A stretch of 64,000 nt of DNA from an uncultured Methylophilaceae bacterium. Its GTDB lineage: Bacteria; Pseudomonadota; Gammaproteobacteria; Burkholderiales; Methylophilaceae. A program made the translations under genes and the position numbers. Of this stretch, positions 1 through 64,000 are shown piece by piece. Where the stretch lies: NCBI GenBank assembly GCA_903899965.1, contig CAIULB010000009.1:35516-99515 (forward strand). The letters are read 5' to 3'. Numbering within the stretch: position 1 is the stretch's first letter; the number at the start of each line of letters is the position of its first letter. Below the pieces are notes generated by a model. It did not search any database. It was not told where the DNA came from and saw nothing but the letters and a program-made list of their open reading frames with translations.

Positions 1-872
1 TCAGCTTGCAAGATAATAATATTTTCAATATCGCTGTAAAAGGCGTATTTGATGATGCGCAAGATATCGTCAAAGCGGTATCTAATGACCATGCTTTTAA
101 GGCAGCGAATAAGATAGGCGCAGTTAACTCTATCAATTGGGCGCGAGTTGCAGCGCAAGTGGTTTACTACTTCAAAGGCTATTTTGCTGTGACGCAAAAC
201 AATAGCCAAAAAGTCAGCTTCGCAGTGCCGTCAGGCAACTTTGGCAATGTATGTGCAGGACATATTGCTCGCATGATGGGCTTGCCTATTGATAAATTAG
301 TTGTGGCAACTAATGAGAATGACGTGCTTGATGAGTTCTTCAAAACAGGTATTTATCGCCCGCGTGGCTCAGCAAATACTTACCATACCTCTAGCCCTTC
401 AATGGATATTAGCAAGGCCTCAAACTTTGAGCGTTTCGTATTCGACTTGGTTGGTCGTGATGCCTCAAAAGTGCGTGAACTTTGGTCATCGGTCGATGCT
501 GGTGGTGCTTTTGATATTAAGCAAGCTGGCTTGTTTGAAAAAATTGCAGCTTACGGTTTTGTATCTGGCAGTAGCAACCACAGTCATCGCATGAACATTA
601 TCCGCGAGACTGAAGCTAAGTATGGCGTGGTGATTGATACGCATACCGCAGATGGCTTAAAAGTCGCCTTGGAGCAACGCGATGTGAGTACGCCGATGTT
701 GGTCTTAGAAACTGCATTGCCAGCTAAGTTTGAAGATGCCATTGTTGAAGCTTTAGGTCATGCGCCAGAGCGCCCAGCGGCGTTGGAAGGGATCGAGAAT
801 CTTCCACAACGTTTCGAAGTGATGAATGCGAATGTGAATGAAGTAAAAGCTTATTTAGTCGCTAATACCTAA
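1..872 (+). CDS. thrC: Threonine synthase, C-terminal part (5' end outside window)
   Basis: Reading frame open from the window edge; protein contains VSFAVPSGNFGNVCAGHIARMMGLPI and GSANTYHTSSPSMDISKASNFERFVFD, typical of PLP-dependent threonine synthase. Confidence 0.93.
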   Translation, partial: SLQDNNIFNIAVKGVFDDAQDIVKAVSNDHAFKAANKIGAVNSINWARVAAQVVYYFKGYFAVTQNNSQKVSFAVPSGNFGNVCAGHIARMMGLPIDKLVVATNENDVLDEFFKTGIYRPRGSANTYHTSSPSMDISKASNFERFVFDLVGRDASKVRELWSSVDAGGAFDIKQAGLFEKIAAYGFVSGSSNHSHRMNIIRETEAKYGVVIDTHTADGLKVALEQRDVSTPMLVLETALPAKFEDAIVEALGHAPERPAALEGIENLPQRFEVMNANVNEVKAYLVANT

Positions 873-906
873 GTCAAAAGACATAGAGCCGTAAGACGGA
901 GTCAGT

Positions 907-1701
907 ATGAAACAATATCAAGACCTAGTGCGCCACGTGCTAACACATGGCAACAAAAAAGAAGATCGTACTGGAACAGGTACGGTTTCTGTTTTTGGAT
1001 ATCAAATGCGTTTTGATTTAAATGCTGGCTTTCCAATACTTACGACTAAAAAAGTCCATCTGAAGTCTATCATTCATGAGTTACTTTGGTTCTTACAAGG
1101 CAGCACTAATATTGCCTATCTAAAAGAAAATGGCGTGCGCATTTGGGATGAATGGGCGGATGAAAATGGCAATTTAGGACCTGTTTACGGCTATCAGTGG
1201 CGCAATTGGCCTAAGCCAGACGGTTCGCATATCGACCAAATCACGCAAGTTGTGAACATGATTAAGAGCAATCCTGATTCACGTCGTTTGATTGTGTCTG
1301 CTTGGAATGTGGCAGATGTTGATCAAATGAAATTGCCACCTTGTCATGCTTTCTTTCAGTTCTATGTTGCGGACGGTAAATTGAGCTGTCAGCTATATCA
1401 GCGTAGTGCGGATATTTTCTTGGGCGTGCCATTTAATATTGCCTCTTATGCATTGCTCACCATGATGGTGGCGCAAGTGTGTGGTTTAAAGCTTGGTGAC
1501 TTTGTGCATACGCTAGGCGATGCACATATTTACAGTAACCATTTTGAGCAGGTGAATGAGCAGCTCACGCGAGATATACGTGCTTTGCCAACTATGCACA
1601 TTAATCCGAATGTAAAAGATATTTTTGATTTCAAATTTGAAGACTTCACCTTAGAGGGCTACGACCCTCATCCGCCAATCAAAGGGCTGGTTGCGGTTTA
1701 A
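907..1701 (+). CDS. thyA: Thymidylate synthase
   Basis: 264 aa; contains [12 protein letters not shown] active-site Cys motif and [20 protein letters not shown]. Confidence 0.98.
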
Positions 1702-1702
1702 T

Positions 1703-2185
1703 ATGCCATCCTTGTCTTTAATCGTAGCGATTGCTAAAAATCGTGTTATTGGGGTTAACAACACTTTACCTTGGTACTTGCCAGAAGATCTCAAACGATT
1801 CCGTGCTTTAACTACAGGCCATCATATTATTATGGGTCGTAAAACCTACGATTCACTTGGTCGTTTATTACCCGGTAGAACCACGGTCATCGTCACACGC
1901 AATCCAGATTATAAAGTGGAAGGTGCAATTGTTGTGCATAGCCTTGAAGCTGCCATTGAAGCTTGTGGTGACGATAATGAAGCATTCTTGATTGGTGGTG
2001 CAGAGCTTTACAAAGATGGCTTAAAGCTCGCTAATAAGCTTTACATAACTGAGATTAATGCTGAGTATGCGGGTGATGCTTTTTTCCCTGAGTTTGAGAT
2101 GATTGAATGGCGGGCAGGGGAGCGTGAAACGCATCAAGCTGATAACGGCTTAGGATTCAGTTATATTACTTATCAGCGCGCTTGA
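1703..2185 (+). CDS. folA: Dihydrofolate reductase
   Basis: Starts MPSLSLIVAIAKNRVIGVNNTLPWYLPEDLKRF; ATG immediately follows the thyA stop (the ORF-track start at 1691 is probably too early). Confidence 0.97.
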   Translation: MPSLSLIVAIAKNRVIGVNNTLPWYLPEDLKRFRALTTGHHIIMGRKTYDSLGRLLPGRTTVIVTRNPDYKVEGAIVVHSLEAAIEACGDDNEAFLIGGAELYKDGLKLANKLYITEINAEYAGDAFFPEFEMIEWRAGERETHQADNGLGFSYITYQRA

Positions 2186-2200
2186 TAAGCTTTAAATAAT

Positions 2201-2229
2201 AAAAAAAGCGCATAAGAGCGCCTTTTTTA
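2201..2229. terminator. Intrinsic bidirectional terminator between convergent folA and the decarboxylase gene
   Basis: AAAAAAAGCGC-ATAAGA-GCGCCTTTTTT between convergent genes. Confidence 0.7.
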
Positions 2230-2246
2230 TTTGATGATGTGCCAGT

Positions 2247-4487
2247 TTATTCTGCTACACAATCCACATAGTACATCGCCTTACCATCGACCACTTGTTT
2301 TACTAAGCCGTGAACGTCAGTTTCAAAGCCAGGGAAGCGCTCGTTAAACTCGCGTGCAAATTTCAAGTAGTTAACGATAATAGCGTTGAATTGCTCACCT
2401 GGAATCAACAGCGGAATGCCGGGTGGGTAAGGAGTTAGCAATACAGCAGTAATTCGGCCTTCTAGCTCATCAATCAACACACGGTCGATTTCGCGGTGCG
2501 CCATTTTCGCAAATGCATCAGTTGGTTTCATGGCAGGTACCATGTTAGATAGATACATTTCAGTGGTTAAGCGCGCGACATCATTTTTTTTATAGATTTC
2601 ATGAATTTGCGTACATAAATCTTTTAAGCCTGTACGTTCGTAGCGAGGATATTTTGCCGCAAACTCTGGTAGAACCTTCCATAGTGGTTGATTCTTGTCG
2701 TAATCGTCTTTGAATTGTTGAAGTGCCGCTACCATGGTGTTCCAGCGGCCTTTGGTAATGCCAATAGTGAACATAATGAAGAATGAATATAGACCGGTTT
2801 TTTCAACAATCACGCCATGCTCAGCCAAGTATTTTGTGACAATCGCGGCTGGAATGCCAAACTCATCAGAGAAGTCGCCATCCACGTCCAAGCCTGGGGT
2901 AATGATGGTTGCTTTAATCGGATCCAGCATATTAAAGCCTTCGGCAAGATTGCCGAAACCATGCCAGCGTTCATTTGCTTTAAGCATCCAAGCTTCGCGT
3001 TCCTCGATGCCTTCTTCTGAAAGGTCATTAGGGCCCCAAACTTTAAACCACCAGTCTGCGCCCCATTCTTCATCCACTTTGCGCATCGCGCGACGGAAGT
3101 CTAGCGCTTCCATAATCGATTCTTCAACCAATACCGTTCCACCAGGTGCTTCCATCATGGCGGCAGCAACGTCACAGCTAGCAATGATTGAATATTGCGG
3201 GCTGGTTGATGTGTGCATCAAGTAAGCTTCGTTAAATACGTCACGGTCTAATTGAATGCCGTCTGCATCCTGCACTAAGATTTGAGAGGCTTGGCTCAGG
3301 CCAGCTAATAACTTATGGGTTGATTGCGTTGAGAAAATCATCGATTCTTTGCAACGTGGGCGATCTGCGCCGATTGCGTGGTAATCACCATAGAAGTCGT
3401 GGAATGTGGCGTGAGGCAACCATGCTTCATCGAAATGTAGCGTATCAATTTTTCCGTCTAACATTTCTTTGATTTCTTCAACGTTATAAAGCACACCGTC
3501 ATAAGTCGATTGTGTAATTGTTAAAACGCGAGGTTTTGCATTTTTGTCAGTTGCAAATGGGTTGGCTTCAATTTTTTTCTTGATGTTTTCCCACTCGAAT
3601 TCTTCTTTTGGAATTGGGCCAATAATGCCGAAATGGTTGCGTGTTGGCATCAAGAAAACAGGAATCGCGCCGGTCATAATAATAGAGTGCAATACTGACT
3701 TATGGCAGTTACGGTCAACCACTACGATGTCGCCTGGGGCGACGGTGGAGTTCCAAACAATCTTGTTAGATGTTGATGTGCCATTGGTGACAAAGTACAA
3801 ATGGTCACAGTTGTAAATTCGTGCTGCATTGCGCTCAGACGCTGCTACTGGGCCTGTATGGTCGAGTAATTGACCAAGCTCATCTACCGCGTTACAAACG
3901 TCCGCACGGAGCATGTTTTCGCCAAAGAATTGGTGGAACATTTGACCAACAGGGGACTTCAAAAATGCTACTCCACCAGAGTGACCAGGGCAGTGCCATG
4001 AATAAGAGCCGTCAGCTGCATAATGCGTCAGTGCTTTAAAGAATGGCGGTGGCAGACTATCTAAATAAGCTTTTGCTTCACGGATAATTAAGCGGGCAAC
4101 AAATTCAGGCGTATCTTCATTCATATGAATGAAGCCGTGTAATTCACGCAGTACGTCGTTTGGAATGTGGCGAGAAGTACGCGTTTCGCCATGTAAGAAA
4201 ATTGGTATTTCTTCGTTGCGATAACGGATTTCAGTCACAAATGTGCGTAACTGCTCAATCGCCTCTGGTTTTTCTTCTACGATTTCTTCATCATCAATCG
4301 ACAAAATAAAAGCTGATGCACGACTTTGTTGCTGTGCAAAAGAGGTCAGGTCGCCGTAGCTTGTTACGCCCAACACCTCGAAGCCTTCTTCTTCAATGGC
4401 TTTTGCAAGAACGCGAATGCCAAGACCTGAAGAGTTCTCAGACCGAAAGTCTTCGTCGATGATAACAATAGGAAATCTAAATTTCAT
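2247..4487 (-). CDS. Orn/Lys/Arg decarboxylase (AdiA/LdcC-type fold-I PLP enzyme with N-terminal response-regulator-like wing)
   Basis: 746 aa; YSWHCPGHSGGVAF, FSTQSTHKLLAGLSQASQI (PLP lysine) and LLIPGEQF; N-terminal MKFRFPIVIIDEDFRSENSSG wing domain. Confidence 0.93.
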   Translation of the reverse strand: MKFRFPIVIIDEDFRSENSSGLGIRVLAKAIEEEGFEVLGVTSYGDLTSFAQQQSRASAFILSIDDEEIVEEKPEAIEQLRTFVTEIRYRNEEIPIFLHGETRTSRHIPNDVLRELHGFIHMNEDTPEFVARLIIREAKAYLDSLPPPFFKALTHYAADGSYSWHCPGHSGGVAFLKSPVGQMFHQFFGENMLRADVCNAVDELGQLLDHTGPVAASERNAARIYNCDHLYFVTNGTSTSNKIVWNSTVAPGDIVVVDRNCHKSVLHSIIMTGAIPVFLMPTRNHFGIIGPIPKEEFEWENIKKKIEANPFATDKNAKPRVLTITQSTYDGVLYNVEEIKEMLDGKIDTLHFDEAWLPHATFHDFYGDYHAIGADRPRCKESMIFSTQSTHKLLAGLSQASQILVQDADGIQLDRDVFNEAYLMHTSTSPQYSIIASCDVAAAMMEAPGGTVLVEESIMEALDFRRAMRKVDEEWGADWWFKVWGPNDLSEEGIEEREAWMLKANERWHGFGNLAEGFNMLDPIKATIITPGLDVDGDFSDEFGIPAAIVTKYLAEHGVIVEKTGLYSFFIMFTIGITKGRWNTMVAALQQFKDDYDKNQPLWKVLPEFAAKYPRYERTGLKDLCTQIHEIYKKNDVARLTTEMYLSNMVPAMKPTDAFAKMAHREIDRVLIDELEGRITAVLLTPYPPGIPLLIPGEQFNAIIVNYLKFAREFNERFPGFETDVHGLVKQVVDGKAMYYVDCVAE

Positions 4488-4508
4488 TGAGTAACCTTAT
4501 TATGAGGC

Positions 4509-5084
4509 CTAAATTTTAGGCAATGTCACGCCGACTTGGCCTTGATACTTGCCGCCACGGTCTTTATAGCTGGTTTCGCAAACGTCATCTTCGTCCGCTT
4601 CGAAGAATAGAACCTGTGCACAACCTTCATTCGCATAGATTTTTGCAGGTAATGGAGTGGTGTTGCTGAACTCTAGCGTAACGTAACCTTCCCACTCTGG
4701 CTCGAATGGCGTCACATTGACGATAATGCCACAACGCGCATAGGTCGACTTTCCTAAGCAAACTGTTAAAACATTTCGAGGTATGCGGAAGTATTCAACA
4801 GTGCGTGCAAGTGCAAATGAGTTAGGTGGAATGATGCAGTAATCCGCATTCACTTCCACAAATGAATTTGGGTCGAAATTTTTTGGGTCAACAATCGTGC
4901 TGTTGAGGTTGGTGAAAAGCTTAAATTCTTTTGAGCATCGAATGTCATAGCCATAGCTAGATGTGCCATATGACACCATACGTTCACCTGCGGCATTTGC
5001 TTTGACTTGTTTAGGCTCAAACGGCTCAATCATGCCGTGTTGTTCGGCCATGCGGCGTATCCACTTATCCGATTTAATGCTCAT
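4509..5084 (-). CDS. dcd: dCTP deaminase
   Basis: 191 aa; [42 protein letters not shown] and [21 protein letters not shown]. Confidence 0.97.
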
Positions 5085-5128
5085 TTTTCACTCAACCATT
5101 CATTTAAAAAAACAAAAATAACAAAATT

Positions 5129-5178
5129 AAAATGCCCACGCATTATGCCATTTTACTGACAAATCGCGCAGGCATTTT
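5129..5178 (-). terminator. Stem-loop with U-rich tail downstream of zwf
   Basis: AAAATGCCcaCGC...GCGcaGGCATTTT inverted repeat between zwf and dcd; on the minus strand followed by AATTTTGTTATTTTTGTTTTTTT. Confidence 0.5.
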
Positions 5179-5197
5179 GTAATGGGTGAAGAGCAGT

Positions 5198-6706
5198 TTA
5201 GTGCTCGTCGCCACCTAGTTCAATACTGTAACGCCAGAACTGGTCTTCAGCTTCGAAAATCACGCTAGACTCTTTTGGATCTCGGTCGCCAGCGCGGTAT
5301 TGATGCAATGGTGTTTTGTCCTTTGCCCAAGCATTCACGATTTGGTCAACCAAACGCCATTGAGCTTCCACTTCGCTGATGTGTAGGTACTGTGAGGGAT
5401 CGCCTTCCATCAAGTTCAGCATTAAAGTTTCGTATGAGTCGATAGTTTCATCGCCTTGTTGGCGTTGTGGACCGTCAATGCTCATCGTGCGTGTTGCGAT
5501 ATCCAGACCTGGAATCTTAGATTCCATCTCAATTTTTATGCACTCACGTGGTTGAATATTGATGATAAGCCAGTTGTGATGCTGACCTTCTTTAAGCTCT
5601 ATTGGCGATTGCTTAAAGCGAATTGCAATCGCAGTATTGCCTTCGTGCATACGTTTGCCAGTGCGAACATAGAAAGGCACACCTTTCCAACGAGGGTTAT
5701 CAATAAACAACTTCACTGCAGCGTATGTTTCTGTAAAGCTTCTATCGCCAAGGCCATCACGTTTAACTTCTTCTAGGTAACCAGGCACATTTTCACCATG
5801 GCCATCACCTACACAAACACGACCAGCAGCGTATTGCGCACGGAAAACTTGTTTGTTGAAGTTATCTAAGTCGATTGGACGGATAGATTCTAATACCTTG
5901 ATTTTCTCAGCACGGATGCTGTCTGGTGTGAGGTCTTTTGGTTTTTCCATGGCCACTAAAGCCAATGTTTGTAGCAAATGGCTTTGGAACATGTCGCGAA
6001 GTGCGCCAGTTGCATCGTAGAAAGTGGTACGTTCGCCAACGCCTAATGTTTCGTTGTTGGTGATTTGAACATGGTCGATGTGACCGTTATTCCAAAGTGG
6101 CTCAAAAATCGCATTAGTAAAGCGAGTCAGCATGATGTTTTGAATTGCTGATTTACCGAGGTAATGGTCGATACGATAAATTTGGCTTTCTTTGAGGTGC
6201 TTAGTGATTTTGGATTGCAAATCTTGTGCACTTGCTAAGTCAGTGCCAAATGGTTTCTCAATCAACACGCGGCGCCAGTATTTGCTCTCGTCTAATAAGC
6301 CAACGCCTGAAAGTTGCTCAACCACAGGTGCGAAGTCGGTCGGGCGAACAGACAAGAAGTAAGCGAGGTTTTGCGGGAACACTTTCTCATCGCTGAGTCT
6401 GTCACGCATTTTTTCGAAAGCATTAGGGTCTGTCGGCGGGTTGGCGTGGTAGTGGTTACGATTTAAAAACCGTTCAAATACTTGCTTGTCGTAGCCATTT
6501 TTGAATTTAGCATCTAACATGCCTTTGATTTCTTTGTGCCAATCTTCTCGCGCAACGTCACCACGACCTACCGATAAAATTGCCATGTGCTCTGGTAAAC
6601 GGCCTGCTGCATCCAAACGGAAAAGGCCTGGAATGAGTTTTAGGCGAGATAGGTTGCCGCTAGCGCCAAATAAAACAAGGGTACAAGGATCAATTTGTTT
6701 GCTCAT
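5198..6706 (-). CDS. zwf: Glucose-6-phosphate 1-dehydrogenase
   Basis: 502 aa; LVLFGASGNLSRLKLIPGLF and RIDHYLGKSAIQNIMLTRF. Confidence 0.97.
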   Translation of the reverse strand: MSKQIDPCTLVLFGASGNLSRLKLIPGLFRLDAAGRLPEHMAILSVGRGDVAREDWHKEIKGMLDAKFKNGYDKQVFERFLNRNHYHANPPTDPNAFEKMRDRLSDEKVFPQNLAYFLSVRPTDFAPVVEQLSGVGLLDESKYWRRVLIEKPFGTDLASAQDLQSKITKHLKESQIYRIDHYLGKSAIQNIMLTRFTNAIFEPLWNNGHIDHVQITNNETLGVGERTTFYDATGALRDMFQSHLLQTLALVAMEKPKDLTPDSIRAEKIKVLESIRPIDLDNFNKQVFRAQYAAGRVCVGDGHGENVPGYLEEVKRDGLGDRSFTETYAAVKLFIDNPRWKGVPFYVRTGKRMHEGNTAIAIRFKQSPIELKEGQHHNWLIINIQPRECIKIEMESKIPGLDIATRTMSIDGPQRQQGDETIDSYETLMLNLMEGDPSQYLHISEVEAQWRLVDQIVNAWAKDKTPLHQYRAGDRDPKESSVIFEAEDQFWRYSIELGGDEH

Positions 6707-6740
6707 TACTTCAAGTTTCCTAAGTTTTCGGTATTAATAA

Positions 6741-6763
6741 GCGGCCAATCAAATGTTGGCCGC
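6741..6763 (-). other. Intercistronic perfect stem-loop between gnd and zwf
   Basis: GCGGCCAA-TCAAATG-TTGGCCGC, 8-bp perfect stem with 7-nt loop and no U-tract. Confidence 0.6.
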
Positions 6764-6790
6764 GTTGAGATTGATAGCTTTTAATGAGGA

Positions 6791-7714
6791 TTAATCGTTC
6801 ACTGACTTAACAAAGTGACCACCAAAGCCATTACGCATCATTGATAGCAATTTGTAGCTATAACCAGTTGCATCTTGGCTTCTGAAGCGGGCTTGTAGGG
6901 CAAGTGTTAGCACCGGTGCAGCTACGCCTTGTTCAACAGACTCCATCACTGTCCAGCGACCTTCGCCAGAATCAGCCACATAAGGGGCTACAGCAGATAG
7001 TTCTTGGTCTTCTTTAAGTGCATCAGCGGTTAGATCTAATAGCCAGCTTCGCACCACAGAACCATGGCGCCATAACTCTGTGACTTGTGCTAAATCTAAA
7101 TTAAAGTCTGTTTTGCCTTTTAGCAAATCTAAGCCTTCTGCCATCGCTTGCATCATGCCGTATTCAATACCGTTATGTATCATCTTGGTAAAGTGGCCTG
7201 AGCCGATTGGACCAACGTGTGCCCAGCCATTTTCTTTAGATGGTGCGAGTGCAATCAGGATAGGTTCTACTGCTTTTGCGACTTCAGGAGTTGCGCCAAC
7301 CATTAAGCAGTAGCCGTTTTCTAAGCCCCAGATGCCGCCAGATGTGCCGGCGTCCATAAAGCCGATGCCACGCTCTGCAAGCCAAGCGCCACGGCGTTGG
7401 CTATCTTTGTAATTTGAGTTGCCGCCATCAATTATGATGTCGCCTTTGGCAAGTATCTCGGCAAGATTTTGAATTTGAATTTCGGTTGGCTCGCCGCTTG
7501 GCAACATGAGCCAAACAATACGTTTTTCGCCGTTTTCACCTAATTTTGAAACTGCATCAGCCACTGAGCTTGATGAAACCATGCCTTCAGTTTCGACTAA
7601 CTTAGTTACGACTTCTACACTTCTGTCGTATCCAACAACTTCAATACCACTGCGAAGCAAGCGAGTTGTCATGTTGCCACCCATCTTGCCTAAACCTATC
7701 ATTGCTAGTTTCAT
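6791..7714 (-). CDS. gnd: 6-phosphogluconate dehydrogenase, decarboxylating, short form (GndA/YqeC-like)
   Basis: 307 aa; MKLAMIGLGKMGGNM, DIIIDGGNSNYKDSQRR and GHFTKMIHNGIEYGMMQAMAEG. Confidence 0.94.
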   Translation of the reverse strand: MKLAMIGLGKMGGNMTTRLLRSGIEVVGYDRSVEVVTKLVETEGMVSSSSVADAVSKLGENGEKRIVWLMLPSGEPTEIQIQNLAEILAKGDIIIDGGNSNYKDSQRRGAWLAERGIGFMDAGTSGGIWGLENGYCLMVGATPEVAKAVEPILIALAPSKENGWAHVGPIGSGHFTKMIHNGIEYGMMQAMAEGLDLLKGKTDFNLDLAQVTELWRHGSVVRSWLLDLTADALKEDQELSAVAPYVADSGEGRWTVMESVEQGVAAPVLTLALQARFRSQDATGYSYKLLSMMRNGFGGHFVKSVND

Positions 7715-7819
7715 TAATTTTCCTTGGTTAGGATATAGTCTGCCATCGTCCTTTTGGGTAAGATGGCGGGCTAAATTGATTTATTAAATAAGTCTGTAAT
7801 TATAACGTGAAGGCTTTGC

Positions 7820-8536
7820 ATGATGCAAAACACAAACCAAGAAAATTCCCCAGAAAAAACAAGCCAAATCAGCCGATGGCACAATTTCGCAACACAAGAA
7901 TCTATTAACCAAGCAACATTAAACCGAATCATAGCTGCCGCGGATGAAGCGATTGCTGGTCGCGGCCGTTTTTCTATCGTGTTGGCCGGCGGCTCAACAC
8001 CTAAAAGCGTTTACTCTTTACTCAAAGATGCAAAGGCAGACTGGGCTAATTGGCATGTTTATCATAATGATGACCGCTGTTTGCCAGTGGATAACTCTGA
8101 GCGCAATAGCTTGATGGCGCGGACTACATGGCTCAACCATGTGAGTATCCCTGCTAACCAAATTCACGATATCCCTGCAGAGTTAGGCAATATTGAAGGC
8201 GCTAAGGCTTATGCTAAAACATTGAATGGTGTGCCAGAGTTTGATTTGGTACTGTTAGGCTTGGGTGAAGACGGGCATACGGCAAGCTTATTTCCTAATC
8301 AAGCAGTAGATAATTCAGAAGATGCTGTGCCTGTGTTTGATGCACCTAAACCGCCTGCAGATCGTATCACCGTAAGTCAGAAACGATTGAGTAATGCACG
8401 AGAGGTGATTTTTTTGGTAACTGGGGCTGGTAAACAAGATGCTGTCAATAATTGGCGTAATGGTGTTGCGATTCCAGCTACTTTGATTACGCCGAAAAAT
8501 GGCGTGGATGTTTATTGCTTTGGCGTGACTTTTTAA
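7820..8536 (+). CDS. pgl: 6-phosphogluconolactonase
   Basis: 238 aa; FSIVLAGGSTPKSVYSLL, DDRCLPVDNSERNSLM and LLGLGEDGHTASLFP. Confidence 0.95.
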   Translation: MMQNTNQENSPEKTSQISRWHNFATQESINQATLNRIIAAADEAIAGRGRFSIVLAGGSTPKSVYSLLKDAKADWANWHVYHNDDRCLPVDNSERNSLMARTTWLNHVSIPANQIHDIPAELGNIEGAKAYAKTLNGVPEFDLVLLGLGEDGHTASLFPNQAVDNSEDAVPVFDAPKPPADRITVSQKRLSNAREVIFLVTGAGKQDAVNNWRNGVAIPATLITPKNGVDVYCFGVTF

Positions 8537-8563
8537 GCTGCGTATTTAATTTTAGATCGCCAT

Positions 8564-8595
8564 AAAAAAGCCCCTAGATTTTCGGGGCTTTTTTT
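8564..8595. terminator. Intrinsic terminator between convergent pgl and mrp
   Basis: AAAAAAGCCCCTAGATTTTCGGGGCTTTTTTT. Confidence 0.85.
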
Positions 8596-8607
8596 ATGCA
8601 ATTTGGC

Positions 8608-9696
8608 TTATGTGTTCTGAATCACAATATTGGGAAATTTGCTGCTATGGTCTAGCGCGAGTTTAGATAGCTTAGAGGCTGTTTTTCGTGCAATTTGTTT
8701 GTAAATACCCGCGATTTGACTGTTGGGTTCACTAATTACAGTTGGCTTGCCGCCGTCTGATTGTTCACGAATTTTAATGTCTAGAGGTAAGCTACCAAGT
8801 AAATCGACGTTGTAGTCTTTGCACATTGCTTCGCCACCACCCGCACCGAAGATATGTTCTTCATGCCCACATTTTGAGCAAATGTGCGTGCTCATGTTTT
8901 CAACGATGCCTAAAATTGGTATACCTACTTTTTCAAACATTTTGAGGCCTTTGCGGGCATCTAAAAGCGCGATGTCTTGAGGTGTAGTCACAATAATCGC
9001 ACCAGTCACAGGCACTTTTTGCGAAAGCGTTAATTGAATATCGCCAGTGCCTGGCGGCAAGTCGATAATTAGGTAATCGAGGTCTTTCCAGCGCGTGTCT
9101 CGTAGCAATTGCTCTAAAGCACCTGTGACCATTGGGCCACGCCATACCATAGGCGTATCAACATCCACCAAGAAACCTATCGACATCGCTTGTATGCCGT
9201 GTGCTTGCATCGGCTCTATACTTTTGCCGTCAGCGCTGTCTGGGCGACCTGAAATGCCTAGCATTTGTGGTTGGCTGGGGCCGTAAATGTCAGCATCTAA
9301 AATGCCAACATTAGCGCCTTCTTGCGCAAGGGCTAAAGCAATATTTACCGCAGTGGTTGACTTGCCAACGCCGCCTTTACCTGACGCCACGGCAATAATA
9401 TTTTTGACGTTTGGAATCAGTGGCACACCACGCTGAGCACTATGCGGCACAATGCGGCTACCAATATTGACGTTGATATTGCCGATGCCAGCAATCGTTT
9501 TTAGTTTGCTCTCAACTAGCGCTTGAGTTTCGCCTAATACACTTTTAGCAGGGTAGCCCAATACGATATCGATTGAAACATCGTTGCCATTAATGTGAAT
9601 ATTCTTTGCGGATTTACTGCTGATAAAGTCCGCACCAGTGTTAGGATCTACCAATGTTTTAAGCGTGTTTTGAACATCTAATTCCGAAATTGCCAT
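8608..9696 (-). CDS. apbC: Mrp/ApbC-family iron-sulfur cluster carrier ATPase with N-terminal MIP18/DUF59 domain
   Basis: NIIAVASGKGGVGKSTTAVNIALALAQEGA deviant Walker A; GEAMCKDYN; ENMSTHICSKCGHEEHIFG. Confidence 0.95.
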   Translation of the reverse strand: MAISELDVQNTLKTLVDPNTGADFISSKSAKNIHINGNDVSIDIVLGYPAKSVLGETQALVESKLKTIAGIGNINVNIGSRIVPHSAQRGVPLIPNVKNIIAVASGKGGVGKSTTAVNIALALAQEGANVGILDADIYGPSQPQMLGISGRPDSADGKSIEPMQAHGIQAMSIGFLVDVDTPMVWRGPMVTGALEQLLRDTRWKDLDYLIIDLPPGTGDIQLTLSQKVPVTGAIIVTTPQDIALLDARKGLKMFEKVGIPILGIVENMSTHICSKCGHEEHIFGAGGGEAMCKDYNVDLLGSLPLDIKIREQSDGGKPTVISEPNSQIAGIYKQIARKTASKLSKLALDHSSKFPNIVIQNT

Positions 9697-9814
9697 TTGC
9701 TTTTCCTTGCAATAATTCTTGAGTAAAAGATTAAGGTAATTTTAACGCATGTGAAAGCGCCCGTCATTTGTTAAAATGGGCGTATTCGAACAATTTATAC
9801 ATAGATTGAAATTC

Positions 9815-11863
9815 ATGAGCCGTAAAATCTTGGTCACTTCAGCGCTTCCTTATGCCAATGGCAGTATCCATTTAGGGCATCTTGTTGAATATATTCAAAC
9901 TGATATTTGGGTGCGCTTTCAGAAGATGCAAGGCAATACCGTGCATTACGTTTGTGCTGATGATACGCATGGCACACCTATTATGTTGCGCGCTGAAAAA
10001 GAAGGCATTACGCCGGAGGCTTTAATTGCTAAAGTGCACACAGAGCATTACGCAGACTTTTCAGAGTTCTTAGTTGAGTTTGATAACTACTACTCAACCA
10101 ACTCGCCAGAAAACAAAGAGCTAGCAAGCGTTATCTATAAAGCGCTAAAAGCTAATGGCAAGATTGCGACAAAAACCATTGAGCAGTTTTATGACCCAAT
10201 TAAAAACATGTTCTTGCCAGACCGCTTTATTAAAGGTGAGTGCCCTAAGTGTCATGCCAAAGACCAATACGGCGACTCCTGTGAAGTGTGCGGGGCGACT
10301 TACAATCCAACTGAATTGATTAACCCATTCTCAGCCGTTTCTGGCGCAGCCCCTGTGCGCAAAGAAACAGAGCATTATTTCTTCAAGCTGTCAGAATGCA
10401 GCGATTTCTTACGCGGCTGGACGCGTTCAGGCACGCTCCAACAAGAAGCTGCCAATAAAATGAATGAATGGATAGGTGAGGCGGGCGAGAATAAATTATC
10501 TGATTGGGATATTTCTCGCGATGCGCCGTATTTTGGCTTTGAGATCCCAGATGCGCCTGGCAAGTACTTCTACGTTTGGTTAGATGCGCCGATTGGTTAC
10601 ATGGCGAGCTTTAAGAATCTATGTGCTAAAAATGGACTAGATTTTGATGAGTACTGGAAAGCAGATTCTAAAACTGAGCTTTATCATTTTATTGGTAAAG
10701 ATATTTTATATTTCCACGCTTTATTCTGGCCCGCAACCCTTGAATACTCTGGCTATCGTAAACCAACGCAAGTCTTCTCTCATGGGTTCTTAACCGTGAA
10801 TGGCGAGAAAATGTCTAAGTCTCGCGGTACATTTATTACAGCCCGTAGTTATTTAGATCACATCCAAAATCCTGAATATCTTCGTTACTACTATGCCGCT
10901 AAGTTGAATGGCAGCATGGAAGATATCGACTTAAATCTTGAAGACTTTGTTGCACGTGTGAATAGTGATTTGGTGGGTAAATACATTAATATTGCGAGCC
11001 GTACGGCAGGGTTTATCAATAAGCGGTTTGCTGGAAAATTAGTTTCGGCGAATAAGCATGTGGTTGTAGAAACAATTAAAGCATCAGCTCCTGAAATTGC
11101 TAAAGCTTATGAGGGCCGTGATTACAGCCGTGCACTTCGTGAAATTATGCGTTTGGCAGATTTGGCGAATGCGGATGTTGCAGAGGCCGCGCCTTGGATT
11201 GTGGCTAAGCAAGAGGGGGATGCGGCACAAGCTAAATTGCATGTAGACTGCTCAAGCGCGCTTGAAATGTTCCGATTGCTAACACTTTACTTAAAACCTG
11301 CTTTGCCAGATTTGGCTGGTAATATTGAGCGATTCTTAAATATAGAGCCACTTACATGGGCTAGTGTGAATGATTCATTTATGGATCACCATGCAATTAA
11401 CGAATATAGCCATTTAATTACGAGAATTGATCCGAAAAGTATCGAAGCCATGACTGAAGCCAATAAAGAAAGTTTGCAACAACCAGCTCTTCTAGTCGCC
11501 AGTTTAGCGCCTGCGGTATCTGAAAAAGCAGGTGATTATATTTCGATTGATGATTTCACTAAAGTGGATTTACGTATCGCAAAAATCGTTAATGCTGAAC
11601 ATGTGGAAGGCGCTGAGAAGCTTTTGCGCTTGAGTTTAGATATTGGTGAAGCGAACCCTCGTCAAGTGTTTGCAGGAATTAAGTCGGCTTACGACCCTGC
11701 CACTTTGGTTGGTCGTTTAACGGTAATGGTAGCAAATCTTGCACCGCGTAAGATGAAGTTTGGCATGTCTGAAGGCATGGTGTTGGCTGCAAGTGATGAG
11801 CGTGTTGGTCCATTTATCTTGTCGCCTGATGCGGGTGCTGAAGCTGGTATGCGCGTTAAATAA
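9815..11863 (+). CDS. metG: Methionyl-tRNA synthetase
   Basis: [35 protein letters not shown] and C-terminal tRNA-binding (EMAP-like) domain; ORF-track start at 9776 probably 13 codons too early. Confidence 0.97.
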
Positions 11864-11880
11864 TAAAAGTTTTCAGAATA

Positions 11881-11908
11881 AAAAAGCCTGCAATTTGCGG
11901 GCTTTTTT
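11881..11908. terminator. Intrinsic terminator between convergent metG and pyrF
   Basis: AAAAAGCCTGCAATTTGCGGGCTTTTTT. Confidence 0.85.
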
Positions 11909-11913
11909 ATTGA

Positions 11914-12618
11914 CTAAAGAATTTCTTTATTTATGTTTTTGAGCGTTTCGAGTGGATTTTTGGATTGTGTAATCGGACGGCCAATCACTAAATAGCTTGA
12001 ACCGAGAGCCAATGCTTGGCTTGGTGTCACCACGCGAGACTGGTCGTCTAGGGCGGCATCAGCAGGTCGAATGCCTGGGGTCACTAGACAAAATTTGTCA
12101 CCTAAGACTTTTCTTAAAGTTGGAGCTTCTTGTGCAGAGCACACAACGCCATCTAAGCCCGATTTTTGAGTGAGGATGGCAAGGTTTAGCACTTGGTCTG
12201 CTACAGAGCCAGCTACACCAATAGCATTCATCATTTGTTGATCCATGCTGGTAAGCACGGTGACTGCGATTAGTGTTGGTTTTCGACCAGAGCGTTCAAC
12301 ACCTTCCAGTGCCGCCTCCATCATTGCACTCCCACCCGAGGCATGAACATTTAGCATCCAAACGCCTAATCGGCTTGCTGCCTCACAGGCTTTTGCAACC
12401 GTAGTTGGGATGTCGTGAAATTTTAAATCTAAAAATATGCCAAAGCCTTTTGCAACAAGCGCCTCAACAAGTTGCGGGCCTGCTGCCGTGAATAACTCCT
12501 TACCTACTTTTAGGCGGCATAGGGTTGGATCAAGTTGTTCAACAAAATTAAGTGCATCATGAGCGTTTGCATAGTCTAGCGCGATAACAATTTTTGGGTC
12601 GTGTGAGGTCTTGATCAT
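11914..12618 (-). CDS. pyrF: Orotidine-5'-phosphate decarboxylase
   Basis: [38 protein letters not shown] and [20 protein letters not shown]. Confidence 0.97.
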
Positions 12619-13778
12619 GCTGCAGTTTCTTTAGGTTCGGCTGGTAGAGATTCCCACGCATTGCATGCTGGGCATTGCCAGTGGAAGTTACGCGCTTTAA
12701 AGCCACATTGGTCGCAACAGTAGGCATTGCGGTTGCCAATAGCATAGCGAATGGTTTGATGCATTAAGTTAAGGTCTGTATTTGGACCGCTACTTTGCAA
12801 GCTACGCGCTTTCAAGAGCTGATCAAGCGTTTGTAAGCTAGGTTTTCTTTCCAAATCATTAAGTGCCAGATTAGCCGCTGCATTCGCGCCTTGCTCGGCC
12901 AATGTAATTTCAAACACAACGGATAACAGCGATGGCAGTTTGTAGTTTTGGAAGTAGCCTCTTAATAGAGAAACGCCCTCATCAAGTTCATCTAATTCAC
13001 GATAGCTATTAAGTAGTTTGTTGGCTACCATGCCTAAGCACTCTGGCTTTTGAAATTCAATGCGCTTCCAGAAGCTAATGGCAAGTTTGTGCGCTTTGGT
13101 GCTAGCTTCCATATCGCCTAGCATTATGTTGGCTCTTACGCAGTTCTTGTTGGCATCTAGCGCCATTTCAAGCTCGTGGCGTGCAGTATGTGCATCTTGG
13201 TCTAAAATTGATTTAATCGCCATTTCACAATAGAACTGTGCAACTTCTTTGCGGAATGAAACGCCAGAAACGCGTTCAAGTTCAGTTGCTGTTTTAATCG
13301 CACGCTGCCATTCGCGCTCTCGGATGAAAATCTCCAATAAAGCTCTCAGGGCGGGTTGTTTGTAACGACTATCATCAAGGCTACTAAATAGCTCTTCTGC
13401 GCGGTCGTACAAGCCGGCTTTTAGATAGTCTTGAGCAAGCTCAGCTTTGATAGCTTTGCGTTGTTCGGAAGGTAATTCTTTTCGGTCTAATAAGCTTAAA
13501 TGCAGATTGATAGCACGATCTACTTCACCACTACGGCGAAATAGGCTACCTAATGCAAAATGTAATTCTAGTGATTCAGCATTCGCTTTAGCGGCTTCAA
13601 TAAATGCCTCAATGGCTTTATCGTGTTGGTCGGTAATGAGGAAGTTTAAGCCTTTGAAATAAGCGGCAGGTAAGCTAGTAGATTCAGACAATAATTGTTT
13701 GATGTCGATTCGTGCGGCTATCCAACCTAATGCAAAGAAGAGGGGGATAGCAATGAGCCACCAATATTCAAAGTCCAT
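12615..13778 (-). CDS. lapB: LapB/YciM-type TPR protein with C-terminal rubredoxin-like zinc ribbon
   Basis: 387 aa; N-terminal TM ([21 protein letters not shown]), TPR repeats, C-terminal [26 protein letters not shown]; located between ihfB and pyrF. Confidence 0.92.
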
Positions 13779-13893
13779 TATTGAGCACCTTGGTGGTTTG
13801 CTGCTGAAAGGGGTTCACCTAATCTTTGGGAAATAATTTGCATGAATTGGATTTTACTGTTGCTAGTTAAAAAGGGCTAGGTAAAAATTATAT

Positions 13894-13941
13894 AAAAAAA
13901 CGGTAGCTTCCTTATCTGATGACTTGGAAACTACCGTTTTT
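13894..13941. terminator. Intrinsic terminator downstream of ihfB
   Basis: AAAAAAACGGTAGcTTCC...GGAAaCTACCGTTTTT. Confidence 0.8.
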
Positions 13942-13978
13942 CAGGTCTCAACCAACATAAAGTTGATTGATGTGAGGC

Positions 13979-14260
13979 CTAGACTAAATCAACGCGCTCG
14001 CGTAACTCTTTACCAGCTTTAAAGTGAGGCACATGCTTAGCAGGTACTTCAACTTTACTACCAGTTTTTGGATTGCGACCAAGGCGTGGTGGACGGTAGT
14101 TAAGACTGAAACTACCAAAGCCACGAATTTCGATACGCTCGCCAGCTGCTAAATTGTCCGTCATTGAATCAAGGATGGCTTTCACTGAAAGTTCAGCGTC
14201 CTTTACAACAAGTTGCGGAAAACGTGCAGCTAAGTTAAGAATGAGCTCAGATTTTGTCAT
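13979..14260 (-). CDS. ihfB: Integration host factor beta subunit
   Basis: 93 aa; [68 protein letters not shown]. Confidence 0.96.
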
Positions 14261-14271
14261 GGCTTTCTACC

Positions 14272-15783
14272 TTATTCGTTGTTTTTGCTATCAAGTTTAG
14301 CTTTAAGCAATGCACCTAGGTTAGTAGTGCCTGCTGTTGCTGCGCCATCATCAGGCACTTGAGCAGCTTCTTTAGCTTTGGCTGATTTTGCTTTAGGTTT
14401 GGCTTCAGTTTTTTCTTCTGAAGATGCGCCTGAAGGATCAGCTGTTAGTTGTTTAACGCCCAATGAGATGCGTTCTTTTTCAACATCAATGCTCAATACT
14501 AACGCTTCTAATTCGTCACCTTTTTTGAAGTTACGAATTGCTTCTTCGCCAGTTTGTGTCCATGAAAGGTCTGATAAGTGAACTAGACCATCAATGCCAC
14601 CTGGCAAGCCGATGAATACACCGAAGTCAGTGATTGATTTGATTTGACCGCTAACTTTGTCAGATTTTTTATGGCTTGCTGCGAAATCATCCCATGGATT
14701 TGTTTGGCATTGTTTCATGCCAAGTGACAAGCGACGACGATCTTCGTCAATCTCAAGAATCATCACTTCAACTTCGTCGCCTAATTGAGCGATTTTAGCT
14801 GGGTGAACGTTCTTGTTAGTCCAATCCATTTCTGAAACGTGAACAAGACCTTCGATACCTGGTTCGATTTCAACAAATGCACCGTAGTCAGTCAAGTTAG
14901 TTACTTTACCGAACAAGCGAGTGTTTGCTGGGTAACGACGGCTTAATGCAACCCATGGGTCATCGCCCAATTGTTTGATACCAAGTGAAACGCGGTTTTT
15001 GTCTTGATCGAACTTAAGGATCTTAGCTTCAACTTCTTCACCAACAGTCAACACCTCAGATGGGTGTTTAACACGGCGCCATGCCAAGTCAGTAATGTGT
15101 AGCAAACCATCGATACCGCCCAAATCAACGAATGCACCGTAGTCAGTGATGTTTTTAACGATACCCTTAACAACAGCGCCTTCTTTCAATGAACCCATCA
15201 ATGCTTCGCGATCAGCACCCATGCTGTCTTCTAGAACAGCGCGGCGTGAAACCACAACGTTGTTACGTTTGCGGTCTAGCTTGATAACCTTGAAATCCCA
15301 TTCTTTATTTTCGAATGGTGTAGTGTCCTTAACAGGACGTAAGTCAACCAATGAACCTGGTAAGAATGCACGGATGCCGTTAACCATCACAGTTAAACCA
15401 CCCTTAACGCGACCGTTTACCATGCCCTTGATGATGCGAGCTTCATTCATCGCTTCTTCAAGATCTAGCCATGCTGCTAGGCGTTTCGCTTTTTCGCGTG
15501 ATAATTTTGTTGAGCCGTAACCATCTTCCAATGATTCGATGCAAACTTTAACGAAGTCGCCAACTTGGACTTCCATTTCGCCACGATCATTTAAGAATTC
15601 AGCTGCGTCAATCACGCTCTCAGATTTGAGGCCTGCATTCACTACAACAAAATCAGAATCGATAGAAACAACTTCCGCGGTAATCACTTCACCAGAGCGC
15701 ATCTCTTGACGTGCAAGACTTTCTTCGAATAACGCTGCGAAACTTTCGCCCATAGAGGCGGTTGAGGTTGAAACTTTAGCCAT
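14272..15783 (-). CDS. rpsA: 30S ribosomal protein S1 (only five S1 domains recognised)
   Basis: [23 protein letters not shown]; five S1/OB repeats ending ISLGVKQL; charged tail ending [21 protein letters not shown]-track start 15837 is 18 codons upstream of the likely MAKVSTS start. Confidence 0.95.
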
Positions 15784-15803
15784 TAAAAAGGTACCTAAAT
15801 AAT

Positions 15804-15819
15804 CCCACCGTGCAGTGGG
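15804..15819 (-). promoter_or_regulatory. Small stem-loop in the rpsA 5' leader
   Basis: CCCAC-CGTGCA-GTGGG, ending about 20 nt upstream of the rpsA start codon. Confidence 0.3.
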
Positions 15820-16013
15820 GTAAATTAAAAAAATCACGAGTTTTAGAGACTCGGATGCCTAAAAAATTAAAACAGACCGGAATTCTACAATAAAACAATC
15901 ATTTAATTAAGTATTTTTTGATTTTTTTGTAAAACTCGAATTAATTGAGTTTTTGATTTGCTGATGAGTTTTGTTATGTGCGACAGATTGCAGTGCGATT
16001 TAGCGAATGTCAG

Positions 16014-16682
16014 CTATTGTAGATTTGCTGGAATGGCTTGTAACGCACTGTTAACTGCCTCTTCGATGTTGAGCTGACTCGTTTCTAAAAGGCTAGCATC
16101 ATGAGCTTGTTGTAACGGCGCAACACTACGTTGACTATCACGCGCATCTCTATCTTGTAGGTCTTTTAAAATAGCTTGGTAATCAGCCTCAAGGCCTTTA
16201 TTTATCAATTGCTTGTATCTTCTTTCTGCGCGGACTTCAGCACTTGCGGTTAAGAAAATTTTTGTTTTTGCATCAGGGAAGATCACGGTGGCCATATCTC
16301 GGCCGTCGGCAACTAAACCAGGTGCCTTGCGGAAGCTGTGTTGTAAATCTACTAATGCAAGCCTGACCAGAGGATGCGCTGCAACTTTCGATGCGCCTTG
16401 CCCCATTTGTTCTGTGCGTATTTTTTCGCTGACGTTCGAATCGTTAAGGTAAATTTCGCCATGTTCAAATTTGATATTTAATTGCGGAATAAGAGTCGCG
16501 ATAGCTTGTTCCGCTTGCCAGTCAACATTTTGTTCGAAGGCTGCTAGCGCAATGATGCGATAGAGCGCGCCTGAATCTAAGTAATGATACCCAAGTTTTT
16601 CAGCAACGAGTTGTGCAACAGTGCCTTTGCCAGAAGCTGATGGGCCATCAATCGCAATAACAGGAATCGGATTTATGCTCAT
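16014..16682 (-). CDS. cmk: Cytidylate kinase
   Basis: [35 protein letters not shown] and [33 protein letters not shown]. Confidence 0.97.
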
Positions 16683-17977
16683 ATTGATTTAACGATTGTT
16701 GTAAAGCGTTCGAAGTAATCAGGGAAAGTTTTACCAACACATTTGGGGTCGTTAATGACAATGGGTACGCCGCCCAAGCTCACTAATGAGAAGCACATCG
16801 CCATGCGGTGGTCATCGTAGGTATCAATCACAGCGTTTGGGGTGAGTTTTTCTGGGGGTGTAATAAGGATGTAATCAGCACCTTCTTCAACGATGGCACC
16901 AACTTTTCTAAGCTCAGTTGCCATCGCGCTAATGCGGTCAGTTTCTTTTACGCGCCAGCTCGCGATATTGCGTAAGGTTGTTGTGCCATCCGCAAATAAA
17001 GCCAAAATGGCGAGTGTCATTGCGGCATCAGGAATATGGTTGCAGTCTAAATTTATTGCTCTTAGTTTGCCTGTGGCTTGTTTCACAATAATGCTGTTGG
17101 TGCCATATTCAACATTCGCGCCCATTTTGACGATTTCATCAGCAAACTTGATATCGCCTTGAATGCTATCTGATGAAACGCCTTCGATTTTCAGTCCCTT
17201 GGCATCTGCCGCAATTGCTCCAGCAGCAAGGAAATAAGAGGCTGAAGAGGCATCGCCTTCTACGTAAATTTCTTGTGGACTTTGATATTGGCTATTGGCA
17301 GGAATATTGAAGCGTTCCCAACCATCACGTTTTACTTCAACACCAAAGCGACGTATTAAATTAAGCGTGATTTCAATGTAAGGTTTTGAAATGAGCTCAC
17401 CGACAACTTCAATCGTGAACGCTTGGCCAGTCAATGGCAGTGCCATTAAAAGTGCAGTTAAAAACTGGCTGGAAACATCCCCGCGAATTTTAATTCTGCT
17501 CGAAGAGCCAATGCTCGCAGGGGATATTTTAAGTGGCGGGTAGCCGTCATTTCCCAAGTACTCAATATTGGCCCCAGCTTGGCGAAGTGCGTCGACCAAG
17601 TCACCAATTGGACGCTCATGCATACGTGCTATGCCAGAAAGCGTGAAATCACCTTCTGATAAAGCTAGGGCTGCTGTAAGCGGCCTAAAAGCAGTGCCTG
17701 CGTTACCTAAAAATAGGTCGGCTTGTTTGACTGCCAGCTTGCCGCCGTTGCCCGTAACACGCCAGTCATTTTCGCCAATTTTCTCAAGCAGAATGCCTAA
17801 CTTCTCTAGCGCCTCCAGCATTCTTGCGGTGTCGTCGGAAGCCAATAAATCACGAATTTCTGTGACGCCATTTGAAAATGCAGCGAGCAACAGCGTGCGG
17901 TTTGAGATGCTCTTTGAGCCAGGTAATTTAATTATTCCGCCGACTTTGCTGGCTGGTTGTAAGGTGATTGATTCCAT
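16679..17977 (-). CDS. aroA: 3-phosphoshikimate 1-carboxyvinyltransferase (EPSP synthase)
   Basis: [36 protein letters not shown] and [12 protein letters not shown]; likely start [10 protein letters not shown]. Confidence 0.97.
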
Positions 17978-17984
17978 TTTCTTA

Positions 17985-18869
17985 TTACTTTTCTCGATCT
18001 TTTTGCCAAGCTTGGCGTGCCTGACTTGCATGCTCGAACATGGTCTGCAAGCCTTGGCTGTCTTCGTTTTTCAATAGATGCTGTAAGGCTGATATTTCAT
18101 CTTGGTAAGCTTCTAATTCGCTTAATAAAGCAGTTTTGTTCGCAAGGCTAATATCGCGCCACATTTCAGGTGAGCTACCAGCAATGCGTGTGAAGTCTCT
18201 AAAACCGCTGGCGGCAAAATCAAACAGTTGTTTTGCATTTGGGCGGTTAGCTAAATCATTCACTAAAGCAAACGCCAATAAGTGCGGTAAGTGACTCACA
18301 GCAGCAAAGATTTGGTCGTGTGCTTGCGCGGTCATTTCACTGATATTTGCGCCCGCAGATTGCCACAACTCGTGCACAAGCTTGATGGCTTCTGATGATG
18401 TGTTTTCGGTAGGCGTAAGCACCACATTTTTGCCAATAAATAAGTCAGCTTTTGCCGCAGTAACGCCGCTTTTTTCTGCGCCAGCGATTGGATGGCCGCC
18501 TACAAACTGACTAAGAAAGTGTTGAGGGTTGGTTGCTTGTTTAGAAGCGTTTTTAACGTACGCTTGAATGTCCGATTTTGTACTACCAGCATCTGTAACA
18601 ACGGTATGTGCAGAGAGATGCGGAATAATCGCTTCTAAAATTTTTGGGGTTTGAGCGACTGGCGTAGCAATCAATATTAAATCAGCATCCGACACTGCTT
18701 TTGCAATATCGGACTCAGCTTCATCAATTACACCTAAATTAATCGCTGCCTTAAGGCTCTCAAGATTGCGACCGACGCCCACGATTTTAGGCGCCGCACC
18801 TGCTTTTTTGAGTGCGAGCGCAACTGAGCCACCAATGAGCCCAACACCAAAAATGACGATTTTATTCAA
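17985..18869 (-). CDS. tyrA: Prephenate dehydrogenase
   Basis: [40 protein letters not shown] and [15 protein letters not shown]. Confidence 0.93.
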
Positions 18870-18889
18870 GTGTATTGCTTTGAAGATGA

Positions 18890-19675
18890 TTAATGCGGGA
18901 ATTGTAGCATCGACAAGCTTGGCTTGTCTGATTTATGGCCTTTTAATGGTTTAGCGTGTTTTATCTTTTGCCACTCGCCATCAATTAAGGCTTCTTGTGG
19001 GGCAAAGTTCTCTTTGTAGGCCATTTTGCGACTATTTTTTATCCAGTAACCTAAATATAAGTAAGGTAATTTCAGGTGCTTGCACCAATCAATCAGCCAC
19101 ATAATGCTATAAGTGCCGTAGCTGGCTTTGCTGTCAGCGCTGTCGTAAAAGGTATAAACCGCCGAAACGCCGTCTTCGACGATATCGACCACGCTGACGA
19201 TTTTCAGTAGGCCATCCAAAGTAAATGAAATAAACAAGCTATCGACATTACTTTGTACTAAAAAATTGCGGTATTGCTCTGCAGTTTCTTCTTGCGCATT
19301 GCCTTCGTGCCGTGCGATTTGGTAAGCCTTGTAAAGCTCAAAATGTGTTTCATCAAACGAGAGCGTAGAAACGCTCGCATCTAAACTTTGATGCTGTTTG
19401 TAAGCGCGTTTTTGGCTCCTGCTTGCTTGAAAATCAGCTACTGGCAGCCGCACAGGAATGCAGGCATTGCAGTTTTCACAATGTGGGCGATAGACAAACT
19501 TTCCACTTCGTCTGAAACCTTCTTGAATAAGACCGCTGTATTGATGACCATCGACTAAGTGTTGAGGTGTGGCGATTAAAGATTGGGCGAGTTGATTGCT
19601 TAAGTAGCCGCAAGAATAGGGTGCCGTCACGTAGAACTGGATTTTTTGCAGAGCTGAATCGGCTGGTGTGGTCAT
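18890..19675 (-). CDS. bpt: Bacterial aspartate/glutamate leucyltransferase (Bpt/Ate family)
   Basis: [43 protein letters not shown] and [22 protein letters not shown]. Confidence 0.95.
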
Positions 19676-20397
19676 ATCAAATCATTTAACTTGGAAATAA
19701 AGTCATTGCGGCTAATTTCTTGCGCCCCTAAAGAGGCGAGATGTTTTGTGTTCATTTGGCAATCAATCATGCCGACATCTTTCTCTTTTAAAAATTGCAC
19801 CAAGTGGGTAAAAGCAATTTTTGAGGCATCGGTTGCATGATGAAACATAGATTCACCATAAAACATTTTGTTGATCAGCACGCCGTATAAGCCACCAACT
19901 AAATTGTTATCTATCCATGTTTCAGCCGAGTACGCATAACCCAATTGATGGAGTTCGCAATAAGCATCGATAATATCTGAAGTAATCCAAGTGCCATTTT
20001 GGTCTGGGCGATTGGTGTTCGCACAAGCTTCCATCACTTGGCGAAAATGGGTATTAAATCTCACCTCAAAATCATTTTTCTTTAAGCGTTTAGCTAGTGA
20101 ATTTGATATTTTGAAGTTTTGAGGGAAAAGTACCATGCGGGGATTCGGGCTCCACCAAAGCACAGGTTCACCTTCGCTAAACCAAGGAAAAATGCCGGAG
20201 CGATAGGCTGATAAAAGGCGCTCGCCTGACAACTCTCCACCTATTGCTAACAAGCCGTTTGGCTCAGTCAAAGCATCTCTGATAGGAGGAAAGGGCGTGT
20301 CATCATCTAGCACAGCCACCTTGCCTGTGGGGAGTTGATAGTAATCACCTTGCACTTCGAGTTCCTTTGGTCTGAGTGTACTTAAATCAGCATCCAA
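19672..20397 (-). CDS. aat: Leucyl/phenylalanyl-tRNA-protein transferase
   Basis: [57 protein letters not shown] and [28 protein letters not shown]. Confidence 0.96.
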
Positions 20398-21116
20398 GCT
20401 GCCATGCCAGCCATTAACAGGTCTTCTATAATGGTGATGGTCGACATAGGCAATTCAAAGATCGCGCCTAAGCAGGCACAGCGAATTTTTTGTTTATTCA
20501 TGACGGCGCGTATCACACCTAAGCTAGAAAAGCCCATGATGACAAGAGTCGCAGTATTGGTGATTTGTGGTGCTATGCCTAATAAATAGGCCAATCCTAG
20601 CGCCAGCTCAATAAAAGGATAAACAAAGCCATAAGCCTTGCAGCGTATGGCGAGTAAGTCATACATCGCATAACTGCTGGCAAAGGCTTTGATGTTGAGC
20701 ATTTTGAAGAATGAAAACACTAAAAAGAAGCCTGCCATAAAGTGCATCATCCAACGCTCAGTATTGAAACTTGCTTGTGCAAGGTTGAGGGCTAAGGTGG
20801 TCATTAAGATATAGCCTACTATTAAAAATAGCGGTTGATACGTTGCTAACCAAGGCTTCTTGTCGTTTGTTATCACTGGCGCTTCAGTAATGTTCGTTAC
20901 GATTAACTTAGATGCTTTGTAATCGCCAGTGGAAGCTAAAGCTTTGTTGATTTGCGCGATGCTCGCGGTGGTGTTTTTAAGTTTAGCGACTGGTGGATTG
21001 AGCGAAACTGAAACGGTTTCAGCAAATGGAGTAAGCGCGTTAGTTACTTTATTTATGCAACTACCACAATGCATGCCTTTAATCGCTAAGTCTGAGGTTT
21101 TTTCTGAATGCTTCAT
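20382..21116 (-). CDS. Heavy-metal-associated (HMA) domain fused to MauE/DoxX-like membrane domain
   Basis: N-terminal [15 protein letters not shown] (CxxC HMA motif) followed by four or more hydrophobic segments and a [16 protein letters not shown] motif; likely start MKHSEKTSD at 21116. Confidence 0.75.
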
Positions 21117-21318
21117 GTTGTGCAACCAAAACACTAAAGTCTTTAGTTTATACCAATTGCGGTAAAGCAAACCTCTTGCTAGCGTCTAGTTTTATAGGTC
21201 GATAAAAGATTTGAATTGTTCGCTGATGATTTTTACTCTTAAGAAAACAGTTACTTTGGGCGATATTCATTTCGATTTCGGGTAAAATAGTGCTTTTATC
21301 TTTTCAGCTTTTTAGGCC

Positions 21319-24300
21319 ATGTCCCAATCTATGCTAAGTTTGCGCGGTAGCGCGGCGCTATCGTCTTTTAGACTTCAAAAAATCCTTGCGAATTTAAGTC
21401 AATCTGCCCCTCAAATTAATGCGGTGCATGCTGATTTTTGGCATTTCGCTTGGAATGAAGGCGAGTTAACTGAAGCACAATTAGATACGCTGACAAAAAT
21501 TCTCACTTACGGTCCGCGTATGGCAGAAGAAGCGCCAGTAGGTGAGTTGTTTTTGGTGATTCCGCGTCCAGGTACGATTTCACCTTGGGCTTCACGTGCA
21601 ACTGATATTGCTAAGCATTGTGGCCTGGGAAGCATGCAACGTATTGAGCGTGGAATTGCTTATTACGTTAGTAAGAAAGATGGATCGGCTTTAACTGAGA
21701 CTGAAAAACAAGCAGTGAAAGCAGTCGTGCATGACCGCATGACGGAAGCTGTGTTTGGCAATATAGAAGATGCAGCTAAGCTTTATCACCAAGCAACACC
21801 AGCGCCTTTGTCTAGTGTAGATATTTTGGCTGGTGGCAAAGCTGCGCTTAATCAAGCGAACATGTACTTAGGCTTAGCGCTTTCACCAGATGAAGTGGAT
21901 TATCTCTTAGAAAACTTCACGCGTATTAATCGCAATCCAACCGACGTTGAGTTGATGATGTTTGCGCAGGCAAACTCAGAGCATTGTCGCCATAAGATTT
22001 TTAATGCGGATTGGGTTGTTGATGGCGTCGAGCAAGCGCAGTCATTGTTCGGCATGATTCGTAATACGCACAAATTAAATCCAGGTAGCACCGTCGTTGC
22101 CTATTCTGACAATGCCTCTATCGTTGCAGGCTCTGCCGGACAAAAAACTAAGCGCTTTTACCCGCAAGCAGGTGGCGCTTATGGTTTTATCGAAGAAGAA
22201 ATGCATTACTTGATGAAAGTAGAAACGCATAACCATCCAACCGCAATTTCTCCATTTGCTGGTGCTGCAACTGGTGCAGGCGGCGAGATTCGTGATGAGG
22301 GTGCAACCGGTAGCGGTTCTAAACCAAAGGCTGGTTTAACAGGCTTTTCGGTTTCTAATTTGAACATCCCTGGCTTTGAACAGCCTTGGGAAGGTTGTTA
22401 TGGCAAGCCTTCACGCACAGCTTCACCTTTGCAAATTATGATTGATGGCCCACTTGGCGGCGCGGCTTATAACAATGAATTTGGTCGGCCAAATATTGCG
22501 GGCTACTTCCGTACGTTTGAATTGGAAGCTGCGGGCGAAATGCGCGGCTATCACAAACCAATTATGTTAGCGGGTGGTGTGGGCAATATTTCTGCCAAAC
22601 ATTCTAAAAAGAACCCAATTCCAGCAGGTGCGTGCCTTATTCAATTAGGTGGTCCAGCGATGTTAATTGGCTTGGGTGGCGGTGCTGCTTCAAGTATGGA
22701 TACTGGTTCTAATGCGGAGAATTTGGACTTTGATTCAGTGCAACGTGGTAATCCAGAATTAGAGCGTCGGGCACAAGAAGTGATTGACCGTTGTTGGCAG
22801 TTAGGCGACAAGAACCCAATTTTAAGTATTCATGACGTTGGAGCTGGCGGTATCTCAAATGCATTCCCTGAACTGGTGAATGATGCGGGTGTGGGTGCTG
22901 TATTCCAATTGCGTGATGTGCATAACGAAGAGCCTGGTATGTCACCACGCGAGCTTTGGAGTAACGAAGCGCAAGAGCGTTATGTCATGGCAGTTTCAAA
23001 AGAAAACTTGGCTTTATTTGCTGAAATCTGTGAGCGCGAGCGCTGTCCTTTTGCGGTTGTGGGTGAAGCTACTGAAGAGCGACATTTAACGGTGGCTGAC
23101 AGCCATTTTGGCAACAAGCCTGTGGATATGGATTTATCTGTATTGCTTGGCAAACCGCCAAAAATGCTTCGGGATGTAAAGCATGCAACACGTACTTTGC
23201 CAGCATTTGACACAACAAAGATTGATTTAAAAGACGCGGCAAGTCGCGTGCTACGCCTTCCTGGTGTTGCTGATAAAACATTCCTCATTACCATTGGTGA
23301 TCGTTCTGTGACGGGTTTAATTGCTCGTGACCAAATGGTTGGTCCTTGGCAAGTGCCTGTGGCTGACGTGGCGGTAACGCTTGCGGGCTACCAAACTTAC
23401 CAAGGTGAAGCCTTTGCAATTGGTGAAAAAGCGCCTTTAGCCTTGATTGATGGTCCTGCGTCTGGCCGTATGGCGATTGGTGAATCAATCACCAATATTG
23501 CCGCAAGTTTAATTAACGATATTAGCGATTTGAAATTATCTGCAAACTGGATGGCGCCAGCTGGTCACCCTGGTGAAGATGCAGCGTTGTTTGATACGGT
23601 TAAAGCGGTTGGTATGGAGCTTTGTCCTGCGCTTGGTATTAGTATCCCTGTTGGTAAAGACTCCATGTCAATGAAGACGGTGTGGGATGATGCTGGCGAG
23701 AAAAAGGCCGTTACATCACCAATTTCATTGGTGGTCACAGCTTTTGCAGCTACCACAGATGCACGTAAAACACTCACTCCGCAATTAAGAACAGATCTTG
23801 GTGATACCAAGTTGATTTTGATTGATTTGGGCGCAGGTAAAAACCGCATGGGCGGTTCGGCTTTGGCGCAGGTCTATGGTGCGGTGGGTAACCAAGCACC
23901 AGATGTGGATGATGCGGCGCGTTTGAAAAATTTCTTTGGCGCAATTCAAAGTCTAAATTCTGACGGCAAATTACTTGCTTACCACGATCGTTCTGATGGT
24001 GGTCTATTCTCAACGGTTGTTGAAATGGCGTTTGCAGGTCATTGTGGTCTTGCTATCAATCTAGATGGCTTAGCTGGAGATGTGGCAAGTACGCTTTATA
24101 ACGAAGAGTTAGGCGCTGTGATTCAAGTGCGTGCTGCGGATGCGGATGCGATTGCAGCAAGCTTAAAACAAGCCTTGCCGAATTGTGCGCATGTGATAGG
24201 TGATGTTACAGCTGGCGAAGCTATTGCGATTAAGCAATCAGGCAAGGCTGTGTTTGAAGCATCCCGTGTTGACTTGCACCGTGCTTGGTCTGAAACTACT

Positions 24301-25221
24301 TACCAAATGCAAAAAATGCGTGATAACCCAGCTTGCGCGCAACAGGAATACGATCGTATCTTGGATAAAGCAGATGCTGGCTTGCATGCAAAATTAACAT
24401 TCGACCCAAGCGACAATATTTCTGCTTCATATATTGCGACTGGCGTACGTCCAAAAATGGCTATTTTGCGTGAGCAAGGTGTGAACGGCCAAACTGAAAT
24501 GGCAGCAGCTTTTGACCGCGCTGGTTTTGCCACTTACGACGTGCATATGAGTGACATTATTAGCGGCCGTGTCAGCTTGAAAGACTTCGCTGGATTCGTG
24601 GCTTGCGGTGGTTTTTCTTACGGTGACGTGTTGGGTGCGGGTGAGGGTTGGGCGAAGTCTATCTTATTTAACTCACGTGCTAGAGACGAGTTCTCAGCAT
24701 TCTTTGAGCGCCAAGATTCATTCTCGTTGGGCATCTGTAATGGTTGCCAAATGATGAGTAACTTACACAGCATTATTCCTGGCGCTGAGCAATGGCCGCA
24801 TTTTGTTCGTAACAAATCAGAACAGTTTGAAGCACGTTTTGCGATGGTGGAAGTGCAAGAGTCACCATCATTATTCTTTGCAGGCATGGCTGGAAGCCTC
24901 ATGCCGATTGCCGTTGCACATGGTGAAGGTTTTGCGGAATTTTCTTCAGAATCTGCTGTCAATAACGTTGTTGCAGATAAATTAGTGAGTATGAAGTTTG
25001 TAGATAATGCGGGCAATCCAACTGAAGTCTATCCATTTAATCCAAATGGATCGCCACAAGGGATTACTGGTTTAACTACTAAGGATGGGCGTTTTAGTAT
25101 TATGATGCCTCACCCAGAACGTGTTTTCCGTACTGTGCAAAACTCTTGGCATCCAGATGCTTGGGGCGAAGATGGCGCTTGGATACGTATGTTTAGAAAT
25201 GCAAGAAAGTTTATCAATTAA
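21319..25221 (+). CDS. purL: Phosphoribosylformylglycinamidine synthase (single-chain)
   Basis: 1300 aa; [42 protein letters not shown] and C-terminal class I amidotransferase [15 protein letters not shown]. Confidence 0.98.
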
Positions 25222-25249
25222 TTAAACCAAACCAGTTGGAGAGAAATAC

Positions 25250-25732
25250 ATGAAGATGATTAAAGCGTTATTGTTAGCAGCAATCTTACTTTTACCTGTT
25301 GCAGCATTCGCTATGGAAGGCGAGCAACAAGTTGAATATACACAAGCATTGCGTGATGGCAATGTGAAAATGGTTAAAAAATATTTAGATTCTGGTACCG
25401 ATGTAAACGAGAAGTTTTTTGCATGGTCAGCATTACAAATCGCTGCGAATCAAAACCAATTGGCCGTTGTGAAATTTTTAGTTGAACGTGGTGCTGAGGT
25501 GAATTACGTTCACCCAATGACTAAGATGTCTGCAGGTCAAATGGCTGCTTACGATGGTTACACAGAGTTGGTTAAATACCTTGGCTCAAAAGGCGCTGAT
25601 TGGAACTTGAAGCTTAAAGGTGATGTATCAATTCTTCGCGTAGTGCGTGATACAGGCAATACAAAGATGGTTGACCTTTTGATTTCAATGGGCGCTAAAG
25701 ATGACGGCTGTAAAGAAGAGAAATGTTTCTAA
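25250..25732 (+). CDS. Secreted ankyrin-repeat protein
   Basis: 160 aa; signal peptide MKMIKALLLAAILLLPVAAFA; ankyrin repeats (SALQIAANQNQLAVVKFLVERGAEVNYV; AGQMAAYDGYTELVKYLGSKGADWN); C-terminal CKEEKCF. Confidence 0.85.
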   Translation: MKMIKALLLAAILLLPVAAFAMEGEQQVEYTQALRDGNVKMVKKYLDSGTDVNEKFFAWSALQIAANQNQLAVVKFLVERGAEVNYVHPMTKMSAGQMAAYDGYTELVKYLGSKGADWNLKLKGDVSILRVVRDTGNTKMVDLLISMGAKDDGCKEEKCF

Positions 25733-25773
25733 TAAAGCCTTACAAAAGTATCTAGATGCTTTAATATGAATCC

Positions 25774-26154
25774 ATGAAGATTCAATTAAAGATTAGTCAA
25801 AAAGCCCACAATTCCCTATTGGTGTTTGCGGGCTTTTTTTTGCTTAGCGTAAATGCCCATGCTGATGAAAGTGAAGTCCCTAGCCCTCATATTCAAACGT
25901 TGGCTGCATCGTGTGCAGCTTGTCATGGCAGTCAAGGTAATAGCGTAGGTGGCACCTCTGTGCTTGCGGGTTTGGATGCCTCGCACTTTGTATTGCAGAT
26001 GACGGCCTTTAGAAATGGCAGTCGCAGTTCAACAGTTATGCATAGACACGCTAAAGGCTTAACGGTTGAAGAGATTAACGATTTAGCTGTTTATTTTGCA
26101 CAGCAAAAGCGCGTGACAGCAATTACTCCGCCAAATAAAAGATTGGCTGAATAG
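25774..26154 (+). CDS. Small periplasmic c-type cytochrome
   Basis: 126 aa; signal peptide ending SVNAHA; haem motif CAACHG; distal MTAFRNGSRSSTVMHRHAKGLTVEEINDLAVYFAQQK. Confidence 0.88.
   Translation: MKIQLKISQKAHNSLLVFAGFFLLSVNAHADESEVPSPHIQTLAASCAACHGSQGNSVGGTSVLAGLDASHFVLQMTAFRNGSRSSTVMHRHAKGLTVEEINDLAVYFAQQKRVTAITPPNKRLAE
25799..25841 (+). terminator. Terminator-like hairpin with T8 tract inside the cytochrome signal-peptide coding sequence
   Basis: AAAAAGCCCaCAA-ttccctattggtgt-TTGcGGGCTTTTTTTT. Confidence 0.55.
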
Positions 26155-26155
26155 C

Positions 26156-27418
26156 ATGGCGATAGATAGACGTGACTTTCTAAAAATCGCCGCATCAACG
26201 GCATTGGTTTCATTGCCCATGCTTTCTAAAGCTGCTACTCAAGCCAAAGGGCGAATTGTAGTGGTTGGAGGTGGCTATGCTGGCGCCACAGCCGCTAAGT
26301 ACTTACGTGATTGGAGCAATGGCGGCTTGGATGTTATCGTGGTTGAGCCACGCAGCCAATTCGTTTCATGCCCTTTGAGTAATTTAGTGCTGGGGGGTAA
26401 TAAAAATATTAACGACCTCACTTTTGGGTATGACCTGCTAAAAAGCAATCATGGTATTCAATGGGTTGCAGATGAAGTCGTTAGTATTGATGCCGCATCA
26501 CGTGTAGTTAAAATGAAGCAGGGTGAGCTCGCTTACGATAGGCTGGTGATTGCTCCTGGTATTGATTTTATGTACGAGCAACTGCCGATGTTGCAAAGCC
26601 CTCAATCTCAAGAAGTGGTGCCGCACGCTTGGAAAGCGGGCAAGCAAACGGTGAACTTGCGCAAACAGCTAGAAAGCATGAAAGACGGCGGGGTGTTTGT
26701 CATGAGCATTCCTAAAGCACCTTACCGTTGCCCGCCTGGGCCTTATGAGCGTGTTTGCCAAGTCGCTTTTTACTTAAAAAATCACAAGCCTAACTCTAAA
26801 GTTATTGTGCTCGATGCCAACGCAGAAATCATTTCTAAAAAAGGCCTATTCACCAAAGTGTGGGCTGAGATGTATGCCGGTATGATTGATTACCGTCCTA
26901 ATAGCAGTGTAGTAGATGTGGATGTCGCTACTAAAACGGTCAAAACAGAATTTGAGTCTGTGCAAGCCAATGTGCTAAATGTGATTCCGCCACAACGCGC
27001 TGGCAAAATCGCTCAAATTGTTGGCGCGGCAAATGTGGATAAGCGTTGGTGCGAAGTGGATTTTCTCACTTACGAATCTAAAATTATTTCTAACGTTCAT
27101 ATTATTGGTGACTCTGTTTCTGCTGCATTGCCAAAATCAGCGCACATGGCAACTTCTCAAGCCCGTGTTTGTGCCAATGCCATTGTTGCAATCATGGGCC
27201 AGCAAATGCCAGACGCATCTCCCGTATTTGCCAATACTTGTTATAGCTTTGTTTCTGACAAAATGGCGATGCACGTTGCCAATGTCTATCGCTATGACGC
27301 TACTAAGAAAATCATGGTGTCTGCCGAAGGTGGTGGGGTGTCAGATAAACCATCCGAGCTTGAAGGTAACTACGCACAGGCTTGGGCCAAAAATATCTGG
27401 TCAGATGTGCTGACTTAA
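26156..27418 (+). CDS. Flavocytochrome c sulfide dehydrogenase-like FAD subunit (FccB/SoxF family), Tat-exported
   Basis: Tat signal DRRDFLKIAASTALVSLP; FAD motif RIVVVGGGYAGATAAKYL; Cys-containing SQFVSCPLSNLVLGG, PYRCPPGPYERVCQVAFYL and NTCYSFVSDKMAMHVANVYR (FCSD flavin-binding C-terminal domain). Confidence 0.87.
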   Translation: MAIDRRDFLKIAASTALVSLPMLSKAATQAKGRIVVVGGGYAGATAAKYLRDWSNGGLDVIVVEPRSQFVSCPLSNLVLGGNKNINDLTFGYDLLKSNHGIQWVADEVVSIDAASRVVKMKQGELAYDRLVIAPGIDFMYEQLPMLQSPQSQEVVPHAWKAGKQTVNLRKQLESMKDGGVFVMSIPKAPYRCPPGPYERVCQVAFYLKNHKPNSKVIVLDANAEIISKKGLFTKVWAEMYAGMIDYRPNSSVVDVDVATKTVKTEFESVQANVLNVIPPQRAGKIAQIVGAANVDKRWCEVDFLTYESKIISNVHIIGDSVSAALPKSAHMATSQARVCANAIVAIMGQQMPDASPVFANTCYSFVSDKMAMHVANVYRYDATKKIMVSAEGGGVSDKPSELEGNYAQAWAKNIWSDVLT

Positions 27419-27454
27419 AGCGTTATATATTGGAAAGTGTTGTTGGAAATCATC

Positions 27455-28033
27455 ATGTTGAACTTCAAAAAAGCGCTATCTTCAGTAATCTTTTTTATAT
27501 TGAGTGGTGTAGTTTCAGCACATGAAATCGCGCCAACTAGCATTGCCGTTTATATTCAGGCCCAAGAGTACAATCACCAAATTATGCTGAGAAACTACTC
27601 TCAGGATTATTGGTATCGCCAAGGCCCAATGTTAGAGACTGCGGCGCATGATGTATTGGGTGCGGATTTTACTGGTGTGGATATGTGTGACGCACAGCCA
27701 GCGGATGCCAAAGTAGTGGTTTGGCTGCGTCCACGCATGTTTTACAACCCGCAAATGCAAACCTTTTATGGCAAAGTCATCGCCGTGACTTATACCGCCG
27801 ATGGCAAGCCATTAGCTAATTATGTGGGCGAAGCGACTAAGCGCGCTTTCTTTGATGTAAAAACCGAGCTTACTTTAAGTGATGTCTATCACGCGTCCAT
27901 GCAAGCGGTTTCAGCCAAAATGAAAGCAGATGGAAAGTTCCAAGCCGCGCTTAATGCCCCATCATTCTCATCGCCATGTGCAACCGTTAGCGTGTCGCCT
28001 GAGCCAAAAATTCAATTCATGTCATTTCAATAG
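27455..28033 (+). CDS. Secreted protein of unknown function
   Basis: Signal peptide MLNFKKALSSVIFFILSGVVSA; two Cys in the mature part; family not recognised; likely ATG start 27455 rather than GTG 27437. Confidence 0.7.
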   Translation: MLNFKKALSSVIFFILSGVVSAHEIAPTSIAVYIQAQEYNHQIMLRNYSQDYWYRQGPMLETAAHDVLGADFTGVDMCDAQPADAKVVVWLRPRMFYNPQMQTFYGKVIAVTYTADGKPLANYVGEATKRAFFDVKTELTLSDVYHASMQAVSAKMKADGKFQAALNAPSFSSPCATVSVSPEPKIQFMSFQ

Positions 28034-28041
28034 GGAGTTTT

Positions 28042-28901
28042 ATGCGTATTTCTAAATTATTATTGGCCTTGGTAGCGCTTATTTCTATCACTGCCCAAGC
28101 CCACGAAACCAAAAAAATTACAGGCCTAAAAATGCCTGAATCAGCCATTGCCGCAAAAGATGGCCGTGTGTTTGTTTCTGAAATCGGCGAATTTGGTAAA
28201 GACGGTGACGGCCAAATTACCGTGATTGATAAAAACGGCGAAGCTAAAGTATTTGCACAAGGCTTGTATGACCCGAAAGGCCTAGCGATTGTAGATAAAG
28301 ATTTGTATGTGGCTGACAACCACCGTGTGATTAAAATCACGCCCGATGGCAAAACTTCAGTGTTTGCCGCTGCAGAAGCTTTCCCTGATGCCCCACAATT
28401 TTTGAATGATTTAGAGTCCGATGCGGCAGGTAATATTTATGTCAGCGATAGTGGCGACTTAAAAGGCGTGGGTGGTGCAGTTTATAAAATCAACCCACAA
28501 GGTAAAGTGACGACCATTATCAATGGCAAACAAGATGCACGCGTATTAGCACCTAATGGCTTGCTCATGGGCAAAACACCAAACTGCATCATGGTGGTCG
28601 ATTTTGTGTCTGGCGTGTTATACCGCTTGGATATGAAGAAAAATACTTTGATTGAAGTCGCCACAAAGGCTTTGGCGGTGGCGATGGCATCGTAAAAGGT
28701 AAGAAAGGCCAGTTCTTTGTTAGCGATTGGAAAAACGGCAAAGTATTTAGCGTGAAGTTAGAAAAAGGCGCTGTAGCGAACGGCGAGCTAATTAAAGAAG
28801 GCTTTGCCGCAGCGGCAGATATTGCGCCTAGCTTAGATGGTAAGTTCTTGTTGGTGCCCGACATGAAGGCTGGTGAGTTGGTGTATTTGCCGGTACATTA
28901 A
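28042..28901 (+). pseudogene. SMP-30/gluconolactonase-like secreted beta-propeller, interrupted by a 1-nt frameshift
   Basis: ORF 28042-28695 ends ...IEVATKALAVAMAS*. The -1 frame continues GFGGGDGIVKGKKGQFFVSDWKNGKVFSVKLEKGAVANGELIKEGFAAAADIAPSLDGKFLLVPDMKAGELVYLPVH* to 28901. Confidence 0.85.
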
Positions 28902-28917
28902 ATCAAGGTTGTTCATT

Positions 28918-28947
28918 AAAAAAGGCCTTCATTTGAAGGCCTTTTTT
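28918..28947. terminator. Intrinsic terminator between the propeller gene and convergent ppiA
   Basis: AAAAAAGGCCTTCATTTGAAGGCCTTTTTT. Confidence 0.9.
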
Positions 28948-28963
28948 ATTAAGAAACAAAATA

Positions 28964-29533
28964 TTACTTTGTAGGTGTAACAACCGTTACTGACTCAATC
29001 AAAATCGTTTGCATCGGCACATCACCGCCATCGGTTGGCATTTTCGCAATGCGTTCAACCACGTCCATGCCTTTAACTACTTTACCGAACACGGTATAGC
29101 CCCAGCCACGTTCTGATTTTTCGGTGTGGTTTAAGAATGCGTTATTCGCTACATTAATAAAGAACTGTGATGAAGCTGAATGGGGGTCGTTGGTGCGTGC
29201 CATGGCAATGGTGCCGATGGTGTTTGCTAAACCATTATCTGCTTCGTTTTTAATTGGTGCGCGGGTGGTTTTTTCATTTAAGTTTTTATCCATGCCACCG
29301 CCTTGAATCATAAAGCCTGAAATCACGCGATGAAAAATCGTGCCTGTGTAAAAGCTGTCGTTGGCATATTTTACAAAGTTAGCTACGGTGTTTGGCGCTT
29401 TTTCTTGATTGAGTTCAACCACAATCACGCCTTTGTTGGTTTTGATTTCAACAGTAGGCTGAGCAAATGCGCTGATGCTTGTAGCGAGTAATGAAACTAA
29501 AGCGCATGAAAGTAGTAGTTTTTTCAATGACAT
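28964..29533 (-). CDS. ppiA: Periplasmic cyclophilin-type peptidyl-prolyl cis-trans isomerase
   Basis: Signal peptide MSLKKLLLSCALVSLLATSISAFA; FHRVISGFMIQGGGM and ASSQFFINVANNAFLNH. Confidence 0.95.
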   Translation of the reverse strand: MSLKKLLLSCALVSLLATSISAFAQPTVEIKTNKGVIVVELNQEKAPNTVANFVKYANDSFYTGTIFHRVISGFMIQGGGMDKNLNEKTTRAPIKNEADNGLANTIGTIAMARTNDPHSASSQFFINVANNAFLNHTEKSERGWGYTVFGKVVKGMDVVERIAKMPTDGGDVPMQTILIESVTVVTPTK

Positions 29534-29577
29534 GTTTAATCCTTTGATGAGTATGTAGTTTTAATAAAAGAGCTAAG

Positions 29578-30426
29578 TTAAATCGTAGAAAATAAATTAG
29601 CAATGCCGTCCAGCCCAACATGGTTAAGCGCATAGCTAGCTTGAGCTTGTACGATAGGCTTGGCATGGTAAGCAATGCCCGCTACCGCCACGCGCATCAT
29701 GGTTAAATCATTGGCGCCATCACCAATAGCAATCACTTGGTCTGGTGTTAAGCCTAATTCATCTCGTTTTTGTACTAGATAATCTGCTTTAGCTTGCCCA
29801 TCAACAATCTCACCAAGCACTTTGCCTGTAAGCTTGCCATCAATAATTTCAAGTGTATTGGATTCGGCATAGTCCAAGCCTAGCTTGGCTTTGACGTGGT
29901 TCGCAAAAAACTCGAAGCCGCCAGAAACGAGCAGGGTTTTAACGCCATTCGCTTTACAGGCATCTATCCAAACTTGGGCGCCGGGGTTGAGTTTAAGTCT
30001 TTCATCAATTACGCGTTGAAGCGCTGACTCATCTAAGCCATTGAGCAAGGCAACGCGGCGCGTGAGGCTTTCTTTAAACTCAATCTCGCCACGCATCGCG
30101 CTTTCGGTAATCTCAGCCACTTGCGGCTTGATGTTCATCATGTCAGCAATTTCATCAATGCATTCGATATTGATGAGCGTTGAGTCCATATCCATCACCG
30201 CGAGTTTAATATTTTTAAGTGTTTGCGTTTCTGGTACATAGGCGCAATCAATTTTCTCAGGGGCACAAAATGCTTTTACTGTCTCAGAAGCGGTTTCTTG
30301 ATGCGGCAAGTAATAAGCGTGCTCAGCAATCTGCATGAACTGTGCGCCTTGCTTGGCGTTGCTAAGTTGATGGATGTGCATCAAGTGGGGCAATTGTATG
30401 GATGAACCTTGAACAACTAAGCGCAT
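29578..30426 (-). CDS. serB: Phosphoserine phosphatase
   Basis: HAD motif KLAVMDMDSTLINIECIDEIADM; LLVSGGFEFFANHV and GDGANDLTMM. Confidence 0.96.
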   Translation of the reverse strand: MRLVVQGSSIQLPHLMHIHQLSNAKQGAQFMQIAEHAYYLPHQETASETVKAFCAPEKIDCAYVPETQTLKNIKLAVMDMDSTLINIECIDEIADMMNIKPQVAEITESAMRGEIEFKESLTRRVALLNGLDESALQRVIDERLKLNPGAQVWIDACKANGVKTLLVSGGFEFFANHVKAKLGLDYAESNTLEIIDGKLTGKVLGEIVDGQAKADYLVQKRDELGLTPDQVIAIGDGANDLTMMRVAVAGIAYHAKPIVQAQASYALNHVGLDGIANLFSTI

Positions 30427-30583
30427 AGTGAGTTTTGTAGAAAATGAAAAAAGTGAAGATATTATACATGGTCAAAGCGGTGTATTTATCATGCATTATT
30501 GTCGCCTTTTATCATCGGCATGCTGGCGTCTAGCGACGTTTTGCGCGAGAATGTCACTTTAAGCACAATCACACAATATCACC

Positions 30584-31747
30584 ATGAATTTGCATGAATT
30601 TCAGGCTAAACAATTACTTCAGCGCTATGGCCTAGCGGTACCCATCGGACAAGTCGTTCAATCAGCAGAAGCTGCCGCAGCGGCAACTAAAGAAATTGCT
30701 GGCGATGCTTGGGTCGTAAAAGCGCAAGTGCACGCAGGTGGTCGTGGCAAAGCAGGTGGCGTGAAGATTGTGAAATCAGCGAGTGAGGCGCAATCAGTTG
30801 CACACGGCTTGTTGGGCAAACATTTGGTGACTTACCAAAATGCGCCAGATGGTCAGCCTGTGCATCAATTATTGGTTGAGCAAACTTTGCCAATTGCACG
30901 TGAACTTTATTTATCTATTTTGGTAGATCGCACACTTGAGCGTGTGGTGATGGTGGCTTCGAGTGCCGGCGGTATGGACATTGAAGAAATTGCCGCAACG
31001 ACGCCTGAAAAAATTCTGCAAGAAGTTTGCGATCCATTAAACGGTTTGGTGGATTATCAAGCGCGTAATTTGGCATTTGCTTTGGATTTAGTGGGCGACC
31101 AAATTGCCGCATTCACCAAACTAGCAAAAGGCTTGTATAAATTATTCAAAGAGAATGATTTGGCTTTGCTTGAAATTAATCCTCTCATTGTGACTACCGA
31201 CGGTAAGTTGTTTGCCCTGGATTGCAAAATGAGCGTGGATGACAATGCGCTGTATCGCCAAAAATCATTGGCTGAGCAACGTGACTGGAGCCAAGACGAT
31301 GCGAAAGAAGCAGAGGCGCATCATGCAGGGCTTAATTACATCGCGCTTAACGGCAACATTGGCTGTATGGTCAACGGTGCTGGCCTGGCGATGGCGACGA
31401 TGGACTTGATTAAACTTCATGGCGGTGCGCCGGCTAACTTCTTGGATGTGGGCGGCGGCGCAACGGCTGAAACTGTGGCCAAAGCCTTTAAGATTATTTT
31501 GGCGGATAGCAACGTAAAAGCCATTTTAGTGAATATTTTTGGCGGCATTATGCGCTGCGACATTATTGCTGAGGGCATTATCACTGCCGTGAAAGAGGTC
31601 GGGATTAAGATTCCTGTGGTGGTGCGTTTGGAAGGAACAAATGTCGAATTAGGTCGCAAGATGTTGAGTGAGAGCGGCCTTTCAATTATTTCTGCTGCTG
31701 GGTTGACCGATGCGGCTAAACAAGCAGTTGCTGCAGTGAGCGCATAA
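30584..31747 (+). CDS. sucC: Succinate-CoA ligase (ADP-forming) beta subunit
   Basis: [33 protein letters not shown] and [20 protein letters not shown]. Confidence 0.94.
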
Positions 31748-31756
31748 GGTTAGAGC

Positions 31757-32641
31757 ATGAGTATATTAGTTAATGAAAATACCAAAGTGTTATGCCAAGG
31801 TTTTACTGGCAAACAAGGCACATTCCATTCAGAACAAGCGTTGGCTTACGGCACCAAAATGGTCGGTGGTGTAACGCCTGGCAAGGGTGGTCAAAGTCAC
31901 TTGGGTTTGCCAGTCTTTAATACCATGCGTGATGCAGTGCGTGAGACAGGCGCCAACGCTTCTGTCATTTATGTGCCGCCACCATTTGCCGCTGACTCTA
32001 TTTTAGAGGCGTGCGATGCGGGCATTGATTTGATTGTGTGTATTACAGAAGGCATTCCAGTGTTGGATATGCTGAACGTAAAAGCAGCACTTAAAGCGAA
32101 TAATGTGAAGTTGGTTGGTCCAAATTGCCCTGGTGTGATTACGCCAAACGAATGCAAAATCGGCATTATGCCGGGGAGCATTCATTTGCGCGGCAAGATA
32201 GGCATTGTGTCACGCTCTGGTACGTTGACTTACGAAGCCGTTAACCAAACAACCGCATTAAGCTTAGGTCAATCGACTTGTGTTGGTATCGGTGGTGACC
32301 CAATTCGCGGTTTGAATTTTATTGATTGTTTGGAAATGTTCCAAGCTGACCCTGAAACTGAAGCCATTATTATGGTGGGCGAAATCGGCGGTGCCGATGA
32401 AGAGGCTGCGGCTGATTACATTAAGCATCATGTGACCAAGCCTGTGGCTGGTTATATAGCAGGTCAAACAGCGCCGAAAGGTAAACGCATGGGTCATGCT
32501 GGCGCGATTATTTCAGGCGGAAGCGGTAAAGCGGAAGATAAGATTCTTGCTTTAGAAAAAGCCGGCGTAATTGTTGCAAGCTCCCCAGCTGGTTTGGGTG
32601 AAGCAGTGATGGCGGCCATTAAAGCGAAGCAAGCTAATTGA
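31757..32641 (+). CDS. sucD: Succinate-CoA ligase alpha subunit
   Basis: [46 protein letters not shown] and [13 protein letters not shown]. Confidence 0.95.
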
Positions 32642-33606
32642 TGAAACCTCACCCACTGAAAAAGCTAGCGCGCTACTTCATTTTTATTGCCTTGAGCTTA
32701 GTCTTTATTGATTTTGCTATGGCTGAAGAGGATGTGCCTTATCTCTTAACTGTTTCAGCGAAAGGCGATATTGCAACAGTGCGTGCATTGCTAGAGAGCG
32801 GCACTAATCCTAATGTGCGCGATATCGACAACGTAACTGCCTTGATGTATGCCGCACGCAAAGACAAATCAGAAATCGTTAAAGCGCTGTTAGAAAGGGG
32901 TGCAGACCCGAATGCTAAAGATAATAGTGGCTGGACGGCATTGATGCTGGCCGCACGCAAAAACTATCTTAAAACAGCAGAGGCTTTGCTGAATAAAGGC
33001 GCAGACCCAGCTCTGCGTGATGTGTCTGGTTGGAGCGCGATGGGCATGGCCGCCACATCTGGTTATTCTGAGATGGTGGGCTTGCTAATTGAGCACGGCA
33101 TGGACGTCAATACCAAGAGCGATGATGGTAAAAGCGTATTGATGTATGCCGCTAAAAGCGGTGATGTGCCAACTGTTAAAGTCTTGTTGGCGCATGGCGC
33201 ATTGATTGCAGACCGAGATCGTTTGAAGGTGAATGCTTTGATGTATGGTGCACGTGAAGGGAATGTAGCGGCTGTTGAGGCCTTGATTGATGCTGGTGCT
33301 AAGGTTGACGATTACGACCAAAATAAATGGACGGCGCTGAGTTGGGCTGTGAGAAAGAAAAAAGTTGATGTTGTCCAAACGCTGATTGCAAAAGGTGCAG
33401 ATGTAAATCATAAAGATAGCGAAGGGACGCCACCATTACAAAATGCGGTATTAAACGGCGATGCCCTTATGGTGGCTTTGCTGATTAAAAGCGGTGCCAA
33501 TGTAAAAGCTAAAGACCAATATGGATTGAGCGCTTTGGTTTACGCCCTAAAAGGCAAAAGCCCTGAAATCGTTAAGATGATTAAAGATGCAGGTGGCAAC
33601 TATTAG
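32641..33606 (+). CDS. Secreted ankyrin-repeat protein
   Basis: N-terminal hydrophobic signal (YFIFIALSLVFIDFAMA) followed by about eight ankyrin repeats; ATG overlaps the sucD stop (TGATG). Confidence 0.9.
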   Translation: MKPHPLKKLARYFIFIALSLVFIDFAMAEEDVPYLLTVSAKGDIATVRALLESGTNPNVRDIDNVTALMYAARKDKSEIVKALLERGADPNAKDNSGWTALMLAARKNYLKTAEALLNKGADPALRDVSGWSAMGMAATSGYSEMVGLLIEHGMDVNTKSDDGKSVLMYAAKSGDVPTVKVLLAHGALIADRDRLKVNALMYGAREGNVAAVEALIDAGAKVDDYDQNKWTALSWAVRKKKVDVVQTLIAKGADVNHKDSEGTPPLQNAVLNGDALMVALLIKSGANVKAKDQYGLSALVYALKGKSPEIVKMIKDAGGNY

Positions 33607-33613
33607 TCAGTCC

Positions 33614-35233
33614 ATGCACTTAGCAATCGCCCAAATCAACTGCACGGTCGGCGATATTGCAGGTAACAGCGGTAAGATTGTCGCAGCAGTATCGCATGCT
33701 AAAGTACAAGGTGCCTCACTTCTTATCACCCCTGAGTTGGCCTTAACTGGCTATCCCCCAGAAGACTTATTACTCAGAGAAGATTTCAATCAAGCAAGTG
33801 AAACAGCTTTGATTGAGCTTGCTAAAAAGACGCAAGGAATTACCTTGCTAGTCGGACATCCCCGCGTTTTTGAAGGCGCATGCTATAACGCTGCTTCTGT
33901 TTTGCAAGATGGCAAAATCATTGCCACATATCATAAACAAGCATTGCCTAATCACACCGTATTTGACGAGCTGCGCTATTTTAAGGCGGGCACAACTCCA
34001 TTGGTTTTTGAACATCAAGGTGTGAAATGTGGTGTGTTGATTTGTGCGGATATTTGGGAAGCAAACCCCGCCAAACTAGCTAAGCAGGCGGGCGCTGAAA
34101 TTCTATTGACGTTGAATGCATCTCCTTACCACATGGAGAAGCAAGATAGTCGCCATGAAGTTGCAAGTCAGCGTGTATTAGAAACAGGATTAGCCTTGGT
34201 TTATACCAATCTTATTGGCGGCCAAGATGAGCTAGTTTTTGATGGTGCTTCTTTCGTCTTGGATAGATCGGGTGCAGTTGTTCAGCAGTTGCCAGCTTTT
34301 GAAGAGGCTTTGTCATTAGTTGAAATTGATTGCTCCGCTGACAATAAGGCCAATCCCAATCAAGCTCAAGTTACGCCAGCACTTGCTATCGAGGCTTCGG
34401 TATACCAAGCCATCACTTTGGGCTTGAAGGACTATGTCACTAAAAACAAATTTAAAGGGGTGGTGCTTGGTCTTTCGGGCGGGATTGATTCAGCTTTAAC
34501 GCTCGCAGTAGCGGTTGATGCACTAGGTGCAGACCAAGTGCGTGTCGTGATGATGCCCTCGGAATTTACTGCTGATATGAGCGTGAGTGATGCGCATTTG
34601 ATGGCCGATACATTGGGTGTACGTTATAGCGAATTGCCAATTAGTCCCTTGTTTAATCTGTTTAGAGAAACACTGGCGGATGAGTTTGCTGGCTTGCCTT
34701 TTGACACCACCGAAGAAAATCTACAAGCACGTATTCGTGGCATGTTGCTCATGGCCTTATCGAATAAGTTTGGCAGTATCGTGCTCACGACAGGCAATAA
34801 GAGCGAGATGGCGGTTGGCTATTCAACGCTTTATGGGGACATGGCAGGTGGATTTGCTTTGCTTAAAGATGTGCCAAAAACGCTGGTTTATGCGTTATCA
34901 AACTATCGCAATTCAATATCAACAGTGATTCCCGAGCGCATTATTACGCGTCCGCCATCAGCAGAGTTACGTCACGAACAAAAAGACCAAGATAGCCTGC
35001 CAGCTTATGAGATTTTAGATGCAATTATGGAAGCTTATGTTGAGCACGATGCCAGTCATGCAGATATCTTGGCGATGGGATATAGAGCGCAAGATGTGAA
35101 TCGTGTAACATCGCTTATTGATAGAAACGAATATAAACGCCGTCAGTCGCCGATAGGCGTAAGGATTACCCAGCGCGGGTTTGGTAAAGATAGACGTTAT
35201 CCGATTACTTCTAAATTTTTGCCAAAAGCGTAA
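33614..35233 (+). CDS. nadE: Glutamine-dependent NAD+ synthetase (CN-hydrolase plus synthetase domains)
   Basis: N-terminal nitrilase domain (LLITPELALTGYPPEDLLLR; GVLICADIWE); VVLGLSGGIDSALTLAVAVDALG; TTGNKSEMAVGYSTLYGDMAGG. Confidence 0.96.
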   Translation: MHLAIAQINCTVGDIAGNSGKIVAAVSHAKVQGASLLITPELALTGYPPEDLLLREDFNQASETALIELAKKTQGITLLVGHPRVFEGACYNAASVLQDGKIIATYHKQALPNHTVFDELRYFKAGTTPLVFEHQGVKCGVLICADIWEANPAKLAKQAGAEILLTLNASPYHMEKQDSRHEVASQRVLETGLALVYTNLIGGQDELVFDGASFVLDRSGAVVQQLPAFEEALSLVEIDCSADNKANPNQAQVTPALAIEASVYQAITLGLKDYVTKNKFKGVVLGLSGGIDSALTLAVAVDALGADQVRVVMMPSEFTADMSVSDAHLMADTLGVRYSELPISPLFNLFRETLADEFAGLPFDTTEENLQARIRGMLLMALSNKFGSIVLTTGNKSEMAVGYSTLYGDMAGGFALLKDVPKTLVYALSNYRNSISTVIPERIITRPPSAELRHEQKDQDSLPAYEILDAIMEAYVEHDASHADILAMGYRAQDVNRVTSLIDRNEYKRRQSPIGVRITQRGFGKDRRYPITSKFLPKA

Positions 35234-35267
35234 AACAACTATTAGATTTTCACCTGAGGGGATGTAA

Positions 35268-35606
<339 letters not shown>

Positions 35607-35623
35607 TTGATTGTGAATGAAGT

Positions 35624-35645
35624 GCTGGGCTTCTAAAAGCCCAGC
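35624..35645. other. Perfect 9-bp stem-loop between convergent glnB and feoB; feoB stop codon in the loop
   Basis: GCTGGGCTT-CTAA-AAGCCCAGC. Confidence 0.6.
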
Positions 35646-37423
35646 CATCTGGCGGATTGATAAAACGCGAAGCTTACAATCCAAGCCAGCATTAAAGACC
35701 AAACGATAGAAAGTAGGGCAAAAGCCCAGCTTTTTGCTTCGTTTTTAAGTGTAATAATCGTTGATAAGCAAGGCGTATAAATGAGGGTAAATAACATAAA
35801 GCTCATGCCCTGTACCCAATCTAGTTTTTGTGCCATCAGATGCATCAGTGCATCACCCTGAAGCCCGTAAATTACTGCGAGTGAACCGATTACAATCTCT
35901 TTGGCGACAAAGCCAAAAATCAACGTAATCGCGAGTTGGCTATCAATGCCAATTGGATTTAAGACGATTGAAAACCAATCCCCAATTTTCCCAGCCAAAG
36001 TAGCGCTGCTTGCAGGCGCTGCATCCAATGGGTAGTGCGTTAAGGCCCATACCAAAATCACACCTATGGTGATGAATTTGCTGGCACGGATTAAAAAGTA
36101 TTTCACCTCTTGCCAGCCTCTTAACCAGATTTGACGACACGTTGGGAAGCGGTATGGCGGTAGCTCCAGAATGAACGGTTCGCTATTTTTATATTGATTC
36201 TTAAATAATACCGCAGTGATAAATATGGTGATAAAGCTCACCAAATAAAGTGCGAACAAGACCAGCGGCGCTTGACTGGCTGTGAATAGGGTGGCTGTCA
36301 TAAATAAGAATACCTGCAGACGCGCTGAACAAAGTGATAGCGGAATCACCAGCATGGTGAGTAGACGCATATTTTTTGAGCGCATCACGCGTGTCCCCAT
36401 CAAGGCTGGTACGTTACAACCGAAGCCCATGAGCACCATCACAAAGCCTCTGCCATCTAAGCCCATCTTTGCCATCAAGGCATCAACTAAGAATGCGGCG
36501 CGAGATAAGTAGCCGCTGTCTTCCACCATAGTCATAATTAGGAAGAATAAAACAATGATAGGTATAAATGCGGCGACTGTGCCAAGACCGTTATAAACGC
36601 CATCTAGTAATAAACCACTCAGCCAAGTTGGAGCACTTAATAAAAGCGGCTCTAGCGCATTAGTACGAAAGATGGCGAGTAACCATGCAATGCCATCTTG
36701 AAGTGGTTTGCCTGCGTTAAAGATGAACTGAAACAGTACATACATTGCGGCAAAAAATATTGGTAAGCCCAGCCATGGATGCAATAGCACTTTATCGATG
36801 CGATTGGTGAGGTCGTCGCCCAGCTGCATCGGCATTTGCACAGTTGCGTCAACAATTGCTTCCATTTCAGCTTCAATGTTGGAGTCTTGCTGAAGTTGCT
36901 TGCTGATTTTTTCAGCATCTACATGTTGTTTAGGTTTTGATAATACTGCTGATGCCGCCTTGAGCGCATCAGGGCAACGGTCGCCGTATTTTGCGCTAAT
37001 TTGCACAACTGGCATATTCAGTTTGGCTGACATGGCTTCTGTGTCAATCTTAATGCCAGCGCGCTTTGCTTCATCGCTCATATTAAGCAACAGCATGCAT
37101 GGCAAGCCCAAGGCGCGGATTTGTATTGCTAGCGACAGCTGCCTATCTATCTGCGCGCTATTCGCGACTATCATCACCAAATCAACCGTGTTGTTGCATA
37201 GAAAATGGCGCACCACTTGTTCGTCGTCTGAATAGCCGTGTAGGTCGTATAAGCCTGGTAAGTCAATCAGCTCGGCAATATGCCCGCCCATTAAAATCTT
37301 GGCGCTCATTAGGTCAACGGTAATGCCAGGCCAGTTGCCAACGCGCGCAGAAGAACCACTCAATCGATTGAAGAGAGTGGATTTTCCTGTGTTGGGCATC
37401 CCCAATAAAGCGATACGTTTCAT
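35633..37423 (-). CDS. feoB: Ferrous iron transporter B (596-aa form)
   Basis: GTPase G1 GMPNTGKSTLFNRLSG, DLPGLYDLHGYSDDEQVVRHFL and GFGCNVPALMGTRVMRSKNMRLLTMLVIPL. Confidence 0.96.
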   Translation of the reverse strand: MKRIALLGMPNTGKSTLFNRLSGSSARVGNWPGITVDLMSAKILMGGHIAELIDLPGLYDLHGYSDDEQVVRHFLCNNTVDLVMIVANSAQIDRQLSLAIQIRALGLPCMLLLNMSDEAKRAGIKIDTEAMSAKLNMPVVQISAKYGDRCPDALKAASAVLSKPKQHVDAEKISKQLQQDSNIEAEMEAIVDATVQMPMQLGDDLTNRIDKVLLHPWLGLPIFFAAMYVLFQFIFNAGKPLQDGIAWLLAIFRTNALEPLLLSAPTWLSGLLLDGVYNGLGTVAAFIPIIVLFFLIMTMVEDSGYLSRAAFLVDALMAKMGLDGRGFVMVLMGFGCNVPALMGTRVMRSKNMRLLTMLVIPLSLCSARLQVFLFMTATLFTASQAPLVLFALYLVSFITIFITAVLFKNQYKNSEPFILELPPYRFPTCRQIWLRGWQEVKYFLIRASKFITIGVILVWALTHYPLDAAPASSATLAGKIGDWFSIVLNPIGIDSQLAITLIFGFVAKEIVIGSLAVIYGLQGDALMHLMAQKLDWVQGMSFMLFTLIYTPCLSTIITLKNEAKSWAFALLSIVWSLMLAWIVSFAFYQSARWLGF

Positions 37424-37662
37424 GCGGTTTTGATTTGAATGCGGCTTGCTTCAGTGCGACGTAAGATGATGTCAGTGCTACCAATGCGAACATGCAATGG
37501 CCCATTAAAGCTGGCGCAGCGGACTAACTCTACTTTTTTTCCGTTACGAAAGCCAAGCGCAGCTAAACGATGAAACAATGAATTGTCAGCGTCGATATTG
37601 CTGATGAGTGCGGTTTCACCTGGTTTTAAGCTGGATAGGTTTTGTGTTGTGGCAGGATTCAT
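37420..37662 (-). CDS. feoA: Ferrous iron transport protein A
   Basis: 80 aa; LSSLKPGETALISNIDADNSLFHRLAALGFRNGKKVELVR; overlaps feoB start. Confidence 0.92.
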   Translation of the reverse strand: MNPATTQNLSSLKPGETALISNIDADNSLFHRLAALGFRNGKKVELVRCASFNGPLHVRIGSTDIILRRTEASRIQIKTA

Positions 37663-37685
37663 TAATAAAATGAAAAATCCTAAAT

Positions 37686-37704
37686 GATAATGGTTCTTAT
37701 TATC
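37686..37704 (-). promoter_or_regulatory. Fur box upstream of feoAB
   Basis: GATAATGGTTCTTATTATC, 19 bp with perfect GATAAT/ATTATC outer hexamers, about 24 bp upstream of the feoA start. Confidence 0.8.
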
Positions 37705-37742
37705 GCACAGGTTTAATATGAAGCGATAGTGCTAAACCCAAT

Positions 37743-37770
37743 AAAAACGGCCTGCAAGCAGACCGTTTTT
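37743..37770. terminator. Intrinsic terminator downstream of the PpiC-type PPIase gene region
   Basis: AAAAACGGcCTGCAAGCAGaCCGTTTTT. Confidence 0.75.
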
Positions 37771-37792
37771 ATCATTAGCTAGTATTTATTAA

Positions 37793-38602
37793 TTACTTTT
37801 TAGATGCTGATTTAGTGTTATCAACAATCGTTGCTTTCGCACGTAGGTCTGTCAGCATTTTTTCCAATTGGCGTTGACCAAGTTGCTTTTGCAAGTTGTC
37901 TTTTACTTTATCGTAAGGAGGCGCTTTCAATTCGCGTATATCATCAAGCTTAATCACGTGCCAACCGAATTGTGTTTGTACTGGATCAGTACTCAATTTG
38001 CCTTTTTGAAGCTTAGATACAGCTTCGCTAAATGGTTTCACCATGCCACCTAAGGCGAACCAGCCTAGATCCCCGCCTTTTTCTTTAGAACCTGGATCGA
38101 TTGATTTTTCTTTAGCGATTTTTGAAAAGTCGCCACCTTTGTTAAGTTGTGCAATTACGTCTTTTGCTTCGGCTTCTGAAGCAACCAAAATGTGGCGTGC
38201 GTTATATTCTTTGTCGCCTAATTCTGTTTTGAATTTCTCGTAAGCAGCTTTTGTATCTGACTCACTCACAGGATGACTCTTCATGTAATCTTGAATATAA
38301 ACATTCACCAGTAATTCACGGCGTGTTAACTCTTCCTTTGCAAGATAATCAGGCTTTTTGTCCATGCCAGATTTTTGCGCTTCTTGAAGTACTAATTCAC
38401 TGCTAATCAATTTAGACATAATGACGTCACGTACATTGTCATCTACTTTTTGACCGTGATCTGTCGCATCTTTAACGATGAAGTCGAAAAGTGATTGTTT
38501 GATAGGCTTACCATTCACCGTTGCTACTGCATCGCCAGCAAAAGCTGATGCGTTAAAACTTAATGTAGCAAGTAACAAAAGGGCGATTCTAGATATTTTC
38601 AT
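37793..38602 (-). CDS. Periplasmic PpiC/parvulin-type peptidyl-prolyl isomerase
   Basis: Signal peptide MKISRIALLLLATLSFNASAFA; parvulin domain YNARHILVASEAEAKDVIAQLNKGGDFSKIAKEKSIDPGSKEKGGDLGWF. Confidence 0.94.
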   Translation of the reverse strand: MKISRIALLLLATLSFNASAFAGDAVATVNGKPIKQSLFDFIVKDATDHGQKVDDNVRDVIMSKLISSELVLQEAQKSGMDKKPDYLAKEELTRRELLVNVYIQDYMKSHPVSESDTKAAYEKFKTELGDKEYNARHILVASEAEAKDVIAQLNKGGDFSKIAKEKSIDPGSKEKGGDLGWFALGGMVKPFSEAVSKLQKGKLSTDPVQTQFGWHVIKLDDIRELKAPPYDKVKDNLQKQLGQRQLEKMLTDLRAKATIVDNTKSASKK

Positions 38603-38664
38603 TCAAGGTCCTTAGTAATGGTTTGTTAGTATAAGAAGTATTTGATTTGACAGTATTATAGGGT

Positions 38665-38922
38665 TTATTCTTCGCTGGCGATAGCTTGGATGCTGAGAGC
38701 GTGAATTTTCAGGGGGATTAAGTCGCTCATCAATTGATAAATGATTCGGTGCCGCGCTACGTGCGACTTTCCGTTAAATGAAGCGCTGACTATCTTTAGG
38801 GTGAAATGCCCGCCTCCGCCGTTACCTTTGTGTCCTGCATGTAAAGCGCTATCGTCTTGAATCTCCAGCTGGCTTGGCGCAAGCGGCTGTAGTCTACTTT
38901 TGATTTCTTCTATTAAGTTCAT
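38665..38922 (-). CDS. bolA: BolA family protein
   Basis: 85 aa; HKGNGGGGHFTLKIVSASFNGKSHVARHRIIYQLMSDLI. Confidence 0.92.
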   Translation of the reverse strand: MNLIEEIKSRLQPLAPSQLEIQDDSALHAGHKGNGGGGHFTLKIVSASFNGKSHVARHRIIYQLMSDLIPLKIHALSIQAIASEE

Positions 38923-38923
38923 A

Positions 38924-39226
38924 TTATGCTGGCAAGGTTTTGCGGAAAGGTTTAACGCTCACGCTGGCGTAAACACCTGCGCTGACAAAGGGGTCTGCAT
39001 TTGCCCAAGCTTCCGCTTCGGCAAGTGTATTAAACTCAGCAACAATTAGACTGCCAGTAAAGCCTGCCGGACCAGGATCGATGCTGTCAATCGCTGGGAA
39101 AGGGCCTGCCAGTAATAATCGACCAGCTTCTTGCAAGGCGGTGAGTCTTGCTAGGTGCGCAGGGCGGTTTGCTAAACGCTTTTCTAGGCTGTTTGGCGTG
39201 TCTTCGGTGACGATGGCGTACCACAT
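38924..39226 (-). CDS. yciI: YciI family protein
   Basis: 100 aa; [25 protein letters not shown] and [24 protein letters not shown]. Confidence 0.93.
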
Positions 39227-39849
39227 TATGCTTTGTCCTCATTGATGATGTATTTGTTGATAGCGAAGCTTTGCCCGATGATAAAAACGAACATGAGTCC
39301 CATTGTGCCAAAAAGTTTAAAACTCGCCCAAGTGTCGATTGAGTAATGAAAAGCGACGTATAAATTAAGCGCGCCTAAGCCAGCAAAGAAGATGGCCCAA
39401 GCGATATTGAGTTTGTTCCAAATCGCTTCTGGCAAGCTAATTTCTTTGCCCATCATGCTTTTGATAATGTTTTTTTGTGTGAATAAATCGGCACCAATTA
39501 ATACCGCAGCAAAAGTCCAATAAAGCAGAGTTGGTTTCCATTTAATAAATGCGTCGTTTTGGAAGTAAAGCGTTAAGCCGCCAAGTACTGTGACTAATAA
39601 TGCACTTAGCCACAAAGTGTTATCCACTTTTTTGTAATGCAGCTTTGCCCATATAATTTGAATGATGCTGCCGATAATCACTGCGATTGTGGCGAGCATG
39701 ATAGGCACTAGGCTTGGTTTGACCGAAGCGGCAATGCCCAGGGTAGTAAGTATTTTGGCTAAAATTAGATTAGCTGAAGCCGCTTTTTCTGCCACTTTAA
39801 GCGTAATAAAAAATAAGATGACAGGGAATAAATCGAATAAGAACTTCAT
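39226..39849 (-). CDS. yciB: Inner membrane-spanning protein YciB (septation protein A)
   Basis: 207 aa; [21 protein letters not shown] and multiple TM segments. Confidence 0.95.
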
Positions 39850-39987
39850 GCACTACTTTCGGTAAAAGGTTAGCTGGCGAAAAGCCGCTTTAAGTGTCGG
39901 TTAGACCTGTATTTTGCTATGATGTGTGAAGCCTGACAAGGCAACTTTTTTAAATTTTACCAAGCACCACTCCAACCATCATTAAAA

Positions 39988-40851
39988 ATGCGTTCCTTGA
40001 TTGATCTTCATTGCCACTCTACCGTTTCAGATGGTGTGCTTACGCCTTCTGAAATTGTGAATCATGCTGCTGAAAAAGGCATCAATGTATTGGCTTTGAC
40101 TGACCATGATGATGTCGCTGGTTTGGCAACGGCACGTTCTGTAGCTGAGTCACATGGTATGCAGTTTATCAATGGCGTAGAGATTTCAGTCACATGGCGT
40201 CGCCGTACATTGCATATCGTTGGCTTGAAAATCAATCCTGAATACCCTCCATTAGTTGAAGGCCTCGCCAATATTCGTTCCGGGCGCCACACGCGAGCTG
40301 CTGGGATGGCGCAGGCTTTGGAAAAAATCGGCATTCATGGATCGCTTGAAGGTGCTTATGAGCACAGCAAAGGCGGCATTATTAGCCGCACGCATTTCGC
40401 ACGCTTTTTGATTGAGCATGGCTATGCCAAAGATACTAAAGCGGTGTTTAAGCATTATTTGGTCAAAGGGAAGCCGGGCTATTTTGAGCATCAGTGGGCT
40501 AGTTTGGAAGATGCTATGTCTTGGATTATCGGCAGTGGCGGTGTGGCGGTGATTGCCCATCCTGGCCGCTATGATTTAGGTCGTGTCACTATGTTGGAGT
40601 TGATGCATGAGTTCCGCGCCTTAGGTGGATCAGCGATTGAAGTGGTGACTGGCAGCCATACCGTTGACCAATATCAAGAATTCGCAAAAATGGCTAAAGC
40701 CTTTGACTTGGCATCATCGATGGGCTCTGATTATCATGGCAAAGGCCAAACTTATATTGAGATGGGTCGCTTACCTAGCTTACCAAGTAATTGCGTGCCT
40801 GTTTGGCGTAAATGGTCAGAAGTACAGAATGTGGAATTAGAGACGCATTAA
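39988..40851 (+). CDS. rnm: PHP-domain exonuclease/phosphatase (RNase AM / TrpH-like)
   Basis: LIDLHCHSTVSDGVLTPSE, ALTDHDDVAGL and GSDYHGKGQTYIEMGR. Confidence 0.9.
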   Translation: MRSLIDLHCHSTVSDGVLTPSEIVNHAAEKGINVLALTDHDDVAGLATARSVAESHGMQFINGVEISVTWRRRTLHIVGLKINPEYPPLVEGLANIRSGRHTRAAGMAQALEKIGIHGSLEGAYEHSKGGIISRTHFARFLIEHGYAKDTKAVFKHYLVKGKPGYFEHQWASLEDAMSWIIGSGGVAVIAHPGRYDLGRVTMLELMHEFRALGGSAIEVVTGSHTVDQYQEFAKMAKAFDLASSMGSDYHGKGQTYIEMGRLPSLPSNCVPVWRKWSEVQNVELETH

Positions 40852-41481
40852 ATGGCACAATACTTTTCTATTCATGCAGACAACCCACAAGCGAGATTGA
40901 TTCATCAAGCGGTTGAAATTTTGAATAATGGCGGCGTGATCGCCTATCCGACTGACTCTAGTTATGCGCTGGGATGCATCATTGGCGACAAGGACGCGCA
41001 AACTAAAATCCGTGCGATTCGTGGTGTGGATGAAAACCATCATTTCACTTTGGTGTGTCGCAACTTGGCTGAACTTGCCACTTACGCGCAAGTCGATAAT
41101 ATGCAATTCCGTTTATTAAAAGCCAATACACCGGGCCAATATACTTTTGTGCTAAAAGCTACGCGCGAAGTGCCAAGACGCTTACAGCATCCTAAACGTA
41201 GTACATTGGGTTTAAGAGTGCCAGAACATGCGGTGACGCAGGCTTTGTTGACTGAATTAAATCAGCCATTGTTGAGCATGACCTTGTCTTTAAAGGATGA
41301 GGTTGAGCCACTCAATGAGGCTTGGGAAATTCGTGACCGTTTAGAGCATCAGCTTGATTTGGTCATTGATGCAGGGGCCTGCTCAGCATTGCCGACCACG
41401 GTGATAGATCTCACTAAAGATGAACCGCAATTAATTAGGCGAGGTGCAGGTGCTCTAGCGCCATTTGGTTTAGACGATTGA
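40852..41481 (+). CDS. Sua5/YciO/YrdC family protein (YciO-like)
   Basis: 209 aa; NNGGVIAYPTDSSYALGCIIGDKDAQTKIRAIRG and STLGLRVPEH. Confidence 0.92.
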   Translation: MAQYFSIHADNPQARLIHQAVEILNNGGVIAYPTDSSYALGCIIGDKDAQTKIRAIRGVDENHHFTLVCRNLAELATYAQVDNMQFRLLKANTPGQYTFVLKATREVPRRLQHPKRSTLGLRVPEHAVTQALLTELNQPLLSMTLSLKDEVEPLNEAWEIRDRLEHQLDLVIDAGACSALPTTVIDLTKDEPQLIRRGAGALAPFGLDD

Positions 41482-41505
41482 TTAGAATTGATTAAAGGGT
41501 AGAAC

Positions 41506-42141
41506 ATGGAATTAACTTACGTACAGAAGATAGCGATTTATGCGCTACCTGTCATTTTTGCGATTACTGTTCATGAGGCAGCACATGGTTTTGCGGCTCG
41601 CTATTTTGGCGACATGACGGCAGAGCGAGAGGGGCGAATTACTTTGAACCCGCTCAAGCATATTGACCCTATTGGCACCATTTTATTGCCAGCACTGACC
41701 TTACTGGTTGGAGGTATTTTGTTTGGTTGGGCGAAGCCTGTGCCAGTAAATTTCTCGCGTTTACGTAACCCCAAACGCGATATGCTGTGGGTTGCTGCGG
41801 CTGGCCCGGCTTCTAATTTTGTGATGGCTTTGTTTTGGGCGCTTATTATCAAGTTGTCAGTGGCATATCCAAGTGTTTATTCAGAGCCTATGGCGCTGAT
41901 GGGGCAAGCGGGTGTGATGATTAATGTGGTGTTGATGGTGCTCAATTTGCTGCCATTACCACCATTAGACGGCGGCCGTATTGCGGTGAGTTTGTTACCT
42001 AATCATTTGGCATACAAATACGCGCAAATTGAACGCTATGGCTTCATTATTCTGATTGTGTTGCTTGCGACAGGTATTTTAGGACGCATTATGGAGCCGT
42101 TTATTGATGCAGTTATTCAGATTATTCAGTTCATTTTTTAA
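41506..42141 (+). CDS. Site-2 protease-like M50 family membrane metalloprotease
   Basis: ITVHEAAHGFAARYFGD (HExxH) and LNLLPLPPLDGGRI. Confidence 0.92.
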   Translation: MELTYVQKIAIYALPVIFAITVHEAAHGFAARYFGDMTAEREGRITLNPLKHIDPIGTILLPALTLLVGGILFGWAKPVPVNFSRLRNPKRDMLWVAAAGPASNFVMALFWALIIKLSVAYPSVYSEPMALMGQAGVMINVVLMVLNLLPLPPLDGGRIAVSLLPNHLAYKYAQIERYGFIILIVLLATGILGRIMEPFIDAVIQIIQFIF

Positions 42142-42208
42142 TTTTTCGGGCGTGATTGTGCGCCTTTTCGTATAATAGATTCATCTTTATTTATGGTTAT
42201 TCATCACT

Positions 42209-43411
42209 ATGGCAGTTGAGCGCGTTTTATCGGGCATGCGTCCTACAGGAAGCTTGCATCTTGGGCATTATCACGGCGTATTAAAAAACTGGGTGAGGCT
42301 TCAGCATGAGCATGAATGCTTATTCTTCGCGGCTGATTGGCATGCACTGACTACGCATTACGATACCCCAGAGATTATCGAAGAAAGCGTTTGGGAAATG
42401 GTGATTGATTGGATTGCCGCGGGTGTAGATCCTGCGAAAGCTACCATTTTTATTCAATCAAAAGTGCCTGAGCATGCCGAATTGCATACTTTGCTTTCTA
42501 TGATTACGCCGCTTGGTTGGTTGGAACGTGTACCAACTTATAAGGACCAACAAGAAAAACTCGCACAAAAAGATTTATCTACTTACGGCTTTTTAGGATA
42601 TCCATTGCTACAAAGTGCGGATATCTTAATTTACAAGGCAACCCAAGTGCCTGTGGGTGAAGATCAAATTCCTCATATTGAGTTTACACGTGAAATCGCA
42701 CGTCGTTTTAATCATATTTACGGCCGTGAAAAAGGCTTTGAAGAAAAAGCAGAAGCTGCGATTAAAAAGCTTGGTAGCAAACGTGGTGGCTTGTACGAAG
42801 AACTACGAACACGTTATCAGGAGAGTGGTGATGACGAGGCGCTAGAGTCGGCGCGCGCAATGATTGAAGAGCAACAAGGCTTAAGTTTAGGTGACCGTGA
42901 GCGCTTGCTTGGCTACCTAGAGGGTGGCGGTAAAATGATTTTGGTCGAGCCAGAGTATAAACTTACGCCAGCTTCGAAAATGCCAGGCTTAGATGGTCAA
43001 AAGATGTCTAAGTCTTATAACAACACGATTTCAATGCGTGAATCACCAGGCATGGTGGCGAAGAAAATTAAGACTATGCCGACTGACCCAGCGCGTATTC
43101 GTTTGACCGATGTTGGCGACCCAGATAAATGTCCTGTATGGCAATTGCATGAAGTCTATTCAAGCGATGAAACTAAGGCTTGGGTGCAACAAGGTTGCCG
43201 TACAGCTGGTATCGGATGTATCGCATGTAAAGGCCCAGTGATTGAAAGCGTTTTAGAAGAGTTGAAGCCTATTCAAGAACGGGCCGCACAATATGCCGAA
43301 GACCCGATGTTGATTAAAAACGTTGTGGCCGAAGGCTGTGAGCGTGCCCGTAAAATGGCGCGTGAAACTATGCGTGAAGTCCGCGAAGTAATGGGTTTAA
43401 GTTACTCATAA
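42209..43411 (+). CDS. trpS: Tryptophanyl-tRNA synthetase
   Basis: RVLSGMRPTGSLHLGHYHGVLKNW and GQKMSKSYNNTISM. Confidence 0.97.
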   Translation: MAVERVLSGMRPTGSLHLGHYHGVLKNWVRLQHEHECLFFAADWHALTTHYDTPEIIEESVWEMVIDWIAAGVDPAKATIFIQSKVPEHAELHTLLSMITPLGWLERVPTYKDQQEKLAQKDLSTYGFLGYPLLQSADILIYKATQVPVGEDQIPHIEFTREIARRFNHIYGREKGFEEKAEAAIKKLGSKRGGLYEELRTRYQESGDDEALESARAMIEEQQGLSLGDRERLLGYLEGGGKMILVEPEYKLTPASKMPGLDGQKMSKSYNNTISMRESPGMVAKKIKTMPTDPARIRLTDVGDPDKCPVWQLHEVYSSDETKAWVQQGCRTAGIGCIACKGPVIESVLEELKPIQERAAQYAEDPMLIKNVVAEGCERARKMARETMREVREVMGLSYS

Positions 43412-43415
43412 GCGC

Positions 43416-44213
43416 GTGACAATCTTAGCTACAGAGCTGAAAGCACAGACAGAACCACGTTTACATGGGGAGGCGATTACGTCGCTTCCTCATGATTTGT
43501 ATATCCCCCCCGATGCATTAGAAGTTTATCTAGAGGCTTTTGAAGGGCCGCTAGACTTACTGCTCTATCTCATTCGTAAACACAACCTCGATATTCTCGA
43601 TATCCCAATGGCGGAATTAACGCGCCAATACATGGGTTATGTTGAGAAAATGCAGGCGATTAAATTGGAATTGGCAGCTGATTATTTGTTGATGTCAGCG
43701 ATGTTGATTGAGATTAAGTCTCGTATGTTGTTACCTAAGCCCACAGAAGTGGAGTCTGAAGATGACCCACGTGCTGAATTGGTACGTCGATTAATGGAAT
43801 ATGAAGCCATTAAGTTGGCTGCGCAAAAGCTCGATGAGTTGCCGCAAGTAGGCCTCGATTTGATGGTGGCTAATGCCTATTTTGAAAAAATTGTTGAGGT
43901 GCAAGCTGCGCAAGTCTCTATGGAAGACTTAATGGCGGCTTGGCAAAATGTACTCAAGCGCGCTAGTCATTTTGCGCATCATAAAGTGGGAAAGTCAGAG
44001 CTTTCCGTGCGCGAACATATGAGCCAGATTTTGCGTAAATTAAAAGAGCAAAATATGATGGAATTCTCAGCGCTTTTTGAAATTGAAACTGATGGGACTC
44101 CTAAGTTAGTCGTATGCTTCTTAGCAATATTGGAATTGGCGCGTGAGGGCTTGGTGAAGATTACCCAGCAAGCGGCTTTTACGCCTATTTACTTAAAAAT
44201 CAATCAAAGCTAA
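43416..44213 (+). CDS. scpA: Segregation and condensation protein A (GTG start)
   Basis: FEGPLDLLLYLIRKHNLDILDIPMAELTRQYMGYV. Confidence 0.95.
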   Translation: MTILATELKAQTEPRLHGEAITSLPHDLYIPPDALEVYLEAFEGPLDLLLYLIRKHNLDILDIPMAELTRQYMGYVEKMQAIKLELAADYLLMSAMLIEIKSRMLLPKPTEVESEDDPRAELVRRLMEYEAIKLAAQKLDELPQVGLDLMVANAYFEKIVEVQAAQVSMEDLMAAWQNVLKRASHFAHHKVGKSELSVREHMSQILRKLKEQNMMEFSALFEIETDGTPKLVVCFLAILELAREGLVKITQQAAFTPIYLKINQS

Positions 44214-44845
44214 TGATGGAATTAAACAATGTATCTCAGATGAAAGTGATATTAGAGGCTGCTCTGCTAACGAGCCCCAGCCCCTTATCCTTAGACGATA
44301 TGTTGCGCTTATTTTCTGAGCGAATTGAGCGAGCAACCTTGCGTATGTTGCTTGATGAACTTAAGCAAGATTGGCAGTCGCGTAATCCTAACAGCATGGA
44401 GTTAGTGCAGGTAGCCAGCGGTTGGCGGTTCCAAGCGCTACCTGAATTGGCGCCATATTTGTCCCGCCTGAATCCAGATCGTCCGCAACGCTATTCGCGT
44501 GCTGCTATGGAAACATTAGCTATTATTGCTTATCGGCAGCCTGTTACGCGCGGTGACATTGAAGAGCTTCGTGGCGTGGCTGTGAACCCTAACACCATCC
44601 GTCAATTGCAAGAGCGCGATTGGATTGATGTGGTGGGGCAGCGGGATGTGCCTGGCCGTCCTTCTTTGTACGCAACCACTAAAACCTTTTTAGATGACCT
44701 CAATCTGAAATCTTTAGCTGACTTGCCAGCAATGGAAACCTTCATTGAGCAACCTTTTGCCGAAGAAGAAGCGATTGTTGAGGCTACCCAAGAAACAAGA
44801 GTGCAAGTTGATTTTCTTGATAGCGGCGACTCTCCGGCCAATTAA
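44213..44845 (+). CDS. scpB: Segregation and condensation protein B
   Basis: METLAIIAYRQPVTRGDIEELRGVAVNPNTIRQLQERDWIDVVGQRDVPGRPSLYATT. Confidence 0.95.
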   Translation: MMELNNVSQMKVILEAALLTSPSPLSLDDMLRLFSERIERATLRMLLDELKQDWQSRNPNSMELVQVASGWRFQALPELAPYLSRLNPDRPQRYSRAAMETLAIIAYRQPVTRGDIEELRGVAVNPNTIRQLQERDWIDVVGQRDVPGRPSLYATTKTFLDDLNLKSLADLPAMETFIEQPFAEEEAIVEATQETRVQVDFLDSGDSPAN

Positions 44846-44905
44846 AATATTTAGCTGGGCAATCTGCGGTAAAATTAGCACTATTCAATTATAGAAATAT
44901 CCAAC

Positions 44906-46141
44906 ATGGCCCGTCCTTTTAAACAACAGCGTGACCCTCAGCGCACCATCAAACGGCCAACGACTAATTTCACGCCTATCGCACAAGACCCTGATGCGCC
45001 AGCATTGCCAACGCAGCGATTACACAAGTTGTTAGCATTGGCTGGCTTGGGTTCACGCCGTGATATGGAGGCTTTGATTGCCAGTGGTCGAGTGACGGTT
45101 AATGGACAAGTGGCCACACAAGGTGCTGGTGTGACGGAGAATGACATTGTCCGCGTAGATAGTCGCCCAGTAAGATTGTCGTTTGAACCTGAATTACCTA
45201 AGGTGCTGATTTACCACAAACCAGAAGGCGAAATTGTGAGTCAGGATGACCCGGAAGGTCGTGCTAGTGTGTTTGATAAGCTTCCTAAAGTGCGCGGGGC
45301 TAAATGGATTGCGATTGGTCGCTTGGATATTAATACTTCTGGCCTCTTGATTTTTACGACATCGGGTGAGCTAGCGAACCACTTTATGCATCCACGCTAT
45401 GGTGTTGAGCGTGAATACGCTGTGCGTATTTTTGGCGAACTAACGGATGAGCAATTAGCGCAATTGCGTGTTGGTATTGAGCTTGATGATGGCCCTGCAA
45501 ATTTTGACATCATCAATCCGCAAGGCGGCGAAGGTTCTAACCACTGGTATCAAGTGGTATTGACTGAGGGCCGTAATCGCGAAGTGCGTCGTCTATTTGA
45601 GGCATTTTTAGCCCCAGTGAGCCGTTTGATGCGCGTGCGTTTTGGCCCAGTCAATTTACCACCACGCTTAAAGCGCGGCATGATGTTAGAGTTATCACCT
45701 AAAGAAGTTGTAGGCTTGTTGGAATGGGCTGGTTTGCCAACACCTAGTGGCCCGATGCGTCAGATGACGGCGCGTGAAAAGGATAAACTTGGCACGGCGT
45801 TTACCCCTAAACCTAAACGTGAGGCGCGTGAGCGTATTGCCGCTGGTGAGCGCAATAAGAGTGAACGTCAAAGTTATTATGAGCGTAACGCACCACCAAG
45901 CTTGGCTGAGACTTTGACAGGTACGCAACGTAAGAGTCGCGGTACTAATTCCGTCGATAAAAAAGCTTCAGAGCGTGCGGCAACAGATAAAGAGAAGTTG
46001 GATAGAGCTGATTTTGCGCGAGATAAGCGCAACACACGCGGTAAATCTTCAGCATCTAAGAAGCCAGCCAATCGTCGTATTCGACAAGGTACCGATGTGG
46101 TTAAAGCTGGTGAGAAGCCACCTAAGCGTCAAAAATCTTAG
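44906..46141 (+). CDS. rluB: 23S rRNA pseudouridine synthase RluB-type with long basic tail
   Basis: S4 domain LHKLLALAGLGSRRDMEALIASGRVTVNGQVA; WIAIGRLDINTSGLLIFTT; Lys/Arg-rich C-terminal extension. Confidence 0.93.
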   Translation: MARPFKQQRDPQRTIKRPTTNFTPIAQDPDAPALPTQRLHKLLALAGLGSRRDMEALIASGRVTVNGQVATQGAGVTENDIVRVDSRPVRLSFEPELPKVLIYHKPEGEIVSQDDPEGRASVFDKLPKVRGAKWIAIGRLDINTSGLLIFTTSGELANHFMHPRYGVEREYAVRIFGELTDEQLAQLRVGIELDDGPANFDIINPQGGEGSNHWYQVVLTEGRNREVRRLFEAFLAPVSRLMRVRFGPVNLPPRLKRGMMLELSPKEVVGLLEWAGLPTPSGPMRQMTAREKDKLGTAFTPKPKREARERIAAGERNKSERQSYYERNAPPSLAETLTGTQRKSRGTNSVDKKASERAATDKEKLDRADFARDKRNTRGKSSASKKPANRRIRQGTDVVKAGEKPPKRQKS

Positions 46142-46152
46142 GTTGCTAAGAC

Positions 46153-47052
46153 TTAAGCGGGTAATTGTTCTTTTGTGAGTAAGAAAACGAACTGATTACC
46201 CGATTCCACTTCTAGCCATGTGAATGGCACGTCAGGGTAAGCTTCAAGAAGTGCATCGCGGTTATGACCGATTTCTACAATCAATAAGCCACCATCATTC
46301 AGATATTTCCCAGCTTCATTGAGTAAAGTATGGGTGTGATCTAAACCATCCGTTCCGCTCCCCAACGCGATTTGTGGCTCATTGCGATATTCTTTTGGCA
46401 GCAATGCCATCGATGGGGCATCTACGTAGGGTGGATTGCTAATAATTAAATCGTAAGTTTTGCCGGCAAGTGCTGTGAACATATCAGATTGAATCGCGGT
46501 GATTTGTTCTTCTAAGCCGTAGTTTTTGATGTTGATGTTAGATACAGCAATCGCATCAGGTGAGATATCCACCACATCCACAGCAGCATTTGGGAACGCG
46601 TGCGCGAGCAATACGCCTAAACAACCGCTACCCGTGCAGATATCTGCGGCACTTTCCACCATTTCTTGGTATTCAATCCAGGGGTGTAAGCCGTTTTCAA
46701 GTAATTCGGCAATAAATGAACGTGGCACAATCACGCGTTCATCCACGTAAAACTTAAAGCCTCTTAACCAAGCTTCACGTAACAAGTAAGCGGTTGGTAT
46801 GCGGTCTGTGACGCGGCGCTCAATCAGATGCGCCAGATGCTTGGCTTCATCTCTCGTCACACGCGCATCTAAGAAATTATCTAGGGTATCTAAAGGCAAA
46901 TGCAGCGCACTCATCACAAGCCAAACGCTTTCATCATAAGCATTGTCGGTGCCGTGACCAAAAAACACTTCCGCCTCTTCTAAGCGGCTCATGCTAAAAC
47001 GCACCCAATCGCGAATAGTGAATAATGCTTCTGTGATGTGATTAGGTGTCAT
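46153..47052 (-). CDS. prmB: Ribosomal protein L3 N5-glutamine methyltransferase
   Basis: RIPTAYLLREAWLRGFKFYVDERVIVPRSFIAELL, DICTGSGCLGVLLA and NPPY motif; likely start MTPNHITEAL. Confidence 0.94.
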   Translation of the reverse strand: MTPNHITEALFTIRDWVRFSMSRLEEAEVFFGHGTDNAYDESVWLVMSALHLPLDTLDNFLDARVTRDEAKHLAHLIERRVTDRIPTAYLLREAWLRGFKFYVDERVIVPRSFIAELLENGLHPWIEYQEMVESAADICTGSGCLGVLLAHAFPNAAVDVVDISPDAIAVSNINIKNYGLEEQITAIQSDMFTALAGKTYDLIISNPPYVDAPSMALLPKEYRNEPQIALGSGTDGLDHTHTLLNEAGKYLNDGGLLIVEIGHNRDALLEAYPDVPFTWLEVESGNQFVFLLTKEQLPA

Positions 47053-47143
47053 GTTGGTCTTTCGATTTTTTGTTTGGTTTTTTCGCACTTGAGAGAAGCC
47101 ATATCAGGCCGCCCGCAACGATGAGTACGATAATCAGTTCCAT
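47042..47143 (-). CDS. Putative 33-aa single-TM small protein
   Basis: ATG 6 nt after the dapE stop: MELIIVLIVAGGLIWLLSSAKKPNKKSKDQHDT*; 3' end overlaps the prmB start; absent from the ORF track (too short). Confidence 0.6.
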   Translation of the reverse strand: MELIIVLIVAGGLIWLLSSAKKPNKKSKDQHDT

Positions 47144-47149
47144 GCTCTA

Positions 47150-48639
<1,490 letters not shown>

Positions 48640-48677
48640 GTGGGATATTTTAACAGTAAAAGCAAGGCTATAAAGCA

Positions 48678-48701
48678 AAACAGCCCACTAAGGGGCTGTT
48701 T
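48678..48701 (-). terminator. Stem-loop downstream of dapD
   Basis: AAACAGCCC...GGGCTGTTT; minus-strand continuation TTGCTTTA. Confidence 0.5.
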
Positions 48702-48721
48702 GATTATTCGGCGAAAATGAA

Positions 48722-49549
48722 TTAAATGCCGCGCAATAATTCGTTAATGCCAACTTTGCCTAACGTCTTTTCATCTACCTTTTTAACGATAACAGCGCAG
48801 TAAAGGCTATAGCTGCCGTCTTTAGAAGGTAAGTTGCCAGAAACAACGACTGAGCCTTTTGGCACGCGGCCGTAAGTCACTGAGCCTGTTTCGCGGTCGT
48901 AAATTTTTGTAGATTGGCCGATGTAAACGCCCATTGAGATTACGCAGTTATCTTCAACTACAACACCTTCAACCACTTCAGAACGTGCACCAATAAAGCA
49001 GTTGTCGCCAATGATTGTTGGACCAGCTTGAACTGGCTCTAATACGCCGCCAATACCTACACCACCTGACAAGTGAACGTTTTTACCGATTTGTGCGCAT
49101 GAACCAACCGTTGCCCATGTATCCACCATTGTACCTTCGCCAACGTAAGCACCGATGTTAACGTATGAAGGCATTAACACTGCATTTTTGCCAATGAATG
49201 AACCGCGACGAACGATAGCGTTTGGCACCACGCGGAAACCGCCAGCCTTGAAGTCTTCTTCTGTGTAATCAGCAAATTTTGGTGGTACTTTATCGAAATA
49301 TTGTGTGCAACCGCCATCCATTAATACGTTGTCTTGTAAGCGGAATGAAAGTAATACCGCTTTTTTGAGCCATTGGTGTGTTTCCCATTCTTGGCTGTCA
49401 CCCTTGCGTGAAGCAACGCGTAATTTACCTGCGTCTAAATCAGCTAATACGTTAGCAATCGCTTCTTTAAGCTCTGCTGTTGCATTGCTTGGATTGATGT
49501 CAGCGCGACGCTCAAAAGCGTCTTCAATGATGGTTTGCAATTGGCTCAT
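48722..49549 (-). CDS. dapD: Tetrahydrodipicolinate N-succinyltransferase
   Basis: 275 aa; left-handed beta-helix repeats [43 protein letters not shown]. Confidence 0.97.
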
Positions 49550-49626
49550 GAATAATTCCGATAGTTTAAAAAATAGTGAAAATAAATTAAGTGCGGCATT
49601 TTACCTGAATGATGGAGGTAATGCGC

Positions 49627-50465
49627 TTATTTGCTCATTTTTGCTTGTTCGTAAAGTGGCATCACGGTTGGGATGAGTTTAGATAAGTCATCAATACGTG
49701 TTTTGTCAGAAGGGTGGTCGCTTAAAAACTCAGCAGGCTTTTTGCCGCCAGATTGCGCCATTTTAGTCCAAAGGCTAATTGCTGCATTGGGATTGTAACC
49801 AGCACGGGCGGCTAACTCCAGTCCCATGCGGTCAGCTTCTGTTTCTTGTGTGCGTGAGTTTGGGAGCGCAAAAAAGAGTTGTGTGCCCATCGCTGCACCG
49901 CCTAAAGCTAAGCCTGTTGCTGCATTTTTCTTGGAGCCAATCACCGCTGCTAGCAAGGCTAAGCCTCCTTGCTGGGCATAAGCGAGTGACATGCGCTCGC
50001 GACCATGTTCACGAAGCGCATGGGCAATTTCGTGGCCAATCACTGCCGCCAATTCATCATCGGTGGCTTTTAGCTTATCAATGAGCCCAGTAAATACCAT
50101 GATTTTACCGCCAGGCATGCAATAGGCGTTTACCTGGTCGTTCTTTTCAACGTTGACTTCCCATTTCCAATTGGCTGCATCAGCACGGTAGACTGGTGTT
50201 TGTTTGATGAGGCGGTCTGAAATTGCGCGAACACGCGCCAACACAACAGGGTCAGTGTTAAGCGTTTTTTTGTCGTTAGCCGTTTTGAGTGTTTGAGAGT
50301 AGCTCGCCAAAGACATGCTCTCCACTTGCTTGCTAGAAAGCATCATAAATTGACTGCGTTCTACACCTACTGCACCTTTGTTAGTGGTTGTTGCACAACC
50401 TACTAATTGGCTGGTGATAAAAGCAGCGAGTAAAAAAATATAAATTTATTGCTTAAGCGTTTCAT
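49627..50465 (-). pseudogene. M48-family metalloprotease lipoprotein with signal peptide interrupted by a 1-nt frameshift (intact catalytic ORF 49627-50346)
   Basis: Catalytic VIGHEIAHALREHGRERM. Upstream frame gives ...FLLAAFITSQLVGCATTTNKGAVGVERSQFMM (lipobox LVGC), while the ATG at 50465 encodes MKRLSNKFIF in the other frame; the break lies in a T7 tract. Confidence 0.82.
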
Positions 50466-50490
50466 TTTGTAGTTTATTAGTCTTTAGTTG

Positions 50491-52374
50491 TTAGAAACTT
50501 ACCTGTGAACCAAGTTCAACAACTCGGTTAGGAGGTAGTTTAAATTGGTTAGTAATGGTTTCCGCAGATCTAAATAGACCGATAAAGATCTTCTTACGCC
50601 AGAAAGCCATCTCTGGACTTTCGCAAGCAATCAGAATCTCTTTACCTACGAAGAATGATGTATCCATTGGATCTAGCTCTAGACCTTGAGCAGCACATAA
50701 TTCCAAATCGCGCGGTAAATTAGGTTCATCTTTAAAGCCGTAATTGACGGTGACACGATAGAACTCATGAGGAAGTTTCTCTACCAGGACCAACTCTTCT
50801 TTAGGTGCGTGAGGGAAATCCGAGAATTTCACTGTCAGTATCACTACTTTTTCATGCAAGACCTTGTTGTGCTTGAGGTTGTGCAACATAGCATGTGGAA
50901 CGCCATCGGGGTTGGGCGTCATGAATAAGGCAGTGCCCGGCACGCGTGCTGGCGGATGTTGGCCTATTGCTTCAATAAAAGGGTTTAGCTCCATCGCTTC
51001 ATTTTTTAGATGTTTATAAAGCAATGAGCGACCTGTTTTCCAAGTAATCATTAAGGTGTAAATTAAAATGCCAATGATTAATGGAACCCATCCGCCATCT
51101 GGGATTTTGAGTAAGGTTGCACCAAAAAATGCAATGTCGACTGATAGGAAAATAAGAATTAATAAGCCAGTACGGTATTTGCCCCAACCCCAAATTTTGT
51201 AGAAAACAAAGCCTGCAAGTAGGGATGTAATGACCATGTTCCCGGTTACTGCGATACCGTAAGCTGCAGCTAAATTACCTGATGATTTAAACCCGACGAC
51301 CAATGCCATGACAGCTAACATTAGGCCCCAATTGATACGAGGCATGTAAATTTGGCCTTCTTGACTTTCAGATGTGTGTTCAACGTGCATACGTGGAAGG
51401 TAGCCAAGTTGTAATGCTTGTCGTGAAATTGAATAAGCGCCAGTAATGACGGCCTGTGATGCAATTACCGTCGCAACGGTTGCTAAAATAATCATAGGGA
51501 AGAGCATCCATTCAGGTGCGAGTAAATAGAATGGATTTTTGATTGCTTCATGGTCACTGAGTAAAAGGGCGCCTTGTCCAAAGTAATTTAAAATCAAAGC
51601 AGGTAATACAAGCAAGGTCCAGCCAAGTCTTACTGGCGCACGCCCAAAATGGCCCATGTCTGCATACAGCGCCTCGGCGCCAGTCACACACAAAACAACG
51701 GAGCCTAAGGCTACAAAACCAAGCCAAGGGTCGAGTTGGAAAAAGTGAATGCCGTAGATCGGATTGAGTGCATAAAGCACAGAAGGGTTTTGAATAATGC
51801 TATTAAAGCCAAGGGTTCCAAGCACGCCAAACCAAACAAGCATGATTGGGCCAAAAAAAGCACCAACGATGGCTGTACCTTTGCTTTGCGCCCAGAACAA
51901 ACCGAAAAGAACTATCAGGGTAAAAGGAATGATGAGGGGATGAAGTGCCGGAGTGGCGATTTCCATACCCTCTACTGCAGAAAGTACAGAAATGGCTGGC
52001 GTGATAATGCCATCAGCGTAGAACATACAAGCACCTAAAATACCAAGTAGCATAATGCCGTGTTGTTCTTTTAGATTGTTGCCGGTTTTTCTAATTGCAA
52101 GCGCTAAAAGCGCCATGATGCCACCTTCACCGCGGTTGTCAGCACGCATAATAAAGGCAACATACTTGAGTGAAACAACCATAATTAACGACCAGGCAAT
52201 TAAAGAAAGTATGCCTAGAATATTGGCTTCATTGAGACTAACAGGGTGTTTGCCTGCAGAGAAAATTTCGTGAATGGTGTAAAGCGGACTTGTTCCAATA
52301 TCGCCGAACACAACGCCAAGTGCGGCTAGGGTTAATGTGGAAAGTTTAGTTTTATTGCCAGAGGGGGATGACAT
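50491..52374 (-). CDS. kup: KUP/Trk-type potassium uptake protein
   Basis: LTLAALGVVFGDIGTSPLYTIHEIF, GGIMALLAL and GTALFMTPNPDGVPHAMLHNLKHNKVLH. Confidence 0.96.
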   Translation of the reverse strand: MSSPSGNKTKLSTLTLAALGVVFGDIGTSPLYTIHEIFSAGKHPVSLNEANILGILSLIAWSLIMVVSLKYVAFIMRADNRGEGGIMALLALAIRKTGNNLKEQHGIMLLGILGACMFYADGIITPAISVLSAVEGMEIATPALHPLIIPFTLIVLFGLFWAQSKGTAIVGAFFGPIMLVWFGVLGTLGFNSIIQNPSVLYALNPIYGIHFFQLDPWLGFVALGSVVLCVTGAEALYADMGHFGRAPVRLGWTLLVLPALILNYFGQGALLLSDHEAIKNPFYLLAPEWMLFPMIILATVATVIASQAVITGAYSISRQALQLGYLPRMHVEHTSESQEGQIYMPRINWGLMLAVMALVVGFKSSGNLAAAYGIAVTGNMVITSLLAGFVFYKIWGWGKYRTGLLILIFLSVDIAFFGATLLKIPDGGWVPLIIGILIYTLMITWKTGRSLLYKHLKNEAMELNPFIEAIGQHPPARVPGTALFMTPNPDGVPHAMLHNLKHNKVLHEKVVILTVKFSDFPHAPKEELVLVEKLPHEFYRVTVNYGFKDEPNLPRDLELCAAQGLELDPMDTSFFVGKEILIACESPEMAFWRKKIFIGLFRSAETITNQFKLPPNRVVELGSQVSF

Positions 52375-52442
52375 TAACAATTAGCTTTAAGACACAAAAT
52401 AGTATTATCAATCAAGTTTGGCCCTAAACCAATAGCAGAATG

Positions 52443-52472
52443 ATAATCGTCACTTAAGATAATGGCGATTAT
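52443..52472. other. 10-bp inverted repeat overlapping the xseA stop codon
   Basis: ATAATCGTCA-CTTAAGATAA-TGGCGATTAT (one G-T wobble). Confidence 0.4.
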
Positions 52473-53683
52473 GTTGTTTTTGAGATAACAGCTTCTGCTT
52501 CGCCCACACCAAAAGTGAGGTTAATCGCATCGCCGGTCTCGATTTGAGCGCTGTTGTTAATGATCTGCCCATCTTTTGTTTGTGCAAAAGCATAGCCCCT
52601 TGTCAAAACAGCTTGAGGGTTGAGGTGATGTAAGTTTTGCTCAATTTGGCTAAGGTTCTTTTGTTGGCGTTGTAACTGTTGTTTGATGCTTAAATTGAAT
52701 CTGTGACCAAGTTGCGCTAATTGTTTTTGTTGTTGAGTGATTTGTTGTGATGGAGACACTAGGCGGCGCCCCAAATAATCTAACATTTGCGCCCGCTGCA
52801 TGATGCCATCTAAGCTATTTCTGTTGAGTTGCAAGCCTAGCTGTTTAAGTTTATTGAATAACGATTCGCGTGATGGTGATGCAATCTCAGCAGCAGCAGT
52901 CGGTGTTGCTGCGCGCGTATCAGCGACAAAATCACAAATGGTAAAGTCGGTTTCGTGCCCCACACCGCTAATGGTTGGAATGCGGCAGTTAGCGATCGCG
53001 CGTGCAACCACCTCCTCATTGAATTGCCATAAGTCTTCCATGCTGCCACCGCCGCGGCAAATAATCAGCACATCACATTCGTTTCGCGCATGCGCGCTAT
53101 TAATCGCATGGGCGATTTGTGTTGCAGCACCTTTACCTTGAACGGGCGTTGGATAAATGATCACAGGAATGCTGGGCATGCGGCGTCTAAGCGTTGTGAG
53201 CACGTCATGTAATGCAGCCGCATCTGGCGATGTCACAATGCCGATTTGTTTGGGGTGTGTTGGAATGGATTGCTTGAAAGTAGGGTCGAATAAGCCTTCT
53301 TGTTGTAGCTTGGCTTTGAGCTTTTCAAAGGCTTCAAATAATGCTCCAGCGCCAGCGCGTTGCAAAAATTCAATCGTTAGTTGAAAGCTACCGCGCGCTT
53401 CGTAGAGGGTCACTAATGCACGCGCTTCGACTTTGTCACCTTCTTTTGGCACCCAGTCCAAATAACTATTGCGACCACGAAACATCACGCAGCTGACTTG
53501 TGCGCCGGCATCTTTGAGTGAGAAATACCAGTGACCAGAAGCAGCGCGGGTGAGGTTGGAGATTTCGCCCGAAACCCAAAACAGCGGAAAGCTTTGCTCC
53601 AGCACTTCTTTTGCCAAGCGATTAAGTTCGCTGACAGTGAGCACTTTTGGCGTAGCAATACTCGCTTGTTCTGTGTCTAACAT
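52469..53683 (-). CDS. xseA: Exodeoxyribonuclease VII large subunit
   Basis: LFWVSGEISNLTRAASGHWYFSLKDAGAQVSCVMFR, GRGGGSMEDLWQFNEE and SGVGHETDFTICDFVADTRAATPTAAAE. Confidence 0.96.
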   Translation of the reverse strand: MLDTEQASIATPKVLTVSELNRLAKEVLEQSFPLFWVSGEISNLTRAASGHWYFSLKDAGAQVSCVMFRGRNSYLDWVPKEGDKVEARALVTLYEARGSFQLTIEFLQRAGAGALFEAFEKLKAKLQQEGLFDPTFKQSIPTHPKQIGIVTSPDAAALHDVLTTLRRRMPSIPVIIYPTPVQGKGAATQIAHAINSAHARNECDVLIICRGGGSMEDLWQFNEEVVARAIANCRIPTISGVGHETDFTICDFVADTRAATPTAAAEIASPSRESLFNKLKQLGLQLNRNSLDGIMQRAQMLDYLGRRLVSPSQQITQQQKQLAQLGHRFNLSIKQQLQRQQKNLSQIEQNLHHLNPQAVLTRGYAFAQTKDGQIINNSAQIETGDAINLTFGVGEAEAVISKTT

Positions 53684-53772
53684 TGGCTTTTATCCGTTAC
53701 AATCTAGGCTAACTGGTTGCTCGTTATTATAAAGGATGAGCAGGCTGCTATTCGCACTGATTGGATTTAAAT

Positions 53773-54273
53773 ATGTTGAATAAAATACTTAACAGTCGCA
53801 CCGCTTATTTATTAGGTTTTTTGGCGAGCTTTGGCTTGGTAGCTTTGGCTTTGGTGATTCAAACCCAATACAAATTAGAGCCCTGCCCGCTCTGTATTTC
53901 TCAGCGCATTGTGTTTATGGGCTTAGGCATATTGTTTTTAATTGCAGCGATTCACAATCCACAAAATCGGGCTTGGGTAAACTTACATGCCTTGTTGCAG
54001 ACGCTTACTGCACTTGGTGGTGCTGGCGTGGCAATTCGCCATTGGTATTTGCAGGTGCATAAAGATGAAATGTTAGTGGATTGTGGTGTGGGCTTTGATT
54101 ATATGTTCGATAACTTTCCGCTAAAAAAAGCGCTGACTTTAGTATTCCGTGGCACTGGTGATTGTGCGTCAATTGATTGGACATTTTTAGGATTAAGTAT
54201 TCCGCAACTAGCCTTAATCGCTTTTGTGAGTATCGCAGCCTACGCTGTTTTATTAGCTAAAAAACGAATTTAG
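53773..54273 (+). CDS. dsbB: Disulfide bond formation protein B
   Basis: KLEPCPLCISQRIVFM and DCGVGFDYMFDNFPL...GTGDCASIDW; likely ATG start 53773. Confidence 0.93.
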   Translation: MLNKILNSRTAYLLGFLASFGLVALALVIQTQYKLEPCPLCISQRIVFMGLGILFLIAAIHNPQNRAWVNLHALLQTLTALGGAGVAIRHWYLQVHKDEMLVDCGVGFDYMFDNFPLKKALTLVFRGTGDCASIDWTFLGLSIPQLALIAFVSIAAYAVLLAKKRI

Positions 54274-54282
54274 AAGAGATTT

Positions 54283-55170
54283 ATGTATAAATATTTAGAA
54301 GATTTTGTTGGTAATACACCTTTAGTGAAATTAAAGCGTATGCCAGGCAATACCAGCAATACGATTTTGGTAAAGCTAGAGGGTAATAATCCTGCTGGCT
54401 CTGTTAAAGACCGTCCAGCGCTTTCTATGATTACGCGTGCTGAAGCGCGTGGCGATATTAAGCCAGGTGATACGCTGATCGAAGCAACTTCTGGTAACAC
54501 AGGAATTGCTTTGGCCATGGCAGCGGCGATGAAGGGCTACAAAATGTTGTTGGTAATGCCTGAAAATCAAAGCATAGAACGTCGTCAAACCATGAAGGCT
54601 TTTGGCGCTGAATTATTGCTGACGCCTAAAGATGGCAGTATGGAATTGGCGCGTGATGTGGCGATGAAGCTACAAGCGGAAGGCGAGGGTATTGTGCTCG
54701 ACCAATTCGGTAATCCAGATAACCCATTAGCCCATTATGAAGGTACCGGTCCTGAGATTTGGCGAGATACCGAAGGCAAGGTCACACATTTTGTTGCCAG
54801 CATGGGAACTACAGGTACGATTATGGGCACGTCTCGCTTCTTAAAAGAACAAAATCCGAATATCAAAATTATCGGCGTTCAGCCTGAAGAGGGTGCGCAA
54901 ATTCCAGGTATACGTAAATGGCCTGAAGAATACTTGCCAACGATTTACAACGCCAACAATGTTGATGAGTTGATTTATGTGAGCCAAGCCAATGCTGAAA
55001 AAACCACAAGGCGTTTAGCGGCTGAAGAAGGCATCTTTGCAGGCATTTCATCTGGCGGTGGTTTATACGCGGCTTTACAGTTGTCTAAACAAGTTGAAAA
55101 CGCAGTCATTGTTTCTATTGTGTGCGACCGTGGCGACCGTTATTTATCCACTGGCGTATTCCCGTCATGA
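54283..55170 (+). CDS. cysM: Cysteine synthase B (O-acetylserine sulfhydrylase)
   Basis: DFVGNTPLVKLKRM, KLEGNNPAGSVKDRPALSMI, EATSGNTGIALAM and ISSGGGLYAAL. Confidence 0.95.
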   Translation: MYKYLEDFVGNTPLVKLKRMPGNTSNTILVKLEGNNPAGSVKDRPALSMITRAEARGDIKPGDTLIEATSGNTGIALAMAAAMKGYKMLLVMPENQSIERRQTMKAFGAELLLTPKDGSMELARDVAMKLQAEGEGIVLDQFGNPDNPLAHYEGTGPEIWRDTEGKVTHFVASMGTTGTIMGTSRFLKEQNPNIKIIGVQPEEGAQIPGIRKWPEEYLPTIYNANNVDELIYVSQANAEKTTRRLAAEEGIFAGISSGGGLYAALQLSKQVENAVIVSIVCDRGDRYLSTGVFPS

Positions 55171-55943
55171 TTCCCACCCTAGTCTTCGACATTGAAACCA
55201 TCCCCGATACGGATGGCTTAAAAGGCCTGCTTGGCTTGCCTGCTGAAACGTCTGCTGATGATGTAGCAAAGATTGCTTTTCATCAGCGTCGCCAGCATAA
55301 CGGCAGTGAGTTTTTGCCTTTGCATCAGCACCGCGTGGTGGCGATTTCTTGCGTTCTGCGCGAAGGCGACACTTTTAAAGTCTGGTCATTGGGAGCGGCA
55401 AATGAGCCAGAAGGTCAGCTGATCCAACGCTTTTTTGATGGGATTGAAAAATACACCCCCAATGTGGTTTCTTGGAATGGCGGTGGTTTTGATTTTCCAG
55501 TGTTGCACTACCGCGGCTTGATTCATGGCGTGCAAGCTCCTCGTTACTGGGACATGGGTGAGGATGATAAAGAGTTTAAGTGGAATAACTACATCAGCCG
55601 TTACCATTCACGCCATACCGATTTAATGGATTTGCTCGCGATGTATCAAGGTAGAGCCAATGCGCCTTTGGATGACATGGCGCAGTTATGTGGCTTTCCT
55701 GGCAAGCTAGGTATGGATGGTAGTAAGGTGTGGGATGCCTATCAAAATGGCGAAATTGAAGCGATTAGGAACTACTGCGAAACGGATGTGGTGAATACCT
55801 ATCTGGTGTATTTGCGTTTTCAATTGATGCGTGGTCAGCTCAACCAAGCGGCTTATGAGCGTGAGATTGCCTTGGTGCGCGACACCTTAAATGCAGACCC
55901 TGAGCCTCACTGGCAAGAGTTTATGGGCGCTTGGAAGCCTTAA
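55167..55943 (+). CDS. Predicted 3'-5' exonuclease (PolB-like RNase H fold)
   Basis: VFDIETIPDTDGL, VVSWNGGGFDFPVLHYRG and NYCETDVVNTYLVYLRFQL; ATG overlaps the cysM stop (ATGA). Confidence 0.92.
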   Translation: MIPTLVFDIETIPDTDGLKGLLGLPAETSADDVAKIAFHQRRQHNGSEFLPLHQHRVVAISCVLREGDTFKVWSLGAANEPEGQLIQRFFDGIEKYTPNVVSWNGGGFDFPVLHYRGLIHGVQAPRYWDMGEDDKEFKWNNYISRYHSRHTDLMDLLAMYQGRANAPLDDMAQLCGFPGKLGMDGSKVWDAYQNGEIEAIRNYCETDVVNTYLVYLRFQLMRGQLNQAAYEREIALVRDTLNADPEPHWQEFMGAWKP

Positions 55944-55984
55944 GTATTTTTTATTCATCTTTTAAGTAGTGAAGTTTATCTGGC

Positions 55985-57325
55985 ATGCGTTCTCGTAAAA
56001 AATTCAAATCTGAAAATCCTATTGGCACTGCCCGTATTGAATCCCTAGACCAAGAGGGTCGCGGCGTTGCGCATGTCGAGGGTAAAGCGATATTTATCCG
56101 CGGCGCTTTACCCAATGAAGTCGTGACGTATCAGTCGACACGTATTAAATCCAGTTATGAGTTCGCTGAAGTTAAATCAGTGTTAAAAGCCTCCAATTTG
56201 CGTGTCACACCAAAATGCCCGCACTTTGGAATGTGTGGGGGCTGCGCACTGCAACATTTGGATTTCTCGGCACAAGTGGCAGCTAAACAACGCTTGCTTG
56301 AAAATGATTTGCGCCATATTGGCAAAGTAAAACCAGAAAGCATGCTACCCCCAATTTATGGCCCGGCTTGGGGTTACCGTCACAAAGCGCGTTTGCGCGT
56401 GAAATATGTAGATAAAAAAGACCGTGTATTAGTTGGGTTTAATGAAAAAGCTACGCCATTTGTGGCGGATATGAATAGCTGTGAAGTTCTGCCACCACGC
56501 ATTTCGGCTTTGATTGCACCGCTCCAAGACATGATTATTCAAATGAGTATTCGCGATGCCATTCCGCAAATTGAATTGGCGGTAGGTGAGCATGCGATAG
56601 TGTTGGTCTTCCGTGTGATGGAAACACCAAACGCCAAAGATGAAGCTTTATTTAAAGCATTTGCGGATAAATACGATGTGCAGGTTTGGACCCAGACTAA
56701 AGGCTTAGACACTGTTCAGCCTTTTTATCCATTGGATGGCGCAAAGCTCAGCTACTCACTGCCTGAGTTTGATCTCATGTATCCATTTAACCCTACTGAG
56801 TTTACCCAGGTGAATCCACATATCAATCAAGTGATGCTGCGCCGTGCGATGCAGTTGCTATCGCCGCAAGCGGGCGAAAAGATTGCGGACTTCTTCTGTG
56901 GGTTGGGTAATTTCACTTTACCGATTGCTCGCTCTGGCGCCACTGTGTTGGGGATGGAAGGTTTGGAAACGCTAGTGAGTCGTGCCCGTGAAAGTGCTGA
57001 ATTGAATGACTTAGCTGACCAAGTGGAATTTACTGAGGCGGACTTATTCGATATGACGCCTGAGTTATTACAAGGACTGGGTCACTTTGATAAATGGCTC
57101 ATTGATCCGCCACGTGATGGCGCAATGGCCTTGGTGAGCGCCTTGCCCAATGATGGAAGTTTCGGGCCAGAGCGTATGGTGTATGTGTCTTGTAATCCAG
57201 CGACATTGGCGCGCGACGCTGGTATTTTGGTCAATGAAAAAGGCTATCGCATGGTCGCGGCGGGCGTGATTAATATGTTTCCACATACCTCGCATGTGGA
57301 ATCCATTGCCCTGTTCGAGCGCTAA
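55985..57325 (+). CDS. rlmD: 23S rRNA (uracil-C5)-methyltransferase
   Basis: TRAM domain; [24 protein letters not shown] 4Fe-4S motif; [34 protein letters not shown]. Confidence 0.95.
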
Positions 57326-57333
57326 AAGCATCT

Positions 57334-58791
57334 ATGTTTAAAAAAGTCGGTTTTTTGTTTTGCTTGATTTACAGCTTAACCGCCTGTCATCAGCAAGCAG
57401 CCGATCAACGACAAGATATTCGTTTTGCAGTCGCACAAGCACCGATCAATCTAGACCCTCGCTATGCCACGGATGCCGCTTCTGCGCGCGTCAATCGTTT
57501 GCTTTATCGCTCCCTGGTGGGATTTGATACTAGCTCGAAACCCATCGCGGATTTAGCTAGTTGGCAGGCGGTTGGTCCAAGGCAATATCGCTTTAAGTTA
57601 GGCAGGGAAGGGCGTATTTTTCATGACGGTAGCCTATTAACAGCTCAAGATGTTCAGGCCACTTACGCATCTTTGTTGGTGCTTAAAGACTCGCCGCTTT
57701 CAGCTGAGTTTGCCAATATCAGTCGCATCCAAATACTGGATGACAATACTGTCGATTTTTACTTAAAAGAAGCTGATAACGCTTTTCCAGCCAAGCTCAT
57801 TATTGGTATTTTGCCAGCGCGTCAAATCTCGCAAGGGCTTGATTTTAGCCATCATCCATTAGGCACTGGGCCGCTCGCGTTTGTCAGCTGGACAAACACT
57901 CTTCAGCTAAAACGTGTGGCAGATAGCCAAGTGATTACCTTGTTAGAAGTAAAAGACCCAACGGTTCGCATCCTTAAATTAATGCGCGGCGAGATTGATA
58001 TTCTGCAAGGAGATTTGCCCCCAGAATTAGTGCGTTATTTAAAAGGGAAGCCAGATATTAAGGTGACTGAAAGCAACGGCGCCAACTTTTCTTACCTAGG
58101 ATTTAATCTCCAAGATAAAACGCTGGCCAATCTTAAAGTGAGACTAGCAGTTGCGCATGCGATTAATCGCGATGTGATTATCCAGCAAGCCTTGATTGGT
58201 GGCACGCGCGCGGCGGGTGCTATCTTGCCGCCAGAGCATTGGGCGGGGAACGCAAGCCTTGCGTCTTACGCATATAACCCAGGGCTTTCAAGAGAGCTAC
58301 TCAAGGAGGCGGGTGTGCAATTGCCGCTCCATCTTGTTTACAAAACCTCTACCGATGCCCAGCGTGTTCGTCTTGCCACAATAATGCAAGCGCAAATGGC
58401 TGAGGCGGGCATTGCGCTTGAGATTAAGAGTTTAGATTGGGGTACTTTTTTTGAGGATGTGAAGCAAGGTCATTTTCAATTGTTTGGGCTCACTTGGGTG
58501 GGCATCAATACCCCGGATATTTATGGCAAAGCATTTGGCTCTGATAATGCCCCGCCGAAAGGATTTAATCGTGGTCGTTTTAGCGACCCCCAGCTAGATG
58601 ATTTGTTAGCCAAGCAGGACTGGAAAGCTGCCACGAAAATTATTCACCAACAGTTGCCTTATGTGCCCTTATGGTATGAAGGCCAGTTTGCAGCTGCGCG
58701 TGCTGATGTTAGCCAATACGCGCCAAAGCCCGATGGCAATTGGGATGATTTGGCGAACGTTGTTCGCACATCCAGCGCTAAAGTGCATTAG
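57334..58791 (+). CDS. Peptide/oligopeptide ABC transporter-type substrate-binding lipoprotein (SBP family 5)
   Basis: Lipobox SLTACHQ; VNRLLYRSLVGFD, FHDGSLLTAQDVQATY and NLKVRLAVAHAINRD. Confidence 0.93.
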   Translation: MFKKVGFLFCLIYSLTACHQQAADQRQDIRFAVAQAPINLDPRYATDAASARVNRLLYRSLVGFDTSSKPIADLASWQAVGPRQYRFKLGREGRIFHDGSLLTAQDVQATYASLLVLKDSPLSAEFANISRIQILDDNTVDFYLKEADNAFPAKLIIGILPARQISQGLDFSHHPLGTGPLAFVSWTNTLQLKRVADSQVITLLEVKDPTVRILKLMRGEIDILQGDLPPELVRYLKGKPDIKVTESNGANFSYLGFNLQDKTLANLKVRLAVAHAINRDVIIQQALIGGTRAAGAILPPEHWAGNASLASYAYNPGLSRELLKEAGVQLPLHLVYKTSTDAQRVRLATIMQAQMAEAGIALEIKSLDWGTFFEDVKQGHFQLFGLTWVGINTPDIYGKAFGSDNAPPKGFNRGRFSDPQLDDLLAKQDWKAATKIIHQQLPYVPLWYEGQFAAARADVSQYAPKPDGNWDDLANVVRTSSAKVH

Positions 58792-58831
58792 ATTTTATAA
58801 ATCAGGCATTCCAGAGTAAAATACTCAACTT

Positions 58832-61009
58832 ATGCAAATCAACACCATCCCCGCCGTTAAACCAATCACTCAGTACCGTCCTTATTGGGCTAAGCGTTTT
58901 GGCACGTCCAAAATGTTACCGATGAGTCGTGAGGAAATGGATGATTTGGGTTGGGATAGTTGCGACATTATTTTAGTGACCGGTGATGCGTACATCGACC
59001 ATCCTAGCTTTGGCATGGCGCTAGTTGGACGTTTACTTGAATACCAAGGTTTCCGTGTGGGGATTATTGCCCAGCCTGATTGGTCAGATGCTGAAGCCTT
59101 CAAAGTCTTGGGTAAGCCTAATCTTTACTTTGGGATTACGGCGGGCAATATGGACAGTATGGTGAACCGCTATACCGCTGACCGTAAGATACGTTCTGAC
59201 GATGCTTATACGCCAGATGCAGTAGCAGGTAAGCGCCCTGATCGTGCCGTACTGGTCTATTCGCAGCGTTGCCGTGAAGCGTTCTCTGACGTGCCTTTGG
59301 TCATCGGTAGTATCGAAGCGAGTTTGCGCCGTATCGCCCATTATGATTATTGGTCTGACAAGGTAAGGCGCTCGGTCTTGGTGGACTCTAAAGCTGATAT
59401 TTTGCTCTACGGCAATGCTGAACGTGCATTAATTGAGCTCAGCCACCGCTTGGGTAAAGGCGAAAATATCGCTGATATTACCGACATCCGTGGCACTGCA
59501 TTTTTACGTAAAAAAATCCCAGAAGGTTGGCAAGAAGTTGCATCTACCAACTTAGATCGTCCTGGTAAAGTGGAAGCGCCGATTGACCCCTATGAAATGA
59601 AAATGGGCGCTGGTACTAGCTGTGAGACTGAGGCTAAAAAAGACGAAGTTGCCTTACCAGAAGGCACACAAGCGGTGCAAATTGTTCGTAAACCTAAAGC
59701 GGATCGTGCTTTTCAAGTGGTACGTTTGCCTAGCTTTGAGGAAGTAGCAAAAGACCCTGTGCTATATGCGCATGCTTCTCGTGTGCTGCACTTGGAGGCA
59801 AACCCTGGCAATGCCCGTGCGCTTATTCAAAAGCATGGGGATCGCGAAGTGTGGCTCAATGCGCCGCCCATCCCGCTCACCACCAAAGAGATGGATTACG
59901 TTTACGACTTGCCTTATGCACGTAAGCCGCATCCCGTTTATGGCGATGCCAAAATCCCTGCGTGGGAGATGATTCGATTCTCGGTCAATATTATGCGTGG
60001 CTGCTTTGGTGGTTGTACCTTCTGCTCGATTACTGAGCATGAGGGCCGTATTATTCAGAGCCGCTCCGAAGAAAGTATTTTGAAAGAAGTGGAAGAGATT
60101 CGCGACAAGGTCGATGGTTTCACCGGCGTGATTTCAGACCTGGGTGGTCCAACTGCCAATATGTACCGCATGGCTTGCAAGTCTCAAGAGATTGAAAAGT
60201 CATGCCGTAAGCTTTCATGTGTTTATCCTGGTATCTGTGAAAACCTCAACACCGACCATTCGGCTTTGATCCAGCTTTATCGCAAAGCGCGTAACCTCAA
60301 GGGCATTAAAAAGATTCTTGTGGGCTCTGGTCTGCGTTATGACTTGGCGGTGACTTCGCCTGAGTATGTCAAAGAGCTGGTGCAAAACCATGTGGGCGGC
60401 TACTTAAAAATTGCCCCTGAGCATTCTGAAGAGAATGTGCTCTCTAAAATGATGAAGCCAGGCATGGGCGCTTACGATAAGTTTAAAGAGATGTTTGAGC
60501 GCTTCTCAAAAGAGGCCGGCAAACAGCAGTACTTAATTCCGTATTTCATTGCGGCTCACCCTGGGACGACAGATGAAGATATGCTCAATCTTGCGCTCTG
60601 GCTCAAGAAATATGACTTTAGGCTAGATCAAGTTCAAACCTTTACACCAACGCCAATGGCGATGGCAACGGCCATGTATCATTCAGGTAAAAACCCACTG
60701 CGTAAAGTCACGGATGACAGTGAAGAAGTGCCTATCCCTAAAGCCGGTGGCGTGCGCCGTTTGCACAAAGCATTTATTCGCTACCATGATCCAAAAAACT
60801 GGCCCTTACTTCGTGAAGCGCTTAAAAACATGGGGCGTGCCGATTTAATCGGTAACGGTAAACACTGCTTGATTCCTGCATGGCAGCCGCTGGATAAAAC
60901 ACCGCCACGCCCTGTGCAGGTGGCGAGCAAAAAACGTTCAGCGCCAACGCCTGCTGCAGTCAAAGGTAAAAAGCTCGAAATAGGTAAGCCTTTCCGCCGC
61001 TCTCGGTAA
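58832..61009 (+). CDS. YgiQ family radical SAM protein
   Basis: 725 aa; [32 protein letters not shown] and [20 protein letters not shown]. Confidence 0.96.
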
Positions 61010-61060
61010 TCCGCAAAATTGAACCAGGGCGCGTGGCATTGGTCACATAGTGACTCATTC

Positions 61061-61933
61061 ATGATTAAGGACTCAGCTGTGCGTTCATTCCTCTCTAAAG
61101 TCTCATTCGCGGTGATTCTTTTCACCGCCTCTCAAATCGCACTTGCGGCTGATAACGGTCTGCTTTGGAAGTTAGAGGCGCCTAGCGGTAAAGTCAGTTA
61201 CTTGCTCGGCACCATGCACACAGACGACCAGCGCGTGACCGAGTTTTCACCAAAAATCACGGAGGCTTTTAATAAAACGGAAGCCTTTATGATGGAAACC
61301 TTACCACCGCGCAATCCTTCGATTTTTATGATGAAGCAAGGCACGGTGGCTGAGCTCCTCACGGAAAAAGAGTTTGACCAAGTGCGTGAGTTGGCAGATT
61401 TTCATTCCATGCATATCGAAGCCGCCATGCACATGAAGCCTTGGTTACTCGCAGTCATTTTTGATTTGCCTAAACCCAAAGCGCTTTATTCCATGGATGA
61501 GCTGTTGATGGCAAAAGCGGAGGAGCAGGATAAGAAAATTATTGGCTTAGAAAAAACCAGCGAGCATTTTTCAGTATTAGATGCCGTGAGTATGGACGAC
61601 CAAATGGTCATGCTGCGTGCCGTGCTCAAGCGAAGCCAAACAGATAAAGAGCGTGATTATGAAAAGCTACTCAAGGCCTATCAGTCAGGCGATTTAAAGA
61701 AAATCATCGATTTAGACGACAAAATCACAGGCGGCATGTTGCCCAAAGTGGTTTGGGAAAATATGCGCGTTAAGCTTATTGATGAACGCAATGCAGGCAT
61801 GGCTGAGGGCTTGGTATCAGAGGCAAAGGATAAGGCTGTATTCGCTGCAGTGGGTGCATCGCACTTGGCGGGTGAGGGCGGTATATTGGGTCGATTACGC
61901 GGTGCTGGGTTTACGGTGACAGCGGTCAAATAA
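61061..61933 (+). CDS. TraB/GumN family protein, secreted
   Basis: Signal-like VSFAVILFTASQIALAA; YLLGTMHTDD; DKAVFAAVGASHLAGEGGILGRLRGAGFTV. Confidence 0.92.
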   Translation: MIKDSAVRSFLSKVSFAVILFTASQIALAADNGLLWKLEAPSGKVSYLLGTMHTDDQRVTEFSPKITEAFNKTEAFMMETLPPRNPSIFMMKQGTVAELLTEKEFDQVRELADFHSMHIEAAMHMKPWLLAVIFDLPKPKALYSMDELLMAKAEEQDKKIIGLEKTSEHFSVLDAVSMDDQMVMLRAVLKRSQTDKERDYEKLLKAYQSGDLKKIIDLDDKITGGMLPKVVWENMRVKLIDERNAGMAEGLVSEAKDKAVFAAVGASHLAGEGGILGRLRGAGFTVTAVK

Positions 61934-61951
61934 AGCCAACATACATTTAAT

Positions 61952-61987
61952 AAAAAAAGCGCAGTGGAGTTTCCAGTGCGCTTTTTT
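61952..61987. terminator. Intrinsic bidirectional terminator between the GumN-like gene and blc
   Basis: AAAAAAAGCGCAgTGGAGTTTCCAgTGCGCTTTTTT. Confidence 0.85.
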
Positions 61988-61998
61988 ATTGCTGATGA

Positions 61999-62514
61999 CT
62001 AGTTTGATTGATTTGGATAAATTAATTTATCCGTTTCAAAGCCAAGTTCTTTGGCTTTAGCAGTTAATTGCTGTTTCACAATGTAAGACATTTGCGGCGT
62101 ACGAGAGAGTATCCACAGGTAATCTTTTCCGCCAGTCACTAGCGCATATTGATAGCCTGGTTTATCAAGCTCGACAATGGTGTAAGCCCCATAAAATGGG
62201 CCAAAGAACGATACCTTTAAGCGCCCAACATCGGGCATTTCTACAAAATAGGCTTTGCCGATGGCTTCATTCCACTTTTGCTTTTTGGTATCAAAGCCAT
62301 GATTCACTACTTTTAAGCCGCCATCTTCGCGGAAACTATATTCCGCATACACCTTATCCAATCCACGTTCAAAGCTATGGTCTAGGCGGGCGATTTCATA
62401 CCAAGTGCCTAGGTATTTATCTGCCTCAAAGCCTGTAATCGCCTTGTATTTAGCATCGTCGCCAGTGCAGGCAAGCAGCACCAAGCAAAGTAACAAGTAA
62501 AGTTTTTTCATCAT
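61999..62514 (-). CDS. blc: Outer-membrane lipocalin (Blc-like)
   Basis: Lipobox LLACTG; YLGTWYEIARLDHSFERGLDKVYAEYSFREDG. Confidence 0.94.
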   Translation of the reverse strand: MMKKLYLLLCLVLLACTGDDAKYKAITGFEADKYLGTWYEIARLDHSFERGLDKVYAEYSFREDGGLKVVNHGFDTKKQKWNEAIGKAYFVEMPDVGRLKVSFFGPFYGAYTIVELDKPGYQYALVTGGKDYLWILSRTPQMSYIVKQQLTAKAKELGFETDKLIYPNQSN

Positions 62515-62529
62515 GACTTTCCCCTTTAA

Positions 62530-64000
62530 TTAACGACCGCGTCCGCCGCCGCCAGTGTGTCCGCCGCGACTGCCACCATTGTTACGGTTGGCGTTGCGTC
62601 CCGCATTTGGGTTAGGGCCTCTGTTTTGTGGTTTAGGCGCAAATAAAGCAGGTTGTGGCATGGCTTGGTGTCTTGCCGCTTCTGACATATTTTTTGAGGA
62701 TTGGTTTTGCGGTGCAGCTCTATTGCCATCAGTAGGTGCTTTATCCGTGCGTTGGCCTTGTGGTTTGTTGCGGCTGTGCTGTGGTTTACCTTGCGCTGGC
62801 TTACCGCCATTTTGCGGACGACGTTGTTGTGGTCTAGGCGCGCGCGGCGCTTCTGGTTCAGCCTTTTCTGGTTGAACCCAGCCATCAGCAGGCACTTTTG
62901 GAATCTCACGTTTAATGAGCTTCTCAATGTCTTTGAGTAGTTTTAATTCCTCACGATCCACTAATGAAACAGCAGCGCCACTGCTGCCTGCGCGGCCAGT
63001 TCTGCCGATGCGGTGCACATAGTCTTCAGGTACGTTAGGTAACTCAAAGTTAATCACTTGTGGCAATTGATCGATGTCTAAACCACGCGCCGCGATGTCG
63101 GTTGCCACCAACACGCGCACGGTACCGTCTTTAAATTGGGCCAGGGCTTTAGTCCGAGCCCCTTGGCTTTTGTTGCCGTGAATCGCTGCCGCCTCAATGC
63201 CGTCTTTGACGAGTTTCTCAGCAAGGCGATTGGCGCCGTGCTTGGTGCGGGTAAAAACAAGCACTTGTTGCCAGTCGTTATGCTTAACTAAATGGCTCAC
63301 AAGCTCGCGTTTAAAGCTTTGGCTAATCATGTGAACTGTTTGCTCAACGAGTTCTGAAGCCGTATTGCGACGTGCGACCTCTACGAAGCCAGGATTGTTA
63401 AGTAGGCCATCTGCCAGCGCTTTGATTTCATCAGAGAACGTAGCTGAGAAGAGTAAGTTTTGGCGTGCCTTTGGCAGTAAAGCCAAGATTTTTTTGATGT
63501 CGCGGATAAAGCCCATGTCGAGCATGCGGTCCGCTTCATCTAGCACTAAAATTTCAACGCCTGATAAGTCCACTGCTTTTTGGTTAGCGAGGTCGAGTAA
63601 GCGACCTGGCGTTGCCACCAAGATATCGAGTGGTTTTCTTAAGCGCGACATTTGTGGGTTGATGTTCACCCCACCAAAAATGACTGTTGAAGTGAGCGAT
63701 AAATACTTACCGTACGTTTTAACGGACTCTTCAATCTGCGCGGCAAGCTCGCGTGTTGGGGTTAGCATCAAGCAACGTGGGCGACCTTTGCCTAAATCGG
63801 CAACAGGCTTTTGGCTCAAGATATGCAAAATAGGCAAAGTAAAACCAGCGGTTTTGCCTGTGCCTGTTTGTGCGCCAGCGAGTAAATCACCGCCCGTGAG
63901 GACTTGTGGAATCGCTTGCATTTGAATTGGGGTTGGGGTGGTATAACCCGCGTCGCTAATGGCGCGGAGAATAGGTTCTGCTAAGCCTAAATTATTAAAA
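62530..64000 (-). CDS. rhlE: DEAD-box RNA helicase RhlE-type (N-terminus outside window)
   Basis: [30 protein letters not shown] and [10 protein letters not shown]; frame continues upstream as [31 protein letters not shown] to the window edge. Confidence 0.95.

Follow-up and report, generated by a model that had tools for sequence, protein, structure and literature searches.

Predicted sulfide dehydrogenase genes and probably separate exported neighbours share a conserved position behind purL in Methylophilaceae

The window, a stretch of 64,000 nucleotides from an uncultured Methylophilaceae bacterium, contains five consecutive genes for exported proteins on the plus strand. The host is a lake methylotroph represented by a draft genome of 38 contigs that is about 93% complete. 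The first gene, ank (25250..25732), encodes a periplasmic ankyrin-repeat protein of 160 aa with a Sec-type signal (Ank_2, 58 bits), and follows purL (21319..25221, plus strand), which is syntenic across relatives and lies directly upstream of ank in nearly all of them. Next come fccA (25774..26154), for a cytochrome c of 126 aa with a single CAACHG motif that was assigned as a monoheme subunit by phmmer against the PDB, and fccB (26156..27418), for a predicted flavocytochrome c sulfide dehydrogenase (FCSD) flavoprotein of 420 aa with a twin-arginine (Tat) signal. The fourth gene (27455..28033) encodes an exported protein of 192 aa without a family, referred to below as the unclassified protein; translation probably starts from the ATG at 27455 and not from the GTG at 27437 given in the gene list. 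The fifth (28042..28901) is a disrupted gene for an SMP-30/gluconolactonase-like (SGL) propeller. For the five products in this order, Pfam returned ankyrin repeats, class I cytochrome c, FCSD_central with FCSD-flav_bind, no domain, and SGL/NHL. The neighbourhood ends with two syntenic genes on the minus strand, encoding a peptidylprolyl isomerase (28964-29533; Pro_isomerase, 171 bits) and a serB homologue (29578-30426). The original prediction of five co-directional genes with export signals agrees with the gene calls and with inspection of the N-termini, which revealed an export-type signal on each protein. The twin-arginine signal that it assigned to the flavoprotein is visible as a DRRDFLK motif, with a weak Pfam TAT_signal match (E = 0.018). 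The gaps between fccB, the unclassified gene and SGL measure 9-36 bp in the window, a tight packing that makes their co-transcription probable.

The FCSD_central (PF21706) and FCSD-flav_bind (PF09242) domains of FccB scored 158 bits (cut-off 27) and 81.5 bits (cut-off 26) in Pfam, and a PDB search matched the protein to 1fcd, 3vrd and 5n1t over its whole mature length (E about 1e-97). Counted along the alignments, C72, C192 and C362 correspond to Cys42, Cys161 and Cys337 of the Allochromatium enzyme (1fcd), and all three are invariant across 21 FccB homologues down to 38% identity. An extra cysteine, C201, is found beside the active-site segment in most Methylophilaceae sequences. In flavocytochrome c, the residues aligned with C72, C192 and C362 serve covalent FAD attachment and sulfide chemistry, and the acceptor is a mono- or diheme subunit (PMC12010331). 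The second-best PDB match of FccA was 5n1t_B, the monoheme subunit in the FCC complex of Thioalkalivibrio (phmmer E = 1.4e-14), which identifies the CAACHG cytochrome, originally suggested as a possible electron acceptor of the flavoprotein, as the heme subunit FccA. Matches to the heme subunits of 3vrd and 1fcd, 1fcd_C among them, followed at E values of about 3e-12, and one CXXCH motif was present per FccA in 58/58 loci. Since FccB retains each of the three cysteines that are diagnostic in the enzymes of known structure, FccAB is very likely a monoheme FCSD, an activity predicted from sequence. In an FccB tree of 100 rows, the Methylophilaceae locus copies grouped together (support 92) and were joined only by Glaciimonas and by second copies from Methylophilaceae, a pattern consistent with vertical descent of the gene at this locus. 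It is extremely improbable that the flavoprotein is an SQR-like enzyme or a thiol oxidase instead. Pyr_redox_2 is common to FccB and SQR-like enzymes, and the NCBIfam type III SQR model matches FccB weakly; however, that match (86.8 bits) lies far below the cut-off of 525, SQR structures were reached only at E values of 1e-14 or weaker, and FccB combines FCSD-specific domains above cut-off with the covalent-FAD cysteine and a heme subunit. Domains and residues led us to reject an SQR or other thiol oxidase identity, and the family, the three cysteines and the tree uphold the earlier description of an FccB-like flavoprotein with typical Cys segments.

FccB would fold in the cytoplasm and then be exported by Tat, with FAD thioether-linked to C72 and a C192-C362 redox disulfide as the presumed site of attack on sulfide. 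Electrons would pass from FAD to the FccA heme and on to a cytochrome c/oxidase chain, and sulfane sulfur would leave FccAB, probably for SoxYZ encoded elsewhere. We propose this acceptor because the genome itself encodes SoxY (131 bits; curated cut-off 125) and an adjoining SoxZ (122 bits; curated cut-off 76), both outside the block, and because second FccAB copies in five genomes (G010, G043, G053, G062 and G078) lie about 2-3 kb from SoxY or SoxYZ-like matches. Near a quinoprotein-relay hydrolase, the genome of the window also encodes a fused SoxYZ-like carrier; a search for SoxB in this roughly 93% complete assembly gave no match. Physiologically, the enzyme may detoxify sulfide or supply additional energy, for instance when methylated sulfur compounds are broken down. 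That methylotrophs have FccAB and oxidise sulfide in connection with dimethylsulfide is already on record (PMC6548844, PMC4611497, PMC8399692): FccB is up during dimethylsulfide growth of Methylophaga thiooxydans (PMC6548844), and fccA has been reported from Methylophilus (PMC8399692). The neighbourhood is not discussed in the relevant passages of PMC6548844 and PMC8399692, and a literature search in which subscription journals were thinly covered returned nothing specific on it.

In the named genomes the gene order is purL, ank, fccA, fccB, a GSDH propeller gene, the unclassified gene and SGL, often followed by DUF455 and an opposite-strand serB. This order was seen in Methylovorus, Methylobacillus, Methylotenera, Methylophilus, Methylopumilus and others, some of them without the GSDH gene. 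A tally was made from the best positions of five genes (ank, fccB, GSDH, unclassified and SGL) among the matches listed for a sample of 150 genomes of the family. By this tally, ank and fccB lie at most 8 kb apart in 96 of the 99 genomes having both, as do the unclassified and GSDH genes in 83/83 genomes having both. The locus holds the complete set of five in 66 genomes and lacks only GSDH in 18 others, among which is the genus of the window. The proximity of ank and fccB is conserved far beyond chance. The gene order, proposed as a first check, is thus kept across Methylophilaceae; the five genes of the window are not the full set, the GSDH propeller of the relatives being invisible from the window. 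A search of the host genome (about 93% complete) found no GSDH family member.

Conserved order was not accompanied by joint gain and loss. The order purL-ank-GSDH-unclassified-SGL is intact with fccAB missing in four lineages (loci L112, L113, L114 and L119; genomes G004, G008, G023 and G083). Streamlined pelagic genomes (1.1-1.4 Mb) without FccB keep ank, with or without propellers: (i) purL-ank-SGL-DUF455-serB at L121; (ii) purL-ank-GSDH-SGL at L160 and L163; (iii) purL-ank alone at L162. Sampled loci outside Methylophilaceae carry fccA-fccB without the unclassified gene or SGL, and ank is likewise missing except at L090 (Hyphomicrobiales), where an ankyrin gene lies upstream of fccAB. Moreover, GSDH-SGL fusion chains of about 650 aa, GSDH part first, occur as paralogues elsewhere in several relatives, a link between the two propellers that does not extend to FccAB. 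The linkage pattern likewise pairs FccA with FccB and connects the ankyrin with the position of purL. Since relatives without FccAB keep the remaining genes, the block probably comprises two or three adjacent systems instead of a single machine. On these phyletic patterns we reject a single five-gene module, and the loss of fccAB alone at the four loci, together with the streamlined genomes, speaks against the suggestion that all five genes form one sulfur/thiol redox system. Independent occurrence in relatives, which the original prediction had named as telling against itself, was found for the ankyrin, the unclassified protein and SGL, and not for FccA and FccB.

The C-terminus of the ankyrin reads GC-X4-CF in the window, and a C-terminal GC-X3/4-C was present in 57/57 loci, with these the sole two cysteines in 49 of the 57. 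The unclassified protein matched no Pfam or NCBIfam family; its best Pfam hint was Lipoprotein_16 (E = 0.0047, 4/27 members), and a sample of 300 genomes from the order gave only weak matches outside Methylophilaceae. It has six invariant residues, two of them cysteines (C78 and C175). Its AlphaFold model (pLDDT 81) matched the CC_3750 lipoprotein, LptE, PelC and PqiC in Foldseek (E 3e-4 to 2e-2), with probabilities near 1, TM-scores mostly of 0.4-0.58 and identities of about 10-14%; the modelled fold therefore resembles LptE/PelC/PqiC, a resemblance and not a membership. One integrated periplasmic sulfur/thiol system, in which the CX3-4C arm of the ankyrin takes or shields the sulfane sulfur of FccAB and the unclassified protein and SGL are accessory, would accommodate the invariant cysteine pairs of both proteins and the order conserved, among the matches listed, in most genomes with fccB. 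It is nevertheless improbable: the ankyrin, the unclassified protein and SGL are kept in genomes that lack fccAB, the FccAB of other bacteria mostly lacks all three, and SoxYZ is already there as a carrier. A SoxY-like carrier role of the ankyrin for FccAB, considered on account of its C-terminal cysteines, was set aside as a long shot because the ankyrin is present where FccAB is absent.

A terminator-like hairpin followed by a T-tract (25803..25842, plus strand) lies within the signal-peptide codons of fccA, and its counterparts in eight congeners, the window included, are placed about 70-110 bp past ank. The standard promoter and terminator scan missed it, its loop exceeding the limit of the scan, and a dedicated scan found it. 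Across the eight sequences 96.6% of cells pair, two pairs have changes on both sides, and outer stem pairs covary among A-U, G-C and C-G; the covariation score was reached by 0/500 shuffles and exceeded all slid controls. The copy in the window has one A-C mismatch. Coming from eight related sequences, this comparison is suggestive of a hairpin conserved as structure and is not proof. A different hairpin occupies the ank-fccA gap in nine Methylophilus loci, and a scan of the ank-fccA region found none in most Methylotenera-type loci. The position of these hairpins, between ank and fccA or within fccA, is an indication that, in two genera, ank and fccAB are transcribed as separate units; that translation of fccA overrides the in-gene terminator is speculation.

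The propeller frame, taken at first to be open to 28901, stops at 28695 after 217 aa (28042-28695), and its tail lies in another frame. Alignment with four close relatives located a 2-bp duplication, CA to CACA, at about 28662-28665; the gene is intact in these relatives, so that the frame was either broken recently or is misassembled. The SGL domain (PF08450, cut-off 26.3) scored 38.8 bits in the window and 56.1 bits in locus L038, where GSDH (PF07995) scored 90.7 bits, also above its cut-off. Residues E33, N122, N172 and D214 (numbering of L003) are invariant and presumably resemble the SMP-30 metal site. The closest solved relative of SGL is the uncharacterised protein Cj1041c, for which the single mention found in the literature gives no function, and NCBIfam offered ScyE-like and PVC-type names below cut-off. 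This SGL branch occurred in 15 of 300 genomes of the order, nine of the 15 being Methylophilaceae. If SGL is a lactonase, a GSDH-lactone-SGL pair is chemically sensible. The locus might accordingly serve mainly periplasmic sugar or aldehyde oxidation, a GSDH-like enzyme making a lactone that SGL opens, with electrons entering the same cytochrome pool and FccAB secondary. The closeness of the two propellers and their fusion in paralogues, both scores above cut-off in L038 and the invariant E, N, N and D speak for such a pathway, which we regard as possible but rather unlikely: no substrate is known, Cj1041c is uncharacterised, the NCBIfam names of SGL point elsewhere below cut-off, and GSDH is gone from the genome of the window, in which SGL was kept until recently. 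This pathway is compatible with the identity of FccAB and competes over the main purpose of the locus.

We consider it likely that FccAB is a normal monoheme FCSD and that the other genes are inherited neighbours, namely a purL-linked ankyrin and a propeller set of GSDH, the unclassified protein and SGL. The loss of GSDH in the lineage of the window would have left a remnant that resembles one five-gene module. Counting against this explanation are the persistence of the order ank-fccA-fccB-(GSDH)-unclassified-SGL across most Methylophilaceae, an unusual pattern for unrelated genes, the tight packing of fccB, the unclassified gene and SGL, and the ankyrin at L090; general gene loss could also explain the absence of FccAB from streamlined genomes. 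Very improbable is an undescribed periplasmic redox system in which GSDH-SGL, a partner of LptE/PelC fold and a thiol-active ankyrin are fed by FccAB, with hairpin-gated fccAB expression in the genus of the window. FccAB would then supply electrons or sulfane sulfur, and the terminator, concealed among the codons for the FccA signal peptide, would have to be covered by ribosomes. FccAB sulfide oxidation would be an inherited trait of most Methylophilaceae, with its genes kept in one position after purL and absent through loss from the streamlined pelagic lineages; this has consequences for the sulfur economy of methylotrophs that are abundant in fresh and marine waters. The locus also cautions that five exported genes in neat succession can be what gene loss has left of two or three unrelated sets, and it draws attention to an ankyrin, an unclassified protein and an SGL propeller that are conserved family-wide yet uncharacterised.

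FccAB shares with the enzymes of 1fcd, 3vrd and 5n1t the flavoprotein family, the covalent-FAD cysteine, the redox cysteine pair and a heme subunit gene directly upstream of fccB, and with that of Thioalkalivibrio paradoxus (5n1t) the single heme. It differs from them in its methylotroph host, its non-sulfur neighbour genes and, in most Methylophilaceae, the extra C201. The FccAB of Methylophaga thiooxydans and Methylophilus is of the same enzyme type, but Methylophaga loci lack the ank, unclassified and SGL neighbours. The SGL propeller is similar to SMP-30/gluconolactonase in a domain above cut-off and in conserved propeller residues, whereas the branch found at this locus is rare in the order outside Methylophilaceae. 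The GSDH propeller of the relatives is likewise similar, by a domain above cut-off, to soluble PQQ aldose dehydrogenases (2ism, 3a9g). The unclassified protein is similar in its modelled fold to the outer-membrane lipoproteins LptE, PelC and PqiC, from which it is set apart by modest TM-scores and by an N-terminus in which no lipobox cysteine was seen. FccAB itself is an already known enzyme type, and it is the composite neighbourhood that is modestly interesting.

The reading frame of the SGL (SMP-30/gluconolactonase-like) propeller is broken in the window by a 2-bp CA duplication at 28662-28665, whereas it is intact in four relatives. In many relatives, a gene for a ferritin-like DUF455 protein lies 3' of the SGL propeller (L038:10018-10839), but it is absent from this position in the window. 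The SGL and GSDH (PQQ-type dehydrogenase-like) propellers also occur as a single exported chain in relatives (L124:2802-4763, 653 aa; L125:3103-5031, 642 aa), and an RND-type transporter gene lies immediately 3' of the L124 fusion.

A terminator-like hairpin with compensatory changes is located within the fccA signal-peptide codons (window 25803-25842); Methylophilus has another, distinct hairpin, sited in the ank-fccA gap. A second exported ankyrin protein (322 aa) is encoded directly 3' of sucCD (window 32638-33606), a position kept in relatives such as L121, L131, and L160.

At L155:4606-5374 and L154:4620-5417, the window's own genome encodes soxY paired with soxZ and, apart from them, a fused SoxYZ-like carrier whose gene lies close to a quinoprotein-relay metallohydrolase; SoxB was not found in this genome. 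In streamlined lineages, a diverged homologue of the unknown exported protein sits outside the usual locus (L122:5516-6160; L123:5336-5944), adjoined in L122 by a thioredoxin/peroxidase-like gene.
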